64,000 bases of DNA, from positions 22,658,474 through 22,722,473 of the forward strand of contig NC_089724.1 in assembly GCF_035083965.1 (NCBI RefSeq), given 5' to 3'. The notes under the pieces were generated by a model. It was not told where the DNA came from, searched no databases, and saw only the letters and a program-made list of their open reading frames with translations. Of the stretch, positions 1 through 64,000 are shown piece after piece. Position numbers and translations under genes: made by a program. The first letter of the stretch is position 1, and the number at the start of each line of letters is the position of its first letter. The DNA is from Branchiostoma lanceolatum (lineage: Eukaryota > Chordata > Leptocardii > Amphioxiformes > Branchiostomatidae).

Positions 1-800
1 CGCTACAAATGCTCCATACCAACTCTGGGTCTTGTCTTTTTAAATTTGCACTACTGAACGTCTGGCAATGTTTGCATTGTAATTTTCATTATTTTTTCTT
101 ATTTCAATATTTCATGGTGCACTTTTAACTTTATTGAAGTGTAATACTAGGCAATGTGGAAATATAATATACAAAACAGCAACTTATTTGTGTCATAAGG
201 AAATGCTTAGCCCCTACCCCTAACTTACATGTCAAAACTGATCATGAGATGCATTCAATTAATAATGACCTCTCTTTCAGCACTATGGACAAAACTAATA
301 CCAAACTTGTGATATGAGCTTGTTTATTCACATCCCATTGTCTTATCTCATCTTGCAATGAAGGGCATCCTACAAAATATCACTTACTTTTGACAAGATC
401 TTTCCCAAAGCATAATCAGTTTTTTTCTTAATGAGACCTAACAAATACAAAATATTTTATGCACAAGATTTTGACTTTTTATATCAACACACCTCCAACC
501 TTAAAAAAAATGCTCTCCTTGCCAAATGTAGCATTCATGATTAACAGCACAGCAACAGTAAATTATGTCCCGTCCTCAGCCACAGGCAATCCCCTAGTCT
601 CTGATTACTACAGTATAACAATCAGGATTACTGGGAGCATCTGTTTTTGACAGATATTTGACATCAATCCTAGTTGACCCATGACATATTGCCATTCAGA
701 TTAGAAAATAAAGGATGATGAGTCAGTAATTTGATGTCCAACAGAATTTTTCTGTGAAGTCCTAGTATTATTTAATGGGGGAAAGTCAGGTTACACCATA
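1..800. other. AT-rich intergenic DNA, no gene seen
   Basis: AT-rich sequence. Only short open frames without splice support or recognisable motifs are visible. Confidence 0.5.
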
Positions 801-802
801 CA

Positions 803-1192
803 GGCCTCAAAATTCATTTTTGGAAATAGGTGCACTGGCGCAACCAATAAAAAAATTAGGTGCACAGAAAGAATTTTGGGTGCACCAAATAAGATAAAGT
901 TGAATGTCAGCAAAACTTCAATCTGAAATTCTATAGCTAACTTCAAAATTTCAAACAAGTGATACTAAGTACATCATATAAAGTACAACAAAAAGTATAT
1001 TGCTTTTCTGATACTTACATGTACACTTCAAGAATATTCTGTGTACTAGACTGTACAGCATCTTTACCTTATAGCATACAAAAATATCTAGGTGCATCAG
1101 TGCACCCACAATCAAACATTAGGTACACAGCTCCAATTTTGGGTGCACAAAGGTGCACATGCACCCAGTATTTCAAGCCCTGCCATATTTTT
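803..1192 (-). repeat. Dispersed GTGCACC-type repeat, inverted copy
   Basis: The segment is rich in GGTGCAC/GTGCACC words and matches, in opposite orientation, the copy at about 5691-5992. Shared blocks include the 'capped' start (GGGCTTGAAATACTGGGTGC in this orientation) and the end CAGTGCACCTATTTCC. A fragment of the same family lies at about 59893-59930. The arrangement suggests an old interspersed element. Its class is not known to me. Confidence 0.6.
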
Positions 1193-1247
1193 TTCAGATT
1201 TTGGTAGCTGTGCAATACAGGACAATACATCTTAAAATCTGTATCTG

Positions 1248-1672
1248 TATCTATATAGCCGGTATAACCACCATTCGGCATAACACACCAGCTTCGCAGG
1301 CACGCGGCGCAGCAGCAGCTGGTTATACTACGCCAAACTACCTGTCACATGTCACCTTCGCATATCTAACTGCATGCATTGTTTAAAGCTGTCTAATGAG
1401 GATGCTTCCACGGTACTTGGTTGCAACGAGTTCCACTCTACGATCGTTCTAGGAAAATACAAATTTTTGAACACATCAATCCAAGGTTGAGAAGTCTGAT
1501 CCTTAAAGGCATGGCTATTTCTTGTCCTTTTCTGAGCTGGTATTAGGTACTTATTAGTCGGTACGTCCACCAGTTTATTAGTTATGGAAAAGTACAAGTA
1601 CAAGATGTATCTAAAAAAGGCCCACGTACATCTATTTGGACAATTACATTTTTGCAGCTGGTTAGAATTTCT
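1248..1672 (-). mobile_element. 3' end of a non-LTR retrotransposon (RT C-terminus)
   Basis: On the minus strand a frame of about 100 residues ends with the motif FPRTIVEWNSL followed by a SLDSFKQCM segment. This arrangement is typical of the extreme C-terminus of CR1/jockey-type reverse transcriptases (FPRTINxWNSLP...FKxxL). The frame stops at 1352, and the GC-rich stretch at 1248-1350 would be the 3' untranslated tail. No RT catalytic domain is present, so this is a 5'-truncated, dead copy. Confidence 0.7.
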
Positions 1673-1679
1673 TGCCATT

Positions 1680-4090
1680 TGCTTTGGTTATTGAGTACGG
1701 AATGTTGAACAAGAATCACTTTTCAAGAACATGTTTAATGTACATCCAAGAAGTTTGCTGTTTGCACATAAAGCATTCTTAACATGGTACCTTAAACTGA
1801 AATGAAAATGACTGTATAAACCCAAAGTGATGAGAGTTAGTAATTGAATTGCTAAGGCCACAGCAGTATAATGTACTGAAGGTGTGTTGCAACAGAGGGT
1901 CACCTTCAGAGCTGCTTGTGTCCTATCAGAGTAGTGCCTCACATCAAAGGCTCAGGCCACACTGTTGCCTCTCCATCAAACAGGGAAGATTTATTTTCAA
2001 AAAGGGTGGACCACACACTAATGGTTCGGCCAAAGGCTGGGTCATTCATCTAGCCAGGGGAGATTCATTATCAAAGAATGTGGGGAAGTCAGCTGCATGG
2101 ATTGCCTTGCACACCACACCTTGAAGAGGCGTTAGTGGAGGACTTCAGCAACACCCCTGTTCTGACATGCTGGTAATGTTTGTATGGTTGGACCTTCCGT
2201 GGGATCTTCCCAGTTCATGCAATCTTGGTATTTCATGGCTTTTAGCCTGAGATGTCGAAAGAATTATTTTGAAAAGGAAGTTAAACTCTGTTCCTGGATA
2301 ACAAGATCAGGGTTAAAATCCCAGTATAACCATCAGGGTTCTGACATGAACCATGCACACCATTGGTAGCAGTTTCAATGCTTTTGAAAGAATTCTATAT
2401 TGTAAGCTGCCTCATGTTTCAGCACATCATATCAAAGAAGTAGAGAGATATCTATTCTTAATGGAGAGTTCAAGGCTTGGACCTCAACTACTCAAACAGT
2501 TGGCCTGCAACGATGAATATCTCTTCCTGGATCTACAAACTCTTATAAAGTTAGGAAGTCCCGAGTCTCTTATTTTAGAAATTGCAGTCTTTCAAAAACC
2601 ACAAGAAATTTGGAATGCAAATCTAATTTTCCTCTTCCTCATGATGCTTTTGCCTGGAGTTGCAATCATTTGATGCTCCTTTGACCACAATTTCCATAAT
2701 CTGATTACTAGAACTGAAATCTCTGTGACCATCATAAACTGTAAATAACTTAGCCATGAAGAAATCTACAGGTGACTCTGTAATTTGCAAAAATGCCAAG
2801 TTGCAGATGTGTACCACATACCAGGTCATAAAAATCTGGTTATTCAGGAATAATTCTCTACATATTTGTATTTGTTTCCTTGATAAGTTACATACAGATT
2901 AGGGATGTGTACCTACATCAGGCACAGAGGTTAAGGTACAGTTCTGGATCTGTACCTGTATCTGAACAATTTTACAAAGTGTGACAAAGTACCTCAATCA
3001 AGGCAGAAACATGAAAAATTTGTACAAAATTTATGGAAAATGCACGAATCACTATGCGAATACACACAAGTGTAATGGAATACACACATATCTTATCCCA
3101 ACCGGCCAACTGCTGCCTGGGTCATGTGCAAAATGGGATATTCAATATGGCATCGTCAAGATGTAGCGGTGGGAGAAGACGATGTGATGCACCGAAATGA
3201 AGCAAAAAAAAGTATCTTACAGGCTATCAAATAAATCTTTGTGATGATTGATGTTGATAACCAAATCTGAAGAAGATGGCATACGCCTATAATTTTGCTT
3301 TAAAATCACAATATTCTCCCAACGCTGATTTGCATAAAAAGACTGTTTGTTCCATAAGAGACATACATTTTGCATAGTGCTACATGCAATTTTGATAAGA
3401 TTTGTTAGTTTTTCATAAGATGCGTGCATATTCTCATAGTGATTTGGGTGTTTTTATAGGTTTTTGCATAACGATTCGTGCATTCTTCATAAAATTTGTA
3501 CGGATTTCATAGAATTGGTGCAAATGCTTATGTGCACCTGTGATTAAGAGAATGTTTATTCTGGCTTTAGGTATCTTCGGCACAAAACTCATGCTTTTAA
3601 AAGCATCTCAAATCAAAGATGGTGCTGATTTCAATGCCCATACAATATTTTCATCTTTTTCCAGTGCAAAATTGTCATCACAGAGGTTAGAATATCACAT
3701 TTTTAAAAACAAATAAATCAAAATGAGAGTGTACAGGTACAGTATCGGTACGATACCTAAAATAATTTTCACAATACATATCCCTGATAAAGGTGACTTC
3801 CTGCATATAAAAGCATTTAGGAATATTCCAGGTTAGTTAGAAATCTGGTTGCAGATAAATAGAGAATATATTAATCACATACATGTATTAGGTATAGTTA
3901 TTTGCAATTATAAAACCCCAAGTGGCATACAGATGTGCCCAGTTGGCTCCTATACAGTAAGTAAGCAGCACAGATAGAAGATTGACTATTAAGTCTGCAT
4001 ATCAAAGACTGAAATTGGTATCTAACAAGCACACTAAGGATGAAAAGACTGGTGACAGTTGATAGCACTTACTGTTATATACATGTACCT
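1680..4090. other. Intergenic DNA, no supported gene
   Basis: Open frames are short and none carries a recognisable domain. The longest plausible one (2353-2670, +, 106 codons) has no recognised homologue and no good splice signals, so it is not called as a gene. Confidence 0.4.
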
Positions 4091-4740
4091 GTGTGTAATC
4101 TGATAAAAATGCTTCCTGGTTAAGTACATTTGCATCCAAATGTCATTACCATTTTCCTCAATGTGATAGAAGATGACACTGTCCTTTAATTGCTCAAGTA
4201 GGAGCTCTAAGCATCCATTGAAATATTCTTTGTCTCCATAAACATTTGTCTTCAGATCTGACATAAAATAAGATCTGGTTCCATACAAAGCTGGTGGAAA
4301 CAACAGAAGTTTAAATTTTTTCAAAATATCTCAATGGAGTCTACAAACGACTACTTTTTCTCCTATTGCAAAAAGAAGAACCTATCCATAACATAAATCA
4401 TTAAATTTGTCAAGCTCTGTGGCAACAATTTCTGCCAGTTTTTGTTAGCCATCGCAGAGCACCATATGTTTGGAATCACAATCCTGATCTTGCTCTAATT
4501 GATCAACGGATACTGCAGTAACAGATTTAGCACCATGGACAGGCACAGGGATGTACAAAGTCAAATGCAAATACGAACCTGTTTGTCTTTGAAGAAAAGG
4601 ACACAAATGAGCCAGGTGCATAACCAGCCCAGGAACAATATCATACACAAAGGCTTGCTTCATTCAATCAATAGATATGGCTTTTCCAATTAAAGTCTGA
4701 GGAGATGCCTGTCAAAACAACTTCCTTGCCTTACACTCAT
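4090..4740 (-). pseudogene. Decayed minus-strand reading frame, protein unknown
   Basis: One minus-strand frame stays protein-like for about 200 codons (from about 4725 down to 4115) but is broken by several in-frame stops (at about 4664, 4443, 4379 and 4340). Readable pieces include KQAFVYDIVPGLVMHLAHL near the 5' side and LELLLEQLKDSVIFYHIEEN near the 3' side. A possible splice acceptor precedes the first block. It could be a processed or unitary pseudogene, or exons of a live gene separated by short introns that I cannot define. The family is not recognised. Confidence 0.4.
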
Positions 4741-4744
4741 TTCA

Positions 4745-5690
4745 CTTACAAAGTGGTTTCTCTTGTAGTACGAAAATATCCCTCTCCCAGCCTTGAACAA
4801 TGATAATCAAAACCAGACTGCCCTACCAACTTATCAATGATACATACCTGACTAGATCCTAACTATAATGTGCTTGAGCAGTGATTGTATTTCAGTCAGC
4901 TTACCCTTATCACATTATGCACAGTGATCAGTAATACATACTAATTGGACAGGACAGGACAGACATTACCGATTGATCAAGAGTTATATGTCCACCTGGT
5001 TAAATGATGAAAAGGTACATACACAATGCCTCCTTACATGGCAACATTTCATATCTGTTTCATACAATGTGTTCATTGATATACATGTGTATCACTACAG
5101 ATGAAGCTAGAGAAAACTTTTGTTGCAAGTTTTTCCTTTTTCTCAGATTCACTGTTAGTGTAATATTTCTTTATTTTCAACACGATTTTCACCCTGAAAA
5201 TTTCACACAATGTGACCTTTCTGGTCTGCCCAAAGTGGGGCATCATATCATCCTTTTACTTTACCATCTTGGACCTTGTAACCTATGACCTTTACATTTG
5301 CATGATAAAATCAATGCAAGCAACACACACACAGTGGAATAAGATACATTTTCAAAATAAATTTATCACCAAGAGCAAAACTTATAGGTTACCCAATGGT
5401 AAGGTCTCTTCTTGAAAAGCAACTCTTGTTTCACATATGGACACTACCTACATTCATCAACTGTGTCGGGTGCAAACTGTGCTTTGGAGGACCTGCCCAG
5501 TGCAATAGAGGATAGGGAGGGATGGAGGAGAAAGGCCATGAACGCCTGTGAAATCGTCACGACCAGATGATGATGTTGATGTTTCACATATTATACAACA
5601 AAACAATATCTTCCAGGGGATCAGAACACTCTAGGCCATTGAAAATCTTACTTCCTCTACAAAGGACCTCAGATGTTTATACAGAGCAGG
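4745..5690. other. Intergenic DNA, nothing recognised
   Basis: No open frame with domain similarity, no RNA gene and no obvious repeat could be seen in this stretch. Confidence 0.4.
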
Positions 5691-5992
5691 GCTCGAAATA
5701 CTGGGTGCATGTGCACCTGTGTGCACCCAAAATTGGAGCTGTGCACCTAATTTTTGACTGTGGGTGCAGCAGTGCATCTGGAAATTCAAGTATCTGAAAA
5801 AGTAATATAACCTTTGTTGTACTTAGCTATAGAATTACAGATTGAAGTTCTAAAGAGCATTGAACTTAAATATGTTTGTTGACATTCAGCTTTATTTCAT
5901 GTGCTGCACCGAAATTGTTTTCTGTGCCCCTAATTTTTTGGTAAATTTTGTGCACCAGTGCACCTATTTCCAAATATGCCCTGCAGAGCCAT
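5691..5992 (+). repeat. Dispersed GTGCACC-type repeat, direct copy
   Basis: Starts GGGCTCGAAATACTGGGTGC and ends GTGCACCAGTGCACCTATTT. It pairs as an inverted copy with 803-1192. About 100 bases of unrelated AT-rich sequence lie in the middle of both copies. Confidence 0.6.
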
Positions 5993-6299
5993 GTTAAAAG
6001 TTGCTATATGCACAATCCAAAAAATGTACCTCAAGAGCAACAAAAACATTTCATTTTATACAAAAAATGTAATCTTTAACACATCTGTAACAAAAGAAAA
6101 ATAAATCAGACTAATATATTCTGAAGTGAAATTGAATGATTTAACCAGCTTGCAACCAGCCCAGTTTTGACTGGTTAAACTGAGTCAAAGTGGCCAGCAT
6201 TGTTCATAGTAGCATCCTGTTATAACATTTGGAATGGTATCCAGGCACCTTTAAGATACTCTTTTGGATCACTAAGAAGGTAAGAAAACAATTGGTACA

Positions 6300-6400
6300 G
6301 CAGGGCTCCAGACTAACTTTTAGGTCTAGGAGCACTGTGCCCCTAACCCAAAAAAGTTAGGGGCACCAGCAAAAATCTAGGAGCACCATTACAAAAAGTT
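6300..6400 (+). repeat. Short repeat related to the 'gggctc...gcacc' family
   Basis: Begins AGGGCTCCAGACTAACTTTT and contains GGAGCAC and GGGGCACC words, resembling a diverged relative of the 5691-5992 repeat. A third variant built of GTCGCA words lies at about 7700-7830. Confidence 0.35.
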
Positions 6401-6560
6401 GAAAGAACAAGAAAAGTCTTGGCCATACCAAGTAATACTCCTATCAATCAATGTTAACAACCTGGAATAAAGTATTTGAATAGATCATAAAATAACTGGC
6501 AGTGTGTGGTATATAATCTAGTTGGTTCTTGGGGAAGAATGATATCTGTGTAGAGGGGCT

Positions 6561-6862
6561 TTAGAAAAATTGGGCATAGGTTCCCCGGCTGGCCCCTATC
6601 CGGGGGCCACGGTGCCTCAAGTTCAACAAGTTGAAAAAAACACAATGGTATTTTCAACTTGGAACAAGGCAAGCAATGATTGACATGACCATTTGCGATG
6701 ACATTAAAAATTACATAAGCTTGAGTGATGTATTGAGATTTTCGAAAAAATTGGGCATAGGTTCCCCGGCTGGCCCCTATCCAGGGGCCACGGTGCCTAA
6801 AGTTCAACAAGTTGAAAAATACACAATGGTATTTTTTTACTTGGAACAAGGCAAGTAATGAT
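6561..6862 (+). repeat. Pair of ~121-bp direct repeats
   Basis: Bases 6561-6681 and 6741-6862 are near-identical, with a 60-base spacer. Each contains TTGGGCATAGGTTCCCCGGC followed by GGCCCCTATCC(G/A)GGGGCC, a short GC-rich palindrome. This is a recent local duplication. Confidence 0.75.
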
Positions 6863-6989
6863 TCACATATCCCTGAATGACCACCCTCTGTCTACAAACA
6901 ATCAAAAATGCTTTAATATTCTAACGTTGAAATTCTTGCTCAATAGTATCAAAAATGATCTGTTTGTGCCAGCCCAGTCAAATATCTAG

Positions 6990-7680
6990 TCCAAATTTCG
7001 CGCGTCAGGACCGCGCGGCGCGACCATCCAATCACAGGGCCACCTCCATCGGGAAAAGGAGCGCCACCTCGCCGGTGTGCATGATATAAACATGTCGATC
7101 ACATCAAAACGTAGCCCTATTTCTTGCCGTCATTTTGACACCAAGAACAAGAAGAAGAAAATTTAAGGTGGTAATTTTTATCATCAAAGAGTTCGTTACA
7201 ATCGAATTTCAATGCTCAAAAAATTAATTCTCCCTTTGTTCTAGGTACCAATTTAAAGCTCGTAATCGGCTCATTCTGCTGCGGTCTAAGACGCAGGCGG
7301 AAGTGAAATTGGCCATGTTTTGAATCATGGCCGCGCGCGCTACGCCGCGCCGTTTTCATCGGTAAATTTCTGGCGTTTGAAACATTTTACAAGATAAACA
7401 AAACACATCACGAGAAAGAGAAAGTTATATTCTTTATTTTCATGGGTGACTTTGCCTGTAGAAACGAATAGTTTTTGTATCGCGGGTGTGGGAAGATGGT
7501 AGAAGTTTACCGATCGCCATGCGGTAGTTGGCCGATTTTCGCGGTAGCGTCGTTGGAATACCTACTTGGAACGGACATTTTTTGTACCGCGGGTACGGGT
7601 GTGGGAACAAGATGGAAAATTCACCGGCGATTTTCGCGGTAGCTTTTGAATACCTAATGTTTATTTTTCAGCTTACCGCT
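6990..7680. other. CpG-rich segment with a diverged tandem duplication
   Basis: CpG density rises sharply (for example GACCGCGCGGCGCGACC near 7010 and GGCCGCGCGCGCTACGCC near 7330), and a CCAAT-type box (CCAATCACAGG) lies at about 7028. Bases 7480-7660 contain two diverged copies of a unit with GTGTGGGAA and GATTTTCGCGGTAGC. It could be a promoter of an unseen transcript. No exon could be assigned. Confidence 0.35.
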
Positions 7681-7829
7681 TAGTTCTGCACCTATTATCT
7701 AGGTGCAGGTCTTAATTTTTGATAGTCGCACCGTGCGACCGTGATTTTAAATCTAGTCGCATTCTAAAAAAACTGGTCGCATACATATTGTGTGCGAGTC
7801 GCACTCACGAGCGCTGTACAGGTAAAATT

Positions 7830-9480
7830 TGTCTGGTGCAAGTGATTTTGATTGCTACCGGCACCCATGCAGATATGCAGAGAGAAGCATTACCAGCCCT
7901 GATACCTGTGTAACCCATCCACGAACAGGAACAGCCATTTCCTGCTGCTTGAAGCGACATGACTCATTTTGTGGCTTGCCAAGACTCAAAACCAAATCAA
8001 GTTATGCTACCATGTAATACAATTTTGCATTCTCGCGTGCTGAACAACGTTCCATCTGAATTGGCATCTTATTCCAAATAAATCACACCAAACAGCTGTA
8101 TGTACTGCTTATTGTTACTAAGCAGTCTCAACAGATGTGTTTCTGAGTCGGTCAGGATGATATACTAGTATCTTAAATCTACAGACTGCACTTTGAACTA
8201 CAATGTTTTTTCTTTAAGAAGCTAACAAATTACACATTGAGGATTCCAAGAGATAAATTGTTATAGGGGACTCAAGCTGTAATCATATCTTTACTCCATG
8301 CACATGCAACTATTGTGTGTCAGCAAAACAAGGGTGTGTCTACTGCCAGAATTTCCTCCTGTGCTGCCATAACATTGCAACACTCAATGGACAGACTGAG
8401 AAACTGCTATCCTATCTATCTGTGTACATATGCTACTATGATAACCTATGTGGTTTGTCTATCAGCCATTTTGTAAGGTATGACTAGCTGAATTAGCATT
8501 TCTACCATGCATAAGGCATGTTTACAACTTGATCCTGTACCATAACATTTCAACTTTTACCTGCACTGGTAATGGTATTGTAGGGAAATGTCAATTCTTC
8601 TTCTCACACCTGGACCCAAAAAGACTAAATGTTGTCCAAGTAACCATACAAGCTATCATCATATCAAACTTAATGCTGCTATTATCATTCCTCGATTTCG
8701 TGATTTACACATACAATGCATGGGTGGACAGAGTAAAAGTTTTACTACAATTATTTTTAATTTTTGATATGTAGGTATCTTGACATTTCTACCTACTACA
8801 AAGTGCAGTAGTGAGAATTCCGCATGTGACCACGCACGGCTGGTTTGACTGAGAAATGAGCGTAAGTTTGCCCATATTTGGTGTGGCGATATGCAGTTCT
8901 GAAAATGTTGCTGTTGTTATGGTGTGCATGGGCGGTTATCTCCGCGCCTCTTCTAATCTCACTTAATGAGCCATTATGTGTACGGCTGGTTGTTGTTGAT
9001 TCCATGTAGACTGAAGCGGGCGTGATCCCTCCCCTTTCCCAGGCTAAGCCGGAGCCACTAATCCAAAACTATGACGTAATGTGCACCTCGAGGTGAACCT
9101 GTGCTGTCCCCTCCGTCCACCCTACTGCCCGCACGTCCCCGCGCACACACCGCCCACACAGCCCGGACATGTCCGCACACCGGGAAAATGTCCCCAATCG
9201 TGTCGGTCAGACGTGCAAGGGAATGTTGGCCTTACCTCTGACCCCGCCGCCGCTTCAGTAGAGGGCTGAGGTGGGTTGGAGGCTGGCGAGGAAGAGACGG
9301 TCCAGCTAGGTTCCACCACACGATTCCCCCTGCTTCAGTGGTTCCGCACGAGCCCCTATCTACAGATAGATCTCCTCTGCCTTCGTTTAAATAAAATACG
9401 ATATTTACCCCTAAAAAATAAGTAAAACCACCGAAAAACACTCAAATCATCATTTTTTCCATGCAAGCCTTACCCTGACG
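7830..9480. other. NOP56 upstream region, no gene seen
   Basis: AT-rich until about 8800, then CpG-richer toward NOP56. No recognisable coding exon. Frames at 9080-9440 are GC-driven and overlap each other on both strands. Confidence 0.4.
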
Positions 9481-9499
9481 GCGATCATCAGAGATCGAT

Positions 9500-9577
9500 T
9501 ATCCACCACGTGATCCCGCGGTCACCTGATAACCGCGCCGATCTCGCGAGAATTGACGAGACCAGGACCAAGCCAAG
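9500..9577 (+). promoter_or_regulatory. NOP56 core promoter: E-box and TCTCGCGAGA element
   Basis: CACGTG (9507-9512), the canonical MYC/MAX-type E-box, and the palindrome TCTCGCGAGA (9542-9551), the element bound by BANP/ZBTB33-type factors in CpG-island promoters, lie 66 and 27 bases upstream of the NOP56 start codon. Both are seen directly. Their function here is inferred from their common use in ribosome-biogenesis promoters. No TATA box is apparent. Confidence 0.55.
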
Positions 9578-12500
9578 ATGGTGGGTAGTTCGTGCGTGGT
9601 CCCTAAAACTTGCTAAGAAATTGTAATTTTAGCCCATTTTTTGACGCCATTGCCGAATTGACTTATTTTATTTCATAAAGAGATTAGTTCCTATGTATTG
9701 ACTCAATTTTAGCCGCAGAAGCTTCGAATTAGCGTGTAGAACTGTGTCGAAGATGCAAGGCGTGCAGGGCTGTAGCTTGTGCCATGTGCTTTTCCACTAC
9801 GTGGGAGGGGGGCCCGCAAAATATTTCCCTCAACATTTGGTGTTTCTTCTCTAAGTCGACGGGGAAACATTGACTATTTTATGTGATGAAGGTTAGAATT
9901 AATCACTTCACCTTACGTCATTAGATGTAGTTCAGTTGTTATTCTTCTTCAGAATTCCAGAAGTTGCTTTCTGCAAAAACCTTAGCTGAGATGAGATCTC
10001 AAGGGAATATTTGTGACCTGGTCTAACAAGAATTATAAATTACAGTCTGCTTCAGGCCAGGAGGGAAATATATGTGCTAAGAATGATGTACGGAGCTACA
10101 GTGGTAATTTGGGCACTCAAACAAGAAAAAACACTAAACCATCCAATTTGGAGAAATGTAACTGCTTTTTTTGCAACAGGGGGTTTTACAACACGTGACC
10201 ATTGTTTAACTTTTCCACCCCAATAGAAATATTTTCTGCCATCTTGCAGTACAGGCCGGTCACAATGTTGTTTTACTGAGAATCCCCATGTTATGCAACA
10301 GGAGGTTTTACAACATGTGGCCATTGTTTCAACTTTTCCACCCAAATATTATTTTCTGACCTCTTGCAATTTTCTGTAGGCCAGTAGCAATGCCATTTTA
10401 CTGAAAATCACCATGTTAGATTGTTCCAGTTGTCCTGTAAAAACTGTAGCCTGACCTGTCTGTGTGATGAGAATGGAAGTGCCGTCTGATGTTGCACCTG
10501 ATTAATGATCAATCCAACCCTGATGGACAGGTTTAGGCTCAGGGTTAAACAACCATTGTGTTTTTTGGTCTTAGAAAAATTAAAACCTAACATTTTGATG
10601 AACACAAAAGCCCTTACTGGCAAAGAAAGATGAAAAGATTTCCTATTAAGATTTTCCAGTAAATTGTTAGGAATTCTTTGTCACATAGGCTTGTAATACA
10701 AGTTGTAGCCATTCTGTCTTGTGGTTTTCTATATTTTTGTTACATAATCCCATAATGTACAGTCTTTGCTGAAATGTGCTACAAGAATAGAGTGTGAAAA
10801 GTTGCTGCTAATGGGAGCCACAGGTAAGACCAAGAGTAAGACTAGGTCACTACGTTTTGTGTCCAGGCTGCCCAGTGTGGGATTACTGGCTGAAGAAAGT
10901 TTTTAACTCTGTTGTATTCTGTAAATCAATTTTCTCTGCATGCATGTATCCCCTGCAGGCTGGCCTACACGTTCTGTACGAGCATGCTTCGGGGTACGCC
11001 CTGTTCCGCGTGGAGGAGGTGGAAGAGGTTGGGATGCTCCTACCCACCGTGGAGAAGAGCGTCAAGTCGTACGAAAAGTTCAACTCAACAGTGAAGCTTG
11101 TGGCCTTCTCACCGTTCAAGTCTGGCACAAATGCACTCGACAACTGTAATGCTATTTCTGAAGGTAATAAGAACAGTCATGACTTTTAAAAGGAACTTAT
11201 CTCCCTGTTATGCATGCATTTCAGCCCTGTGCCAGTGATGATCTCCTACTCTCAGAGACTCACGTCACTGATGTCTAGAGTTTCAAGACGGATCTGAGGC
11301 AGAGCAAAAAATTTTAATGCTGTTGTCCATGTTTAAACGGTGAACATTTTCATATCTGATTTTCATACCTCAACATGCCTGATGTATAGTACATTCCTCT
11401 GGCATGGCTCAAAATATCATGTGCATGTGCAAGTTTGCGCACTTAAAATTGTACCCATGCAAGTGATTTCAGATCAGCCTGCAATCTTGCAAGTTACCAC
11501 CTTTAGAAATATATCCCCTTTTACCCATGTAAATTTTCGCTCCAGGTGAAATATTGGTGCTTAATCAAATTATACATTAAGCAACATTTTGTATCCCTTT
11601 TAGACTTTATTCAATCAATTTTTTACGAGTTTGGGACACATTTTTTTGGCCTTGAACAAAGTAATTGGAATGCCACCATTGGAGAGTAGTGGACCCAAAC
11701 TGCACTTTCCCAAATTTGGGAATTGTGTGATAAGAAATTGTATGAAGCACTCTAGTAAGTATAATTTTTTATATAAAAAAAAAAGTAGAAATTTCCAAAA
11801 GCTGTCTTAAAAAATCTACTAAGCTAAGTGATTGAAGTGTTACTTAACATGTTTTTTTGTTAGATTAGATATTGCAAAAAGCTAAAAATTGATAATGCTA
11901 ATTAGTTCATACATTTCAAATATGTGCACAAGCCAAGGATGATGATAACAGGAAACAATTATGACTTTAAAAATTAACTCTGTTAATAGTGATATTCATG
12001 AATATCACCCATGTGCCAATGATGATCTCCTACTCTCAGAGACTCACGTCACTGATGTCTAGAGTTTCAAGACGGATCTGAGGCAGAGCAGATCAATGTT
12101 TAAACAGTGAAAGGATATCTGATTTTCATACTACGGCTTGCAGGTGTATATGATAATACATTCATAGTCACATGTAGTCCTTTGTGTTGGTAGGAGAAAC
12201 CCTTAAGGACATTGGTCATGGATAACGCAAAGTTACTGAAAAGGCCTGTTCATTCAGCTAAACTTTTTTGGTGGTATATCGTATATAACTTAATATGTTT
12301 TGTCTGTTAGTTATTGTAATGGTAGAGCACGATGCCTGCAAAAATCCTGCTCTAACATTTTTTCCATGCCTGATACAGGAATTCTCCATGATGATCTGAA
12401 GGTATTCCTGGAGAATAACTTCCCCCTCAAGAAGAAGAAAGCCACCCTAGGAATTGCTGACTCCAAGATTGGCTCTGCAATACAAGAGGAGCTTGGGATA

Positions 12501-15500
12501 CCGTTGACTGGTGGGGACGTGGTACAAGAAGTCATCAGAGGTATGTTGTAGACCCGGCAGCACAGAATTCAAGCTTGCATCCTGTTGGCTATCTTTTTTT
12601 GTATAGCCTGACCTGTCTGTGTGATGAGAATGGAAGTGCCGTCTGATGTTGCACCTGATTATTGATCAATCCAACCCTGATGGACAGGTTTAGGCTCAGA
12701 GTTTTAAAAAAAACTTGTGCTTCTGCATCTGAAGAGTCTTAGGCCCTCTCCTTTTTGTTGCTGGACAAAGAGCAGTTGAATAAATCTGTTTTACGTATAT
12801 CTTTTGTGCAGGTATGACTCCTGCATACACAATAATCCTTATATCATTCTTTCAAATCTACAGAAACAAGATATGTAATGACCGGACCGCACACATCAGT
12901 CAAACAAATGTGGAACAAGTCTAAGATTTTCTTGAGTGATTGCTAAGGTTTGATTCAAGATACATTCTTCACACTTCCATTTTCTTGACAGGTATCAAGC
13001 TGCATTTCCACCTGCTTGTGAAGGGGCTGACAGAGACGTCGGCCTCTAAGGCCCAGCTGGGCTTGGGTCACAGCTACTCCAGGGCAAAGGTCAAGTTCAA
13101 CGTGCACAGAGCAGACAACATGATCATCCAGTCCATCAGTCTCCTGGACCAGCTGGACAAGGACATCAACACCTTCTCCATGAGGATACGGTGAGGAACA
13201 TGAGCCACACAAACAAGAATACACTACTAATACTCAATACATTGAAGAAGTCTAATAAAAAAAAGTAACATGAAAAGTGTGGCTGGTTTTGCAACAGGAG
13301 GTTTTACAATATTTGTTCCCAATCTTCGACTTTTCCATTACAAGAAGATTTTCTGTCCCTTTGTTGTACATGTAGTTTGCTAAGGGCCACAATTCTGCTT
13401 TGAGGAAAATTATGTCAGATCGTTCCAGTTGTCCTGTAGCCTGACCTGTCTGTGTGATGAGAATGGAAGTGCCGTCTGATGTTGCACCTGATTAATGATC
13501 AATCCAACCCTGATGGACAGGTTTAGGCTCACGGTTTAACAACTGTCATATTTGGTCATCCTTTTTATGGTTAAAGATACCCAAGATTACTGGCTTCTTT
13601 ACCAGTCTGGGATAGATCATAACAGTTAGCACCATGAACTTTCCTGTGATTCTCACCCACGATCCTTTCAGAGAGTGGTACTCTTACCACTTCCCGGAGC
13701 TGGTGAAGGTGGTGAACGACAACTACATGTACGCCCGTCTGGCGAGGATCATCGGGGACAGGAAGCTGCTGAAGGAGGACCGTCTGGAGGAGCTGGAGGA
13801 GATCACCATGGATAGCGCCAAGGCAGAGGCCATCATACAGAGTGCCAAGTCATCCATGGGTGAGTCAGGCAGGGGATAGAACTTCATGGAGAGCACTAAA
13901 CAGAACTTAATGGATAGCACTAACATAGAATGTCAGGGATAGCACATCTTCTTTGACTTTGGAATTGATATTGCATTCTACGAAATTAGCATCCATTTTC
14001 CGATTTTTTTTGCACTATATGGCATGTATTTGCTCATTTTGCAGCTGCTATGTACTTTTTACGTTAAGGACTCCAGGAGCAGTACATGTATAATCAAATA
14101 ATGGATATTACTATACTACTACTTGGAAGACCATGGGAAACACCATGTTAGATCGTTCCAGTTGTCCTGTAGCCTGACCTGTCTGTGTGATGAGAATGGA
14201 AGTGCCGTCTGATGTTGCACCTGATTAATGATCAATCCAACCCTGATGGACAGGTTTAGGCTCAGGGTTAAACACCTGTTTTCTTCATCTTTTGGCTTCC
14301 TACCCTCCAACACGTCCTAACAGAAATGAGACATTCTTAAACAACAAGCTATTCCCCTTATCATTTCTCTGACATGGGTGATTCGGACATTCGTCTTTCA
14401 AAGCACTTCAACGCATCTCAATTCTTTTCTTGCAATGCATACTCAGCAGATTGATTGAAGTTTTCTGGTCATTGTTCTGAAAAGATGGCAACATTGAATT
14501 CCTTAGTATTTTGACGAGAGTGGTTACTGTTGTTATTGTTTTGTCCTGTTTGGGAGGTCAACAATCTTAGTAACTACTCTGTTCCCTATGTTTCAGGTAT
14601 GGATATCTCCCCCATTGATCTGATCAACATCGAGACGTTTGCATCGCGTGTGGTGTCCCTGGCGGAGTATCGGAAGTCCCTGCACGCCTACCTGCAGGGG
14701 AAGATGCACAATGTGGCGCCCAACCTGTCCGCCCTGATCGGGGAGCAGGTGGGAGCACGTCTGATATCGCACGCGGGAAGCCTGACCAACCTGGCCAAGT
14801 ACCCCGCCTCCACGGTACAGATCCTCGGGGCTGAGAAGGCACTCTTCAGGTGGGGAAATATCCTACTTCTGTTACATTCATAACAATGCTATGCTCTCCT
14901 TTACATTCTCATGGCTTGAATGTTTCTCTGTCATCTGCAATATTGCAATTTGAAATGGCATTTTTAAGGATTAGAGGTTCAAACATTGCTCATACCTTGA
15001 CAACCTAAAGTTGGACAGTTGAAAATTTGGGTGTTTCAACTTTGCTTCAGAAGTTGTAACTTTGAGTTTAAACTTTGAGTTTAATGCTTATGATGCCTCT
15101 TTATGCAGAGCTCTGAAGACTCGTGGCAACACCCCCAAGTATGGCCTCATCTTCCATTCCACGTTCATCGGCCGAGCAGGCGCCAAGAACAAGGGGCGCA
15201 TCTCACGTTACCTCGCTAACAAGTGCTCCATCGCTTCTCGGGTGGACTGCTTTGCAGGTTGGTATACAGTTTCCATCAGCAGTGTAAAAAAATGACAGCC
15301 ATAACAGAAAGCAGAGAGTAACAATATGAAGACTTCAAACTATCAAGAGAATGATTCAATATCCAAGTTGAGAACAGCTTGGCTCCCCTGTCTACATGAT
15401 GAAAAAGGAAGTGCCGTCTGATGACATGTTCAGCTGACGATCCAATCCAACCCTGAATGGACAGTTTAGTCAAAGATTTTCTATCATACATGTACCTGGC

Positions 15501-16925
15501 ATTGTTACCAACACAATAAATCTTTGTATTTCATGAAATAGTATAAACCTCCAGCATGTTTTGGTCAGTACAGATTTGTCACTCAGGCTGGAGAAAGGCT
15601 GTTAGCCGCCTGTTACCAGTTGGTACGTCTGAAGTCTGTATGTACATGAAGCCCAGTCTAACCAATGGTCTCAATTGTTCTCCAGATGTTCCGACAGACG
15701 TGATCGGTAACAAGTTACGTGATCAGGTGGAGGAAAGGCTATCCTTCTACGAGACAGGGACAGCACCCCGCAAGAACATCGATGTGATGAAGGAGGCATT
15801 GTCAGAGGTGTGGGGAATCAACTTGTCTTCTTAGCTCTATATCTGTCTCATTGGGCCATGGGCCATGAAATGACACGCAGATACACAACCTTTAAAATTA
15901 AAGGTCCAAACTTTTTTCAAGTTGTAAGACTGAACATCCTCATTGTATAAGGGTACTGTTAAAAAATGAGCGGGTCTCTTCTGTTATTTTGTATTGTAAT
16001 GCATTGAATATTTCCATGCCAGATGAACGAAATGATCGCCAAGAAGAGAAAGGAGGACAAGAAAAAGAAGAAGAAGAGAAAACTGACTGAAAATGGGGAC
16101 CACAATGCCACAACAGACGGGGCCGAGGAAGAAGAGACACCAGCGAAGAAGAAAAAGAAGGGCCAAAGTGAGGGAGAACAGTCAGCAGCTGATGTATCAC
16201 TCAACCAGAGCACTATCACAGACGGAGAGGGGGAGGGGAAGAAGAAGAAGAAAAAGAAGAAGCAGAGTGAGGCTGAGGCGACTGTGACAGAAACAGAGGT
16301 GTCACTGAATGAGAGTGCTGCGGCTGATGGAGAGTCCGATGGCAAGAAAAAGAAGAAAAAGAAAAAGAAGGTATGAGTCAAACTGAAGCACTAAAATTTT
16401 TGTCCATTTTTAAGATACACAATTTTTCTGTGTCCCCTTCTGGGTAGAAGAAGACACATGCTTGTGGGTAATCCCATGTCATATACTTTTGGAACCAACA
16501 TTGGCAAGACCGCTATCTCTAAGAACTGCACCATTGTTAAAGATTTGCCTAAGGGATAATTCGATTGGTTTGTGAACCTGTCTGTGTGATGAAAAAGGAA
16601 GTGCCGTCAGATGTGAAACTGACGAGTCAATCCAACCCTGATCAGCAGGTCCTCTGTAAAGCAGAAAGCTAGTAAGAATGTAAAACTTGATATAGATTGC
16701 ACCGGGAGGGTGGAGAAAATAAGACACTTGGAACTACATGTTTTCTTTTCTGGTTTTCTGCAGGAAGCAGCTGAGCCTGTCGAGGAGGAGGAACCAGCCG
16801 AGACGCCAAAGAAGAAGAAAAAGAAGCAGGCTGAGCCTCTAGAGGAAAGCATGGTTCTCGCAGACGATGAGGGGGAACCGACACCAAAAAAGGAGAAAAA
16901 GAAGAAGAAAAAGGACAAGAAATAG
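9578..16925 (+). CDS. NOP56: NOP56, box C/D snoRNP core protein
   Basis: NOP56 pairs with NOP58 on box C/D snoRNAs and positions fibrillarin for rRNA 2'-O-methylation in the nucleolus. Ten exons fit GT-AG sites and phase: 9578-9580 (ATG alone), 10959-11163, 12379-12540, 12992-13190, 13672-13859, 14597-14849, 15109-15257, 15686-15807, 16023-16370 and 16764-16925. The result is 596 aa, close to the human length. The N-terminal domain ([15 protein letters not shown]) is followed by the coiled coil, then the Nop domain with family blocks such as [17 protein letters not shown] and [20 protein letters not shown], then a tail of Lys runs alternating with acidic stretches (about residues 428-596), the usual nucleolar KKE/D tail. 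Reading through the donor at 15808 would end the protein early. Introns 1-5, 7 and 9 host snoRNAs. Confidence 0.96.
10166..10415 (+). repeat. Tandem ~120-bp duplication in NOP56 intron 1
   Basis: Two copies of a unit beginning GCAACAGG(A/G)GGTTTTACAA and containing AACTTTTCCACCC stand side by side just before the intron 1 snoRNA. A third, more diverged copy lies at about 13291-13425 in intron 4, again directly upstream of a snoRNA. The snoRNA and its upstream flank were therefore copied as one unit. Confidence 0.7.
10448..10539 (+). ncRNA. Box C/D snoRNA, NOP56 intron 1 (copy A)
   Basis: C box GTGATGA at 10464-10470, D' box CTGA at 10486-10489, C'-like TAATGAT, and D box CTGA at 10520-10523. 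A long terminal stem is formed by AGCCT/AGGCT and CCTGTC/GACAGG. The guide before D' is GGAAGTGCCGT. The guide before D is CAATCCAACC, of which nine bases can pair with GUUGGAUUG just 5' of the A-loop of 28S rRNA, from memory of that conserved region. The placement is analogous to SNORD86 and other C/D RNAs hosted by vertebrate NOP56. Orthology is not established. Confidence 0.85.
11224..11305 (+). ncRNA. SNORD21: SNORD21-like box C/D snoRNA, NOP56 intron 2 (copy 1)
   Basis: C box GTGATGA at 11235-11241 and D box CTGA at 11294-11297, with a short closing stem (CTGTGCC with GGCAGAG). The sequence before the D box, GTTTCAAGACGG, equals the 28S guide of SNORD21 as I remember it and is complementary to the conserved 28S stretch CCGUCUUGAAAC. 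In vertebrates SNORD21 sits in an RPL5 intron. Here it is in NOP56. Confidence 0.8.
12012..12089 (+). ncRNA. SNORD21: SNORD21-like box C/D snoRNA, NOP56 intron 2 (copy 2)
   Basis: C box ATGATGA at 12019-12025 and D box CTGA at 12078-12081. From the C box to the end it is almost identical to the copy at 11224-11305, including the GTTTCAAGACGG guide. The downstream flank (GTTTAAAC.GTGAA, then ATCTGATTTTCATAC) is shared too, so the pair arose by a local duplication inside the intron. Confidence 0.8.
12605..12696 (+). ncRNA. Box C/D snoRNA, NOP56 intron 3 (copy B)
   Basis: Nearly identical to the intron 1 copy: same C, D', C' and D boxes, both guides and the extended AGCCT/AGGCT terminal stem. 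It starts 65 bases after the exon 3 donor. Confidence 0.85.
13438..13529 (+). ncRNA. Box C/D snoRNA, NOP56 intron 4 (copy C)
   Basis: Same boxes, guides and terminal stem as copy A. Its upstream flank (GATCGTTCCAGTTGTCCTGT) is shared with the intron 1 and intron 5 copies, and a longer upstream block is shared with intron 1. Confidence 0.85.
14171..14262 (+). ncRNA. Box C/D snoRNA, NOP56 intron 5 (copy D)
   Basis: Same boxes, guides and terminal stem as copy A, with the same 30-base upstream flank beginning CCATGTTAGATCG. Confidence 0.85.
15388..15464 (+). ncRNA. Box C/D snoRNA, NOP56 intron 7 (diverged copy E)
   Basis: C box ATGATGA at 15396-15402 and D box CTGA at 15453-15456. Both guide cores (GGAAGTGCCGT before D', CCAATCCAACC before D) are retained while the spacer between them differs from copies A-D. 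The closing stem is shorter (CTGTC/GACAG). Conserved guides over changed linkers suggest selection on function. Confidence 0.75.
16576..16650 (+). ncRNA. Box C/D snoRNA, NOP56 intron 9 (diverged copy F)
   Basis: C box GTGATGA at 16586-16592 and D box CTGA at 16638-16641, closed by ACCTG/CAGGT. The D guide CAATCCAACC and the upstream GGAAGTGCCGT core are kept, but the D' box reads CAGA instead of CTGA, so the D' guide may be weakened. Confidence 0.75.
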
Positions 16926-18240
16926 GAAGCTGATCAGCTGTAGATACTATACTGCCTCACAAACATAGCCAGATGACAGTCTTGCGCATATTGATTTGAC
17001 TCATTTGCCCCGAGAAAGATGATAAAGATATGGTAACAAGATGATGTGGCCCATAGTCTAGACTATTGCAGACTGAGAGTACTAGTCATTGTATTCCAAG
17101 AAAAAGAAGCCCTGATGTTTTTTTTTAGATGTTCTGTTACAGAAGAAGTATTTTTTGTGTATCAGAAAAATCGCATCCCATCCCCATGGCATAAGTGGGT
17201 GAGGAGGGGTGAATGTGTAATATGATCAGTATCCATTAGCTTGGCACTTGCCTGTAGTGCCCTGTACATGTGTCAAACTTTGACACTTAAGTCATGTTTA
17301 TTTATGACTTTTTATTTCCACTACTTTCAAAGAGATCTGATGTAATGGCAGTCAAAATATGGAAGTACTTTTATATGCCCATGAACTGTATTTAGTCATT
17401 TTTATGAAGGCCACATTTCTGTCTTTTGCCATTTCTTTAATGCTGAAACCCTGCTGCAAGACCTTCTTTACTTGGCAGTGGATAACAATGCCATGTAAAA
17501 ATGTTTGCCATAGGGCTGCTAGCATGGAGAGAATACAACATGTGGAATCTCAAAGTTAAAGTCATGTAGTTGTTGATCAAACAAGGTATTTGTTACCATG
17601 TAAAACTAAGTGACTCACCTGAAATGATGATGAAAACTAAGATTCAGTTTTATTGGTTTCGCTATTTGTATCATGTATACAAGGCAACTCCTTATAAATG
17701 AAGCAATGCATTGTCTGCATTAGCACAAACTTGTAACCGCTCCAAACTAAATGATTAAATTCATTGTAAGTTTTATAATTACCTGATTTGTTTGTCACTC
17801 TTTTCTTAATTATACCCTGCTTCAGTTGGACGATTAAAAATATATGTACTAGTGAGGGGTATGGTTGACCTTGAGGAAGACTTTGAAAATGAAGATCCAA
17901 GCTCACTCTGAGAGAAATCCTACTTTCTGCTTTACCTACCACAGAATAATGTCTGTTGGGTAGTGTCACAGTATTCTGTCACCATTATTAAGTGGGAGGA
18001 CTTTTATGAAGACACCTTCCAGCACAAGTGAAGAAGTGAAATTTTTGTGCATATTTGATGAAAAAATAGGTATTGTTCGGCCTTTAGAACACTAATAGCT
18101 AAACTTATCTGTATGCATGGTATTACGCTCATACTTGTTTCTCCAAACCACCAGTCCTTCCATGTGAGAACATGTAACTTATTGATAAGACATCTTTCAA
18201 ACCTATTTGATGGGTATGAAACGTGAAGTCGGTTCCTCCT
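16926..18240 (+). other. NOP56 3' UTR and spacer
   Basis: The stretch following the NOP56 stop is AT-rich and free of coding signals. The transcript end cannot be fixed because no clear AATAAA was found close by. From about 17640 the next identifiable feature is the minus-strand exon at 18241. Confidence 0.4.
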
Positions 18241-18699
18241 CTACCGAGAGTACCTATAGAGGACCTTCATGTTTGTGTATCTCCGCGGAATGAGCTCCAC
18301 AGATGTCTTGTACCAGGCCTTGCAGTCCGTTAAAGACGTCTTCACCTCTGTCCGGTACGTCATGGTCACGTGCTGGGGTAGGATGACCAATGACGTGCTG
18401 TACTCCGTCCGTCTGTTCTTCGTCCAGCAGATCGGAGACCCTTTCCTCCGCGTGAAGTTCCCGCCATTTTTCACTTCGTTTTGATTGACAGGCAACATGA
18501 GCTGTAGTGCGCATCTGAAGATGACGGTGTCAATGAAGCGTTTCTCTGTCAGGGTGTGACAGGCAAAGGAGAAGTAGTATATACAGGGCTGCTCGTCCCA
18601 ATGTTCGGGGAGGATGGCGAGTTCACAGCAGCGAGCTGGGGTGATCTGCGTACAGGGCCGCTGCGTTAGGGCCAGGTACAGCATTGCGGTACTCGGGCG
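18241..18699 (-). CDS. Terminal exon of an unidentified minus-strand gene
   Basis: The exon follows an acceptor (TTTATAG at 18700 and beyond) and stays open in phase 0 for 152 codons, ending at TAG 18241-18243. Codon third positions are strongly G/C, unlike the flanks, which supports real coding. It is Cys-rich near the start (RPCTQITPARCCELAILPEH) and has internal Cys at EQPC, FACHT and SPICW. The first in-frame ATG lies 5 codons into the exon, so a short single-exon gene is also possible. I do not recognise the family, and upstream exons at 18.7-20.3 kb could not be linked in phase. Confidence 0.6.
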   Translation of the reverse strand, partial: RPSTAMLYLALTQRPCTQITPARCCELAILPEHWDEQPCIYYFSFACHTLTEKRFIDTVIFRCALQLMLPVNQNEVKNGGNFTRRKGSPICWTKNRRTEYSTSLVILPQHVTMTYRTEVKTSLTDCKAWYKTSVELIPRRYTNMKVLYRYSR

Positions 18700-21143
18700 C
18701 TATAAATGATTGACAAGAAAAATACGCGATTAATCGATTAGAAAGAATGGTAATGTGACAGTGACACTTCCAACATCAAACTTGTTTATCTTCACTGGTC
18801 TTAAGGGAAACTAGAGAAATGTCGTCCAGACTAATATCAGAACTGGTGCCGAAAAAAGCAATTAAGAAGGCCCCAACTTTTGTTTTACTATCGCGTGGTG
18901 GTCGGCTGAGAAACCAATGCACAGGAACAAATGTGAAAATATTCTTTACAACATCTGTTTGGAGAATGTCCGACACACTCCCCTATCATTTCCCTGAAAA
19001 TTCGCCCATTATGAAAAAAACTAAGGCATGCATTTGTCGATTTGTTTTACCAAGGAGGATATAGTGAAACTATAACCGCATTAGTTTTACGCGTACCTCC
19101 CAGTGAGATCCTATCTAGAGTGATAACACTGAGATGAACCAGTCGGCTGACCACGTGGTTTTCTGGTGTAACACACAACGTACAAATGTCGTCCAAGCCC
19201 CGCTCCACCCTTGATCTGTCTGACTCTTTCATTATGAAAGTATAGAAAATGTAGCTGAACAAGTGGGAAGAGTTTGCACACTGCACTCGGGCAATTGTAC
19301 TCGCTGCCGAACGTCGATCTATCTTATAAAGTGTATATTTTTGTTTACACTTGACTAGGGTCTAATTCTTACTGCGGGCGTGAGATATTTGGCTAGGCCT
19401 CTATTGACCACATACCCCTGCTTGGATAGTACGTATGCTCCACCAACTAAAACATCACACAGTGACACACCTAATGTCCAAGCAGATCTACACGGGGCGC
19501 GAAAATCCGATTTTCGCGCCCCGTGTAGATCTGCTTGGAGATTATGACACACCTATCTCTTCAGTAAGTAGTGCTATCCCTTCTTCAGCACGTGACACTC
19601 AATCGATACAGATGAATGGCACTCTACTTCCCGCCATGCTGAGAAAGTGTTGTGGAATCAGCTGTGCACGATGTCGTCCGACGTTCCATGTACACGCTCC
19701 GACGGATGTTTAATACCCAAGCACTGATACTGGTGCTACTAACAGTACAGTCACCTTGAAAACAATTAGGGCTCCTTAAAGATGGCGGTTCAAACCTTGA
19801 ACAGCGAACGCTCGGAGTCCCTCCCCGGGCAACTGTTCTGCCTTCTCCGCGGAACCAAAGGTTGACAGCAGTATAAAGAGGAACAAACAGGACCGTGTCA
19901 GAAAAGCAGCTTTTGTGGTTACCTTGCACCGATCAGGGCTAAGTCCGCGGGGGAAGGGGATGCAGTCCTGATGTACCGAAGGCTCATCCAGAGGAACATT
20001 ATGCAATAGCACGTACAGAACTATTAGTATAAAGCTAAAGGATGCACAAGCCTCACTAAGGGATGCAACCTTTATAATTATAGAATGCGCTACAGGTATT
20101 GTTGGCGTCTGTGTGATAGACGGGACAATTACTATACTCAATTTCTTCCAAACGTTAGCGATTGAAACAGTTTGAAAGACACATAGAAGGTGGCGTTTTA
20201 AGTCGGCCTCGATTCCGTGTTCAAGGAGAGTCACAGAATCAAATTGAATGAACTTCGAAACCAATCCGTTTCATATGCATCGTATACATAATCATATAAC
20301 GAGCACAGAACATCCCACCTTATGATCAGTATGTGGAAAGAAAACACCTACTTCTACAAGCACGCCCCCAGCTACTAGTATACTGCCACCTCACCTAAAG
20401 CAAACACACGCAGGCATTTCATGGAGGGTCCATAGTTCTACGTGCAGCTATTTGTCGAGCACTCATTGCGAATGACTTGTGGACTAAAAGGCCGACCGCG
20501 ACATATCTGGACAATTGAAGCCGCAAGAACACTAATAAATCTATGCAAACAGTCAAAGGGCGTAGCCATTCTTACACTGCATCATTATGGCCGTTCCCTT
20601 ATTTACTTGATAAACATTAGATGAACATTAGAGCGCCGACATTACTGTGCGCGCATATATAAACGATAACACTTACACATACTTTTCTAAGATAAAAAAC
20701 CGGGTTGACCGCATTTTCTAAGCAGATATAGATTTCATCCTTGCAAGGAAAACCATCTTATTGATTATCAGGGACATTGGTTGTAAGTCGTGTTCTTTAG
20801 AAACCAGTGGAAAGGCACTATCACCAGTAGTATGTACAAATTTAAAGGAGGATAAACAACACATCTGCTCCGAACCTCAAACAACCCCCTTCGTTCTTAT
20901 CATGATAGGCGCACGAATACCTATTATTTCAATCCAAAGGTCGCAACTACGACCCCGCTGATCTCCGTATTCACGGATTTGCCACAGACGACCGGAACTT
21001 TCTCGCGGTAAATCAGTTGTCAAGGCAACGCCCGACGAGCCAACAAGAACGACCGTAAGGGTTGTCCCTCAGCTGCCAGCGTGCTTTTCACGGTTTATTC
21101 ATTTCATCCCGGACGTACAATGTATGCAGCGGAATAACGCTTG
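18700..21143. other. Spacer with unassigned minus-strand open frames
   Basis: Two minus-strand frames look partly coding: 19094-19250 (starting MKESDRSRVERGLDD and ending at a possible donor GTACGC) and 19776-19930 (a hydrophobic LFLFILLSTFGSA stretch that resembles a signal peptide). Neither can be joined in phase to the exon at 18241-18699, so they are noted but not called. Confidence 0.3.
19477..19539. repeat. Perfect palindrome, 31-bp arms, 1-nt centre
   Basis: Left arm 19477-19507 and right arm 19509-19539 are exact reverse complements around a single C at 19508. The arms contain AGATCTACACGGGGCGCGAA. The word TGACACACCT occurs on both sides (about 19463 and 19545), like a target-site duplication. 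It could be a tiny foldback insertion, a cruciform-forming site or a template-switch artefact. Confidence 0.85.
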
Positions 21144-21154
21144 CACTGCACGAA

Positions 21155-21600
21155 AAGTGGAATTTACCACAATGGTAAATGTAATGTAAAGCCGTGTAAA
21201 GGTTACATTTACCAGAGATTTATCAGCATTTATCCATCGGTAAATGTGCAAATATACCCAGCATTTACCCACAAGGTATAGCTGGTAATGTTTGCCTTAT
21301 TTACCCACATTTACCGAGGTCGTGTAAATCATGCATTTACCGAAATTTACCGTAGCGAGTATTTCTCATATATTCAGGGCATCTACCGAGATTTACCGTA
21401 GGGAGTATTTCTCACATATATTCGGTGCATTTACCAAGATTTACCGTACGTAGCATTTCTCACATTTATCAAGCGCATTTACCGAGATTTACCTTACCAA
21501 GTATTCTCACAGCTAAATTTACCCATATTTACAGAGGATGTATACATGCCTTTACATAAAGAGATATTTACCCTCCTTTACCGACATTTACCATGGATTA
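21155..21600. repeat. Sub-terminal ATTTACC repeats, left side
   Basis: Many diverged copies of ATTTACC(G/A) separated by about 10-40 bases, some within longer tandem units (GATTTACCGTA.GGAGTATTTCTCACA, three copies at about 21350-21520). The mirror-image set lies at about 28920-29050. They may be transposase-binding sites. Confidence 0.65.
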
Positions 21601-22103
21601 TGATTCAGTATGAAGCACAAACGCATGGTTTGGAGCAAAACTCAGCAATATTTATTTGATAAACATAGCAACATTGACAGTTTATACAGATACACTGATT
21701 AACTGGCTTGTATCAACAACACACATAAACCATAGTGATACATGCTTACAAACAACATTTATCACTCAATACATTATTCGGTTTATCATCAGACACAATC
21801 TTAACATATCAGTCTCTATCATTCTGCACGGACAAACATACCCTTTGGGAAACTATATACGAGAATGGTTTAACTATAGATACATGTACATGTATCATAG
21901 GTTTTGTGCACATTTTTTACAATGTTATCACTGTTGTAGTTGTTTACAATGTTAACATGACGTCATCTATATTATACAAATGTGCCAGTATGATAAAGTT
22001 AGCAAAGCTATGCAAAGAAAACAGTAACATTGCAAGGAACTCACGATGACACAAGTAAAAGAATTGAATGGGTCAAACCCAGATCAGACGTGTTGAAATG
22101 ATA

Positions 22104-22152
22104 CATCCGAATTGACAAATACTATCCGGGATAGTATTTGTCAATTCGGATG
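22104..22152. repeat. Perfect palindrome, 24-bp arms, 1-nt centre
   Basis: Arms 22104-22127 and 22129-22152 are exact reverse complements (CATCCGAATTGACAAATACT.. and its complement) around a single G at 22128. The design matches the palindrome at 19477-19539, though the sequences are unrelated. Confidence 0.85.
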
Positions 22153-22164
22153 GCGATGTAAGTC

Positions 22165-22290
22165 AGCGGCCCCCTGTATGAAGGAGCCTCAGAAATAAGC
22201 CTCAAACCTTTGCACGTAAAAGAACTCAACACACTTATCGAGAAGAGTAGTGGTCGACAAAACATGTGAGTGTAGCAAATCCGAATTGCA
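22165..22290 (+). repeat. Dispersed repeat with GCACGTAAAAGAAC box
   Basis: Contains AGCCTCAAACCTTTGCACGT and AAAAGAACTCAACACACTTATCGA. A related copy lies at about 40215-40345 (GAGCACGTAAAAGAACCCACC). The spacing of boxes suggests a short interspersed element. Its class is uncertain. Confidence 0.5.
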
Positions 22291-22807
22291 CTTCCACTTT
22301 TTAACTACTTGAGATAGCATCATGCTTCACCTCAATCAATCAAGGATGACTGCTTTACCTTTTTTACATTCAGTGGGGTCTGCACTGTTCTTCACTTTGC
22401 CAACAGTATCAGTGTCATGACTCATGTACTACTAGTTACATGTTTATACAAGCAATACTTCATCATCATTCAATAAAAGAAAGGTTTGGGAAACTCAGCC
22501 ATTCAAATTTTAACATTTCTGTATTCACAACAAGATTGGAGTGATACATGTATACAAGTAATCCATTTGGGGCAGGGTGGAGGACATAATGTATCATCAC
22601 CATCATAATCCCAGCCAGACAGGGTCATATTCACTGCTGTATAGAGCAATTGGACTGAAATACAAGTTGCTGTATATTCTACAGAGGTTATGAAGGCGAT
22701 AGTCACCCTTAGTCTAGCAGCCTAATCCATCAGATATAGAAAGTTATTTTTGGTAAAAAAACAGACATTGAGTTTCAGGCAAGGAAACATATGAGGTCTG
22801 GTTGGTT

Positions 22808-22952
22808 TTATGTGCTGTAGAACTGCTCGTGTATAACCTTCCCCTCCCCAATCTCATCTACATCAGAGTCCATCGCTGCCTTCTTCTGTGTCTGCATGTT
22901 GTACATGTACTTCCTGGGTGAGGTTGGAGTCCCTCTTGTGATGAGCCGGTTC
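22808..22952 (-). CDS. Possible terminal exon, unknown protein
   Basis: After a good acceptor (TTTATTTTGTAG) one minus-strand frame encodes a protein-like 47-residue C-terminus containing RKYMYNMQTQKKAAMDSDVD and a following stretch ending EQFYST, with stop TAA at 22808-22810. It lies inside the CACTA-like element, so it could belong to element cargo. Its phase does not fit the candidate exon at 23505-23606, so an intermediate exon would be missing. Not recognised. Confidence 0.35.
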
Positions 22953-23084
22953 CTACAAAATAAAAAAAATCATTGAACAGCAATTTACATGGAAATCCGT
23001 CCTCTAGTATATGGTTGAAAGTAATACTGATAAATAGATAAATGACAAAAATACAGGCATGATTAAGAAACAAGTCAAATGATT

Positions 23085-23258
23085 TTGTCATAAGCTCGAG
23101 GTTCCCCTAGCCAGGGGTAGGCTCAGGAGCCAGTCCTTCAGTGTTAGAGTAGTTAGTGACTGGAATGCACTACCACAATCTGTGGTGGATTCTAAGAGAG
23201 CCAACGAGTTCAAAACACGGCTGGATAAACATTGGGAGAGTGTGCAGTACAACACATG
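23085..23258 (+). mobile_element. C-terminal remnant of a non-LTR reverse transcriptase
   Basis: A plus-strand frame with VVSDWNALPQSVVDSKRANE followed by FKTRLDKHW is the conserved end of CR1/jockey-type reverse transcriptases (WNxLP...FKxxLD). Only this end is present, so it is a dead 5'-truncated insertion inside the larger element. Confidence 0.7.
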
Positions 23259-23504
23259 AGTATCGTCCGAGACTAGGATTACCACAGGCTGAGCCTCCTC
23301 ATCCTGAAGATGGTATAAAGGTATACCGTAACTTTCTTCCAACACTAAGATATTCACGGATGAAATTTGTGCCTGTATCTTATCCTATCACAACTGCTAG
23401 CAACAAACAAGGGACAATGGATTATGGAGAATCATGACTCCCAATATACTCAAGTGTGACAAATATGATGATGTTGATGAGCGTGCAGGACTGTAGTCTT
23501 ACCT

Positions 23505-23606
23505 TTGGAGCCTGTAGCAGCACTTGAGGTACTCAGCGGCTGAACTTCTGGCAGTTGTTTGCTTTGTTCCCAACCATCCTCCTCATAATGGTGAACCCAC
23601 TGCTGC
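23505..23606 (-). CDS. Possible internal exon, unknown protein
   Basis: Between an acceptor (ACAG or CAG near 23606) and the donor AAAG|GTAAGA at about 23504, the minus strand reads QWVHHYEEDGWEQSKQLPEV followed by a Ser/Thr-rich stretch. The composition looks coding, but no family is recognised and the join to 22808-22952 is out of phase. Confidence 0.3.
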
Positions 23607-25198
23607 TGTACTGGTATATAGAATAGGAAACAATGAAACAGACTGTTTAAAAACCGGAGCATCCTCAAATTTTATACATGTAGCATAAATGTTCTACTTG
23701 AAATATAATATGGTGACCAAAGCTTCAACTGAAGTGAAAACATAACCATTCGAAGTTTCTAACTTTCACATCACACTATTGCTTCTGTTGTGTCTTGTAA
23801 TTTCTTTTTCATCTCATCCCATAGGTATTGACCCCATATGACCCTATCAGGGGCAAATTTGAGGCTAGGGGTGATCTCATGATCAGTCTATATCTCGAGT
23901 GTTTGCTGTTTCGTAATTAGTATCTTAAACCCGACACGAATACCTGTTAACAACTGACAAGTACAAACAAGTAAGTCAACTGACATTCGTGCCAGGTTTA
24001 ATGCCAAGTACTATTTGATTATAACAAGTTGAAAATTACAAATTTTCTCATGGGGAGGGGGGCAGGTTAGTTGAAGACATGTGTTTCTGGCGATGACATG
24101 TCAATAAATAAAACTAAGACAAAGTAGCTGAACATATTTTTGATTTAAAACATTCTTAAGTGTACCAAGGTCTATTTTCTCACCTCATTGTTTGTACTCA
24201 GCGAGCCTTAGAGCAGTCCAAAATAAAATGCACAGCCAGCCGTGTCCGGTGCAAGGAGGGAGGGGGGCGACCAAACTCACATCGCTGATACGTCAGTCAC
24301 CATAGTTTTCCGAACGTTTGAGTTTAAGCCATATTCCTCCTCGACTCACAAGCCTCTCCCAGATCGATGGTCCACCAATGTAGACTGTGGTGGATCCATT
24401 TATAGCGCCGAGAGGCGGGTAACGCCCTGTATTCATCTCTACTGTGGACCCCGGACCTGCCCGGACCAACGGTTTTCTGAATAATGCCGACCACTCAGTG
24501 CGCATGCGTAATCCAACAGACCAATCAGAGGACAGTAGTGTAATGACCTATAGGATGTTGACCTGCAGGTCAGAAATTGACCTTTCTGGTTTTTAAGAAA
24601 CTTTATCTGTACTGTGACAGTCAAACTGAAGATCAGGACCTTCCTCCTGGGTTCGATTCACGTTTTCCTCAAAGTTTCTGTTTTCATCTTGGCCCCCCTT
24701 TTTCTTGCTTGTCTAACATTGTGTATTTATGAGTTATTGTGATCAGAAACTATTAACTTTGTTATAAGTAACAGTTACATTTAGATCATAACATTTGTGT
24801 ATATTACATGGATTTGGAGACTTTCTTTATATTTGATTATTCTTTGTAGATATAAAGTTCATCAAAGTAGGGTCTAAGACTTAATGAGAATATTTAACGT
24901 TAAATGAGATAGAGGAAAACCATTTGCCTCATAGTAAATCCATGAACATAAAAAACAAATTCATAGTTGTTACGTTGTGACTCATGATCTCAGTAGGTGG
25001 TGGGGGTTGGGGTGGGCTGTATACACTGTGAGTACACTTGTATAGCTTCTTATCTTGTGTGCGTGTGTTATAATGAGTCAATTGTAAGTTGTTGCCCATA
25101 GGCACATGTAACTAACTGCAGGAAAGGACTGACAGACAATTGGTACCACAATATACCATGTGACTATTCTAGCTTATTTGGGTTTATATGCAAAGCGA

Positions 25199-28100
25199 TT
25201 CCCCGCCCTGAGTTATCTCTGTTATCGAAGGGCGGGGAGGGATGTTATATGCACTCCAAGTCCCCCGCCCTGTGATATCTGTTATCGAAGGGCGGGGAGG
25301 GATGTTATATGCACTCCAAGTCCCCCGCCCTGTGATATCTGTTATCGAAGGGCGGGGAGGGATGTTATATGCACTCCAAGTCCCCCGCCCTGTGATATCT
25401 GTTATCGAAGGGCGGGGAGGGATGTTATATGCACTCCAAGTCCCCCGCCCTGTGATATCTGTTATCGAAGGGCGGGGAGGGATGTTATATGCACTCCAAG
25501 TCCCCCGCCCTGTGATATCTGTTATCGAAGGGCGGGGAGGGATGTTATATGCACTCCAAGTCCCCCGCCCTGTGATATCTGTTATCGAAGGGCGGGGAGG
25601 GATGTTATATGCACTCCAAGTCCCCCGCCCTGTGATATCTGTTATCGAAGGGCGGGGAGGGATGTTATATGCACTCCAAGTCCCCCGCCCTGTGATATCT
25701 GTTATCGAAGGGCGGGGAGGGATGTCATATGCACTCCAAGTCCCCCGCCCTGTGATATCTGTTATCGAAGGGCGGGGAGGGATGTCATATGCACTCCAAG
25801 TCCCCCGCCCTGTGATATCTATTATCGAAGGGCGGGGAGGGATGTTATATGCACTCCAAGTCCCCCGCCCTGTGATATCTGTTATCGAAGGGCGGGGAGG
25901 GATGTTATATGCACTCCAAGTCCCCCGCCCTGTGATATCTGTTATCGAAGGGCGGGGAGGGATGTTATATGCACTCCAAGTCCCCCGCCCTGTGATATCT
26001 GTTATCGAAGGGCGGGAGGGATGTTATATGCACTCCAAGTCCCCCGCCCTGTGATATCTGTTATCGAAGGGCGGGGAGGGATGTTATATGCACTCCAAGT
26101 CCCCCGCCCTGTGATATCTGTTATCGAAGGGCGGGGAGGGATGTTATATGCACTCCAAGTCCCCCGCCCTGTGATATCTGTTATCGAAGGGCGGGGAGGG
26201 ATGTTATATGCACTCCAAGTCCCCCGCCCTGTGATATCTGTTATCGAAGGGCGGGGAGGGATGTTATATGCACTCCAAGTCCCCCGCCCTGTGATATCTG
26301 TTATCGAAGGGCGGGGAGGGATGTCATATGCACTCCAAGTCCCCCGCCCTGTGATATCTGTTATCGAAGGGCGGGGAGGGATGTCATATGCACTCCAAGT
26401 CCCCCGCCCTGTGATATCTATTATCGAAGGGCGGGGAGGGATGTTATATGCACTCCAAGTCCCCCGCCCTGTGATATCTGTTATCGAAGGGCGGGGAGGG
26501 ATGTTATATGCACTCCAAGTCCCCCGCCCTGTGATATCTGTTATCGAAGGGCGGGGAGGGATGTTATATGCACTCCAAGTCCCCCGCCCTGTGATATCTG
26601 TTATCGAAGGGCGGGAGGGATGTTATATGCACTCCAAGTCCCCCGCCCTGTGATATCTGTTATCGAAGGGCGGGGAGGGATGTTATATGCACTCCAAGTC
26701 CCCCGCCCTGTGATATCTGTTATCGAAGGGCGGGGAGGGATGTTATATGCACTCCAAGTCCCCCGCCCTGTGATATCTGTTATCGAAGGGCGGGGAGGGA
26801 TGTTATATGCACTCCAAGTCCCCCGCCCTGTGATATCTGTTATCGAAGGGCGGGAGGGATGTCATATGCACTCCAAGTCCCCCGCCCTGTGATATCTGTT
26901 ATCGAAGGGCGGGAGGGATGTCATATGCACTCCAAGTCCCCCGCCCTGTGATATCTGTTATCGAAGGGCGGGGAGGGATGTTATATGCACTCCAAGTCCC
27001 CCGCCCTGTGATATCTGTTATCGAAGGGCGGGGAGGGATGTTATATGCACTCCAAGTCCCCCGCCCTGTGATATCTGTTATCGAAGGGCGGGAGGGATGT
27101 TATATGCACTCCAAGTCCCCCGCCCTGTGATATCTGTTATCGAAGGGCGGGGAGGGATGTTATATGCACTCCAAGTCCCCCGCCCTGTGATATCTGTTAT
27201 CGAAGGGCGGGGAGGGATGTTATATGCACTCCAAGTCCCCCGCCCTGTGATATCTGTTATCGAAGGGCGGGGAGGGATGTTATATGCACTCCAAGTCCCC
27301 CGCCCTGTGATATCTGTTATCGAAGGGCGGGGAGGGATGTTATATGCACTCCAAGTCCCCCGCCCTGTGATATCTGTTATCGAAGGGCGGGAGGGATGTT
27401 ATATGCACTCCAAGTCCCCCGCCCTGTGATATCTGTTATCGAAGGGCGGGAGGGATGTCATATGCACTCCAAGTCCCCCGCCCTGTGATATCTGTTATCG
27501 AAGGGCGGGGAGGGATGTTATATGCACTCCAAGTCCCCCGCCCTGTGATATCTGTTATCGAAGGGCGGGAGGGATGTTATATGCACTCCAAGTCCCCCGC
27601 CCTGTGATATCTATTATCGAAGGGCGGGGAGGGATGTTATATGCACTCCAAGTCCTCCACCCTGTACTCCAAGTCCCCTGCCCTGTGATATCTGTTATCG
27701 AAGGGCGGGGAGGGATGTTATATGCACTCCAAGTCCCCCGCCCTGTGATATCTGTTATCGAAGGGCGGGGAGGGATGTTATATGCACTCCAAGTCCCCCG
27801 CCCTGTGATATCTGTTATCGAAGGGCGGGGAGGGATGTTATATGCACTCCAAGTCCCCCGCCCTGTGATATCTGTTATCGAAGGGCGGGGAGGGATGTTA
27901 TATGCACTCCAAGTCCCCCGCCCTGTGATATCTGTTATCGAAGGGCGGGGAGGGATGTTATATGCACTCCAAGTCCCCCGCCCTGTGATATCTGTTATCA
28001 AAGGGCGGGACGCCGGGGAGGGATGTTATATGCACTCCAAGTCCCCCGCCCTGTGATATCTGTTATCGAAGGGCGGGAGGGATGTTATATGCACTCCAAG

Positions 28101-28897
28101 TCCCCCGCCCTGTGATATCTGTTATCGAAGGGCGGGGAGGGATGTTATATGCACTCCAAGTCCCCCGCCCTGTGATATCTGTTATCGAAGGGCGGGGAGG
28201 GATGTTATATGCACTCCAAGTCCCCCGCCCTGGGATATCTGTTATCGAAGGGCGGGGAGGGATGTTATATGCACTCCAAGTCCCCCGCCCTGTGATATCC
28301 GTTATCGAAGGGCGGGAGGGATGCCATATGCACTCCAAGTCCCCCGCCCTGTGATATCTGTTATCGAAGGGCGGGAGGGATGTCATATGCACTCCAAGTC
28401 CCCCGCCCTGTGATATCTGTTATCGAAGGGCGGGAGGGATGTCATATGCACTCCAAGTCCCCCGCCCTGTGATATCTGTTATCGAAGGGCGGGGAGGGAT
28501 GTTATATGCACTCCAAGTCCCCCGCCCTGTGATATCTGTTATCGAAGGGCGGGAGGGATGTTATATGCACTCCAAGTCCCCCGCCCTGTGATATCTATTA
28601 TCGAAGGGCGGGGAGGGATGTTATATGCACTCCAAGTCCTCCACCCTGTACTCCAAGTCCCCCGCCCTGTGATATCTGTTATCGAAGGGCGGGAGGGATG
28701 TCATATGCACTCCAAGTCCCCCGCCCTGTGATATCTGTTATCGAAGGGCGGGAGGGATGTTATATGCACTCCAAGTCCCCCGCCCTGTGATATCTGTTAT
28801 CGAAGGGCGGGGAGGGATGTTATTTGCACTCCAATTCCCCCGCCCTGTGATATCTGTTATCTAAGGGTAGGGAGGGATGTTATATGCACTCCAAGTA
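25199..28897. repeat. 60-bp satellite array, ~62 units, each a hairpin
   Basis: The unit reads CCCGCCCT-GT-GATA-TCTGT-TATC-GA-AGGGCGGG followed by GAGGGATGTTATATGCACTCCAAGT. Outer arms CCCGCCCT/AGGGCGGG and inner GATA/TATC can fold as a stem-loop in every unit. Most units are 60 bp and some are 59 (one G lost in the GGGG run). Variant units recur in order (two GATGTCATATG units, one CTATTATCG unit, a 59-bp unit) at about 25.7 and 26.3 kb, about 599 bp apart. A truncated insertion (CCTCCACCCTGTACTCCAAG) recurs at about 27.65 and 28.64 kb. This is higher-order structure from unequal exchange. Long open frames through it are a by-product of the 60-bp period. Confidence 0.95.
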
Positions 28898-28914
28898 ACT
28901 GCACTTGAGATACA

Positions 28915-29050
28915 GTTTTGCAGGGGTTTACACTCATTTAACAGGGATTTACCGGTATTAACTTGGTAAATGTATGGTAAAGGTGGGTAAATGTCATACA
29001 CCATATTTACCAACAATTTACTCCTTCCAGGTAAATTTGGTAAATCCCAC
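28915..29050. repeat. Sub-terminal GGTAAAT repeats, right side
   Basis: Mirror of the left sub-terminal block: repeated GGTAAA/ATTTACC words (for example GGTAAATGTATGGTAAAGGT) between the satellite and the right inverted terminus. Confidence 0.6.
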
Positions 29051-29063
29051 TTTTCGTGCAGTG

Positions 29064-30581
29064 TTGTTTGTAAGACTAGAAATATTAGTACAGATTCAGT
29101 GTAGCGTGAAAAAAAAACTTCATGCCTATAAGAAAATAGGAAATCTGATGCTATAAAGATTCACGATGTCCAATTAATTTTGTTCAGGAATCAACCCAAA
29201 TTGGACCGTGGCTGATGTGATTTAATTCTCTATCGCCAGGTGGTGTTTCATGACAGAATAGCATGTTGTTTACCTCCGCGGAGGAACGTTATGTTTTCCC
29301 TTGCGCTGGTTTGGAAACAGGATACGTTGAGATATCACTTGATTTTCAGTATATTCTGTAAGTGGGGAAAGTCTTGGTCAAATAAAACATACCAAGACGC
29401 ACGGATATCTGGATTAAGATCCGAGAATTGTTTTGAGAATTTCTTAAGGGTCCTTGTTGGTGGTATTGTATGTCTCGGCCCTTGTTTTTTTGCTGTCAGA
29501 AAGTGGGCCAATCTGTCAGATGAAGGTACCCCCCCCCCCTCCGCCTTTGCTTGGAAAGTAATTAGACAATAACAGCAATGATGTTGATGATGTAACGTTT
29601 AATTGTAATGTTGCTGCTACAGAAATTTAACTCTAGATACTAGTCACTTGACAAAATTTTCGTACTACATGTATTTAGTCATGTCACATACCTTATGCGG
29701 ATGTCATACAATTGGAAACTGAGGGCTTCCTTGGGATAGTCATGCATGTGTCCTGCAGAATCCAGGTGTCTTGTTGAAAAGTCTGTCTTGGTTCTGTCAC
29801 AGCCAGCTTAAAAATTCTAAAACATCAAAACCGTATGACGACCTACGACAAATGTGACCAGGCTTAAAAGTAAAACAATGAGTAACATATAGATTGTATG
29901 CAGTATGGAAGAAGTATTAGTTGTAACAAGATTACACATGAAGAAAATATATATTGAAAGCAACAAAAAATTCTATATATTTTACACTAAGGAATAAATT
30001 CATTCTAATTTTGTGTACACTTCAATATGCCATTCATTTATCATTTTTGTCTAGAGTGTTTGCTATAATGAATTCATACTAACTTTGCGTACACTTATGC
30101 CATTCATTTGTAATTTTTATCTACATCAGTGCAAAAGTGCACCCCGATGTATAATCTTCTGTCAGTCAGTCTAAAAGACTAGAACTTACTGTACAAATAT
30201 GACATTATACACTATATGTATAATATGAATATTACTAGTGGTACAATGGGTATAACAATCAATCCATATTGCTATAGACATGAAAATGTTGCTTTAAGGT
30301 GACGCTAGATAGAGATTCTAAGATTAGAACCTACAGTCAAAGTCTAAATAATACCTGCATTATCACTGATGGAGGCTAAAAAATACTGGGGTGTGTCCAT
30401 CACTACTCAGGATGGCAAACCACAAATAATAATCATCTATACAAGTGTTTCACAAAGTGTTCCCTTCAATTTTCCTGGTATATGGCATCCTCTCAATTAC
30501 CTTCCTCTAATTTCAACAAAAACGATCACTACAAGATCCTATAGGTGTCTGTCCTAATGTCTGTCTTTTGTCCAGCCTCAG
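29064..30581. other. Spacer and probable 3' UTR of the zinc-finger gene
   Basis: No recognisable exon. A diverged tandem pair lies at about 29996-30058 and 30069-30130 (AATTCATxCTAAxTTTG, then TACACTT and CCATTCATTT). A long C run is at about 29527. Confidence 0.4.
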
Positions 30582-33500
30582 TCAATCTTCTGACATCTCC
30601 TCCTCTTCTGAGCCCTCCTTCTCTACTTCATTACCGTTGTCCTGTGAACCAAGAGCACCTGAACCAGGATACATATCTGCCAGCTCTCTGTCCTGAGCTG
30701 TTGTAGAAGTTTTCATCATCTCCTCATGCTGATCTTCAGAATCAGATGTTTCACTTTCATCTTCTCTCCCTATGGCGTTGTCAGTATTGTTGGAACCATC
30801 TGAGTCCCTCTCCATCATTCCTGTCCATCCCTTCCTCCCTGTGGAAGGATTTTCCATCGTCTGATCGACATCGTCTGATTCGATCAGGTGGCTTGTGGCA
30901 ATCTCCATTTCGTCTTCAGAATCCCTCCCTAATCGAATGTTGGATAGTCTTACTTTCACTTTTTTGTCCCTCTTCCTTCTCCCTGTGCCGATGGCTCGCC
31001 CCCTTCTTCTTGCCTCTGCCTCTCTGTGGTGCTTCTTTATGTGGGTCTTCAAGTTGGTCTTCTGTACACAGCTATATGTACACACGTCACACTTGTAGGG
31101 CTTCTCGCCCGTGTGTATGAGGAGGTGTGCGGGCATGTTGTACTTGTAGATGGTTTCATACTTGCAGGACTCGTACGGACACTTGAAGGGTTTACTGGGC
31201 AGGTGGGTCATCAGGTGCTCCTCCAACTTGTGTGCTCCATAGAAGATTTTACCGCAGTGGTGGCACAGGTTGTGTGACGTGCCTTTCCCATGCTTGTTTT
31301 TCATATGACACAGGAGCTTATATTTTGAGTTACCGATGAAACTGCACTCCTCACACGGGAAGTCTCCCTTGTGGTTACAGGTCTGAATATGGGTGTCCAT
31401 GTCTTCCCTAATTCCCCAGTAATGCCTACAGTACACACACCGCAGGATCTCAATGTCATGATCACTTTTCAGGTGCTTGGCAAGGTGGTTCTTGTTGGTG
31501 GTTGTGTAGTCACAGTGTTTACACTTCACTGGCCCCTCTCCCAGTCCTGTCAACAAGTCAAAGAATAAGAAATATCTGCAAAACTGGACTATGGGACATT
31601 TAAGGCTTCCCAGAACACTTTGAATTACATCAAATGTCCACAGCACAGACCTTTGGCTGTCTTGCATCTGAGCAGAGCATGAACAAGTTAGATCAGGCAA
31701 TATTTTCTATTTTATATATGTTGCAGACTTGGCTTCATGTTTGAAGTCGATAAACTTGAATACTGCATGACACCACATTTCAGCCTTTGTGTGTGTGGAC
31801 ATAAATCTTTGCCCAAAATCTGCTGCTAAACATGAACTCAGAATATCTATATCAGCAGGAGAGAGCAGACAATAAAACCTTTTTCAGACAACCCTAATTT
31901 GTAACAAAATCTGACTTGACTCACCATGTTTGCTCAGTCGGTGTACTTGTAAACAGTACTTGGTTTTGGATTCATATTCACAGTCATCACACTTGAAAAT
32001 TGTAGTCTTCTTTGTTGCACATTCATCTGGAGGAGTAGAAAACATCATGACACTGTTACAGTGTGTAAATCAGACTGCATAGAACATTAGAAGGGTGGAA
32101 CATTGTGTCATGGGCAAAGCATTGTATTCTTGTTCAAGCAAGAACAATTTGCACCTGGGAATGAAGGGAAAATGTAGAATAGAAGTTGACAAAATCTTAC
32201 CTGAGTGTTTCTGCTGCATGTGTGTGTTGACCCAACTCTGATAGGGGCAACGATAATCACAGATGGTACAGCCATACTTCAGTTCTTCCTTCTTGGTATG
32301 TTTACAGAGAACGTGTGTCTTTAGATGCGAAGCTCGAGAAGCTTTATAGTCACACTTATCACATTGAAAAATCTTTTCCTTGACGCCAACTACGCGAGCA
32401 TTCTTAGTCAGTGTTTTAGGCCCATATGTATATGCATTCACTATTTTCCGCCCGTGTTCTTTCGCGGCATGGCGAATATATTTCCTTTTTTCTTGGAACA
32501 TCTTGTTGCAGTCTGGACACTGAAACTTCCCATTAGGCATGTGTATTTTCATGTGTTCTGCAAGTTCTTTGGGATCATCTGTCTTGAACCTGCATCTTGC
32601 AATCCTGCAGCGTGGGTGCACCTCATCCTCGTGCTTCAGCATCTCCTCCAGGCTGTTTCCAGTGAAACTGCAGCTCACACACACTGCGCCACCCTTGTGG
32701 ACAGTCACCTCGTGGTTGTATATGACGTGGCTCTTCTCGCTGGTGTAGTTACATTGTGGACACTTGTGCTGTTTCCGGTTCCCACGGGGCTTTCGGGGCG
32801 CCCAGTTCTCCACAGCTACCCCATGGTCACGACTGAGGTGGGCGGCATACTGAAGCTCGTAGGTGGAAACAAAACTGCAGTGATCACATTTGTACAGGCC
32901 TTGCCCTTCCTTCCTCTTTCTAATCCATTTCTTCTTCTTCACACCTTCTTTGCTATGACCAGATTTAGCTGGTTCCTTCACAGGGCTGCCCCAATCACTT
33001 TCGTCAGAACTGTTGCCAGAATAGGACTGTTCTGACACACTCACATTCCTCCTTCTCTTCCTGGGTTTTCCATGTTTGTGCTCATGGTCATCTATGTCAC
33101 CACTTGAGTCAGGTGATCTTTCATCAAGATGTACAGGTGTCTCCTTCTTTCTGGCACTCCTCCTTAAACCAACAATCTTTTCATTGTTACTTTCTTCTAA
33201 ATCTCTTTTTGACATTTTCTTGGCTTCTTCATGAGTATGTCCAGCACTGCTACTTGTCCCTGACTGCACAGTTTTCTTCTGTGCATCTTTTCCTCTTACA
33301 GGCACTTGCACAGGTACAGTCTTCTGCCTTGCTGGTTTGCTTGTAACTTCACGCCTCTGTCGACCAGACTGTCTCTTTGGCTTCTTGTCAACAGGTTTAT
33401 CAAACTTGCCATCATCAATGGTAATCTCTGTACCTCCTCCTTGCCTCTTTTTCTTTTTTATGGCCTCCTGTGGTTTGCTTATCTTAGAAGAAGGTTGCCG

Positions 33501-34115
33501 AGTCCTTTTAGTCTGCTGGGTCATCTGTTTCCCAATCCTGTTACTTGGAGAGCTTTTAGCTACACGCTTCTGAGCTGGCCTAGTTGTGGGCTGAGTTTGC
33601 TGAGGAGGAAATGGAGTGTTTGTTTTTGTCTTGCCCTTTCTTGGCATCTCCCTCCTGGGAGCAGTTTGTCTAGAGGATGACATGAGTGTATCTTGTAATG
33701 TTTCTGCTGTTCTTTGCAGGTTGCTTCTTAAAGACATTTTTACATCAGCCTCTTCCTTAGAGCTCACCCCCACATCTAATTGTCCCTTCTTAACTGAAGA
33801 ATCTTTCCTTACCGACAACCCTGATGGCTCTTTCTGGCTCTTTGACACCTTGCTGGTACTACTCGTTTTTGCCTTCTTGTCATTGCCAGATGGTTGTTGA
33901 AAGCGTGGTCTTCTTGAGACAGTGAGAGGGCCGTGGTCCTCACATTCCAGCAGCATAAGAGGAACAGGGTCCAGTTCAGATGGCAGGTGTGCACTGTCAT
34001 CTTTGTCCCTCTCAGAGGCACCTGGTTCACTTTGATTGCTAGCCATAGCTTGGCCCACTTTAGTGTCTGAGGTAGTATTGGTGTTGTTGGAATAGTCTTG
34101 AGACCTTGCAGCCAT
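30582..34115 (-). CDS. C2H2 zinc-finger protein, 14 fingers, ~993 aa
   Basis: Likely a nuclear DNA-binding regulator. Three exons fit in phase: 34115-32201, 32026-31925 and 31546-30582 (stop). The first roughly 400 residues are low-complexity, Lys/Ser-rich and presumably disordered. Seven C2H2 fingers follow (about residues 408-636, starting YKCDHCSFVSTYELQYAAHL), one finger on the middle exon (FKCDDCEYES...), and six on the last exon, including the only TGEKPY linker. The C-terminus is acidic (ending EKEGSEEEEMSED). Many fingers have the CxxCxY/F spacing seen in REST- or ZNF462-like proteins, but I cannot assign an orthologue. The start is the ATG at 34115. The frame stays open further upstream, so a longer N-terminus or a 5' exon is possible. 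Confidence 0.88.
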
Positions 34116-34980
34116 AGTGATGATATCACTTTTTCCCCAACACCCTATTGCAAAAGCAGTATCTGGAAAGAGAAATGACAGGTACTGTTTCAAGCCATTC
34201 ATGACAAAGACAGGCAGACTGATTGACTCATCATTTTTGACTTTTATGCAAGTTATGGCATTTTCAAGGCAGACTATAGTCACATTATCAGACTTTTCTA
34301 ATTGACTGGGGGATAGAAATGGTTTTAACGAAGGCAGGATATAAATCAATTAATGATGATTTAATTAAAAAATGAACAAATTAATTATCACCCCTCCTGA
34401 GTCAATGGAATATCCCTACAGCGTCCTCCATTATCATGGGCAATATTTGCAATCTACTTCGTAAACTCAGAGCCCATTTTAAACCTCTCAACCAGTAGTT
34501 TAAGTTATCTATGCTTAGCGACAGTCTATGTGACATACTATTGACATACCCGCTTTATACCTCTATCGTTGCTGAGCCTGGGGAGCTGGAGCGAGAGGTT
34601 CAAAAATTATAATCTATTGAATCTCTCGCAAAGGAATCTTCCCAGACATCTAAGCTTCTACTTTTTGTGCGGAGGTCTCTGCCAACGTCTCTAGAGCACC
34701 TCTTTTGTCTCCGATCTGATCATGAGACTCTGGACGGTCCCAACTTCACCATTCACGTTCGCGTGCTTCTTTGTCTGTGCCTGGGAAGGATTTGACCTGA
34801 CTTGACCTGACTTGGTTGTGAACGCATCGTAAGGTTTGATAATTTCATGACAATATTTCCGAATTAAGAGCTCTTAACAGCAAAATTATGATTCTAAAAC
34901 CATCAAACATAAATATTACTGAGATATAACTGAATTTTCTGACATTTTTTTGCATTATCAATGAAATACGAAATGAAGCC
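34116..34980. promoter_or_regulatory. Divergent intergenic region, zinc finger / SMIM19
   Basis: The 865 bp between the zinc-finger start (-) and the SMIM19 start (+) probably serve both genes as a bidirectional promoter. No TATA box or strong motif was identified. A tandem TTGACCTGAC repeat lies at about 34790-34812. Confidence 0.4.
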
Positions 34981-36692
34981 ATGCTTCGCGTTCTGATGCT
35001 GTGCGAAATGAAAACAGAAATGTCGGAAGCTAGGCGGGCAGATTTTCACCACATTCATGACGCCTGGATCGAGGCTACCAACGTCTACCTCGCCGTTATC
35101 CTCATCAGCATAGGGCTGTTCTTGTACGTCAAAAAGTGAGTACAGTTTGGTGGATTTTATGTGTCGGTTTCAAACGCAGTACTGATTTTAATACTTTGGG
35201 AAATCAGCGCCCCCCTCCCCCATGTTTATCATTTGTGATTATGATAACAACAACAAAGGATTCTAGATATACTAATAGTGTACTATAATTATGGAAACTA
35301 ATGCTCCCAGCACTTAACCATTGTCTACTTCTGTTTATGTGTCAATGCGTTTGTCATCAAATTCCAACACCCGATTTTAGTATTTTTCACTCAGAATCCT
35401 TCTTCTTTCTTTGTTTTTGCAAGGAGGTTTAAATTTAACCTCCTTGGTTTTTGAGGCTACCAACCTCAAATTACTGAAGATTCTTTGGCCTATATACCGA
35501 CTGTAAGACTTGATCCACCCATAACGGGAAAGAAACCTACTCTTTTCGATAAGTGTGGTGGGTTCTTTAACGAGGTGTGGCTTTCCTCAAACACAGGACC
35601 TCCAGTAAACCAAGGTCAAGGGGGTTTAAAGGATTTAACATCCTATCCGAGGAACGTTCCTATGTACTCATTTTCACTTAAGTCTCAAGGGCACAAGATC
35701 AGTGACATGACATTATTCAAACCTGGGACCTCTTGTGTTCTGGACCAAACATGCCGCCGTTACGCCACACAATCCCACCAACTTAAGTTATACCTTATGT
35801 CTGTACAAATTCCTTGTTAATAAGTTATTTGCAAAGTCTTTTTTGGATTGGTCAGGGGCATTCGGTTAAGCAAATCTGGATTGGACAGTTTGTTGGGTTT
35901 GAATAGAAGACAGTCACTTCACATAGAACTAGCCTGGGTGCCAGGCCACCGCACCATAGTCTCTAATCCTTCAGCAGGGGAGGGATATGCCCCACCAGCA
36001 CTGTTACCACACGGGCCCTAATTATCTCTCATGCTCACCAAGGAGGTTAAGATTATTTTAACCTCCTTGAGCTCACCAAGAGAGATTGTGTGCCAACTCT
36101 GTATCGTGTATGATGTGGCCTCCCTCGACCAAAAGAGGTTATTGTCTAGCGGGAAGGGCCTGGTATCCAGGCTATTAAGAATAACACACTTGTTTGGTGC
36201 TATCTGCAGGCACTTTAAGAGACCCATGATCCGAGTGTTTCCAAGCTCAGGACAAGCCTCTGCCGTAGACAGGCGCAAAAGAGCTGACGATGACTTCAAA
36301 AATGTTCGACTGAGGCAACAATTGGAGCACTGGTACATTGGTGAGTACGTGTAGTTAGATACAATGTATTGGGGGAAAGGGACCATATCTGGGACGTCAT
36401 TCCGTAATCTGAGCACCACTGCCAAACATATAAAGCTAAATATCATTCCAAGTATTTTTACTTTCTTCCTGTAATGGTGTAGTTTGTTCAACAAATTTGG
36501 ACCGGGGTGTCCCCAGCATCCTAGCTGTTTGTTTGTTTACATTACAAAGTATTTTTGGTAAACTAAATGCTAAATGTATCTCCCTTTTTCTTTCCAGCAA
36601 GAAAATGGGAGCAAGGTCAGGAGAGGCCAGCATCCATGGAGAAACCACCCAGTGTGACCACATCAACAGTTGTTAGTATTGAGGATAGATGA
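34981..36692 (+). CDS. SMIM19: SMIM19, small integral membrane protein
   Basis: Three exons fit in phase: 34981-35135, 36210-36340 and 36598-36692, giving 126 aa from the first ATG. ATGs at 34996, 35008 and 35020 would give shorter forms closer to the roughly 107-aa vertebrate protein. Family landmarks are [20 protein letters not shown] (single membrane span, about residues 29-47), then KRPMIRVF, then [17 protein letters not shown], matching the SMIM19 pattern EAWNEATNVYL...RIMRIF...RLRQQLE. The molecular function is unknown. Intron 1 contains AAGGAGGTT hairpins. Confidence 0.9.
35420..36075. repeat. Paired AAGGAGGTT hairpins in SMIM19 intron 1
   Basis: CAAGGAGGTT...AACCTCCTTG at about 35420-35446 and again at about 36043-36068, each a 10-12 bp stem with a short loop. 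AAGGAGGTT words recur at about 57700 and 63368. They may be the ends of one insertion, since the sequence between them includes a non-coding stretch with a long shadow frame. Confidence 0.4.
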
Positions 36693-37187
36693 TAATCAGG
36701 ACCTCAGGACAGAAAGTACATCAGTGACATCACCCCCAAATCTGCATGAGCCATTCCAGCAACCGACCGTTGACTGATGACAGACTATTTTACTCAGTCC
36801 AAGAACTTGCTCAGTCTGAAATTTGGGTTTGGTACTGTGTTGTTGGCTTGTTGCCCTATAAAAAGAATCTTTGTTGCTTTTGTGGCTAAATGCTGTACTG
36901 TACAATACATGGATAACAGTAATTCTTGGTATATTTTTTTCATGCTTCAGATGGCTCCACTTTTTCACTGTAAAAGGACCCAGTTTCTGGTAACACAGTA
37001 GAAAAATCAAGTGGACTATCATTTACCTTAGTACCAACCAGACCTCTCAATCAATATTCTACAAAGTGAGATGGTGTGTGCAAGGCAATTTCTACCTTAG
37101 CCACTGCACAGAGGCAAAATTTAAAGAAGAGCAAGCATGACTGAAGAGAGACAGAAAGACTACTTATCACTCTTCACTTTGTTTCAC
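36693..37187 (+). other. SMIM19 3' UTR and spacer
   Basis: AT-rich sequence without coding signals between the SMIM19 stop and the inverted-repeat element at 37188. Confidence 0.4.
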
Positions 37188-38391
37188 TTAGGCTGCACCA
37201 AGTAATTTTTATGGATGACGTCCTTTGGAGACCCTAGATCTAATGCGAGAGCGCGGAAAAAAAACAAGAAGGGCCGAAAAAAACAAGATGCCTAGATTTG
37301 AAAAATAATAGTTGACGACACATGTTAGGACACAAATTGAATGAGAGAACACAGTGTAACAACTATCAATTCTTTTATTAATCATGAAAACAGCAATAAT
37401 TTGAATAAATCAGTTTAAGTTGAACAGCAGTTGTTGTCCTGTCCTGTTTCTTTCCATATCCCATTGATTTTGCAGGCCTGCAGAAAGGCATAGTATATTA
37501 AAAAGGCAAAATTAGTTGGTGATTAACTCTTCGCATGCTTTACTACATTCCTACCTATGCTTTAGAAATCCTAATGAATAATAGCAATTATTCAAGAGCC
37601 AAATATAGACCAAAAATGATAGAAATAAAAAAAACCCACATATTTCCCCAACAAGTATAAATAACCAGAAACGAATAGATGATCATTATCCATGCAGAAT
37701 AAATGAATACATTCATCTTACACTCCCCCTTCCCAGATTATATTTTTTCGCACATAGTACTTGATCCAAAACAGACTAAAGAACGGAACTTTTCATACCT
37801 CAAAAACAGACTTGGGCCTAGGAGCTTCAGTTGTGGCAGCTGTCTTGTCGACCTCCATGCGGATGAAACACCCGAACTGCTTGGTTGCCTGCCCCACCTG
37901 CAGGCCGGAGTAAACTTCAATGCCTCTCCCGATCTTCTCGTCATTGCAGAAGAAATGCACTGTAGCTGATCTTGACAAGACTTGCTTAAAATTGTACGGC
38001 TGAAACTCACTCGCCGCTACAAGTCTCTCGTACAGTTGTGCGAACGTCAGCTCTCCCTGACCGACATCGAGAGCGTACCAATCAACAACAACGTTGCCGC
38101 CCTTTTTCACTTTTATGCTCATATTAGCGTCCGAACCCACATGCTCTGTGGAATTCGACGCCATCTTGCTTACTAGTACTACTACTGGTATTTTGACCGT
38201 GATGCACATGTACACCACCGTTATACGGCACATGTGTTTATTTATGCATTTCGCGTGACGAGTTTTACGTTAATCTTACGATTTGGTCATAGTTACAGGA
38301 AGCGGAAATTCTTGGGTTTTTTTTCTGGGAACAGACCAAAATCAATGCGCGCGCGGACGTCATCCATAAAAATTACTTGTTGCAGCCCTAA
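37188..38391. mobile_element. 1.2-kb inverted-repeat element carrying a two-exon gene
   Basis: The left end 37188-37223 and right end 38355-38391 are inverted repeats (TTAGGCTGCACCAAGTAATT... versus TTAGGGCTGCAACAAGTAAT..., then TTTATGGATGACGTCC) with one gap and one mismatch. The family recurs at 46831-47516, which shares both ends and the inner AACAAG.xGGGCC block but has unrelated middle sequence. The gene at 37415-38164 lies wholly between the repeats. The superfamily is uncertain (hAT-like ends are possible), and no target duplication is clear. Confidence 0.65.
37415..38164 (-). CDS. Unknown 142-aa protein inside an inverted-repeat element
   Basis: Exon 1 is 38164-37799 (ATG at 38164 after GCAAG) with donor GAG|GTATGA. 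Exon 2 is 37477-37415 with acceptor TTTCTGCAG, joined in phase 0 and ending in TAA. The protein starts MASNSTEHVGSDANMSIKVK, contains VVVDWYALDVGQGELTFAQL and GRGIEVYSGLQVGQATKQFG, and ends with a Lys-, Asn- and Cys-rich tail (DNNCCST). No signal peptide or membrane span is seen. I do not recognise the fold. Codon use looks coding. It may be captured host sequence or an accessory gene of the element. Confidence 0.6.
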
Positions 38392-38877
38392 ATGGAACCT
38401 TGTGGCTAGAGTTTGAATAAATTGAAGTGGCAAGTTACGTGAATAAGTGAATGAATGAATGAACGAACAAATGGAGGGATGAAAGGGTCAATGAATGCAT
38501 GCAAGAATGAATGAATCTACGATAGTTAATAATTAATTCGCGAGTCTTGCTTTTCATAAAGACGTACCCGTCTTTACACCTTCCGAAATGTTCTTTATTC
38601 CTTCTCTTGCTCCCAACCAAACGTGCGCGCAACGGGCCATCCAAATATTTCGTTCGCTTCACTTTTAAACGGTAACAAAATGTTTCATCTATTTAAAATT
38701 CTCCGTTCCATTTAGACGCCGGAAGTACCATTCATTTCTTTTTCGTTTTTTTTTTTTCAGAACAATACTTGCTAACTTGTATGTTCAGTTGCCTGAAATC
38801 TCTACTTCTTCGAAGAAATCAGGGCCTTCGAAACCGTGAATGCCATGGGGCAATATTAATCATTCCAAGATTCATTG

Positions 38878-41800
38878 TCACAGAATCGTGTATAGTATTG
38901 TGACCATTGAAGTAATAGCATATACGACTATAGCAGCACACGGCTGGTACTGTACTGCAACGCCGGATGTTAACGGCAGTTTGGACGGCAGTTCGGGCGG
39001 CGGTGTAGACGGTTTGGGCTGCGGTGTAGACGGTTTGGGCGGCGGTGTAGACGGTTTGAGCGGCGATGTAGACGGTTTGGGCTGCGGTGTAGACGGTTTG
39101 GGCTGCGGTGTAGACGGTTTGGGCGGCGGTGTAGACGGTTTGAGCGGCGGTGTAGACGGTTTGGGCGGCGGTGTAGATGGAGAACCTAGGTGGTTACAAG
39201 AGTCGTTACTCCTCTAACGTTATGGGAAGAAGATTAGAATGAGAAAGTACTGAAACATACATGAAACGACGTCCAAACAACGTCTAAATTCTAAAACGGC
39301 GTTTTGTTATGGATATTGATTGATTAAAAGTTATCTTACGTGTGCATGTCGGGACAGGAGCAGTCCATGATGTGTCAGCTTGACACATCACACTAGAGGC
39401 TCCGTTCAGTACGTATCCCGGGTCACAGGTGAACTTAATTACGCTCTCGTAGGACCTCGCTCTGGTAGTGGGTGTCCGCGCTCCGTTAGTTGGAGCAGTC
39501 AACACCGAACATTGTCCACCTGAAATTTCAAACTACCTTTGATTTCGAGGATATATGTTCTATATGTCCGTGTACCATTTTTAAGTATTGCGAAATAACG
39601 CACTGACCTCCCATTTCCAATCCGGGGCCCGGCCGGGCTGTTTGCGAAAACGAAAAAAAAAAAAAAATTCACATCAAGAAAATACACACTATATGGTAAG
39701 AAGTAATTTTTTTTACGTTTTTTGTCTTTAATTGTCGTTTATATCATATTTTTCCTTACCACAAGCTGGCCGGCCGGGCCCCGGACTGAAAATGGGACCG
39801 AAGCATAATACTCTCTTTGCTACATGGTGAATGTGCGTATACCACATTTCGATGGGTATTGCTAGTATGAATCAACTGGAAAGTCGCCTTACCAAATACG
39901 TGACGTGTGCACGTTGGAACAGAGTTAATCCATGTTCCGTCAGCTTGGCACGTCACAGCGTCAGCGCCGTTCCGTACGTATCCGGTGTCACAGGTGAAGG
40001 TCACCGTGTCCTGGTAGGAGGTCGCTCCGGTAGAGGGTGTCCGCGCTCCGTTGGTTGGGGCCGTCAACACTGGGCATTGCCTGCCTAAAATGGCGTAATA
40101 TAAATCATATAGTCATGTTCGTGTATCTATGACTATGCACGAAAGATACATGTGTGAGGTTCGTTAGTAGACATCCGATTTAGTGCTTGCCAACGTTTTA
40201 GCCTTAAAATAGGACGTTAAATGAAGGTCCCGTGTTTGAGGAGAGTCACACCTTGAGCACGTAAAAGAACCCACCACATCTTTCGAAAAAGAGCAGGGGC
40301 ATGCCCCGGTGTGACTGGATCAAAACATTCCGGTCTAAATGGGGTAGGGAATTTCCCGAGCAGCCTTCGTAACCCCTGCTTCTCCTAATGGGTCAGTGAA
40401 GTCATGCTTGTCTCGAGCATTGATGTTTCTGACCTAGAGTGAAGAGATGTTGCTACAGAATTAGTTTAGTGCTTAGAGGGGTGGCCTTCTACGCCCTTGC
40501 ACTGAGCGAGTTCTTATGCTCTCACCACTATTGTGTCGGGAACAACGTTTTGATACAAATTGCTTGTACATTGTATCTATTAGTGTCTACTTCATCTTAC
40601 GTGTGCATGTTGGAACAGGGTTACTCCATTGTCTGTCATCTTGGCACGTCACAGCATCAGTGCCGTCCGGTTCGAACCCCGGGTCGCAGGTGAAGGTCAC
40701 CGTGTCCTGGTAGGAGGTCGCTCCGGTAGAGGGTGTCCGCGCTCCGTTAGTTGGGGCCGCCAAGAGCGGGCATCGTATGGCTGAAATGGTATTTATATGT
40801 ATCTATGTGGGGAGGAGAACCTAGGTGGTTAACCAGAGTCCTTACTCCTCTAACGTTATGAGGAAAATATTAGAAGAAGGTATCTATGTACTGAAACATA
40901 CATGAAACGACGGTCATTAGTAAACGTCTGTTTGCCAACGTCTAAAGTCTCAAAAGTCTGTTGAAAACCACAATTAGACATTGTATCTATAGAGAGTGCA
41001 AACTGCATTTTGCGTGTGCATGTTGGAACAGTATTAGTTCATGCTCTATTAGTGTGTATCCCCTGTTACAATTTACGAAGCAAGAACATAACATACGACT
41101 ATTCTATTTAGCTAAAAACTATTTCAACGAAGACTCAATGCAAGGTGAATATACATAAAGCTCCACTCACGTGCACCATACAACGCCTGAATCCCTACAA
41201 TATCGTCAGAGTGAAGCAGTGGGTCCTTGTATGAGCCTTTTTGGGTGAAGGGACTCATGATGGATTCATGAACACCGGAATGCTTCAGGCCCAGGGAGTG
41301 GCCAATTTTGTGAACTGCTACATGTAGCAGATCATACTCTGTGGGGGTGGGGTGGGGAGGGGTGGAGAGTGAATTGACAAGGTTAGACAACCAGGTAATA
41401 AGGTGGTGAGTATAAATGTTCCCTTTTCTGATAGAGGTCGCTACATTACGACATACATACATACATTATGAGATAACTTCCTGATGTTTCTGGAATGCGA
41501 CTATCTCTCTTTCTGGGACTAGACAGTGTCATAACGAAAACTATGCATGCCTGGACCCAGGGCTGTCTCTAGCTTAAAATTTTTGTCCGTCCCACTCACT
41601 GTTTGGGAGCCAATTATGTTAACTTTCGTTGGTAAATCTGTCATTTTAAGCAAATGGACATGCATTTTCAACAATTTCATGGAGCTAAGTTCAGATTTTT
41701 TTGGACGAATGGAATCCAGGGCAGAGAAAAATTCCTGTGGAATTTTTGGAGTTCTTGCGGACTGCACACAATATACTATTACATTGAATACTATCCGGCT

Positions 41801-44800
41801 AGCTCCCAGTGAAATAGGTAATGATTTACTTGCAGCAGGGGCAGGCCGGCCAATTGAGAAATCTTTATTTCCGTTAAAGTGGACATCGCCGTTTAGCGCA
41901 TAGATCCCGGGAGAGAACGCATGCGCTAGCGTGCCCTGGGTGAACGGTGCGTTGTCTCCGTGGTTGCCATGGGGATCTGGAATAACGAACTGGATCTCGA
42001 ATGCTGGGGATCCATCCACTTTGGTGAACGTCAAGGGGGTTTGTTCCTGCCATACCTTAAAACATGAAAGAAAAAAACGGGCTTGATGATTTGGTAAACT
42101 CCACAAATTTCGCACCCGTTTTATATGTCCTATTTCAAGCATATGAACATTACTGTACATGTGCAAGCTCATGCAATTAAGATCGGGACTGGATCAGGGC
42201 AACTGCCAGCAATCATAGATTATTCCGAAAATAATGTAAAAATATTCAGGTACAGGCATACTACTTTATCGACAATGATCGAAAGAGACACTGGACTCAC
42301 AGGTTCTGCATTGGTGTCCGCCATGAAGGACAGAAAGTACTAGAATAACTTTATCTAGTTAACCTCACCGACACGTGTACCTGAATCGTCTTCATCATCA
42401 TCTTACATCCGGAGAATTTCTTTCTCCGGACCAAATCTACACCCTGCACTGTCTTATCAATCTAAGATTTCACCAGTCCTCCATTTTCCAAGGAAAGGGC
42501 TTCTACAAGTCTTAGATAGGCTAGAACCCTGTAACGGCACTTAACCTTAATCCGACGCAACCTTAATCCGACGCAACCTTAATCCGAGACCTTTCAGTAC
42601 ACGCCTGTACGTTAAGACCTAGCGCTGATATGCAAAGTCTTTTGATTGCTTCTAAAATACAGTAAGGTGGACAACAGAAAAATGTGCAATGGTAAGGCCC
42701 TGAAGATACAATGTTGTAGCGACAAGATCAGAAATATTTGACATGGTTTTATCACGTAGGGCGTGTCGTGGGAGGGAGGGCAGCCATAACATTTTTGATG
42801 ATGACTAGTTCATCGGGTATAGTTGACAATTCCCATCATTAACAGGTCGACCGAAACGTGTCCTTTATCTGCAGTACCTGATAGGCTTGCGTCATGACCT
42901 CTTCGAGTTCACTACGATTAAAAGCTCCTTCAACAACAGTGAGTCTCCAGGTCAGGTTCCTATTGTTCCATCTGAAGGCATGTAGCCTGAACCGACGGTG
43001 GCGGCGGGCCATTCTGCGGAGATTCGTACCGGGAATCGTGTCGGGCACACCGCAAAAGCGTATCTGCTTCACCCTCACGGTATCAGCATCTAGCTGACCT
43101 GGAGGGACCAAAAATGCACTTCGTAATTAGCGGTGTTGCATCTTTGCAATTTCCCGTTTCATGCTACGGTCCCAATTAATAATTGTGCCGGTGCCCGGGC
43201 GCCCGCAGGTGGTGTAGTCCCGCAGTCCCGGCCGGGCCCCGTAGCCAGAAATTTGTCGGGTACGGGGGGGGGGGAGAACTTCCGGTGCTCGCACGATTAG
43301 CTCTTGTTTGCTTACTGAACAACACCCCTGGCCCTGCCTTGGTTGGGGCAAAGCATTCAGGGCGTTACCGGGTCGCGCGTTGAATTTAAGTCCGTGTTAA
43401 AGTCACCGTGGGGCTCGGTCGGGCCCCAAAAATTGACCGGCTGCCCCAGGGTGTCCCACGGGGCCACGCCCGAAAGTGCAAAGAAAAACCCCATGAACTA
43501 CCCGGCAGGACCCCTTTTTAAGCATTAGAACAGAAGTTCGACCCCTTTCTTCCCAAAACACCAAATCAACGGGTACATGTACAAAAAAAAATGTACATGT
43601 ACAGGAACATTTGTTATCAAATTTGTTACGAAGTTAGGAGTCTGTGTACCGAATGTTTTTAGGCAAGTTATATGTAGAAATGTAGATGCTGAGTCGCTAA
43701 GCTCTGGTGTTATGATAGATAATGCTGTTCTCGTTTAGAAGTTTACAATACATGCACTCCCTCTCTTTCGATAAATAATCTCTTGGTAGTCCTTCGATCT
43801 CATTCCCATCGATAGACCGTAATCTACCGCATAAAAAATCCCTAGCTGAGGTATAGCATTACCGGTTAGGTGAAAACTAACCCGCAAACTACAAATACAC
43901 CGATTAAAGATCAAAGACTAGCATGTCATGCTTCAGCGACACCACAAAACACCTCACCACAACAGTTTGACCCTTTCCTAAAGCGTGATCTTGGAACGTT
44001 TTTACCTGTCATTGTGATGTTGACAGATTCCTGGAACGTAGAAATGTCTTCCCTCATAGAATCCTTACTCTGCAACTAAATGGAAAAAAAAGGAAAATTG
44101 ATCTCTATCCAGTTTTATGGTAGGGTCACATTTCCTAACCGGGGCCCGGCCGGGCTGTTTGCGGAAACGAAAAATTAAAGTGTATGTCAATAAATATGCA
44201 CAAGCTATGCTCTTAAATGATCTTGGTACATTTTGTATTTTTTGTTGTCCTTTATATCATACTTTTCATTCCCAAAGACTGCCAGGCCGAGCCCCGGATT
44301 GGAAATGTGACCCAAGCATTAGCTGACTGAAGAGATATTCTTCCACTGGTCGTGACAGAGAAGACAGACATCATGATTAATTCCCAAAGTTTCGTACAAA
44401 ATCGGCCCCTGCAGTTCTAAAAAAGCTGCTAGGGGGCCCAAACCTACACCACTTTTGTAAGAGTCCAAGAGTTACCGGTATCTACCATGAGTGTGTAAAA
44501 CGTATGTTGTTTGTTCAACAAGTTAGATGATAACAACAACTGTATCATCAGAAACATTGATTGTCACCAAAGTAGCTTGCATCAGTCTCAGTTGTGTCGA
44601 TAAGGCCATGTTGATATTATTATATGGATGACATCCTCTGGGGACCCCAAAACAGATGCGAGCGTGCGAATAAAATCAGGGGTAGCACCACACAAAGTTG
44701 TTTAAAGTAAAACAGGATGTAAACGAAAAGATGCTGTTTTACCTCAAACAACATTGTGTGGTGCTGAAGAATCGAGCACATTTGTATCCTGCTTTTGATC

Positions 44801-45161
44801 GATTTTAAAATGGTTCATGTAAATAACCCAGAGATGAAACAAATAAATAAATCAGACATACCGAGCCGGTCAGCAACTTTGCTGGATTACAATTGTTGTA
44901 CTGACTTACAAGGGGTCCCGTTCGAAAATGCGGTAGCTTACAAATGAAACGTTGTGCCTTCATTCCATAAAATTGCTACTAGTAGAGCTAGAGAGACATA
45001 AATGTACACTTTAGCCACATAGGAATATAGTTTAACTATAATCAGATACCAGAAAAAATCATTCAGCTATATAATACCTTTTCCTGTTGCGTGGTTATGT
45101 CGGCCCGAACGCAGCCAAACGCAACCGTGACTAGCATGGCCAGGTACACGTAGGCGTTCAT
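38878..45161 (-). CDS. Matrix metalloproteinase with 3 sushi domains, Glu-to-Lys active site
   Basis: Nine exons fit in phase: 45161-45078, 44069-44006, 43098-42878, 42055-41830, 41338-41171, 40780-40601, 40084-39905, 39519-39340 and 39185-38878, giving 536 aa. It has a signal peptide (MNAYVYLAMLVTVAFGCVRA), a short propeptide with cysteine switch RFCGVPD (Cys65), a basic RRMARRHRR furin-like site, and a catalytic domain (QTPLTFTKVDG, HGDNAPFTQGTLAHAF). The zinc site reads HKIGHSLGLKHS, with Lys209 in place of the catalytic Glu, and the Met-turn is ESIMSPF. Three CCP/sushi domains on 180-nt exons follow, then a KPSTPPP stalk and the hydrophobic tail AAIVVYAITSMVTILYTIL, suggesting a GPI or membrane anchor. 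There is no hemopexin domain. As read it would lack normal protease activity. Confidence 0.88.
38995..39185 (-). repeat. 21-bp minisatellite coding a KPSTPPP stalk
   Basis: Nine tandem 21-bp units (CCGTCTACACCGCCGCCCAAA and variants) inside the last metalloproteinase exon encode KPSTP(P/Q)(P/L) repeats. Pro/Thr/Ser-rich stalks are often O-glycosylated. The repeat number probably varies between alleles. The open plus-strand Gly/Val/Asp frame is its antisense shadow. Confidence 0.85.
39608..39794. mobile_element. GC-ended MITE in a metalloproteinase intron
   Basis: About 187 bp with inverted ends CCGGGGCCCGGCCGG near 39621 and CCGGCCGGGCCCCGG near 39771, embedded in CCCATTT.CA(A/G)TCCGG and its complement. 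It shares ends and AT-rich core with the copy at 44124-44312, also in this gene. Confidence 0.7.
40215..40345 (+). repeat. Dispersed repeat with GAGCACGTAAAAGAACCC
   Basis: Same family as 22165-22290 and located in an intron of the metalloproteinase gene. The shared core is GCACGTAAAAGAAC(C/T)C followed by CGA(A/G)AA.AG. Confidence 0.5.
42542..42590 (+). repeat. Short tandem repeat AACCTTAATCCGACGC x3
   Basis: Three head-to-tail copies of a 16-bp unit, the last one diverging at its end, within a metalloproteinase intron. Confidence 0.8.
44124..44312. mobile_element. GC-ended MITE, second copy
   Basis: About 189 bp bounded by GGGTCACATTTCC and its complement GGAAATGTGACCC, with the GC-rich CCGGGGCCCGGCCGG inner end. 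Core words (TTTATATCATA, ACGAAAAA) match the copy at 39608-39794. Confidence 0.7.
44605..44764. repeat. Solo element end and an inverted repeat (44685-44764)
   Basis: Bases 44605-44680 (TATGGATGACATCCTCTGGG, then GATGCGAGCGTGCGAATAAA) match the left end of the families at 37188 and 59034. They are followed by an imperfect inverted repeat GCACCACACAAAGTTGTTT...AAACAACATTGTGTGGTGC with arms of about 32 bp. Confidence 0.5.
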
Positions 45162-46830
45162 CTTTATCAGTTCTCTCAGCAGACAACAAAAAGGCTTGAC
45201 GAGTTGGAACTCTTTCTGTAGTGTGACGGGTTGGCGGGTGTTTGCGTCATAGCCTCATACTACCTGTCATTCCAAATATGGTCCTTGTTTTGTCCACACG
45301 TATACGTAGGCAGCTACTGCGTACGTCAAAAGTAATTCGGCCCATATCCGGTACTCTCCAAGCAGAGGTTAGTGGGGAAGATTGTGACCTTTTATCATAT
45401 GCCCAACATGACCAACATGTTGGTGGGGAGAGCGGACAAAAACGTTGAATATGATAAAAACGTCACAATCATCCCCACCAACCCTGCTTTGACAGTACAT
45501 ATCCGGGACTCACAACAAGCAGGAAAATGCAACACAGCAATAAAGTTGTTTATAGACATTTTGCTTCTCGGATGTTTCACTCCGCTGTCAATCTTGTCCC
45601 AGGTGGGGTCAGAGAGGATCTGAGACAATTATACGTCATGTTACCGTGAGATTCTGACAGCAGTGCGTCTCCCATTGTCTATTGTAAAGGTATTCTACGT
45701 AGGACTGTGGCTCCGACATTGAAAACATTCATTAACAAATCTTTAAGTGAATTACAATTACTTTTCATCATATCTTCATCCTTTTTTCGTCTATTTCTCC
45801 ATGTGTTTGTGAACTGTGCACAAGGTCAGTTGACTTCCAGAGACCACCTGAAAGTAGACCCTCATGATGTAAACAACATTTTGTGCACGGGCAGGTCCCC
45901 CGGAATAGGCTAATTAGTAAGGCTCACTCCACTCTCCGGGATGACCAGATAACAGCAGATGTCATAAAGATCTTCTTCTATGGAAGCATTCATATCTTTT
46001 CCCATGAGAGTACAATGTATGATACAATTGTATCAGATCATAGAGAAGAAATCAAACCCCGCATTAGTACCGTAGATATAGAAACTTACTGTAGAATAGC
46101 AATATAAATTTAGTATGATCTTGTATTAAATGTATACCTTTTGTTTTACCTTACATTTGTACTTCGACACTGTGGTCAACATGCAATTAGCCTACGGGCA
46201 TGAATTTGCAATAAACTATTATTAATATTGTCAATTTAGTCTATTTTGTAGGGCATTAATAAAGTGGGGTTACTTTCCATTCAAAACTGCAGTTCAAGAA
46301 CTCTGGTATGGATGACGTTTTACAGAAATTGGTGAACTGTAAACAGGGAAGCTAATGGGCAGTCAGCCCTGCAGGCACTAAGTGGCATTCCCATCTATGA
46401 TCTGATGACATCAGTTCTACATTGTTGAACTTTGAACCTTTCCCTACAACGTTGGTTGATTGATTTATTGATTATCAGTTGTTAGTAAATATTGTCACAG
46501 ATGTTGCTATGAAGTTAATTTGAACTGAACTCATGAATTTGAGTGGCGATGGCAGACATTATTCTCGATAAATGATATTTGAACACTGTTTCCACACACT
46601 TGATTAGTATTCTAATCAAAGTGTTCGTTTTAGAAGCTTCTAATGACAACGAAGAACGATTCCAAATGTCCAGTAATGTAATGTTATGTGCGATAAGTGT
46701 GAACGATAGAGCAATTCAGGGCCCCATTTGGGCCCTGCTATTCTGTACATGTGTACGTCTTTACGCTGATTAAAACCATTATTATTATTATTTGAAAATG
46801 CATATTCTTTGTCTCACATTTGAACACAGA
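45162..46830. other. Spacer with a strong inverted repeat, no gene
   Basis: No coding exon recognised. It contains the stem-loop at 45361-45488. The first few hundred bases form the upstream region of the metalloproteinase gene. Confidence 0.4.
45361..45488. repeat. Imperfect inverted repeat, 40-bp arms, nested palindrome
   Basis: Arms 45361-45400 and 45449-45488 pair with a few mismatches and two offset gaps (GATTGTGACC..TTTTATCATAT against ATATGATAAAAACGTCACAATC). The loop holds a perfect ACCAACATGTTGGT palindrome at 45411-45424. It looks like a foldback element or a hairpin RNA locus. Confidence 0.7.
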
Positions 46831-47516
46831 GTAAGGCCACAGCAAATAAATTTTATGGATGACATCCTCCGCAGACTCCAAAATTAATGAGATAGGGCGA
46901 GAAAAAAAACAAGTCGGGCCAAAAAAACAAGATTCCTATATTTTCAGATTTTTAGATAATAATTCTTGTTAAACAAGAATTGAGGCGACGAAATATGATA
47001 TCATGACCAACAGGTCTTTTAGTCTTGTATTCCAGCAATGTATTAGCCCTGTATTCATTCATATATAATATAGAACCTCCTTGATTCAACAGTAAACATG
47101 TCCTTGTAGATGTATATACAGCTCAATAGACTAATCTACAACAAATGCAGAAAAGAGCTTGTTGTACCATCATCTGAAGCAACTATACTGGGTATTCATA
47201 TGCGATGAAACACCTTGTGTATACATGTACAGCTCAATTGAATAGAACCCCCCCCCCCCCATTATTTGTATAATGTCCTTGCTAGAACAAATGCAGAAAA
47301 CAGCTTGATATTATACCATCATGGGCAGGAACTACACTGGGTATTCATATGCAATGAAACACCTTAGACTGTCAACGTTTACGACATATTTGCCAATTTT
47401 TGGCATGTTGAGCACCGTCGGAGGGCAATGAAATTTCTTGTGTTTTTTTTCGAAATCAGACGAAAATTAATGAGCGCGCTGATGTCATCCATAAAAATTA
47501 CTTGCTGTGGCCTTAT
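46831..47516. mobile_element. Inverted-repeat element, family of 37188-38391
   Basis: The left end GTAAGGCCACAGCAAATAAA (46831 on) is the inverse of the right end ACTTGCTGTGGCCTTATAC (to about 47518). TTTATGGATGACATC and TTAATTTTCG/AAAATTAATGA blocks are shared by both ends. The interior holds two diverged tandem copies of a unit of about 120-150 bp (47098-47217 and about 47218-47367, with GGGTATTCATATGC.ATGAAA). No ORF is carried. Confidence 0.65.
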
Positions 47517-49135
47517 ACTGAAAAAGAAACAAGAGTGCAATAGCTTCCGTTTCAAAGTACATGTAAAGTTATCGGCAAAATTTTTACCTTTTTTGAAAAA
47601 TTTGCTTCATTTTACAATAAGATATAAAACATAGCCTTTCATGTGTCTATTGTCACTTCTGCCACATGCCGTCTCTAATCAACATCATACATGTACAAAC
47701 CTTTGTATATGACAAAAAAATGTCCCTTTGGGAAGGTCCATATGTTGAATACAGAGTTCTACAATTTAAAGACAGGCTGATAACTAGTAACCCTGGTGCT
47801 GTTATTAGGTTATGGTAAATGAAAATACTTTGAATACCATGTTGTTTACAATTTGGGATATTTACATTTTACCTTCCCTTCTATTGGAGATGACAGGATA
47901 AGTGGTCTGAAATCCATACTTCGATGCTGGAGATGACAGATTTGATGGTAGCCTTACAATGATATGGTTATATTCAGCCTAGGGGTCACCATTTTATCAT
48001 TTCTGCGCCAGTAGCTAAGGAGCACCAACGACCACTTTTTTGGGGGGAAATAGCAGTTGGCACACCTAAAGTCTATCAATGAAAGATACAGAGACTTCAT
48101 AAACATGTCTAACAGGCTTCCCCTCATTTATTCCGTGAATTCTGTTCATCAATAGCATCCAATTGTAACAATAGAATAGTACAGTACTGCTGTTTTATAC
48201 ACACACACACAAAACGATGGTGTAAATCCTGACACCCATTCATCTTCTCTTCCCTGCACTTGTTCAAGTTTATATGGCTATTGTGTGCTTACTTATTGTG
48301 CAATAAAACACTTAAGTATGTATATTTACAGTATGCCTCATGTGAATCCATGCTATATGCCTGAGGTAAAGAAGTTTTTAAGACAAAACCTCCTTTTACC
48401 AAGATATCGATTGCTTCAAATATATACTGTACATACGATTTCAAATGTCATTCAGCCTTTTCTGGGAGATCCTATATTTACAAAACAATCTGTACAAATT
48501 GCCCATATTCGAACCCCCTGAAAGAAATGCCATGTTCATGTAGTTAATTATGTACATTTCTATGCGTGTAAATGATATTTGAGATCATTAGGGGATACAC
48601 CCCCAGACTTCAAAGATACATGTAGTATGACTACGATGATCAATATTGCCTGCAACACTGTAATCATCTACACTGTATCATTTCTATCAATGTCTATTGT
48701 CAACACACTTCTTCCCAGAAGACTTCTTCGATGTCTCCGACCCATCAGTATTGCAGTACAAGAACCGTGGATGTAGTGGTGATATCCATGTGTGTTTCTC
48801 ACGACTAGAGCAGTTCACGGTCGTCATCACACCTCCAAGTCCAGATCCAGCGCGACAGAAATTGCCGGTAAAACATGAACGAAGCAGCTGGCCCCAGGTC
48901 CAGGCTATAGTTCATATTTACTGTGCATACGTTTTCAACGATCGCAACTTTGGCAGCCCGTATTGTCTCCACGTCTCTGATGAAGAGAACTGTCCGTCGT
49001 TTCCGTGCAGGTGTGGTTGGAATTTTGATTTTAGGTCACTGTCTGTGGATTTTTGAACGTTTTGCCAGTTTGAACCTACGAGCTTGCTGATCTTGCCCAC
49101 AAGAAGCGGCGAAAGGCATGTAGCGGTACAGAAGG
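47517..49135. other. Spacer and probable 3' UTR of the acyltransferase gene
   Basis: No recognisable exon. A 119-codon plus-strand frame at 48697-49056 has no homology I recognise, shows no splice context and lies over the presumed 3' UTR of the minus-strand gene. Confidence 0.35.
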
Positions 49136-52100
49136 TCAGTCCCAGTCCGAGAGGCCCTTCCCCTGGCTGAACACGTCCATGTAGAAGGTTGCGCCGTTCC
49201 AAGCCTTGATGATGAACGCGACGGCGAGGAAGACGGCGTGCGCGATGAACCATCTGTACCAGATCTGACACAGGAGCATGGAGACCAGGCACATCAACAC
49301 GTTCAGCAGGTTGTAGTTGAAGTACAGAAATCTGTAGGAGATGATGTTGTGGGGAAATGATTCATGTAAGTACGCTTCCATACATACGTCAGTAAGCGAT
49401 CGCGAACACAATTTTCTCGCGAATTCATGATAAAACGACACATTTTATCTCTAGACAAATGTACGGTGTGATCTCACAGCTGGAATCATAATATCAAAAA
49501 CGTATTGTGTTGATGCAAGTGTATGATATGAATGCACGTCTCTCACTTACTTGGGGCCAAACATGTTGAGGGCCTTGTACACAACGCCGTTCTTCTTGGC
49601 TGTCATGAAGCGATAGCTGTTCCAGTACTCCGGACTGGGTCTGTAAAACACGAGAATGAGACCCAGAAATCAATGATAGACTTTGACAAACTACAGAATA
49701 GCTTTTACTATGATGTACGAAGGAGGCTTTCCCTAAAACCTACTTGAATTTTTATATGATGTACACATGACAACAATGTGTACAGACACATGGACTAGAC
49801 ACACGACTTTACAATACTGCCTGTAGTGCGCGCACAAGGGTAAATGTATGGTTTGTGTTCTGACCTGAGAATGCCGTTGACGACTACTGCGTACAGCAGC
49901 TGCAGGGGCAGACGAAAAATGTCAAACATCAAACAAACAATCAAGGACAGGGATAATCATACTTTATTGGTCTGAAGTCATTATCATATAGTCTATGTGA
50001 TGTTTTTTCTTTGACCAATGTACAAATTTGAACAATTAGCTGGGTGCTAACCAAGGTTGACTACAACATGATAATGCTGTTTCCGCGTAGATTTCTATTT
50101 TTATGGGTGCTGTTATCAGTGGAAAGTTCGTTCTAGACTCACGGCATGGCCGACATAACAGGCGAGTGGCACGGCGAGCAGCCAGATGAATGATGGGTCC
50201 TGGAATTCAGTCTCAGTCGGGAAAGGTGTGTACCAATGTACTGATGTTTGGGGAGAGTACCACCGCACTCTGAAAACCAGAACATGCATGACATTATTGT
50301 CTTAAGCTTGATAGATATCAAATGGAGCATTCGAAAAAAAATTAAAGATTAGATGCATCAAAGCAGAATTCGGCAACCGCATACGCTCCAAAACAATAAC
50401 GTATTTTTGTCCTTCAAGAAGCCTTTCACGACATGGTTTTTTACTGTACCTACCCATAGGCGACGTAAGCAGGCAGCGAGTGGATGAAGACTGACGTCAT
50501 TCTGTCTATGCTGTGGAACACGATGGAGTTACGGAAGAAGAAAACCTGGGAAAGAAAATGTGTACATATCAGAAGAAAGTTTTGTGAAAGCTAGTATTAA
50601 GGCTAGGAACATATCAAAATACATTAAAATATTTCTATATCGTTTCTCTCATTTCCTTGTTTTATCATTGTGTTCCATTTTTTCACAGTTTCTCTTCCCC
50701 CATTTTCTCATTCATAAACCCAACCCCTATATTTGGCAGCTATCCTTACCGCTATGACGAGGGGTCCGTTGGCGATGGTAAAAACAATCTGGAACAGTCT
50801 AGGTTCCGCCGGAGCCGCCCTGGGAAGACAACCAAACAATACATCATTGATCATGTAAATTGATCTTACTGGGTTCATACAGGAGAAAAGCAACGGTGGC
50901 GGAAAAAACATAAATGTGATTTGTTAATCTGCAAGCAGATCTACCGGGGTCAAACACTACGGTGAAATCATCCCTCTTTTGGTTCTATTACATCTGGACT
51001 ATATATAGCCACATCGACATAATGGTAGAGTCCAAACAAAACAAAAAGTGACAATACTGCTGGATTTTCGTATCGCACAAGAAAACAGAAATAGTTTGCT
51101 ACACCCATCAGTGTTTACTTGAGTATATGAAATATTAAGCAGATTGCGGCATGCTACTTGTTGCAGGTCAGAACAAAAGGATAGAAGGACATTATAGGAT
51201 TATGTATTCACAAAGTCTCCAGCCAAATGGCAAATGTGTGTTGGTAGATAATGGCCACTGATCATGAGCTATTTCCTGCGACACCGCGCTTCACACGCAA
51301 AGATACTATACTGGACAGGGTAAGAGCCTTCAGACCGCACTGATATCCATATGATTTTTATTATTGGTAAAGAAGGCCATATGTAAAGACCAGTCTAGAT
51401 CTATGGATAAGTCATTTCACTGGGATTAAAAGCACCATCTTTATTTACGCGTTGGCATGCCAACAGAGTAAGGAAACGAGTTCCATCAGTGCTGCGCGAT
51501 TAAACGAAGACAAAACGTGTGTATCGTCCTGACGCACTTAAGAAGACCGGCACTTTAAATGGTACCCTGGTACTGGTTTTATTTTTGTACGACGTCTTTG
51601 GTCTAGTACATGTAACATAAATGTACTAAATGTAACACGTTAAGATTAGGAGTTCCAACATGGCAGCCCTGCTTAAAATTTGAAAAATAATTATCAGAGT
51701 TACGGTATGGAGTCGTTTTCACCATGCAAGAGATGAGTACGCTTATAAGGGATTTCCGACATAATTCAGAAAATACCAAAATAAACAACTTACCAGATAT
51801 AGATATAAGTAATGACGTTTCCGAAATAACAGAAGTCCAGCATGAAGTACTGCCACTTCTTGGTACTGAAGGTGCAGAAAAATGGAAACATGACTGAATT
51901 GAGCCTGAAACTAATTAATTGAAGTGAATCACGTATACGTGAGTATACTTTCCTTTGACATCGTTAACGTTACCTGTCAAATTTGGAGAAAATGCAGCCC
52001 AAAAAATACAGCTATAAAATCCAAACTGTAAGATAGGGAATCCAAGTCAAAATAGTGCAAATTTGCATGAAGAATCTGAGGAACAGATACGCACCAGTAC

Positions 52101-55100
52101 AGGTAGAGTCTGAGTCCTATGAGGACTGGGGCGGAGACGGCGAAGTAATACGGGATGAGCCACTGTAAGGCGAGGAGACCGAACGCTACCACCACCAGAC
52201 TACACACTGCGGCCACGTAAAACACCTTCTCTCGCAGTCTGTTCTTCGCAAGGTTCTGAAATAAGAACAAAAAGATGACGAAACTAGAAAGGCCGTCATT
52301 TGCCCCTGAGCAAATACAGCATGTTTAGCCATACTCCTCTCCATGCAAGAAGTGGGCTGTCCCAAAATAATACTTGGGTAAATCGAAATATTAACTGCAT
52401 GTAGAAAGGCAACATTTGCGAGAGCATCATACTTCGCCAATCTCCCTCCCGATGCATAAATTGACTGTTCCAAAATCACCCGTGCAAAAAATTCTCTCTA
52501 CAAGTTCTGCGAGATCCCAAGAGCTTCTTACTGCAAAGGCTTGCGTGTGTTCCTGCAATATGACCTCAGATGACCTAAATAGAACAGTGTTCTTTGGCCA
52601 GTAGCAAATGGAACTCGGGAATCCTTAGATAGAACATGGATTCCTTGGCCAGCAGCAAATAGAACATGGAACGTGGATACCACTTTTGGCCTGTTTTTGG
52701 TCTGAAAATGGGCCCAAAAGTCCCCAAAATGAAGCATTTTGAAGTGATGTACACCAGAAATGTGATTGAAGTCCTGTAGGGACATGTTCAAGGCACCCTT
52801 GTACCGAATTTCAGGTCACTTGCTTGCAATACCAGGGCACAGGAGCCCAAAATATAAAAATTGTCTAAAAATGCCCCAAAAAACCTCCATAAAAATGATT
52901 TTTAGGCCTGTTTCAAAACAATTAAAAAAGGGTCTGGGGGTATTTGCAATCTTTACCTACATGCCAAATTTCAGGTCGTTTGGCCCAAAAATGACGGAGT
53001 AGATTCCATTTGAAGATATGGCAGGAGAAGAAGAAGAAGAACGTGAACAAAAACAATATGTTGAGCCATACTAGGTATGGCTAAACATAACTAGCTAGTT
53101 TCACGGATTATATTTGATACTAGAATATTCTTTTGGGATGCGCTGAAGCTTATAAACGTGCAGACAATGGCGTAATATATATGCGTATTGTCGTCCCCCG
53201 TGCAAATTAGAAGGTCACATATTACTGTGGCAGCCTAGGCAAGGGGGAAACACAAGACTCAGGGTAGTACAACTGAGTTACGAATACTAATGGAGGACAC
53301 ATACGTACAGGTACGAGTGGCGTGAGGTGATCCAAGCTTCCCGAGTTAGCGTTCGATGATGTTTTGAGGACAAACGAACGACTGTTTTGTTTTGTTTTGG
53401 AACTAGTCGTAGGAGTATACGTATACGGTATAGGGCCGAGCATGTATCTTTAACAAAAAACATGTGTTCAACCTTGAGGAAGTTCTTGACGTCATCTTCC
53501 ATGGCCTTGTCGTCAGGCACCTGGTTGGACATGACACTGGCCACCCGCTGCAACTCCTCTGTATCCTTTCTCGTCCTGTTTAACACGCAAACAGAATAGT
53601 AAACTAGAAAGGCAACATTTGCGAGCAAATACAGCATGTTTAGCCATACTCCTCGCCATGCAAAAAATGGACTCTCCCCAAATAACAATGGACCATTCTA
53701 AAATACTTGCACTAAAAAAATGAATCACCCCAGTCCAAAACTGAGTCTTCCAGTAGCACCTCAACACAATATGGACCAGTCCACAACCATATCCACTAAT
53801 TGATTAACACTTCTGCTAAAGAATGGACTTTTTCATAATCATTCCAGCTCAAAATTGAAAGAAATAATTAAAGAATCCTCCCCTTGCAAGAATGGGATAT
53901 TCCGTGCCATTTCCATGTAAACCAGTCGAAAAATATCCGCTGAAAATTACACTCTTGCGCATAATCAACCCAGTTCAAAATTGAATTAAAAAAGATCAGC
54001 CCCAGGGAAGAATGAAGTTTTCCATAGTATACATATGAAGATTTGACAGGAGACGAAGGAAATGACCAAAAACAACATATTTGGGTCAATTCAAAGTCAC
54101 CGAGAGGGTTTTAATATAATATTTGTAATATGTTTGAACTATTTTGATTAAAAGAATGTCTAAGTCACAACAGTTCTAAAGTGTTCAAACAATTAGAATT
54201 GAAACTTATAACATGTTTGAACTCATTTCACATACGTTGGAAACATTTCGAACGTAACTACACAAAAATCTCTTTATTTAGAACAGTTTCAAACCATCTA
54301 TCCAAATGTTTCAATGTTCGAACAATTTGTAACAAAAGATTTTCACAATTGCCCTCATAAACGAAGGTGCTAAGTCCTCCTGTGTGTTTCTGCCTATTTT
54401 CGGTGGCCGCGCTAGACCACCAGCGGATTTGTTTTGACGGAGCGTCACCCGCGCGCGACGATGTACACTGTTCGGCACCGCTAATATCCGGCATTTTCCC
54501 GCTCCAAAACACTCCACAAGACCCACGTTTTTAGTGTTTTGCCTCTTGTGCAACACGATTCGATTTGCATTACTAACGGGACGAAAATGATAGAAAAAAT
54601 TCACCCCGTCCCGGCGTCCGTCCCAAAAACATGAACGACATGAAAATATATTTTCTTACAGATTCAATCACAAAAATCAACAGCATGGGATTCCAAATTT
54701 TCGCAACGGCCGACCATTTATCATGGTTGAACTTCCTTCCAAGGCTTGCGATAGATAAACATTCCCGGCACATAATAGTCACTAGTACCAGACTAACGCA
54801 AGCTCATGATGATAATAGGGAGAAAGTTTGTCAGTGAAGTTTGGCCACCAGAGGGTACATTCATTTAACGTTGCAAGCTAGCGCAAAGGGGCGAATCATT
54901 GACCTTACCGGGGACTGACTCTACTGGCCTAATCATTCCTTTTTTGCCGAATTCTACGATCCATACGCCCGTACGTAGGACATGTAGGAAGGCACCGCCT
55001 ACCACCCGCCTTTGATCATGTATGAAGTCGGCGGCAGAGAGAGATCATCAATCAATTTTGACAGGAGTGTCGCGCCAGTCTGAGGAGAAACGATCTCCCG

Positions 55101-56210
55101 TGTTGTGTTGAAGAATTTGGAGTTTGAAAATATCTGGAATAACTAATGCTAGAATAAACATTCACAAAATCATTGATTTAACATGTTTTCTGTTATAAAA
55201 TTTCCTAAACTGCAATTTAACCACTGAGTTTAAGGGAACATGGTGTTTTCCCGATAATCACGTTAAATGTTTATGTCCGGTCTTTCCTCCTCGTAAGCAA
55301 ACTTCAAGCTTGGCCAGGTGCAAGGCACTCGGGGTCAATGACCTGTAGGTCATATGTAGTATTGAAAGTGACAGAAGTGGCAAATATTGTCAAGAAAGCC
55401 CAAAATAAATCGTTTTGAATATATGTATGCCAAAAATGGGAATGTAGTCCTTTAAATATTTGTTCAAGCCACATATACAGCAAATTTCAGGTCATTCGGT
55501 TGAAATACAAGGGCGCAGGAGGCCAAGATATGCTAAAAATAGCCTAAAAACCTCAATAAAATCACTTTCAAGGTCAATATCAAAAAAAGGAAAAGAACGT
55601 ACATTGGTTTTTGCCTACATTACCTCTGTACCAAATTTCAGGTCATTTGGTCAAAAAATGACAGAGATGAATCGATTTGAAGATTTGACAGGAGAAGAAA
55701 CATGAGAGAAAACAATATGTTGAGCCATACTTATGGCTAAACATAACAAATCAAATCATTCTTATATTTTTGTAACAAGGAGGAGAATATGGAAGGTCGT
55801 GCTAAATTATAGGCGTTACATTTGCATTCATGACCCGAGAATTGTCAGCTAGGAGTATAAAATAATGATCCAAAGGTTAGGGGACACATACCGAGGATTA
55901 TGTCACCTACATAGACATACAGGTGAACATGTCATTGTCTTTACCTGTCCTGCCGGACGTTACTGCCGTTTTCAACACCATGGTTGCCCGCCGTACCGTT
56001 CGCCACAGCTAGAGTCTTGGAAGGCGACAACAATCCATTCTCTTGTACGCCCTGAGCGTCTTTGCCATTGCTCAATACAGCTGGTGCCACACGGTTGTCT
56101 TTACGTCCCTGTAGTTCACTACCAAACGTGCCTTCCGCTTCGGTTTCCATCTCTAGATCATGTAGTACCAGCTCTAAATCAGAAGACTTAGTTTTCCCCT
56201 TGCCAAACAT
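49136..56210 (-). CDS. Glycerophosphocholine acyltransferase (GPC1 family, DUF2838)
   Basis: Ten exons fit in phase: 56210-55945, 53575-53473, 52255-52095, 51865-51794, 50819-50750, 50545-50454, 50269-50143, 49899-49865, 49640-49551 and 49331-49136, giving 403 aa from MFGKGKTKSS. An in-frame ATG at 56288 would add 26 residues. A hydrophilic N-terminus (about residues 1-130) precedes a polytopic membrane domain. The family signature FHSIDRMTSVFIHSLP (about 234-249) and segments such as FLYFNYNLLNVLMCLVSMLL support assignment to the fungal/plant GPC1 family, which re-acylates glycerophosphocholine to lysophosphatidylcholine in the ER. The substrate is inferred. Introns contain several copies of an inverted-repeat element. 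Confidence 0.85.
52321..53088. mobile_element. ATGTTTAGCCATA inverted-end element, copy 1
   Basis: Bounded by ATGTTTAGCCATA (52321-52333) and TATGGCTAAACAT (53076-53088), a perfect 13-bp inverted pair. The interior has words such as AATTTCAGGTC and GGCAGGAGAAGAAG that recur in the copies at about 53636-54100 and 55360-55744. It lies in an acyltransferase intron. Non-autonomous. Confidence 0.6.
53636..54100. mobile_element. ATGTTTAGCCATA element, copy 2 (right end degraded)
   Basis: The left end ATGTTTAGCCATA at 53636-53648 and its flank (CAACATTTGCGAGCAAATAC) match copy 1. The right side is eroded, keeping GATTTGACAGGAGACGAAGG near 54036. It spans part of acyltransferase intron 1. Confidence 0.5.
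54380..54620 (-). other. CpG-rich segment with overlapping minus-strand frames
   Basis: Inside acyltransferase intron 1, about 240 bases are CpG-rich, with two overlapping minus-strand frames (one starting MPDISGAEQCTSSRAGDAP after GGGAAA). It could be an alternative promoter or first exon, or a GC-rich repeat. No family is recognised. Confidence 0.3.
55360..55744. mobile_element. ATGTTTAGCCATA element, copy 3 (left end missing)
   Basis: The right end TATGGCTAAACAT (55732-55744) follows AACAATATGTTGAGCCATAC as in copy 1. The interior has matching AAATTTCAGGTCATT words. The left terminus was not found. Confidence 0.5.
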
Positions 56211-56288
56211 GGTTCCTGAGGTACCGGACAGGCGCGATCCGTGGCGGGGTGGAAATCTGCTGTGAACACCCTCAGTCCCGGGGGCCAA

Positions 56289-57506
56289 CTGGAATAGTCT
56301 CCGCTGTAACAGACCATTGTGACAAGAGGGTACGATTACACTCCGATGGATTATATGTCAAGGGAAACAAGGATTCCCCGTAACTGAGATATAGATTCGC
56401 CTTTGCTTACAGGACTAGGAAAAAGACAAAATATCCCTGGTGCCGACAAGATGTCAACTTATCTGAGCGCAGCTATGGATGACAGGGACGATTATCACCA
56501 TGCAATTATTCTAACCATTGAACAATCATCGCGGACAACAATTTGAGATTCCATTGGGGGTTTCGAGGGAACTTGATATGGTTTCTTCACATCAACCTCA
56601 TTCGACAAAATGCTTATGCTCAATAAAGTTCACTAGTTCCTAAAAGCTATCGAGACATATTACCTTTATCTATTTCTTACTTCATAACTTTAATGCCGAA
56701 AGCGATTACACGAGCCCTAGGCCTCGTTCTTCTTTTCTTTGGCAATTTTTTTTTAACTGAGCGATCTCTTTCATAGCTGTATCGTATCATTAAACGCTTG
56801 CTTGCCCCTAAAACTTGCCCAAATGAATTGTAACCCTAGAGAAATTAACAAAAATGACTTGTATTTATGGTGTGCATAACCTCCTTGCTTCACAGACTCT
56901 TGGTTTTACATGTGTAACGTGTAGTTTGAGGCCGTCAAACAGAAACCATCCTACATATCAGCTATTCAGTATCGTGAGGCTATTATCAGCTATTAGTTGA
57001 ACAACCAGAGATTCTATAAAATAGGGAGAAGTTCTAGAATCCTCATTAATTGCATTGAATAAACTTGTTGATAATAGATCTAGAAAGTGTTGTCGGCTAT
57101 TTCATATTGTTGTTGGCTTTGTCTGTCATACGTGTGAATGATTGCATCATTCAATGAAGTGTGATATGAATGATGAGCAGTCCGTTATAACGGTATATCA
57201 TATATACTATATGGGTGACCTCCAGTTCGCTACATCACGGATTACCTCCATACACAGCCACCCGTCACCAAGCTGCAGGTGGGTGCTAAATTCTGATTGG
57301 TTCCTCTTTCAACGATAATAACCAATCACGAGGATTCTCAAATCTTCCTCGCCTGACAATTCAGAAACCATATGTGATTGGTTAAAGTTGACCTGCGACC
57401 TGCGCGCGCAATCTGCAGGTGATTTGAACGTGTAGAAGCCACTTCTCTTATATAGATTCTACAAAATAGACAGTAATTGAGTAAATATTAACTGCAGATA
57501 CCCAGA
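56289..57506. promoter_or_regulatory. Divergent region between acyltransferase and TTF2
   Basis: The two genes point away from each other across about 1.2 kb. Three CCAAT-type boxes sit close upstream of the TTF2 start: ATTGGTT at 57296-57302, CCAATCA at about 57322, and GATTGGTT at about 57377. Shared regulation is an inference. Confidence 0.45.
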
Positions 57507-60500
57507 ATGGACGTGGTTCTCTGTCAAGGACACGGTAAGGCGTAGTTTATGGCAATATCGTGTCACGGTGACGCTTGCTATTTTACTTCTAGCTACTGCA
57601 ACACAAGCCGACGCCGCTTCCAAGAAACGTCTTACGTGACCAAGAAGGGGGAGGGGGGCTACACTCTGGAATGCTATCGTCACTTGTTTTTGTATGGGCA
57701 AGGAGGTTAACCTTCTTGGTATGGGCATAGATAGGGCATAGGTATGGCCTTTTGCAATTCCTCGCCAAATTATGCAGACCTGCGCTCCTCTGTATCTACG
57801 AAGGACGTGAAGTCGTGGTTCCAAAAACATGTCAACTCATAGTTTGTTTTCGTCAGAGTAGGATGTTCTTCCAGTTTAGACCACTTTAGTCAGATAAATG
57901 ATTTATGACAGCCATGCAAGAAAAAGGAAGATAGCAGAAATGACACTTACCACGCTGAGATGCCGCTAACAGTAAATAGCAATGCCTTCTCGTGACCGCC
58001 CGGACTCCATCTGAAGCCAACGCACTGAGTTATGGGCGCGGGCATGACCACCGCGTGCAAAGTACCGATATGGCCATGGGCCCGCTACATGACGCACATG
58101 TAAACAACATGGGTGTTGACTAAAATGTTTGTTACCTCCGTATGGTAGTCCCTACGGTATGGACATGACATGCACGTGCTGGGAGGGTGACCCCTCACGT
58201 GTACAGATTATATGTAGGTTGTGACAAGTCGTGGTCTTTGATTTACAAAGTTTAAGTGTAAACCAAAAGCTAAGAACCTGTTATTGACCTGACCAATTTG
58301 TATGGGCACAGGGTAAAAAATACACATACTCTGTGTTCAAATATAAAACAACAACACAATGCCGTGACAACAGTGAGTGGTCAACGTTCAAGGTAAAAGT
58401 AGAGGGCAGCAATGTGTATAGTCAAGGATAATGTCCTTGGTATAGTCTATAGCCTACAGGGTAGATGACAATGACCAATTTGAAAGTTTTAAAACCAAGA
58501 ACTTTCCAAACCACACAACATTATACATGTACTGATGTAGCCTACCCTTTCAATGGCAACATCCCCTACTCTTGCCAAAACTCTCCTGCCAAAGAAAATG
58601 TTGAAATATAATATCAATAAGAAGATAATGTAATATGTGGAAAATAATTGTGGCGCTCCCACTAAATTCCGCACCGCATTACCTACCTTGCCCTGTGAAA
58701 TCTGATGCAGTATAAACATAAGTATGTTGCAGTGGAGATCTGTAAGATATATATATAGTAAGCTATACGTCATGGTTCATGTTAAGATATACCTGTTAAG
58801 CTTTACATACTTTTAAGTAAATGTATGATTAAAATCATACATCTTATAACTTTGCAATCTAGGCAAGCCATGTATGCTGAAGACTGGCCTTAGTGAGGGT
58901 CCAAACAAGGGGAAGAGTTTCTACATATGTTCTCAAATGCCCCAATCATGCGGATTCAACAAACATGTCAGGTGAGTTTGTGGCACAATATCAGTTTTTA
59001 TCCAGTAGACAAGGATTTGGATGTGAGTACGTCATGACTCATGATAGTATTAGGCCATGTTGATTTGATTATATCAATGACCTCTCTGGGAACCCTAAAA
59101 CTGATGCGAGCGTGCAAATAAAAAAAAACTTTTAAAAAAAAAGGTGCCTTCAGTAGGAAATCTACGAGGTCACTGGTCAGGGAGGTTGAACAGGTGACTT
59201 TTCCAAAATATCGTTTCATAAATATACGGCATATATTTGCTCAATTTATAGCTGCTTTGTATGATTTACAGTATGGTAGAAAACTTTTTTTATGGAAATA
59301 GACGAAAATTGATGCTCAGGCGGATGTCTTCCAATCAAATCAACATAGCCTAATACTATCATGAGTCATAGAAAAAAGAACATAAAGGGGTCTGGGACTT
59401 TGGGAGTAATTAACTACTGCACTCTCAATGTCACTTGTAAAATATGCAGTCCATTTTATCCACTGAGTTTGAATGGGATACTAGTAATGTTAAATGTTGG
59501 TATAAAGTTGTTCCATACAATGCTTGCTCCTCTGAACTTACAGCGTATAATATCCCTATTTCATGTAGATTAGATTAAATTTGGGAATTACATGTGTCAA
59601 TTCCTTGCTACGTTCCTTCCTATTTATTTGTATGTAAATGCATGTAGATTGGGTGGAGTAATCTTTGTGACCAATGTGTTACCTCTGTTCATTGTTATTA
59701 CCCAGCCTCCCTCCCTCTGGTTGCCTGAAGCATGCTGGGAAAACCACAGAGCTCCAGAGGATTCAGAGGGACAAGGAGACAGGCCAGAAGTGGTGAGAAA
59801 TGTCCAGCTGTTGTCAGCTTTATTTTTCTTCTGACAAATTCTATAGAATCAACATTGATTTCGTGAGATCCCCCTCACCCCCAGATTCTTCCTGTGCACC
59901 AAAATTGTGCACCAGTGCACCTATTCCCTAAAGTGAATTTCGAATGCTGCATCTTTATAGATAGCAGTGACATGTACATGCACACGCAACCTGAAATTTC
60001 TGCTTTTTCCTACAGGTTATATTACAGATGTCAGATTACGAAGGAAGCCACCAAGGGGAAGGGCTGGTGTGGGAAAGTTCCTCACCAGGGCACTGCAGAC
60101 AGGAGAGCCACCAAGACTGACCATGTCGATTCCAAGAAGCAGTGGCGATTGGTCCCACAAGTGACAACATCAGACAGTGATTCCTCAGAAGAATACGAGG
60201 ATGCTGCCCAATACCAGTCAAAACTGCCGTCGAAAAATCCATTCTGCAAAGAATCTAAAAAAGGAGGACAGATAGTTGGATCATCAGGAAAGAAGTTAGG
60301 TTTTTTGGAGAAAAAGGTGGAAAAAGAGAACTTGATTAAATATGTGGATAACAACAAGGTTGATAGTTATGATGGTAAGCATGTTGACCCTGGCAGGGAT
60401 AAGTCTGTGTCCTCTGGGAAGGGAGCTGTTGTCAGGGATGACCCAGCGTGTGCTGAAAGAGCTGGATCAAAGTCTCAGAGAGCAGGAGGAGGGGAAACAC

Positions 60501-63500
60501 TTCCCACAGAACAAAAAGTACTGAATACAAATGGCACGGAAGCTAGTGGGGTAGATACGAGGAAAGGCAAGAGCAGTGAAGGAAAGATGAGCGGGCAAGA
60601 ACATGCCAAACACGTCTTAACAGATTCTAAGACAGGCCAGATGGTGAATGTCTCAGGCAGCACAAAACAACCTCAGGCCAAAGAGAAAGAAGTTATTGTA
60701 CTTTCCGATGATGAAGATGCTCAAGTTACAAGTACACAAAGTGCCAAAATAAAGGTAAAACAGGATGCAATGCAGAAGCAGCCAGTTAAAGCAGATTCTG
60801 TCAAACCAAAACAGACAGTGCATGAAGGGCCTGAGACCCATCAGCCAATCACAGCAGTCCATATGAAGCAACATCCAATCACAGCCTTCCCAGGGTTCCA
60901 GCCTGCAAGTCAGCTGATGTCCCGAGCTGATGCAGCACTGCGGGCAGATCTGGTGGAGCAGTTACGCAAGAAGGAGGTAAGCAAAGTTTAACCATGGGCG
61001 ATAGGCCACCAAGTTTTTGTTGAAATCGCTGCTGTTTTGTTTAAACCCCAAATTGTGTGCTTGGTCCGCTGAAGGAGGATTTCTGATGATCATTATAACC
61101 TTTGTCTATAAATTTAGCTCATATGCATAGTCCGCGTGACGAACAGCATCAGTTGTTTACTTCCGTGTTCTGGTTACGGGAGCAGTTAGTTTGAACGAAA
61201 CTGTGGAACCGTCAAGGAACTTACTTCGTTAACTTTATAAAAAAAAGTGTTTACAAAGTACAGTCAAACCTGCCTAGGCGACCACCTTTTCAACGCGACC
61301 ACCTGGCCATGGCGACCGCTTTTTCTCGGTCCCGTAAATTTTCCCCATAGGCACAAGCATTAAGCTGCCTGCCCAAGGCGACCACCTGTCCAACGCGACC
61401 GCGACCGCCACGAATTGGGACCGCACAGAGCACAATCCCTGCCAATGGCGGCCGCCTAATTTTCAAGCGTGTGGTGACATCGGATAATTTTGCTGTCGGA
61501 TTTCACGGAAATGTTTTCAAGACTATGAAGGACAAAAATAAGGACAAAAATACATGGAATAGCAATGTTATAGCATCGATTCCTCCATGAAGTGTTTTAA
61601 TACCCTATAAATATTGTAAAGACAAATGTTTGTGATGTTGTTGTGCCTATCGTAGTCTTATAGTTTACCGCAAACTCAGTTAGGTTTAAACTCAATTTTC
61701 AAAACGAATACGTAGTGCATGGCGTCAAAAAGTCAGATTTCGCAGAAACTACTATCTATTTCTTGTATTTTCAACAAAAATCTGTCTGTGTCTTACTAAA
61801 TTCCGCCGAAAAATGACTTCGCGGCGGGCAAAACGTCGGGCGAGAAATATTGTTCCTTGGTCCCGACGCCATCTTGGATTTTGTCGCGGCCCGGATTTGG
61901 CGTACCGCTGACCTTTCTAAAACACGTTGCTTTTATGTATGAACATTTACGAATACTCTAGTTATTGATTTAAATTGATATTCTTATCATTTCCATGAAT
62001 CTCACAAACCTTTATTGGACGGTGTACGTTCTGCTGCACTGACTTATCTTTCGATGCGGTCGCACAGAGCTTGGCGGCGCGGCGCGACGAAATCACACCG
62101 TTCCGTTCCATCTTTAGTTGTCAGATCGAAAACTTTTTGCCCCTTTTATCCAGCGGTCGGCGCCCCAAAAAAGGCTTGGGTCAGCAGGTGTTTTCTAGGG
62201 ATTTGTCTTAGGCCTTAAAACTTCGATGATGTGCATGTGTGTGAGTGTGTACTATTTAATGTAACGTGTGAATGCGGGAGGGCGCAGTGCGATCATTGAG
62301 GCAACCATTGTTTTGTAGTCAAAATTATGACAAAAAATTTATACACGATGTAGCGGTATACAATTATTACGACGATGACGGAAAATGTAATTTTTGTAGG
62401 ATCTTTCTGTCAATGAGAATTGAACCTGGTGGGGGTCATGTTGTCTAAATTCACATGATTTTCCATCCATTTACGTACTGTAATAAACCTCGACCTGGAA
62501 ACATGTGAGTGGAATCCTCTTCATGGCGACCACCTGTACATCACGACCGTTTTTGCTCGGACCGCCGGGTGGTCGCCTTGGGCAGGTTTGACTGTAACAT
62601 CGATTTCAAAAAAACTCAGTACACACCCACATTATTTTATATTGATTGTACCAACACAGACACACTTTCAACCTCTGCATCTATGCTCTCTGGCTCTAAC
62701 TTCTTAGCCTTACACCTTGTCTTTTGCCAGACGGGGCATATCGTTGAAGAATGTCTTCCTTTTTTTGTCAGGACTTGGTGAAGAAGGTCCAGCTGTCTGT
62801 TCTTCCTGATGGAGGGAAGAAACTGAAGACGCAGATTGAGGACCTTGAAAAAGCTATCAAATCCATTGATCTTGGTTCAAGTCAAGGCCAACCTCAAGGT
62901 AAGTTCAACTTCAAAGTGATACTTATCTGTTGAGGAAGGGTCAACATCTGAGTACTTTCATGAAGTGAAACAACGTAAATAACTGGTGAAAGATGAGTTC
63001 CTTGGCTGAGATACATACAAGTTTTAGCACCTGAGGGTGGTGCAGGCAAGCTAAAATTACTTTGGGCATTTGTCAGTGATGTGATCCATTTTCACAGGTG
63101 CTTCTGGAATCCATGTTCGGCAGCAGCAGCCAAGTAAGCACCATCTTCAGGGGGACAGGAGGATCCTCCCCGCCCCTGCACAGCCCCTCCCTGCCCACGT
63201 CCTGCAGCAGATGTATGCCCCCCACCCCCAGGGGCAGACCCTGTACGGGGGGAGGATGACGGCCAACAGGCTGCAGCAGGTGGCAGGGGTGACTTCTGAG
63301 GCAATCGAGAGGCTGCACAAGTAAGGCTTTGTTCCCTCTGCTATCTTAGATACCTTACTAACATAGCAAGGAGGTTATGTCTAAACCAGCATCTGTTGTT
63401 TTGGCCTTGCCCTTGAGTTCCTTACCCCATTGTAAATATATTTATCTATAGTATGTGTCATAATATATTACTTTAAAAAGTAAAGCAATTTAATCTGTAC

Positions 63501-63802
63501 TTACTTCTCTGACCCACCAGTTTTTACCTCTAGACTACAGGTTTCATATTTATGCCCAACTTTTGGCTCACAAATTTTTCATTTTGTCAAAACATTCAGG
63601 CAAGGGTCCAGAGCATGTTGTGATCTTCTTATTGCGTTGACATGATTCTGTCAATGTTGCAGGTCCCTGGAATCCTGTCCACCCCCAGATGCTGAAATGG
63701 AGACTCCGGGCAGCCTGCGTGTGAGCCTGCTGCCCCATCAGCGGCAGGCCCTGGCCTGGCTCACCTGGAGGGAGGGGCAGCAGCCTTCTGGAGGGATTCT
63801 GG
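57507..63802 (+). CDS. TTF2: TTF2 (transcription termination factor 2), 5' part
   Basis: TTF2/lodestar is an SWI/SNF-family ATPase that releases RNA polymerase II transcripts. Seven exons fit in phase: 57507-57534, 58863-58971, 59706-59792, 60016-60976, 62772-62898, 63098-63320 and 63663-63802, giving 558 codons before the window ends. The N-terminus [18 protein letters not shown] followed by [11 protein letters not shown] is the GRF-type zinc finger (about residues 5-45). LYYRCQ...GWCGKVPHQ (about 76-95) matches the second N-terminal block. Residues of about 100-380 are low complexity. [20 protein letters not shown] and SLESCPPP precede the start of the SNF2 domain at [16 protein letters not shown] (about 534). 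ATP-binding and helicase motifs lie beyond the window. Confidence 0.93.
59034..59369. mobile_element. 336-bp foldback element, 37-bp inverted ends
   Basis: Arms 59034-59070 and 59333-59369 (ATGACTCATGATAGTATTAG... and its complement) match at 36 of 37 positions. Inner words GATGCGAGCGTGCAAATAAA and GACGAAAATTGATGC link it to the families at 37188, 44605 and 46831. It is located in TTF2 intron 2. Confidence 0.8.
59893..59935 (+). repeat. Fragment of the GTGCACC dispersed repeat
   Basis: TGTGCACCAAAATTGTGCAC followed by CAGTGCACCTATTCCC matches the 3' end of the 5691-5992 repeat. It is located in TTF2 intron 3. Confidence 0.55.
61261..62594. mobile_element. Tigger/pogo-like non-autonomous DNA transposon
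   Basis: The left end CAGTCAAACCTGCCTAGGCG and right end GCCTTGGGCAGGTTTGACTG are inverted repeats, flanked by TA on both sides (61259-61260 and 62595-62596). CAGT(C/T)(A/G)AACC ends with a TA target are typical of pogo/Tigger members of Tc1-mariner. CGACCACCTG.CCA.CGCGACC words form inner sub-terminal repeats. No transposase frame was seen in 1.3 kb. It lies in TTF2 intron 4. Confidence 0.75.
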
Positions 63803-63906
63803 GTGAGGAAACATGACAGATTTCATCCCAGAATTTTTGTAGGGCAATCCTGGAAAATATGTTTTATAGGTTATACATCTCTCAACAAGTCTAGAAATAG
63901 TGGTGT

Positions 63907-63962
63907 GGACTCGAGTCCAGAGGTTTAGGTTCAGGTCCGGACTTTCAAGTCCGGACCTGAAC
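63907..63962. repeat. Two adjacent perfect palindromes at the window end
   Basis: GGACTCGAGTCC at 63907-63918 (no spacer), then GTTCAGGTCCGGACTT at 63929-63944, which pairs exactly with 63947-63962 around a TC centre. Both share GGAC(T) words, suggesting a compact foldback unit in TTF2 intron 7. Confidence 0.75.
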
Positions 63963-64000
63963 AATAATTTTGGAATATTTTTATTACATGTGTTACATGT

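Follow-up and report, generated by a model that had tools for sequence, protein, structure and literature searches.

Six intronic copies of a box C/D snoRNA with predicted SNORD49 and SNORD69 guides in the NOP56 gene of a lancelet

Why does a gene for a C/D snoRNP core protein carry eight C/D snoRNA copies in its own introns? In the window, that is the whole stretch of 64,000 nucleotides (64 kb) of Branchiostoma lanceolatum DNA that was analysed, six copies of one box C/D snoRNA and two of another were found in the introns of NOP56. The locus offers a natural test of whether a core-protein gene is regulated by the C/D snoRNAs located in it; should dosage alone be involved, the case is an ordinary one. 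We hold with considerable confidence that the copies represent ordinary box C/D methylation guides encoded in introns, which duplication within a single host gene has multiplied.

The host gene is NOP56. It is complete on the + strand at 9578-16925, comprises 10 exons with GT-AG introns and encodes 596 aa; a single open frame was obtained among the splice-site combinations tried. Using the spliced open frame, Pfam and PDB, the coding exons were placed at 9578-9580, 10959-11163, 12379-12540, 12992-13190, 13672-13859, 14597-14849, 15109-15257, 15686-15807, 16023-16370 and 16764-16925 (+ strand). The product contained the Pfam domains Nop (3e-87) and NOP5NT (3e-25). Its first 441 of 596 residues matched human NOP56 (PDB 7mq8_SA) with an E-value of 6.4e-211, while human NOP58 was the weaker match (9.3e-97). 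Upstream of the gene the palindrome TCTCGCGAGA at 9542-9551 (+ strand), 27 nt 5' of the ATG, occurs once in 64 kb versus 0.01 expected occurrences and is a probable promoter motif. A CACGTG box is located at 9507-9512 (+ strand), also upstream of the ATG; this hexamer is present 9 times in the window, and the box near NOP56 is not special on its own. CACGTG has been reported to mark promoters of ribosome-biogenesis genes (PMC2570694).

The six-copy snoRNA is found once each in NOP56 introns 1, 3, 4, 5, 7 and 9. Its D' guide core GGAAGTGCCGTC and its D guide core CAATCCAACC each had exactly six occurrences in the 64-kb window, without exception on the + strand, and both cores were exact in 6 of 6 copies. 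The copy in intron 1 (10448-10540) has its C box at 10464-10470, the D' core at 10475-10486, the D core at 10510-10519 and the D box at 10520-10523, and is closed by a 14-bp terminal stem. The copies in intron 4 (13438-13530) and intron 5 (14171-14263) have the same core; these three agree at every one of 95 aligned bases, with 1 difference from them in the intron-3 copy (12605-12697). Folding of the four near-identical copies yielded terminal stems of 14 pairs plus one bulged base, and their C' box was judged by eye to be poor. The remaining two copies are diverged. They are found in intron 7 (15387-15463; C box 15396-15402, D' core 15407-15418, D core 15443-15452, D box 15453-15456) and in intron 9 (16575-16652; C box 16586-16592, D' core 16597-16608, D core 16628-16637, D box 16638-16641). 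Among the 95 positions, 44 differ in one or the other of these two copies and 21 in both; their linkers differ, while both guide cores are unchanged. The terminal stem of the intron-9 copy is interrupted, as seen by eye and on folding.

The second snoRNA is present as a pair in intron 2, also on the + strand. Copy a lies at 11230-11302 (C box 11235-11241, D box ending at 11297) and copy b at 12014-12086 (C box 12019-12025, D box ending at 12081), and both are 93% identical over 101 nt. Copy a, the only one tested, scored 21.7 bits against the SNORD21 model (E 0.057), far short of the cut-off of 63. SNORD21 gave the top score among 16 weak Rfam matches of this copy, whereas SNORD103 had the slightly better E-value (0.053 versus 0.057). 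The naming is therefore weak, and the pair is perhaps SNORD21-like. The stretch GUUUCAAGACGG before the D box is common to SNORD21 (U21) and the pair; in chicken, however, U21 is listed with RPL5 as host (PMC2653536), while the pair is hosted by NOP56.

A perfect C box and CTGA were found in 8 of 8 copies of both snoRNAs. Using a pattern of a perfect C box, CTGA 40-130 nt further on and a terminal stem, both strands were scanned together with 20 Markov controls. The scan gave 8 matches on the + strand and 0 on the - strand, compared to a mean of 0.35 per strand and a largest value of 2 in the controls. A chance origin of the copies was thus rejected by the Markov controls (8 versus 0.35), and minus-strand C/D RNAs were rejected with 0 scan matches. 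The scan recovered 7 of the 8 copies named in the preliminary description; the one it did not detect was the intron-9 copy, probably owing to the interruption in its stem. An extra C/D-like candidate at 9883-9989 in NOP56 intron 1 (+ strand), with a perfect C box, CTGA and a 7-pair stem, is weak and probably due to chance. An exact core search and a repeat comparison, at the thresholds used, found no further copies of either snoRNA elsewhere in the 64-kb window. The preliminary description had named eight C/D copies in the NOP56 introns, six of one snoRNA and two of another, and the core searches and perfect boxes bore this out. Its four copies near-identical over about 92 bases with a long terminal stem reappeared in the 95-base alignment and the 14-pair stem, and its two copies with diverged linkers and both guide cores retained are those of introns 7 and 9.

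Which RNA do the six copies represent? The intron-9 copy is closest to SNORD49. It scored 39.5 bits against the Rfam model (RF00277; cut-off 37) and was the sole copy above the cut-off, the other five remaining below it with 28.8 (intron 7), 21.0, 20.4, 20.4 and 20.4 bits. The alignment of the intron-9 copy spans the C box, the D' guide and the C' box and breaks down at the D guide. Its D half departs from the SNORD49 consensus and has the letters of SNORD69: CAATCCAACCCTGA is common to the SNORD69 consensus and the D half, with a weak score for the whole model (E 0.77). Judged from these sequence matches, the D' guide is that of SNORD49, with 28S C4456 as predicted target, and the D guide is that of SNORD69, with 28S G4494, 38 nt from C4456, as predicted target. 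With SNORD49 (U49) the snoRNA has the C box and the D' guide GGAAGUGCCGU in common, and in the intron-7 and intron-9 copies also the C' region CUGACGA; in contrast, the D guide of the SNORD49 family is not present and the SNORD69 D guide is found instead. With SNORD69 it has the D guide CAAUCCAACC-CUGA in common, but only this half.

The predicted targets were examined on L002, a partial eukaryotic 28S sequence which is filed under a bacterial MAG, does not come from this animal and is recognised by Rfam as LSU rRNA. For the D guide the best-ranked site was a 9-bp perfect duplex with the fifth base on a G, and this held for each of the three variants of the D guide. In the near-identical copies the D' guide formed 5+5 pairs around one mismatch at a C located 38 nt upstream of the D site. 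Ranked by pairing run, this D' site came fifth and last among the sites listed for the near-identical copies; for the intron-7/intron-9 variant it fell outside the five listed. Consequently, L002 alone would not pick the D' site, and its identification rests on the SNORD49 match. The mismatch in the D' duplex is a U-U pair beside the target base. As the Rfam SNORD49 consensus guide carries the same letters, it is probably ancestral. The guides of the intron-2 pair gave no convincing site in L002, which holds parts of 28S only. Four 28S patterns gave 0 matches each against viral contigs, and a fifth gave L001, which starts too late in 28S to include the targets.

For the comparison with published sites we took HBII-210 to be a synonym of SNORD69 and Cm4426 to be C4456 in older numbering. 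The listed site of SNORD49 is C4456 and that of SNORD69 is G4494 (PMC12288042), and in chicken U49 is listed with C3911 and HBII-210 with G3949 (PMC2653536). Both published pairs (C4456/G4494 and C3911/G3949) are 38 apart, like the predicted sites on L002. Human U49 is tabulated with Cm2409 as well as Cm4426 (PMC3511168); Cm2409 would have belonged to the D guide of the SNORD49 family, since exchanged. Two site names looked for in a Drosophila snoRNA paper did not occur in it. One lancelet RNA would thus join guides for 28S bases 38 nt apart, whereas in chicken two RNAs in two other hosts are listed for them, among these HBII-210 as a separate RNA in GNL3 (PMC2653536). Birds and mammals keep these two guide sequences in separate RNAs. 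The case illustrates the multiplication and recombination of guide RNAs.

The arrangement as such is known. In what follows we take NOL5A to be the older name of NOP56. For chicken it was reported that intragenic duplication is behind almost all snoRNA paralogues and that guiding functions recombine between snoRNAs; NOL5A hosts U57, HBII-55 and a U53-like guide, NOP58 hosts HBII-95 and HBII-234 in two copies each, U14 occurs three times in HSPA8, and another host carries four copies (PMC2653536). Hence, snoRNAs hosted by NOP56/58 and duplication inside NOP58 have already been described. The lancelet gene resembles the chicken cis duplications in NOP58 and HSPA8 in having copies of one guide in several introns of one host, but differs in number, with six copies compared to at most four of one snoRNA per host among the chicken table entries compared (PMC2653536). 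Unusual are the six copies and the joined SNORD49/SNORD69 guide. Among the literature matches listed, covering titles and the starts of abstracts, no description of lancelet snoRNA genes or of the joined guide was found, which is not proof of absence.

A duplicated unit around the intron-1 copy (10290-10570, + strand) has its partner at 13286-13557 in intron 4, with 76% identity over 292 aligned columns. A repeat of about 50-130 nt upstream of the snoRNA, present twice in intron 1 (10168-10345) and once in intron 4 (13286-13337), is part of this unit. Between introns 1 and 4 the core was identical at 92 of 92 positions compared to 131 of 169 (78%) in the flank (Fisher P 1.6e-8), a test that is partly post hoc, as the core length of 92 bases was taken from the finding itself. 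With the same core length, introns 4 and 5 gave 92/92 in the core and 39/43 in the flank (P 0.009), and introns 1 and 5 gave 92/92 and 43/45, which is not significant (P 0.11). The intron-2 pair gave 77/82 in the core compared to 34/47 in the flank (P 0.001). The core is thus constrained relative to the diverged flank, which for introns 1 and 4 is consistent with purifying selection, probably together with gene conversion. At linker bases that vary in the intron-7 and intron-9 copies, introns 1, 4 and 5 showed no differences (P 0.005 to 1e-5 if these bases diverged like the flanks), and these invariant linkers suggest gene conversion besides selection. Gene conversion alone, without any dosage benefit, could be the source of the core identity.

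The same data bear on the idea that the copies are non-functional and decaying, either retroposed or duplicated, and alike by chance or recent origin. The intron-3 copy is alike over about 100 nt only and is then followed by an A-rich run, as expected of a retroposed copy, and its flanks have four 6-mers in common, compared to an average of 1.1 over 500 control positions. However, three of these four 6-mers are T-rich and none abuts both ends of the copy, nor did the flank search find a direct repeat abutting both ends. The A-rich run fits a retroposed origin of this copy, while the common 6-mers are at most suggestive. For the copies as a set, flanks down to 78% next to a core of 92/92 in introns 1 and 4 argue against a recent and unconstrained origin, and 6 of 6 copies retain their C and D boxes and both guides intact. 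We give the decay explanation very little credence.

A different role was considered in the preliminary description, namely an amplified loop of the kind known from vertebrate NOP56. SNORD86 is reported to be an orphan located in NOP56; in its RNP form it redirects splicing to a donor further downstream, the product being an NMD-sensitive, snoRNA-ended transcript (PMC11028025, PMC9892063, PMC10324135). It carries A-to-G changes in the C and C' boxes (PMC10234308) and has alternative donors on either side (PMC11028025, PMC10234308, PMC9892063). As a repeated cis sensor of this type, a lancelet snoRNA bound by core proteins within the pre-mRNA would shift splicing to a downstream donor and yield an unproductive transcript, making NOP56 self-limiting. 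The host protein is the same, and in human as in lancelet a C/D snoRNA lies within a NOP56 intron. In contrast to the orphan SNORD86 with its changed boxes, the lancelet copies are predicted guides with rRNA targets and perfect C/D boxes. The cytoplasmic SNORD86 product is described as conserved across eutherians (PMC11028025), which offers no grounds for expecting it in a lancelet.

Splice donors pointed in both directions. The real NOP56 donors (n=9) scored 5.5-9.0 bits. An unused, near-consensus donor CAG/GTAAGA at 10823, 300 nt after the intron-1 copy, reached 11.2 bits and is stronger than all of them; sites as good as this one occur 5 times in the window on both strands. Intronic pseudo-donors of at least 5.5 bits were located downstream of a snoRNA in 9 of 10 cases compared to 46% of positions (P 0.005), in a test that is post hoc, uses hand-entered donor weights and has 4 of the 9 downstream pseudo-donors in intron 2. 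When they were counted after the second intron-2 snoRNA the figures were 6/10 versus 30% (P 0.048), and without intron 2, for the six other snoRNA introns, 5/6 versus 36% (P 0.026). On the other hand, in the four near-identical copies the interval starting 25 nt ahead of the C box and ending 60 nt beyond the D box contained no donor scoring more than 0.7 bits, and in introns 4 and 5 no downstream donor exceeded 4.2 bits up to 60 nt before the acceptor. Intron retention gives early stops in 9 of 9 introns; as these include two introns without a snoRNA, the stops say nothing on a sensor. Given the rRNA targets, the perfect boxes and the lack of a competitive donor next to the four near-identical copies, the amplified loop was not supported, and we regard it as unlikely, though stronger unused donors do lie farther downstream.

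Both roles might be combined, with NOP56 acting as factory and gauge. The bound intron-1 snoRNA, and perhaps others, would then steer splicing to downstream donors such as 10823, resulting in an out-of-frame or snoRNA-retaining transcript. A hypothetical extra exon of 61 nt in intron 1 (10763-10823, + strand; acceptor picked by eye) ends in this donor, and its inclusion would cause a frame shift with a stop at codon 85. If true, this would make the gene a relative of the mammalian SNORD86 loop, independent of it and multi-copy, with working rRNA guides in place of an orphan. We consider this combination improbable.

The explanation by multiplied methylation guides agrees best with the features of the copies. 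Boxes were found in 8 of 8 copies and a stem passing the scan in 7 of 8, and the D guide fits rRNA with its fifth base on G. Each of the six copies would be released from its NOP56 intron after splicing, cut back as far as the terminal stem and assembled into a snoRNP, which would methylate two 28S bases in the peptidyl-transferase centre, C4456 through the D' guide and G4494 through the D guide (human numbering). The intron-2 pair may take the role of SNORD21. A larger number of copies in each NOP56 transcript would give more guide RNA, in step with NOP56. A dosage device for one guide RNA had also been considered in the preliminary description. Intact boxes and guides, rRNA targets and the constrained core support it better than a sensor, and the dosage benefit itself remains our inference.

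As regards processing, vertebrate C/D snoRNAs were reported to favour a site some 50 nt 5' of the branch point (PMC8162545). From D box to 3' splice site we measured 435 nt in intron 1, 1081 and 297 nt in intron 2, 311, 158, 350 and 229 nt in introns 3, 4, 5 and 7, and 122 nt in intron 9. Assuming branch points 20-50 nt before the acceptor, 0 of 8 copies are located at the preferred distance. Long terminal stems help snoRNAs in non-preferred intron positions, and those of the four near-identical copies probably permit RNP assembly away from the preferred distance. Passages of PMC10932220 and a literature search did not describe such help.

Several other features were observed in the window. 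In a minisatellite at 25201-28896, a 60-bp unit is repeated about 60 times; the unit contains a GC-rich palindrome (CCCCGCCCT...AGGGCGGGG), and the repeats are 92-98% alike in the long rows. Rfam gave five weak Termite-leu matches there. At 39611-39795, matches to MIR8562 and MIR841 were obtained on both strands with E-values of 1e-6 to 6e-5, far below the cut-offs, such as a long palindromic stretch might give. On the - strand, long open frames at 30582-31700 and 32070-34349 contain C2H2 zinc-finger-like motifs, read by eye, and are probably exons of a zinc-finger gene.
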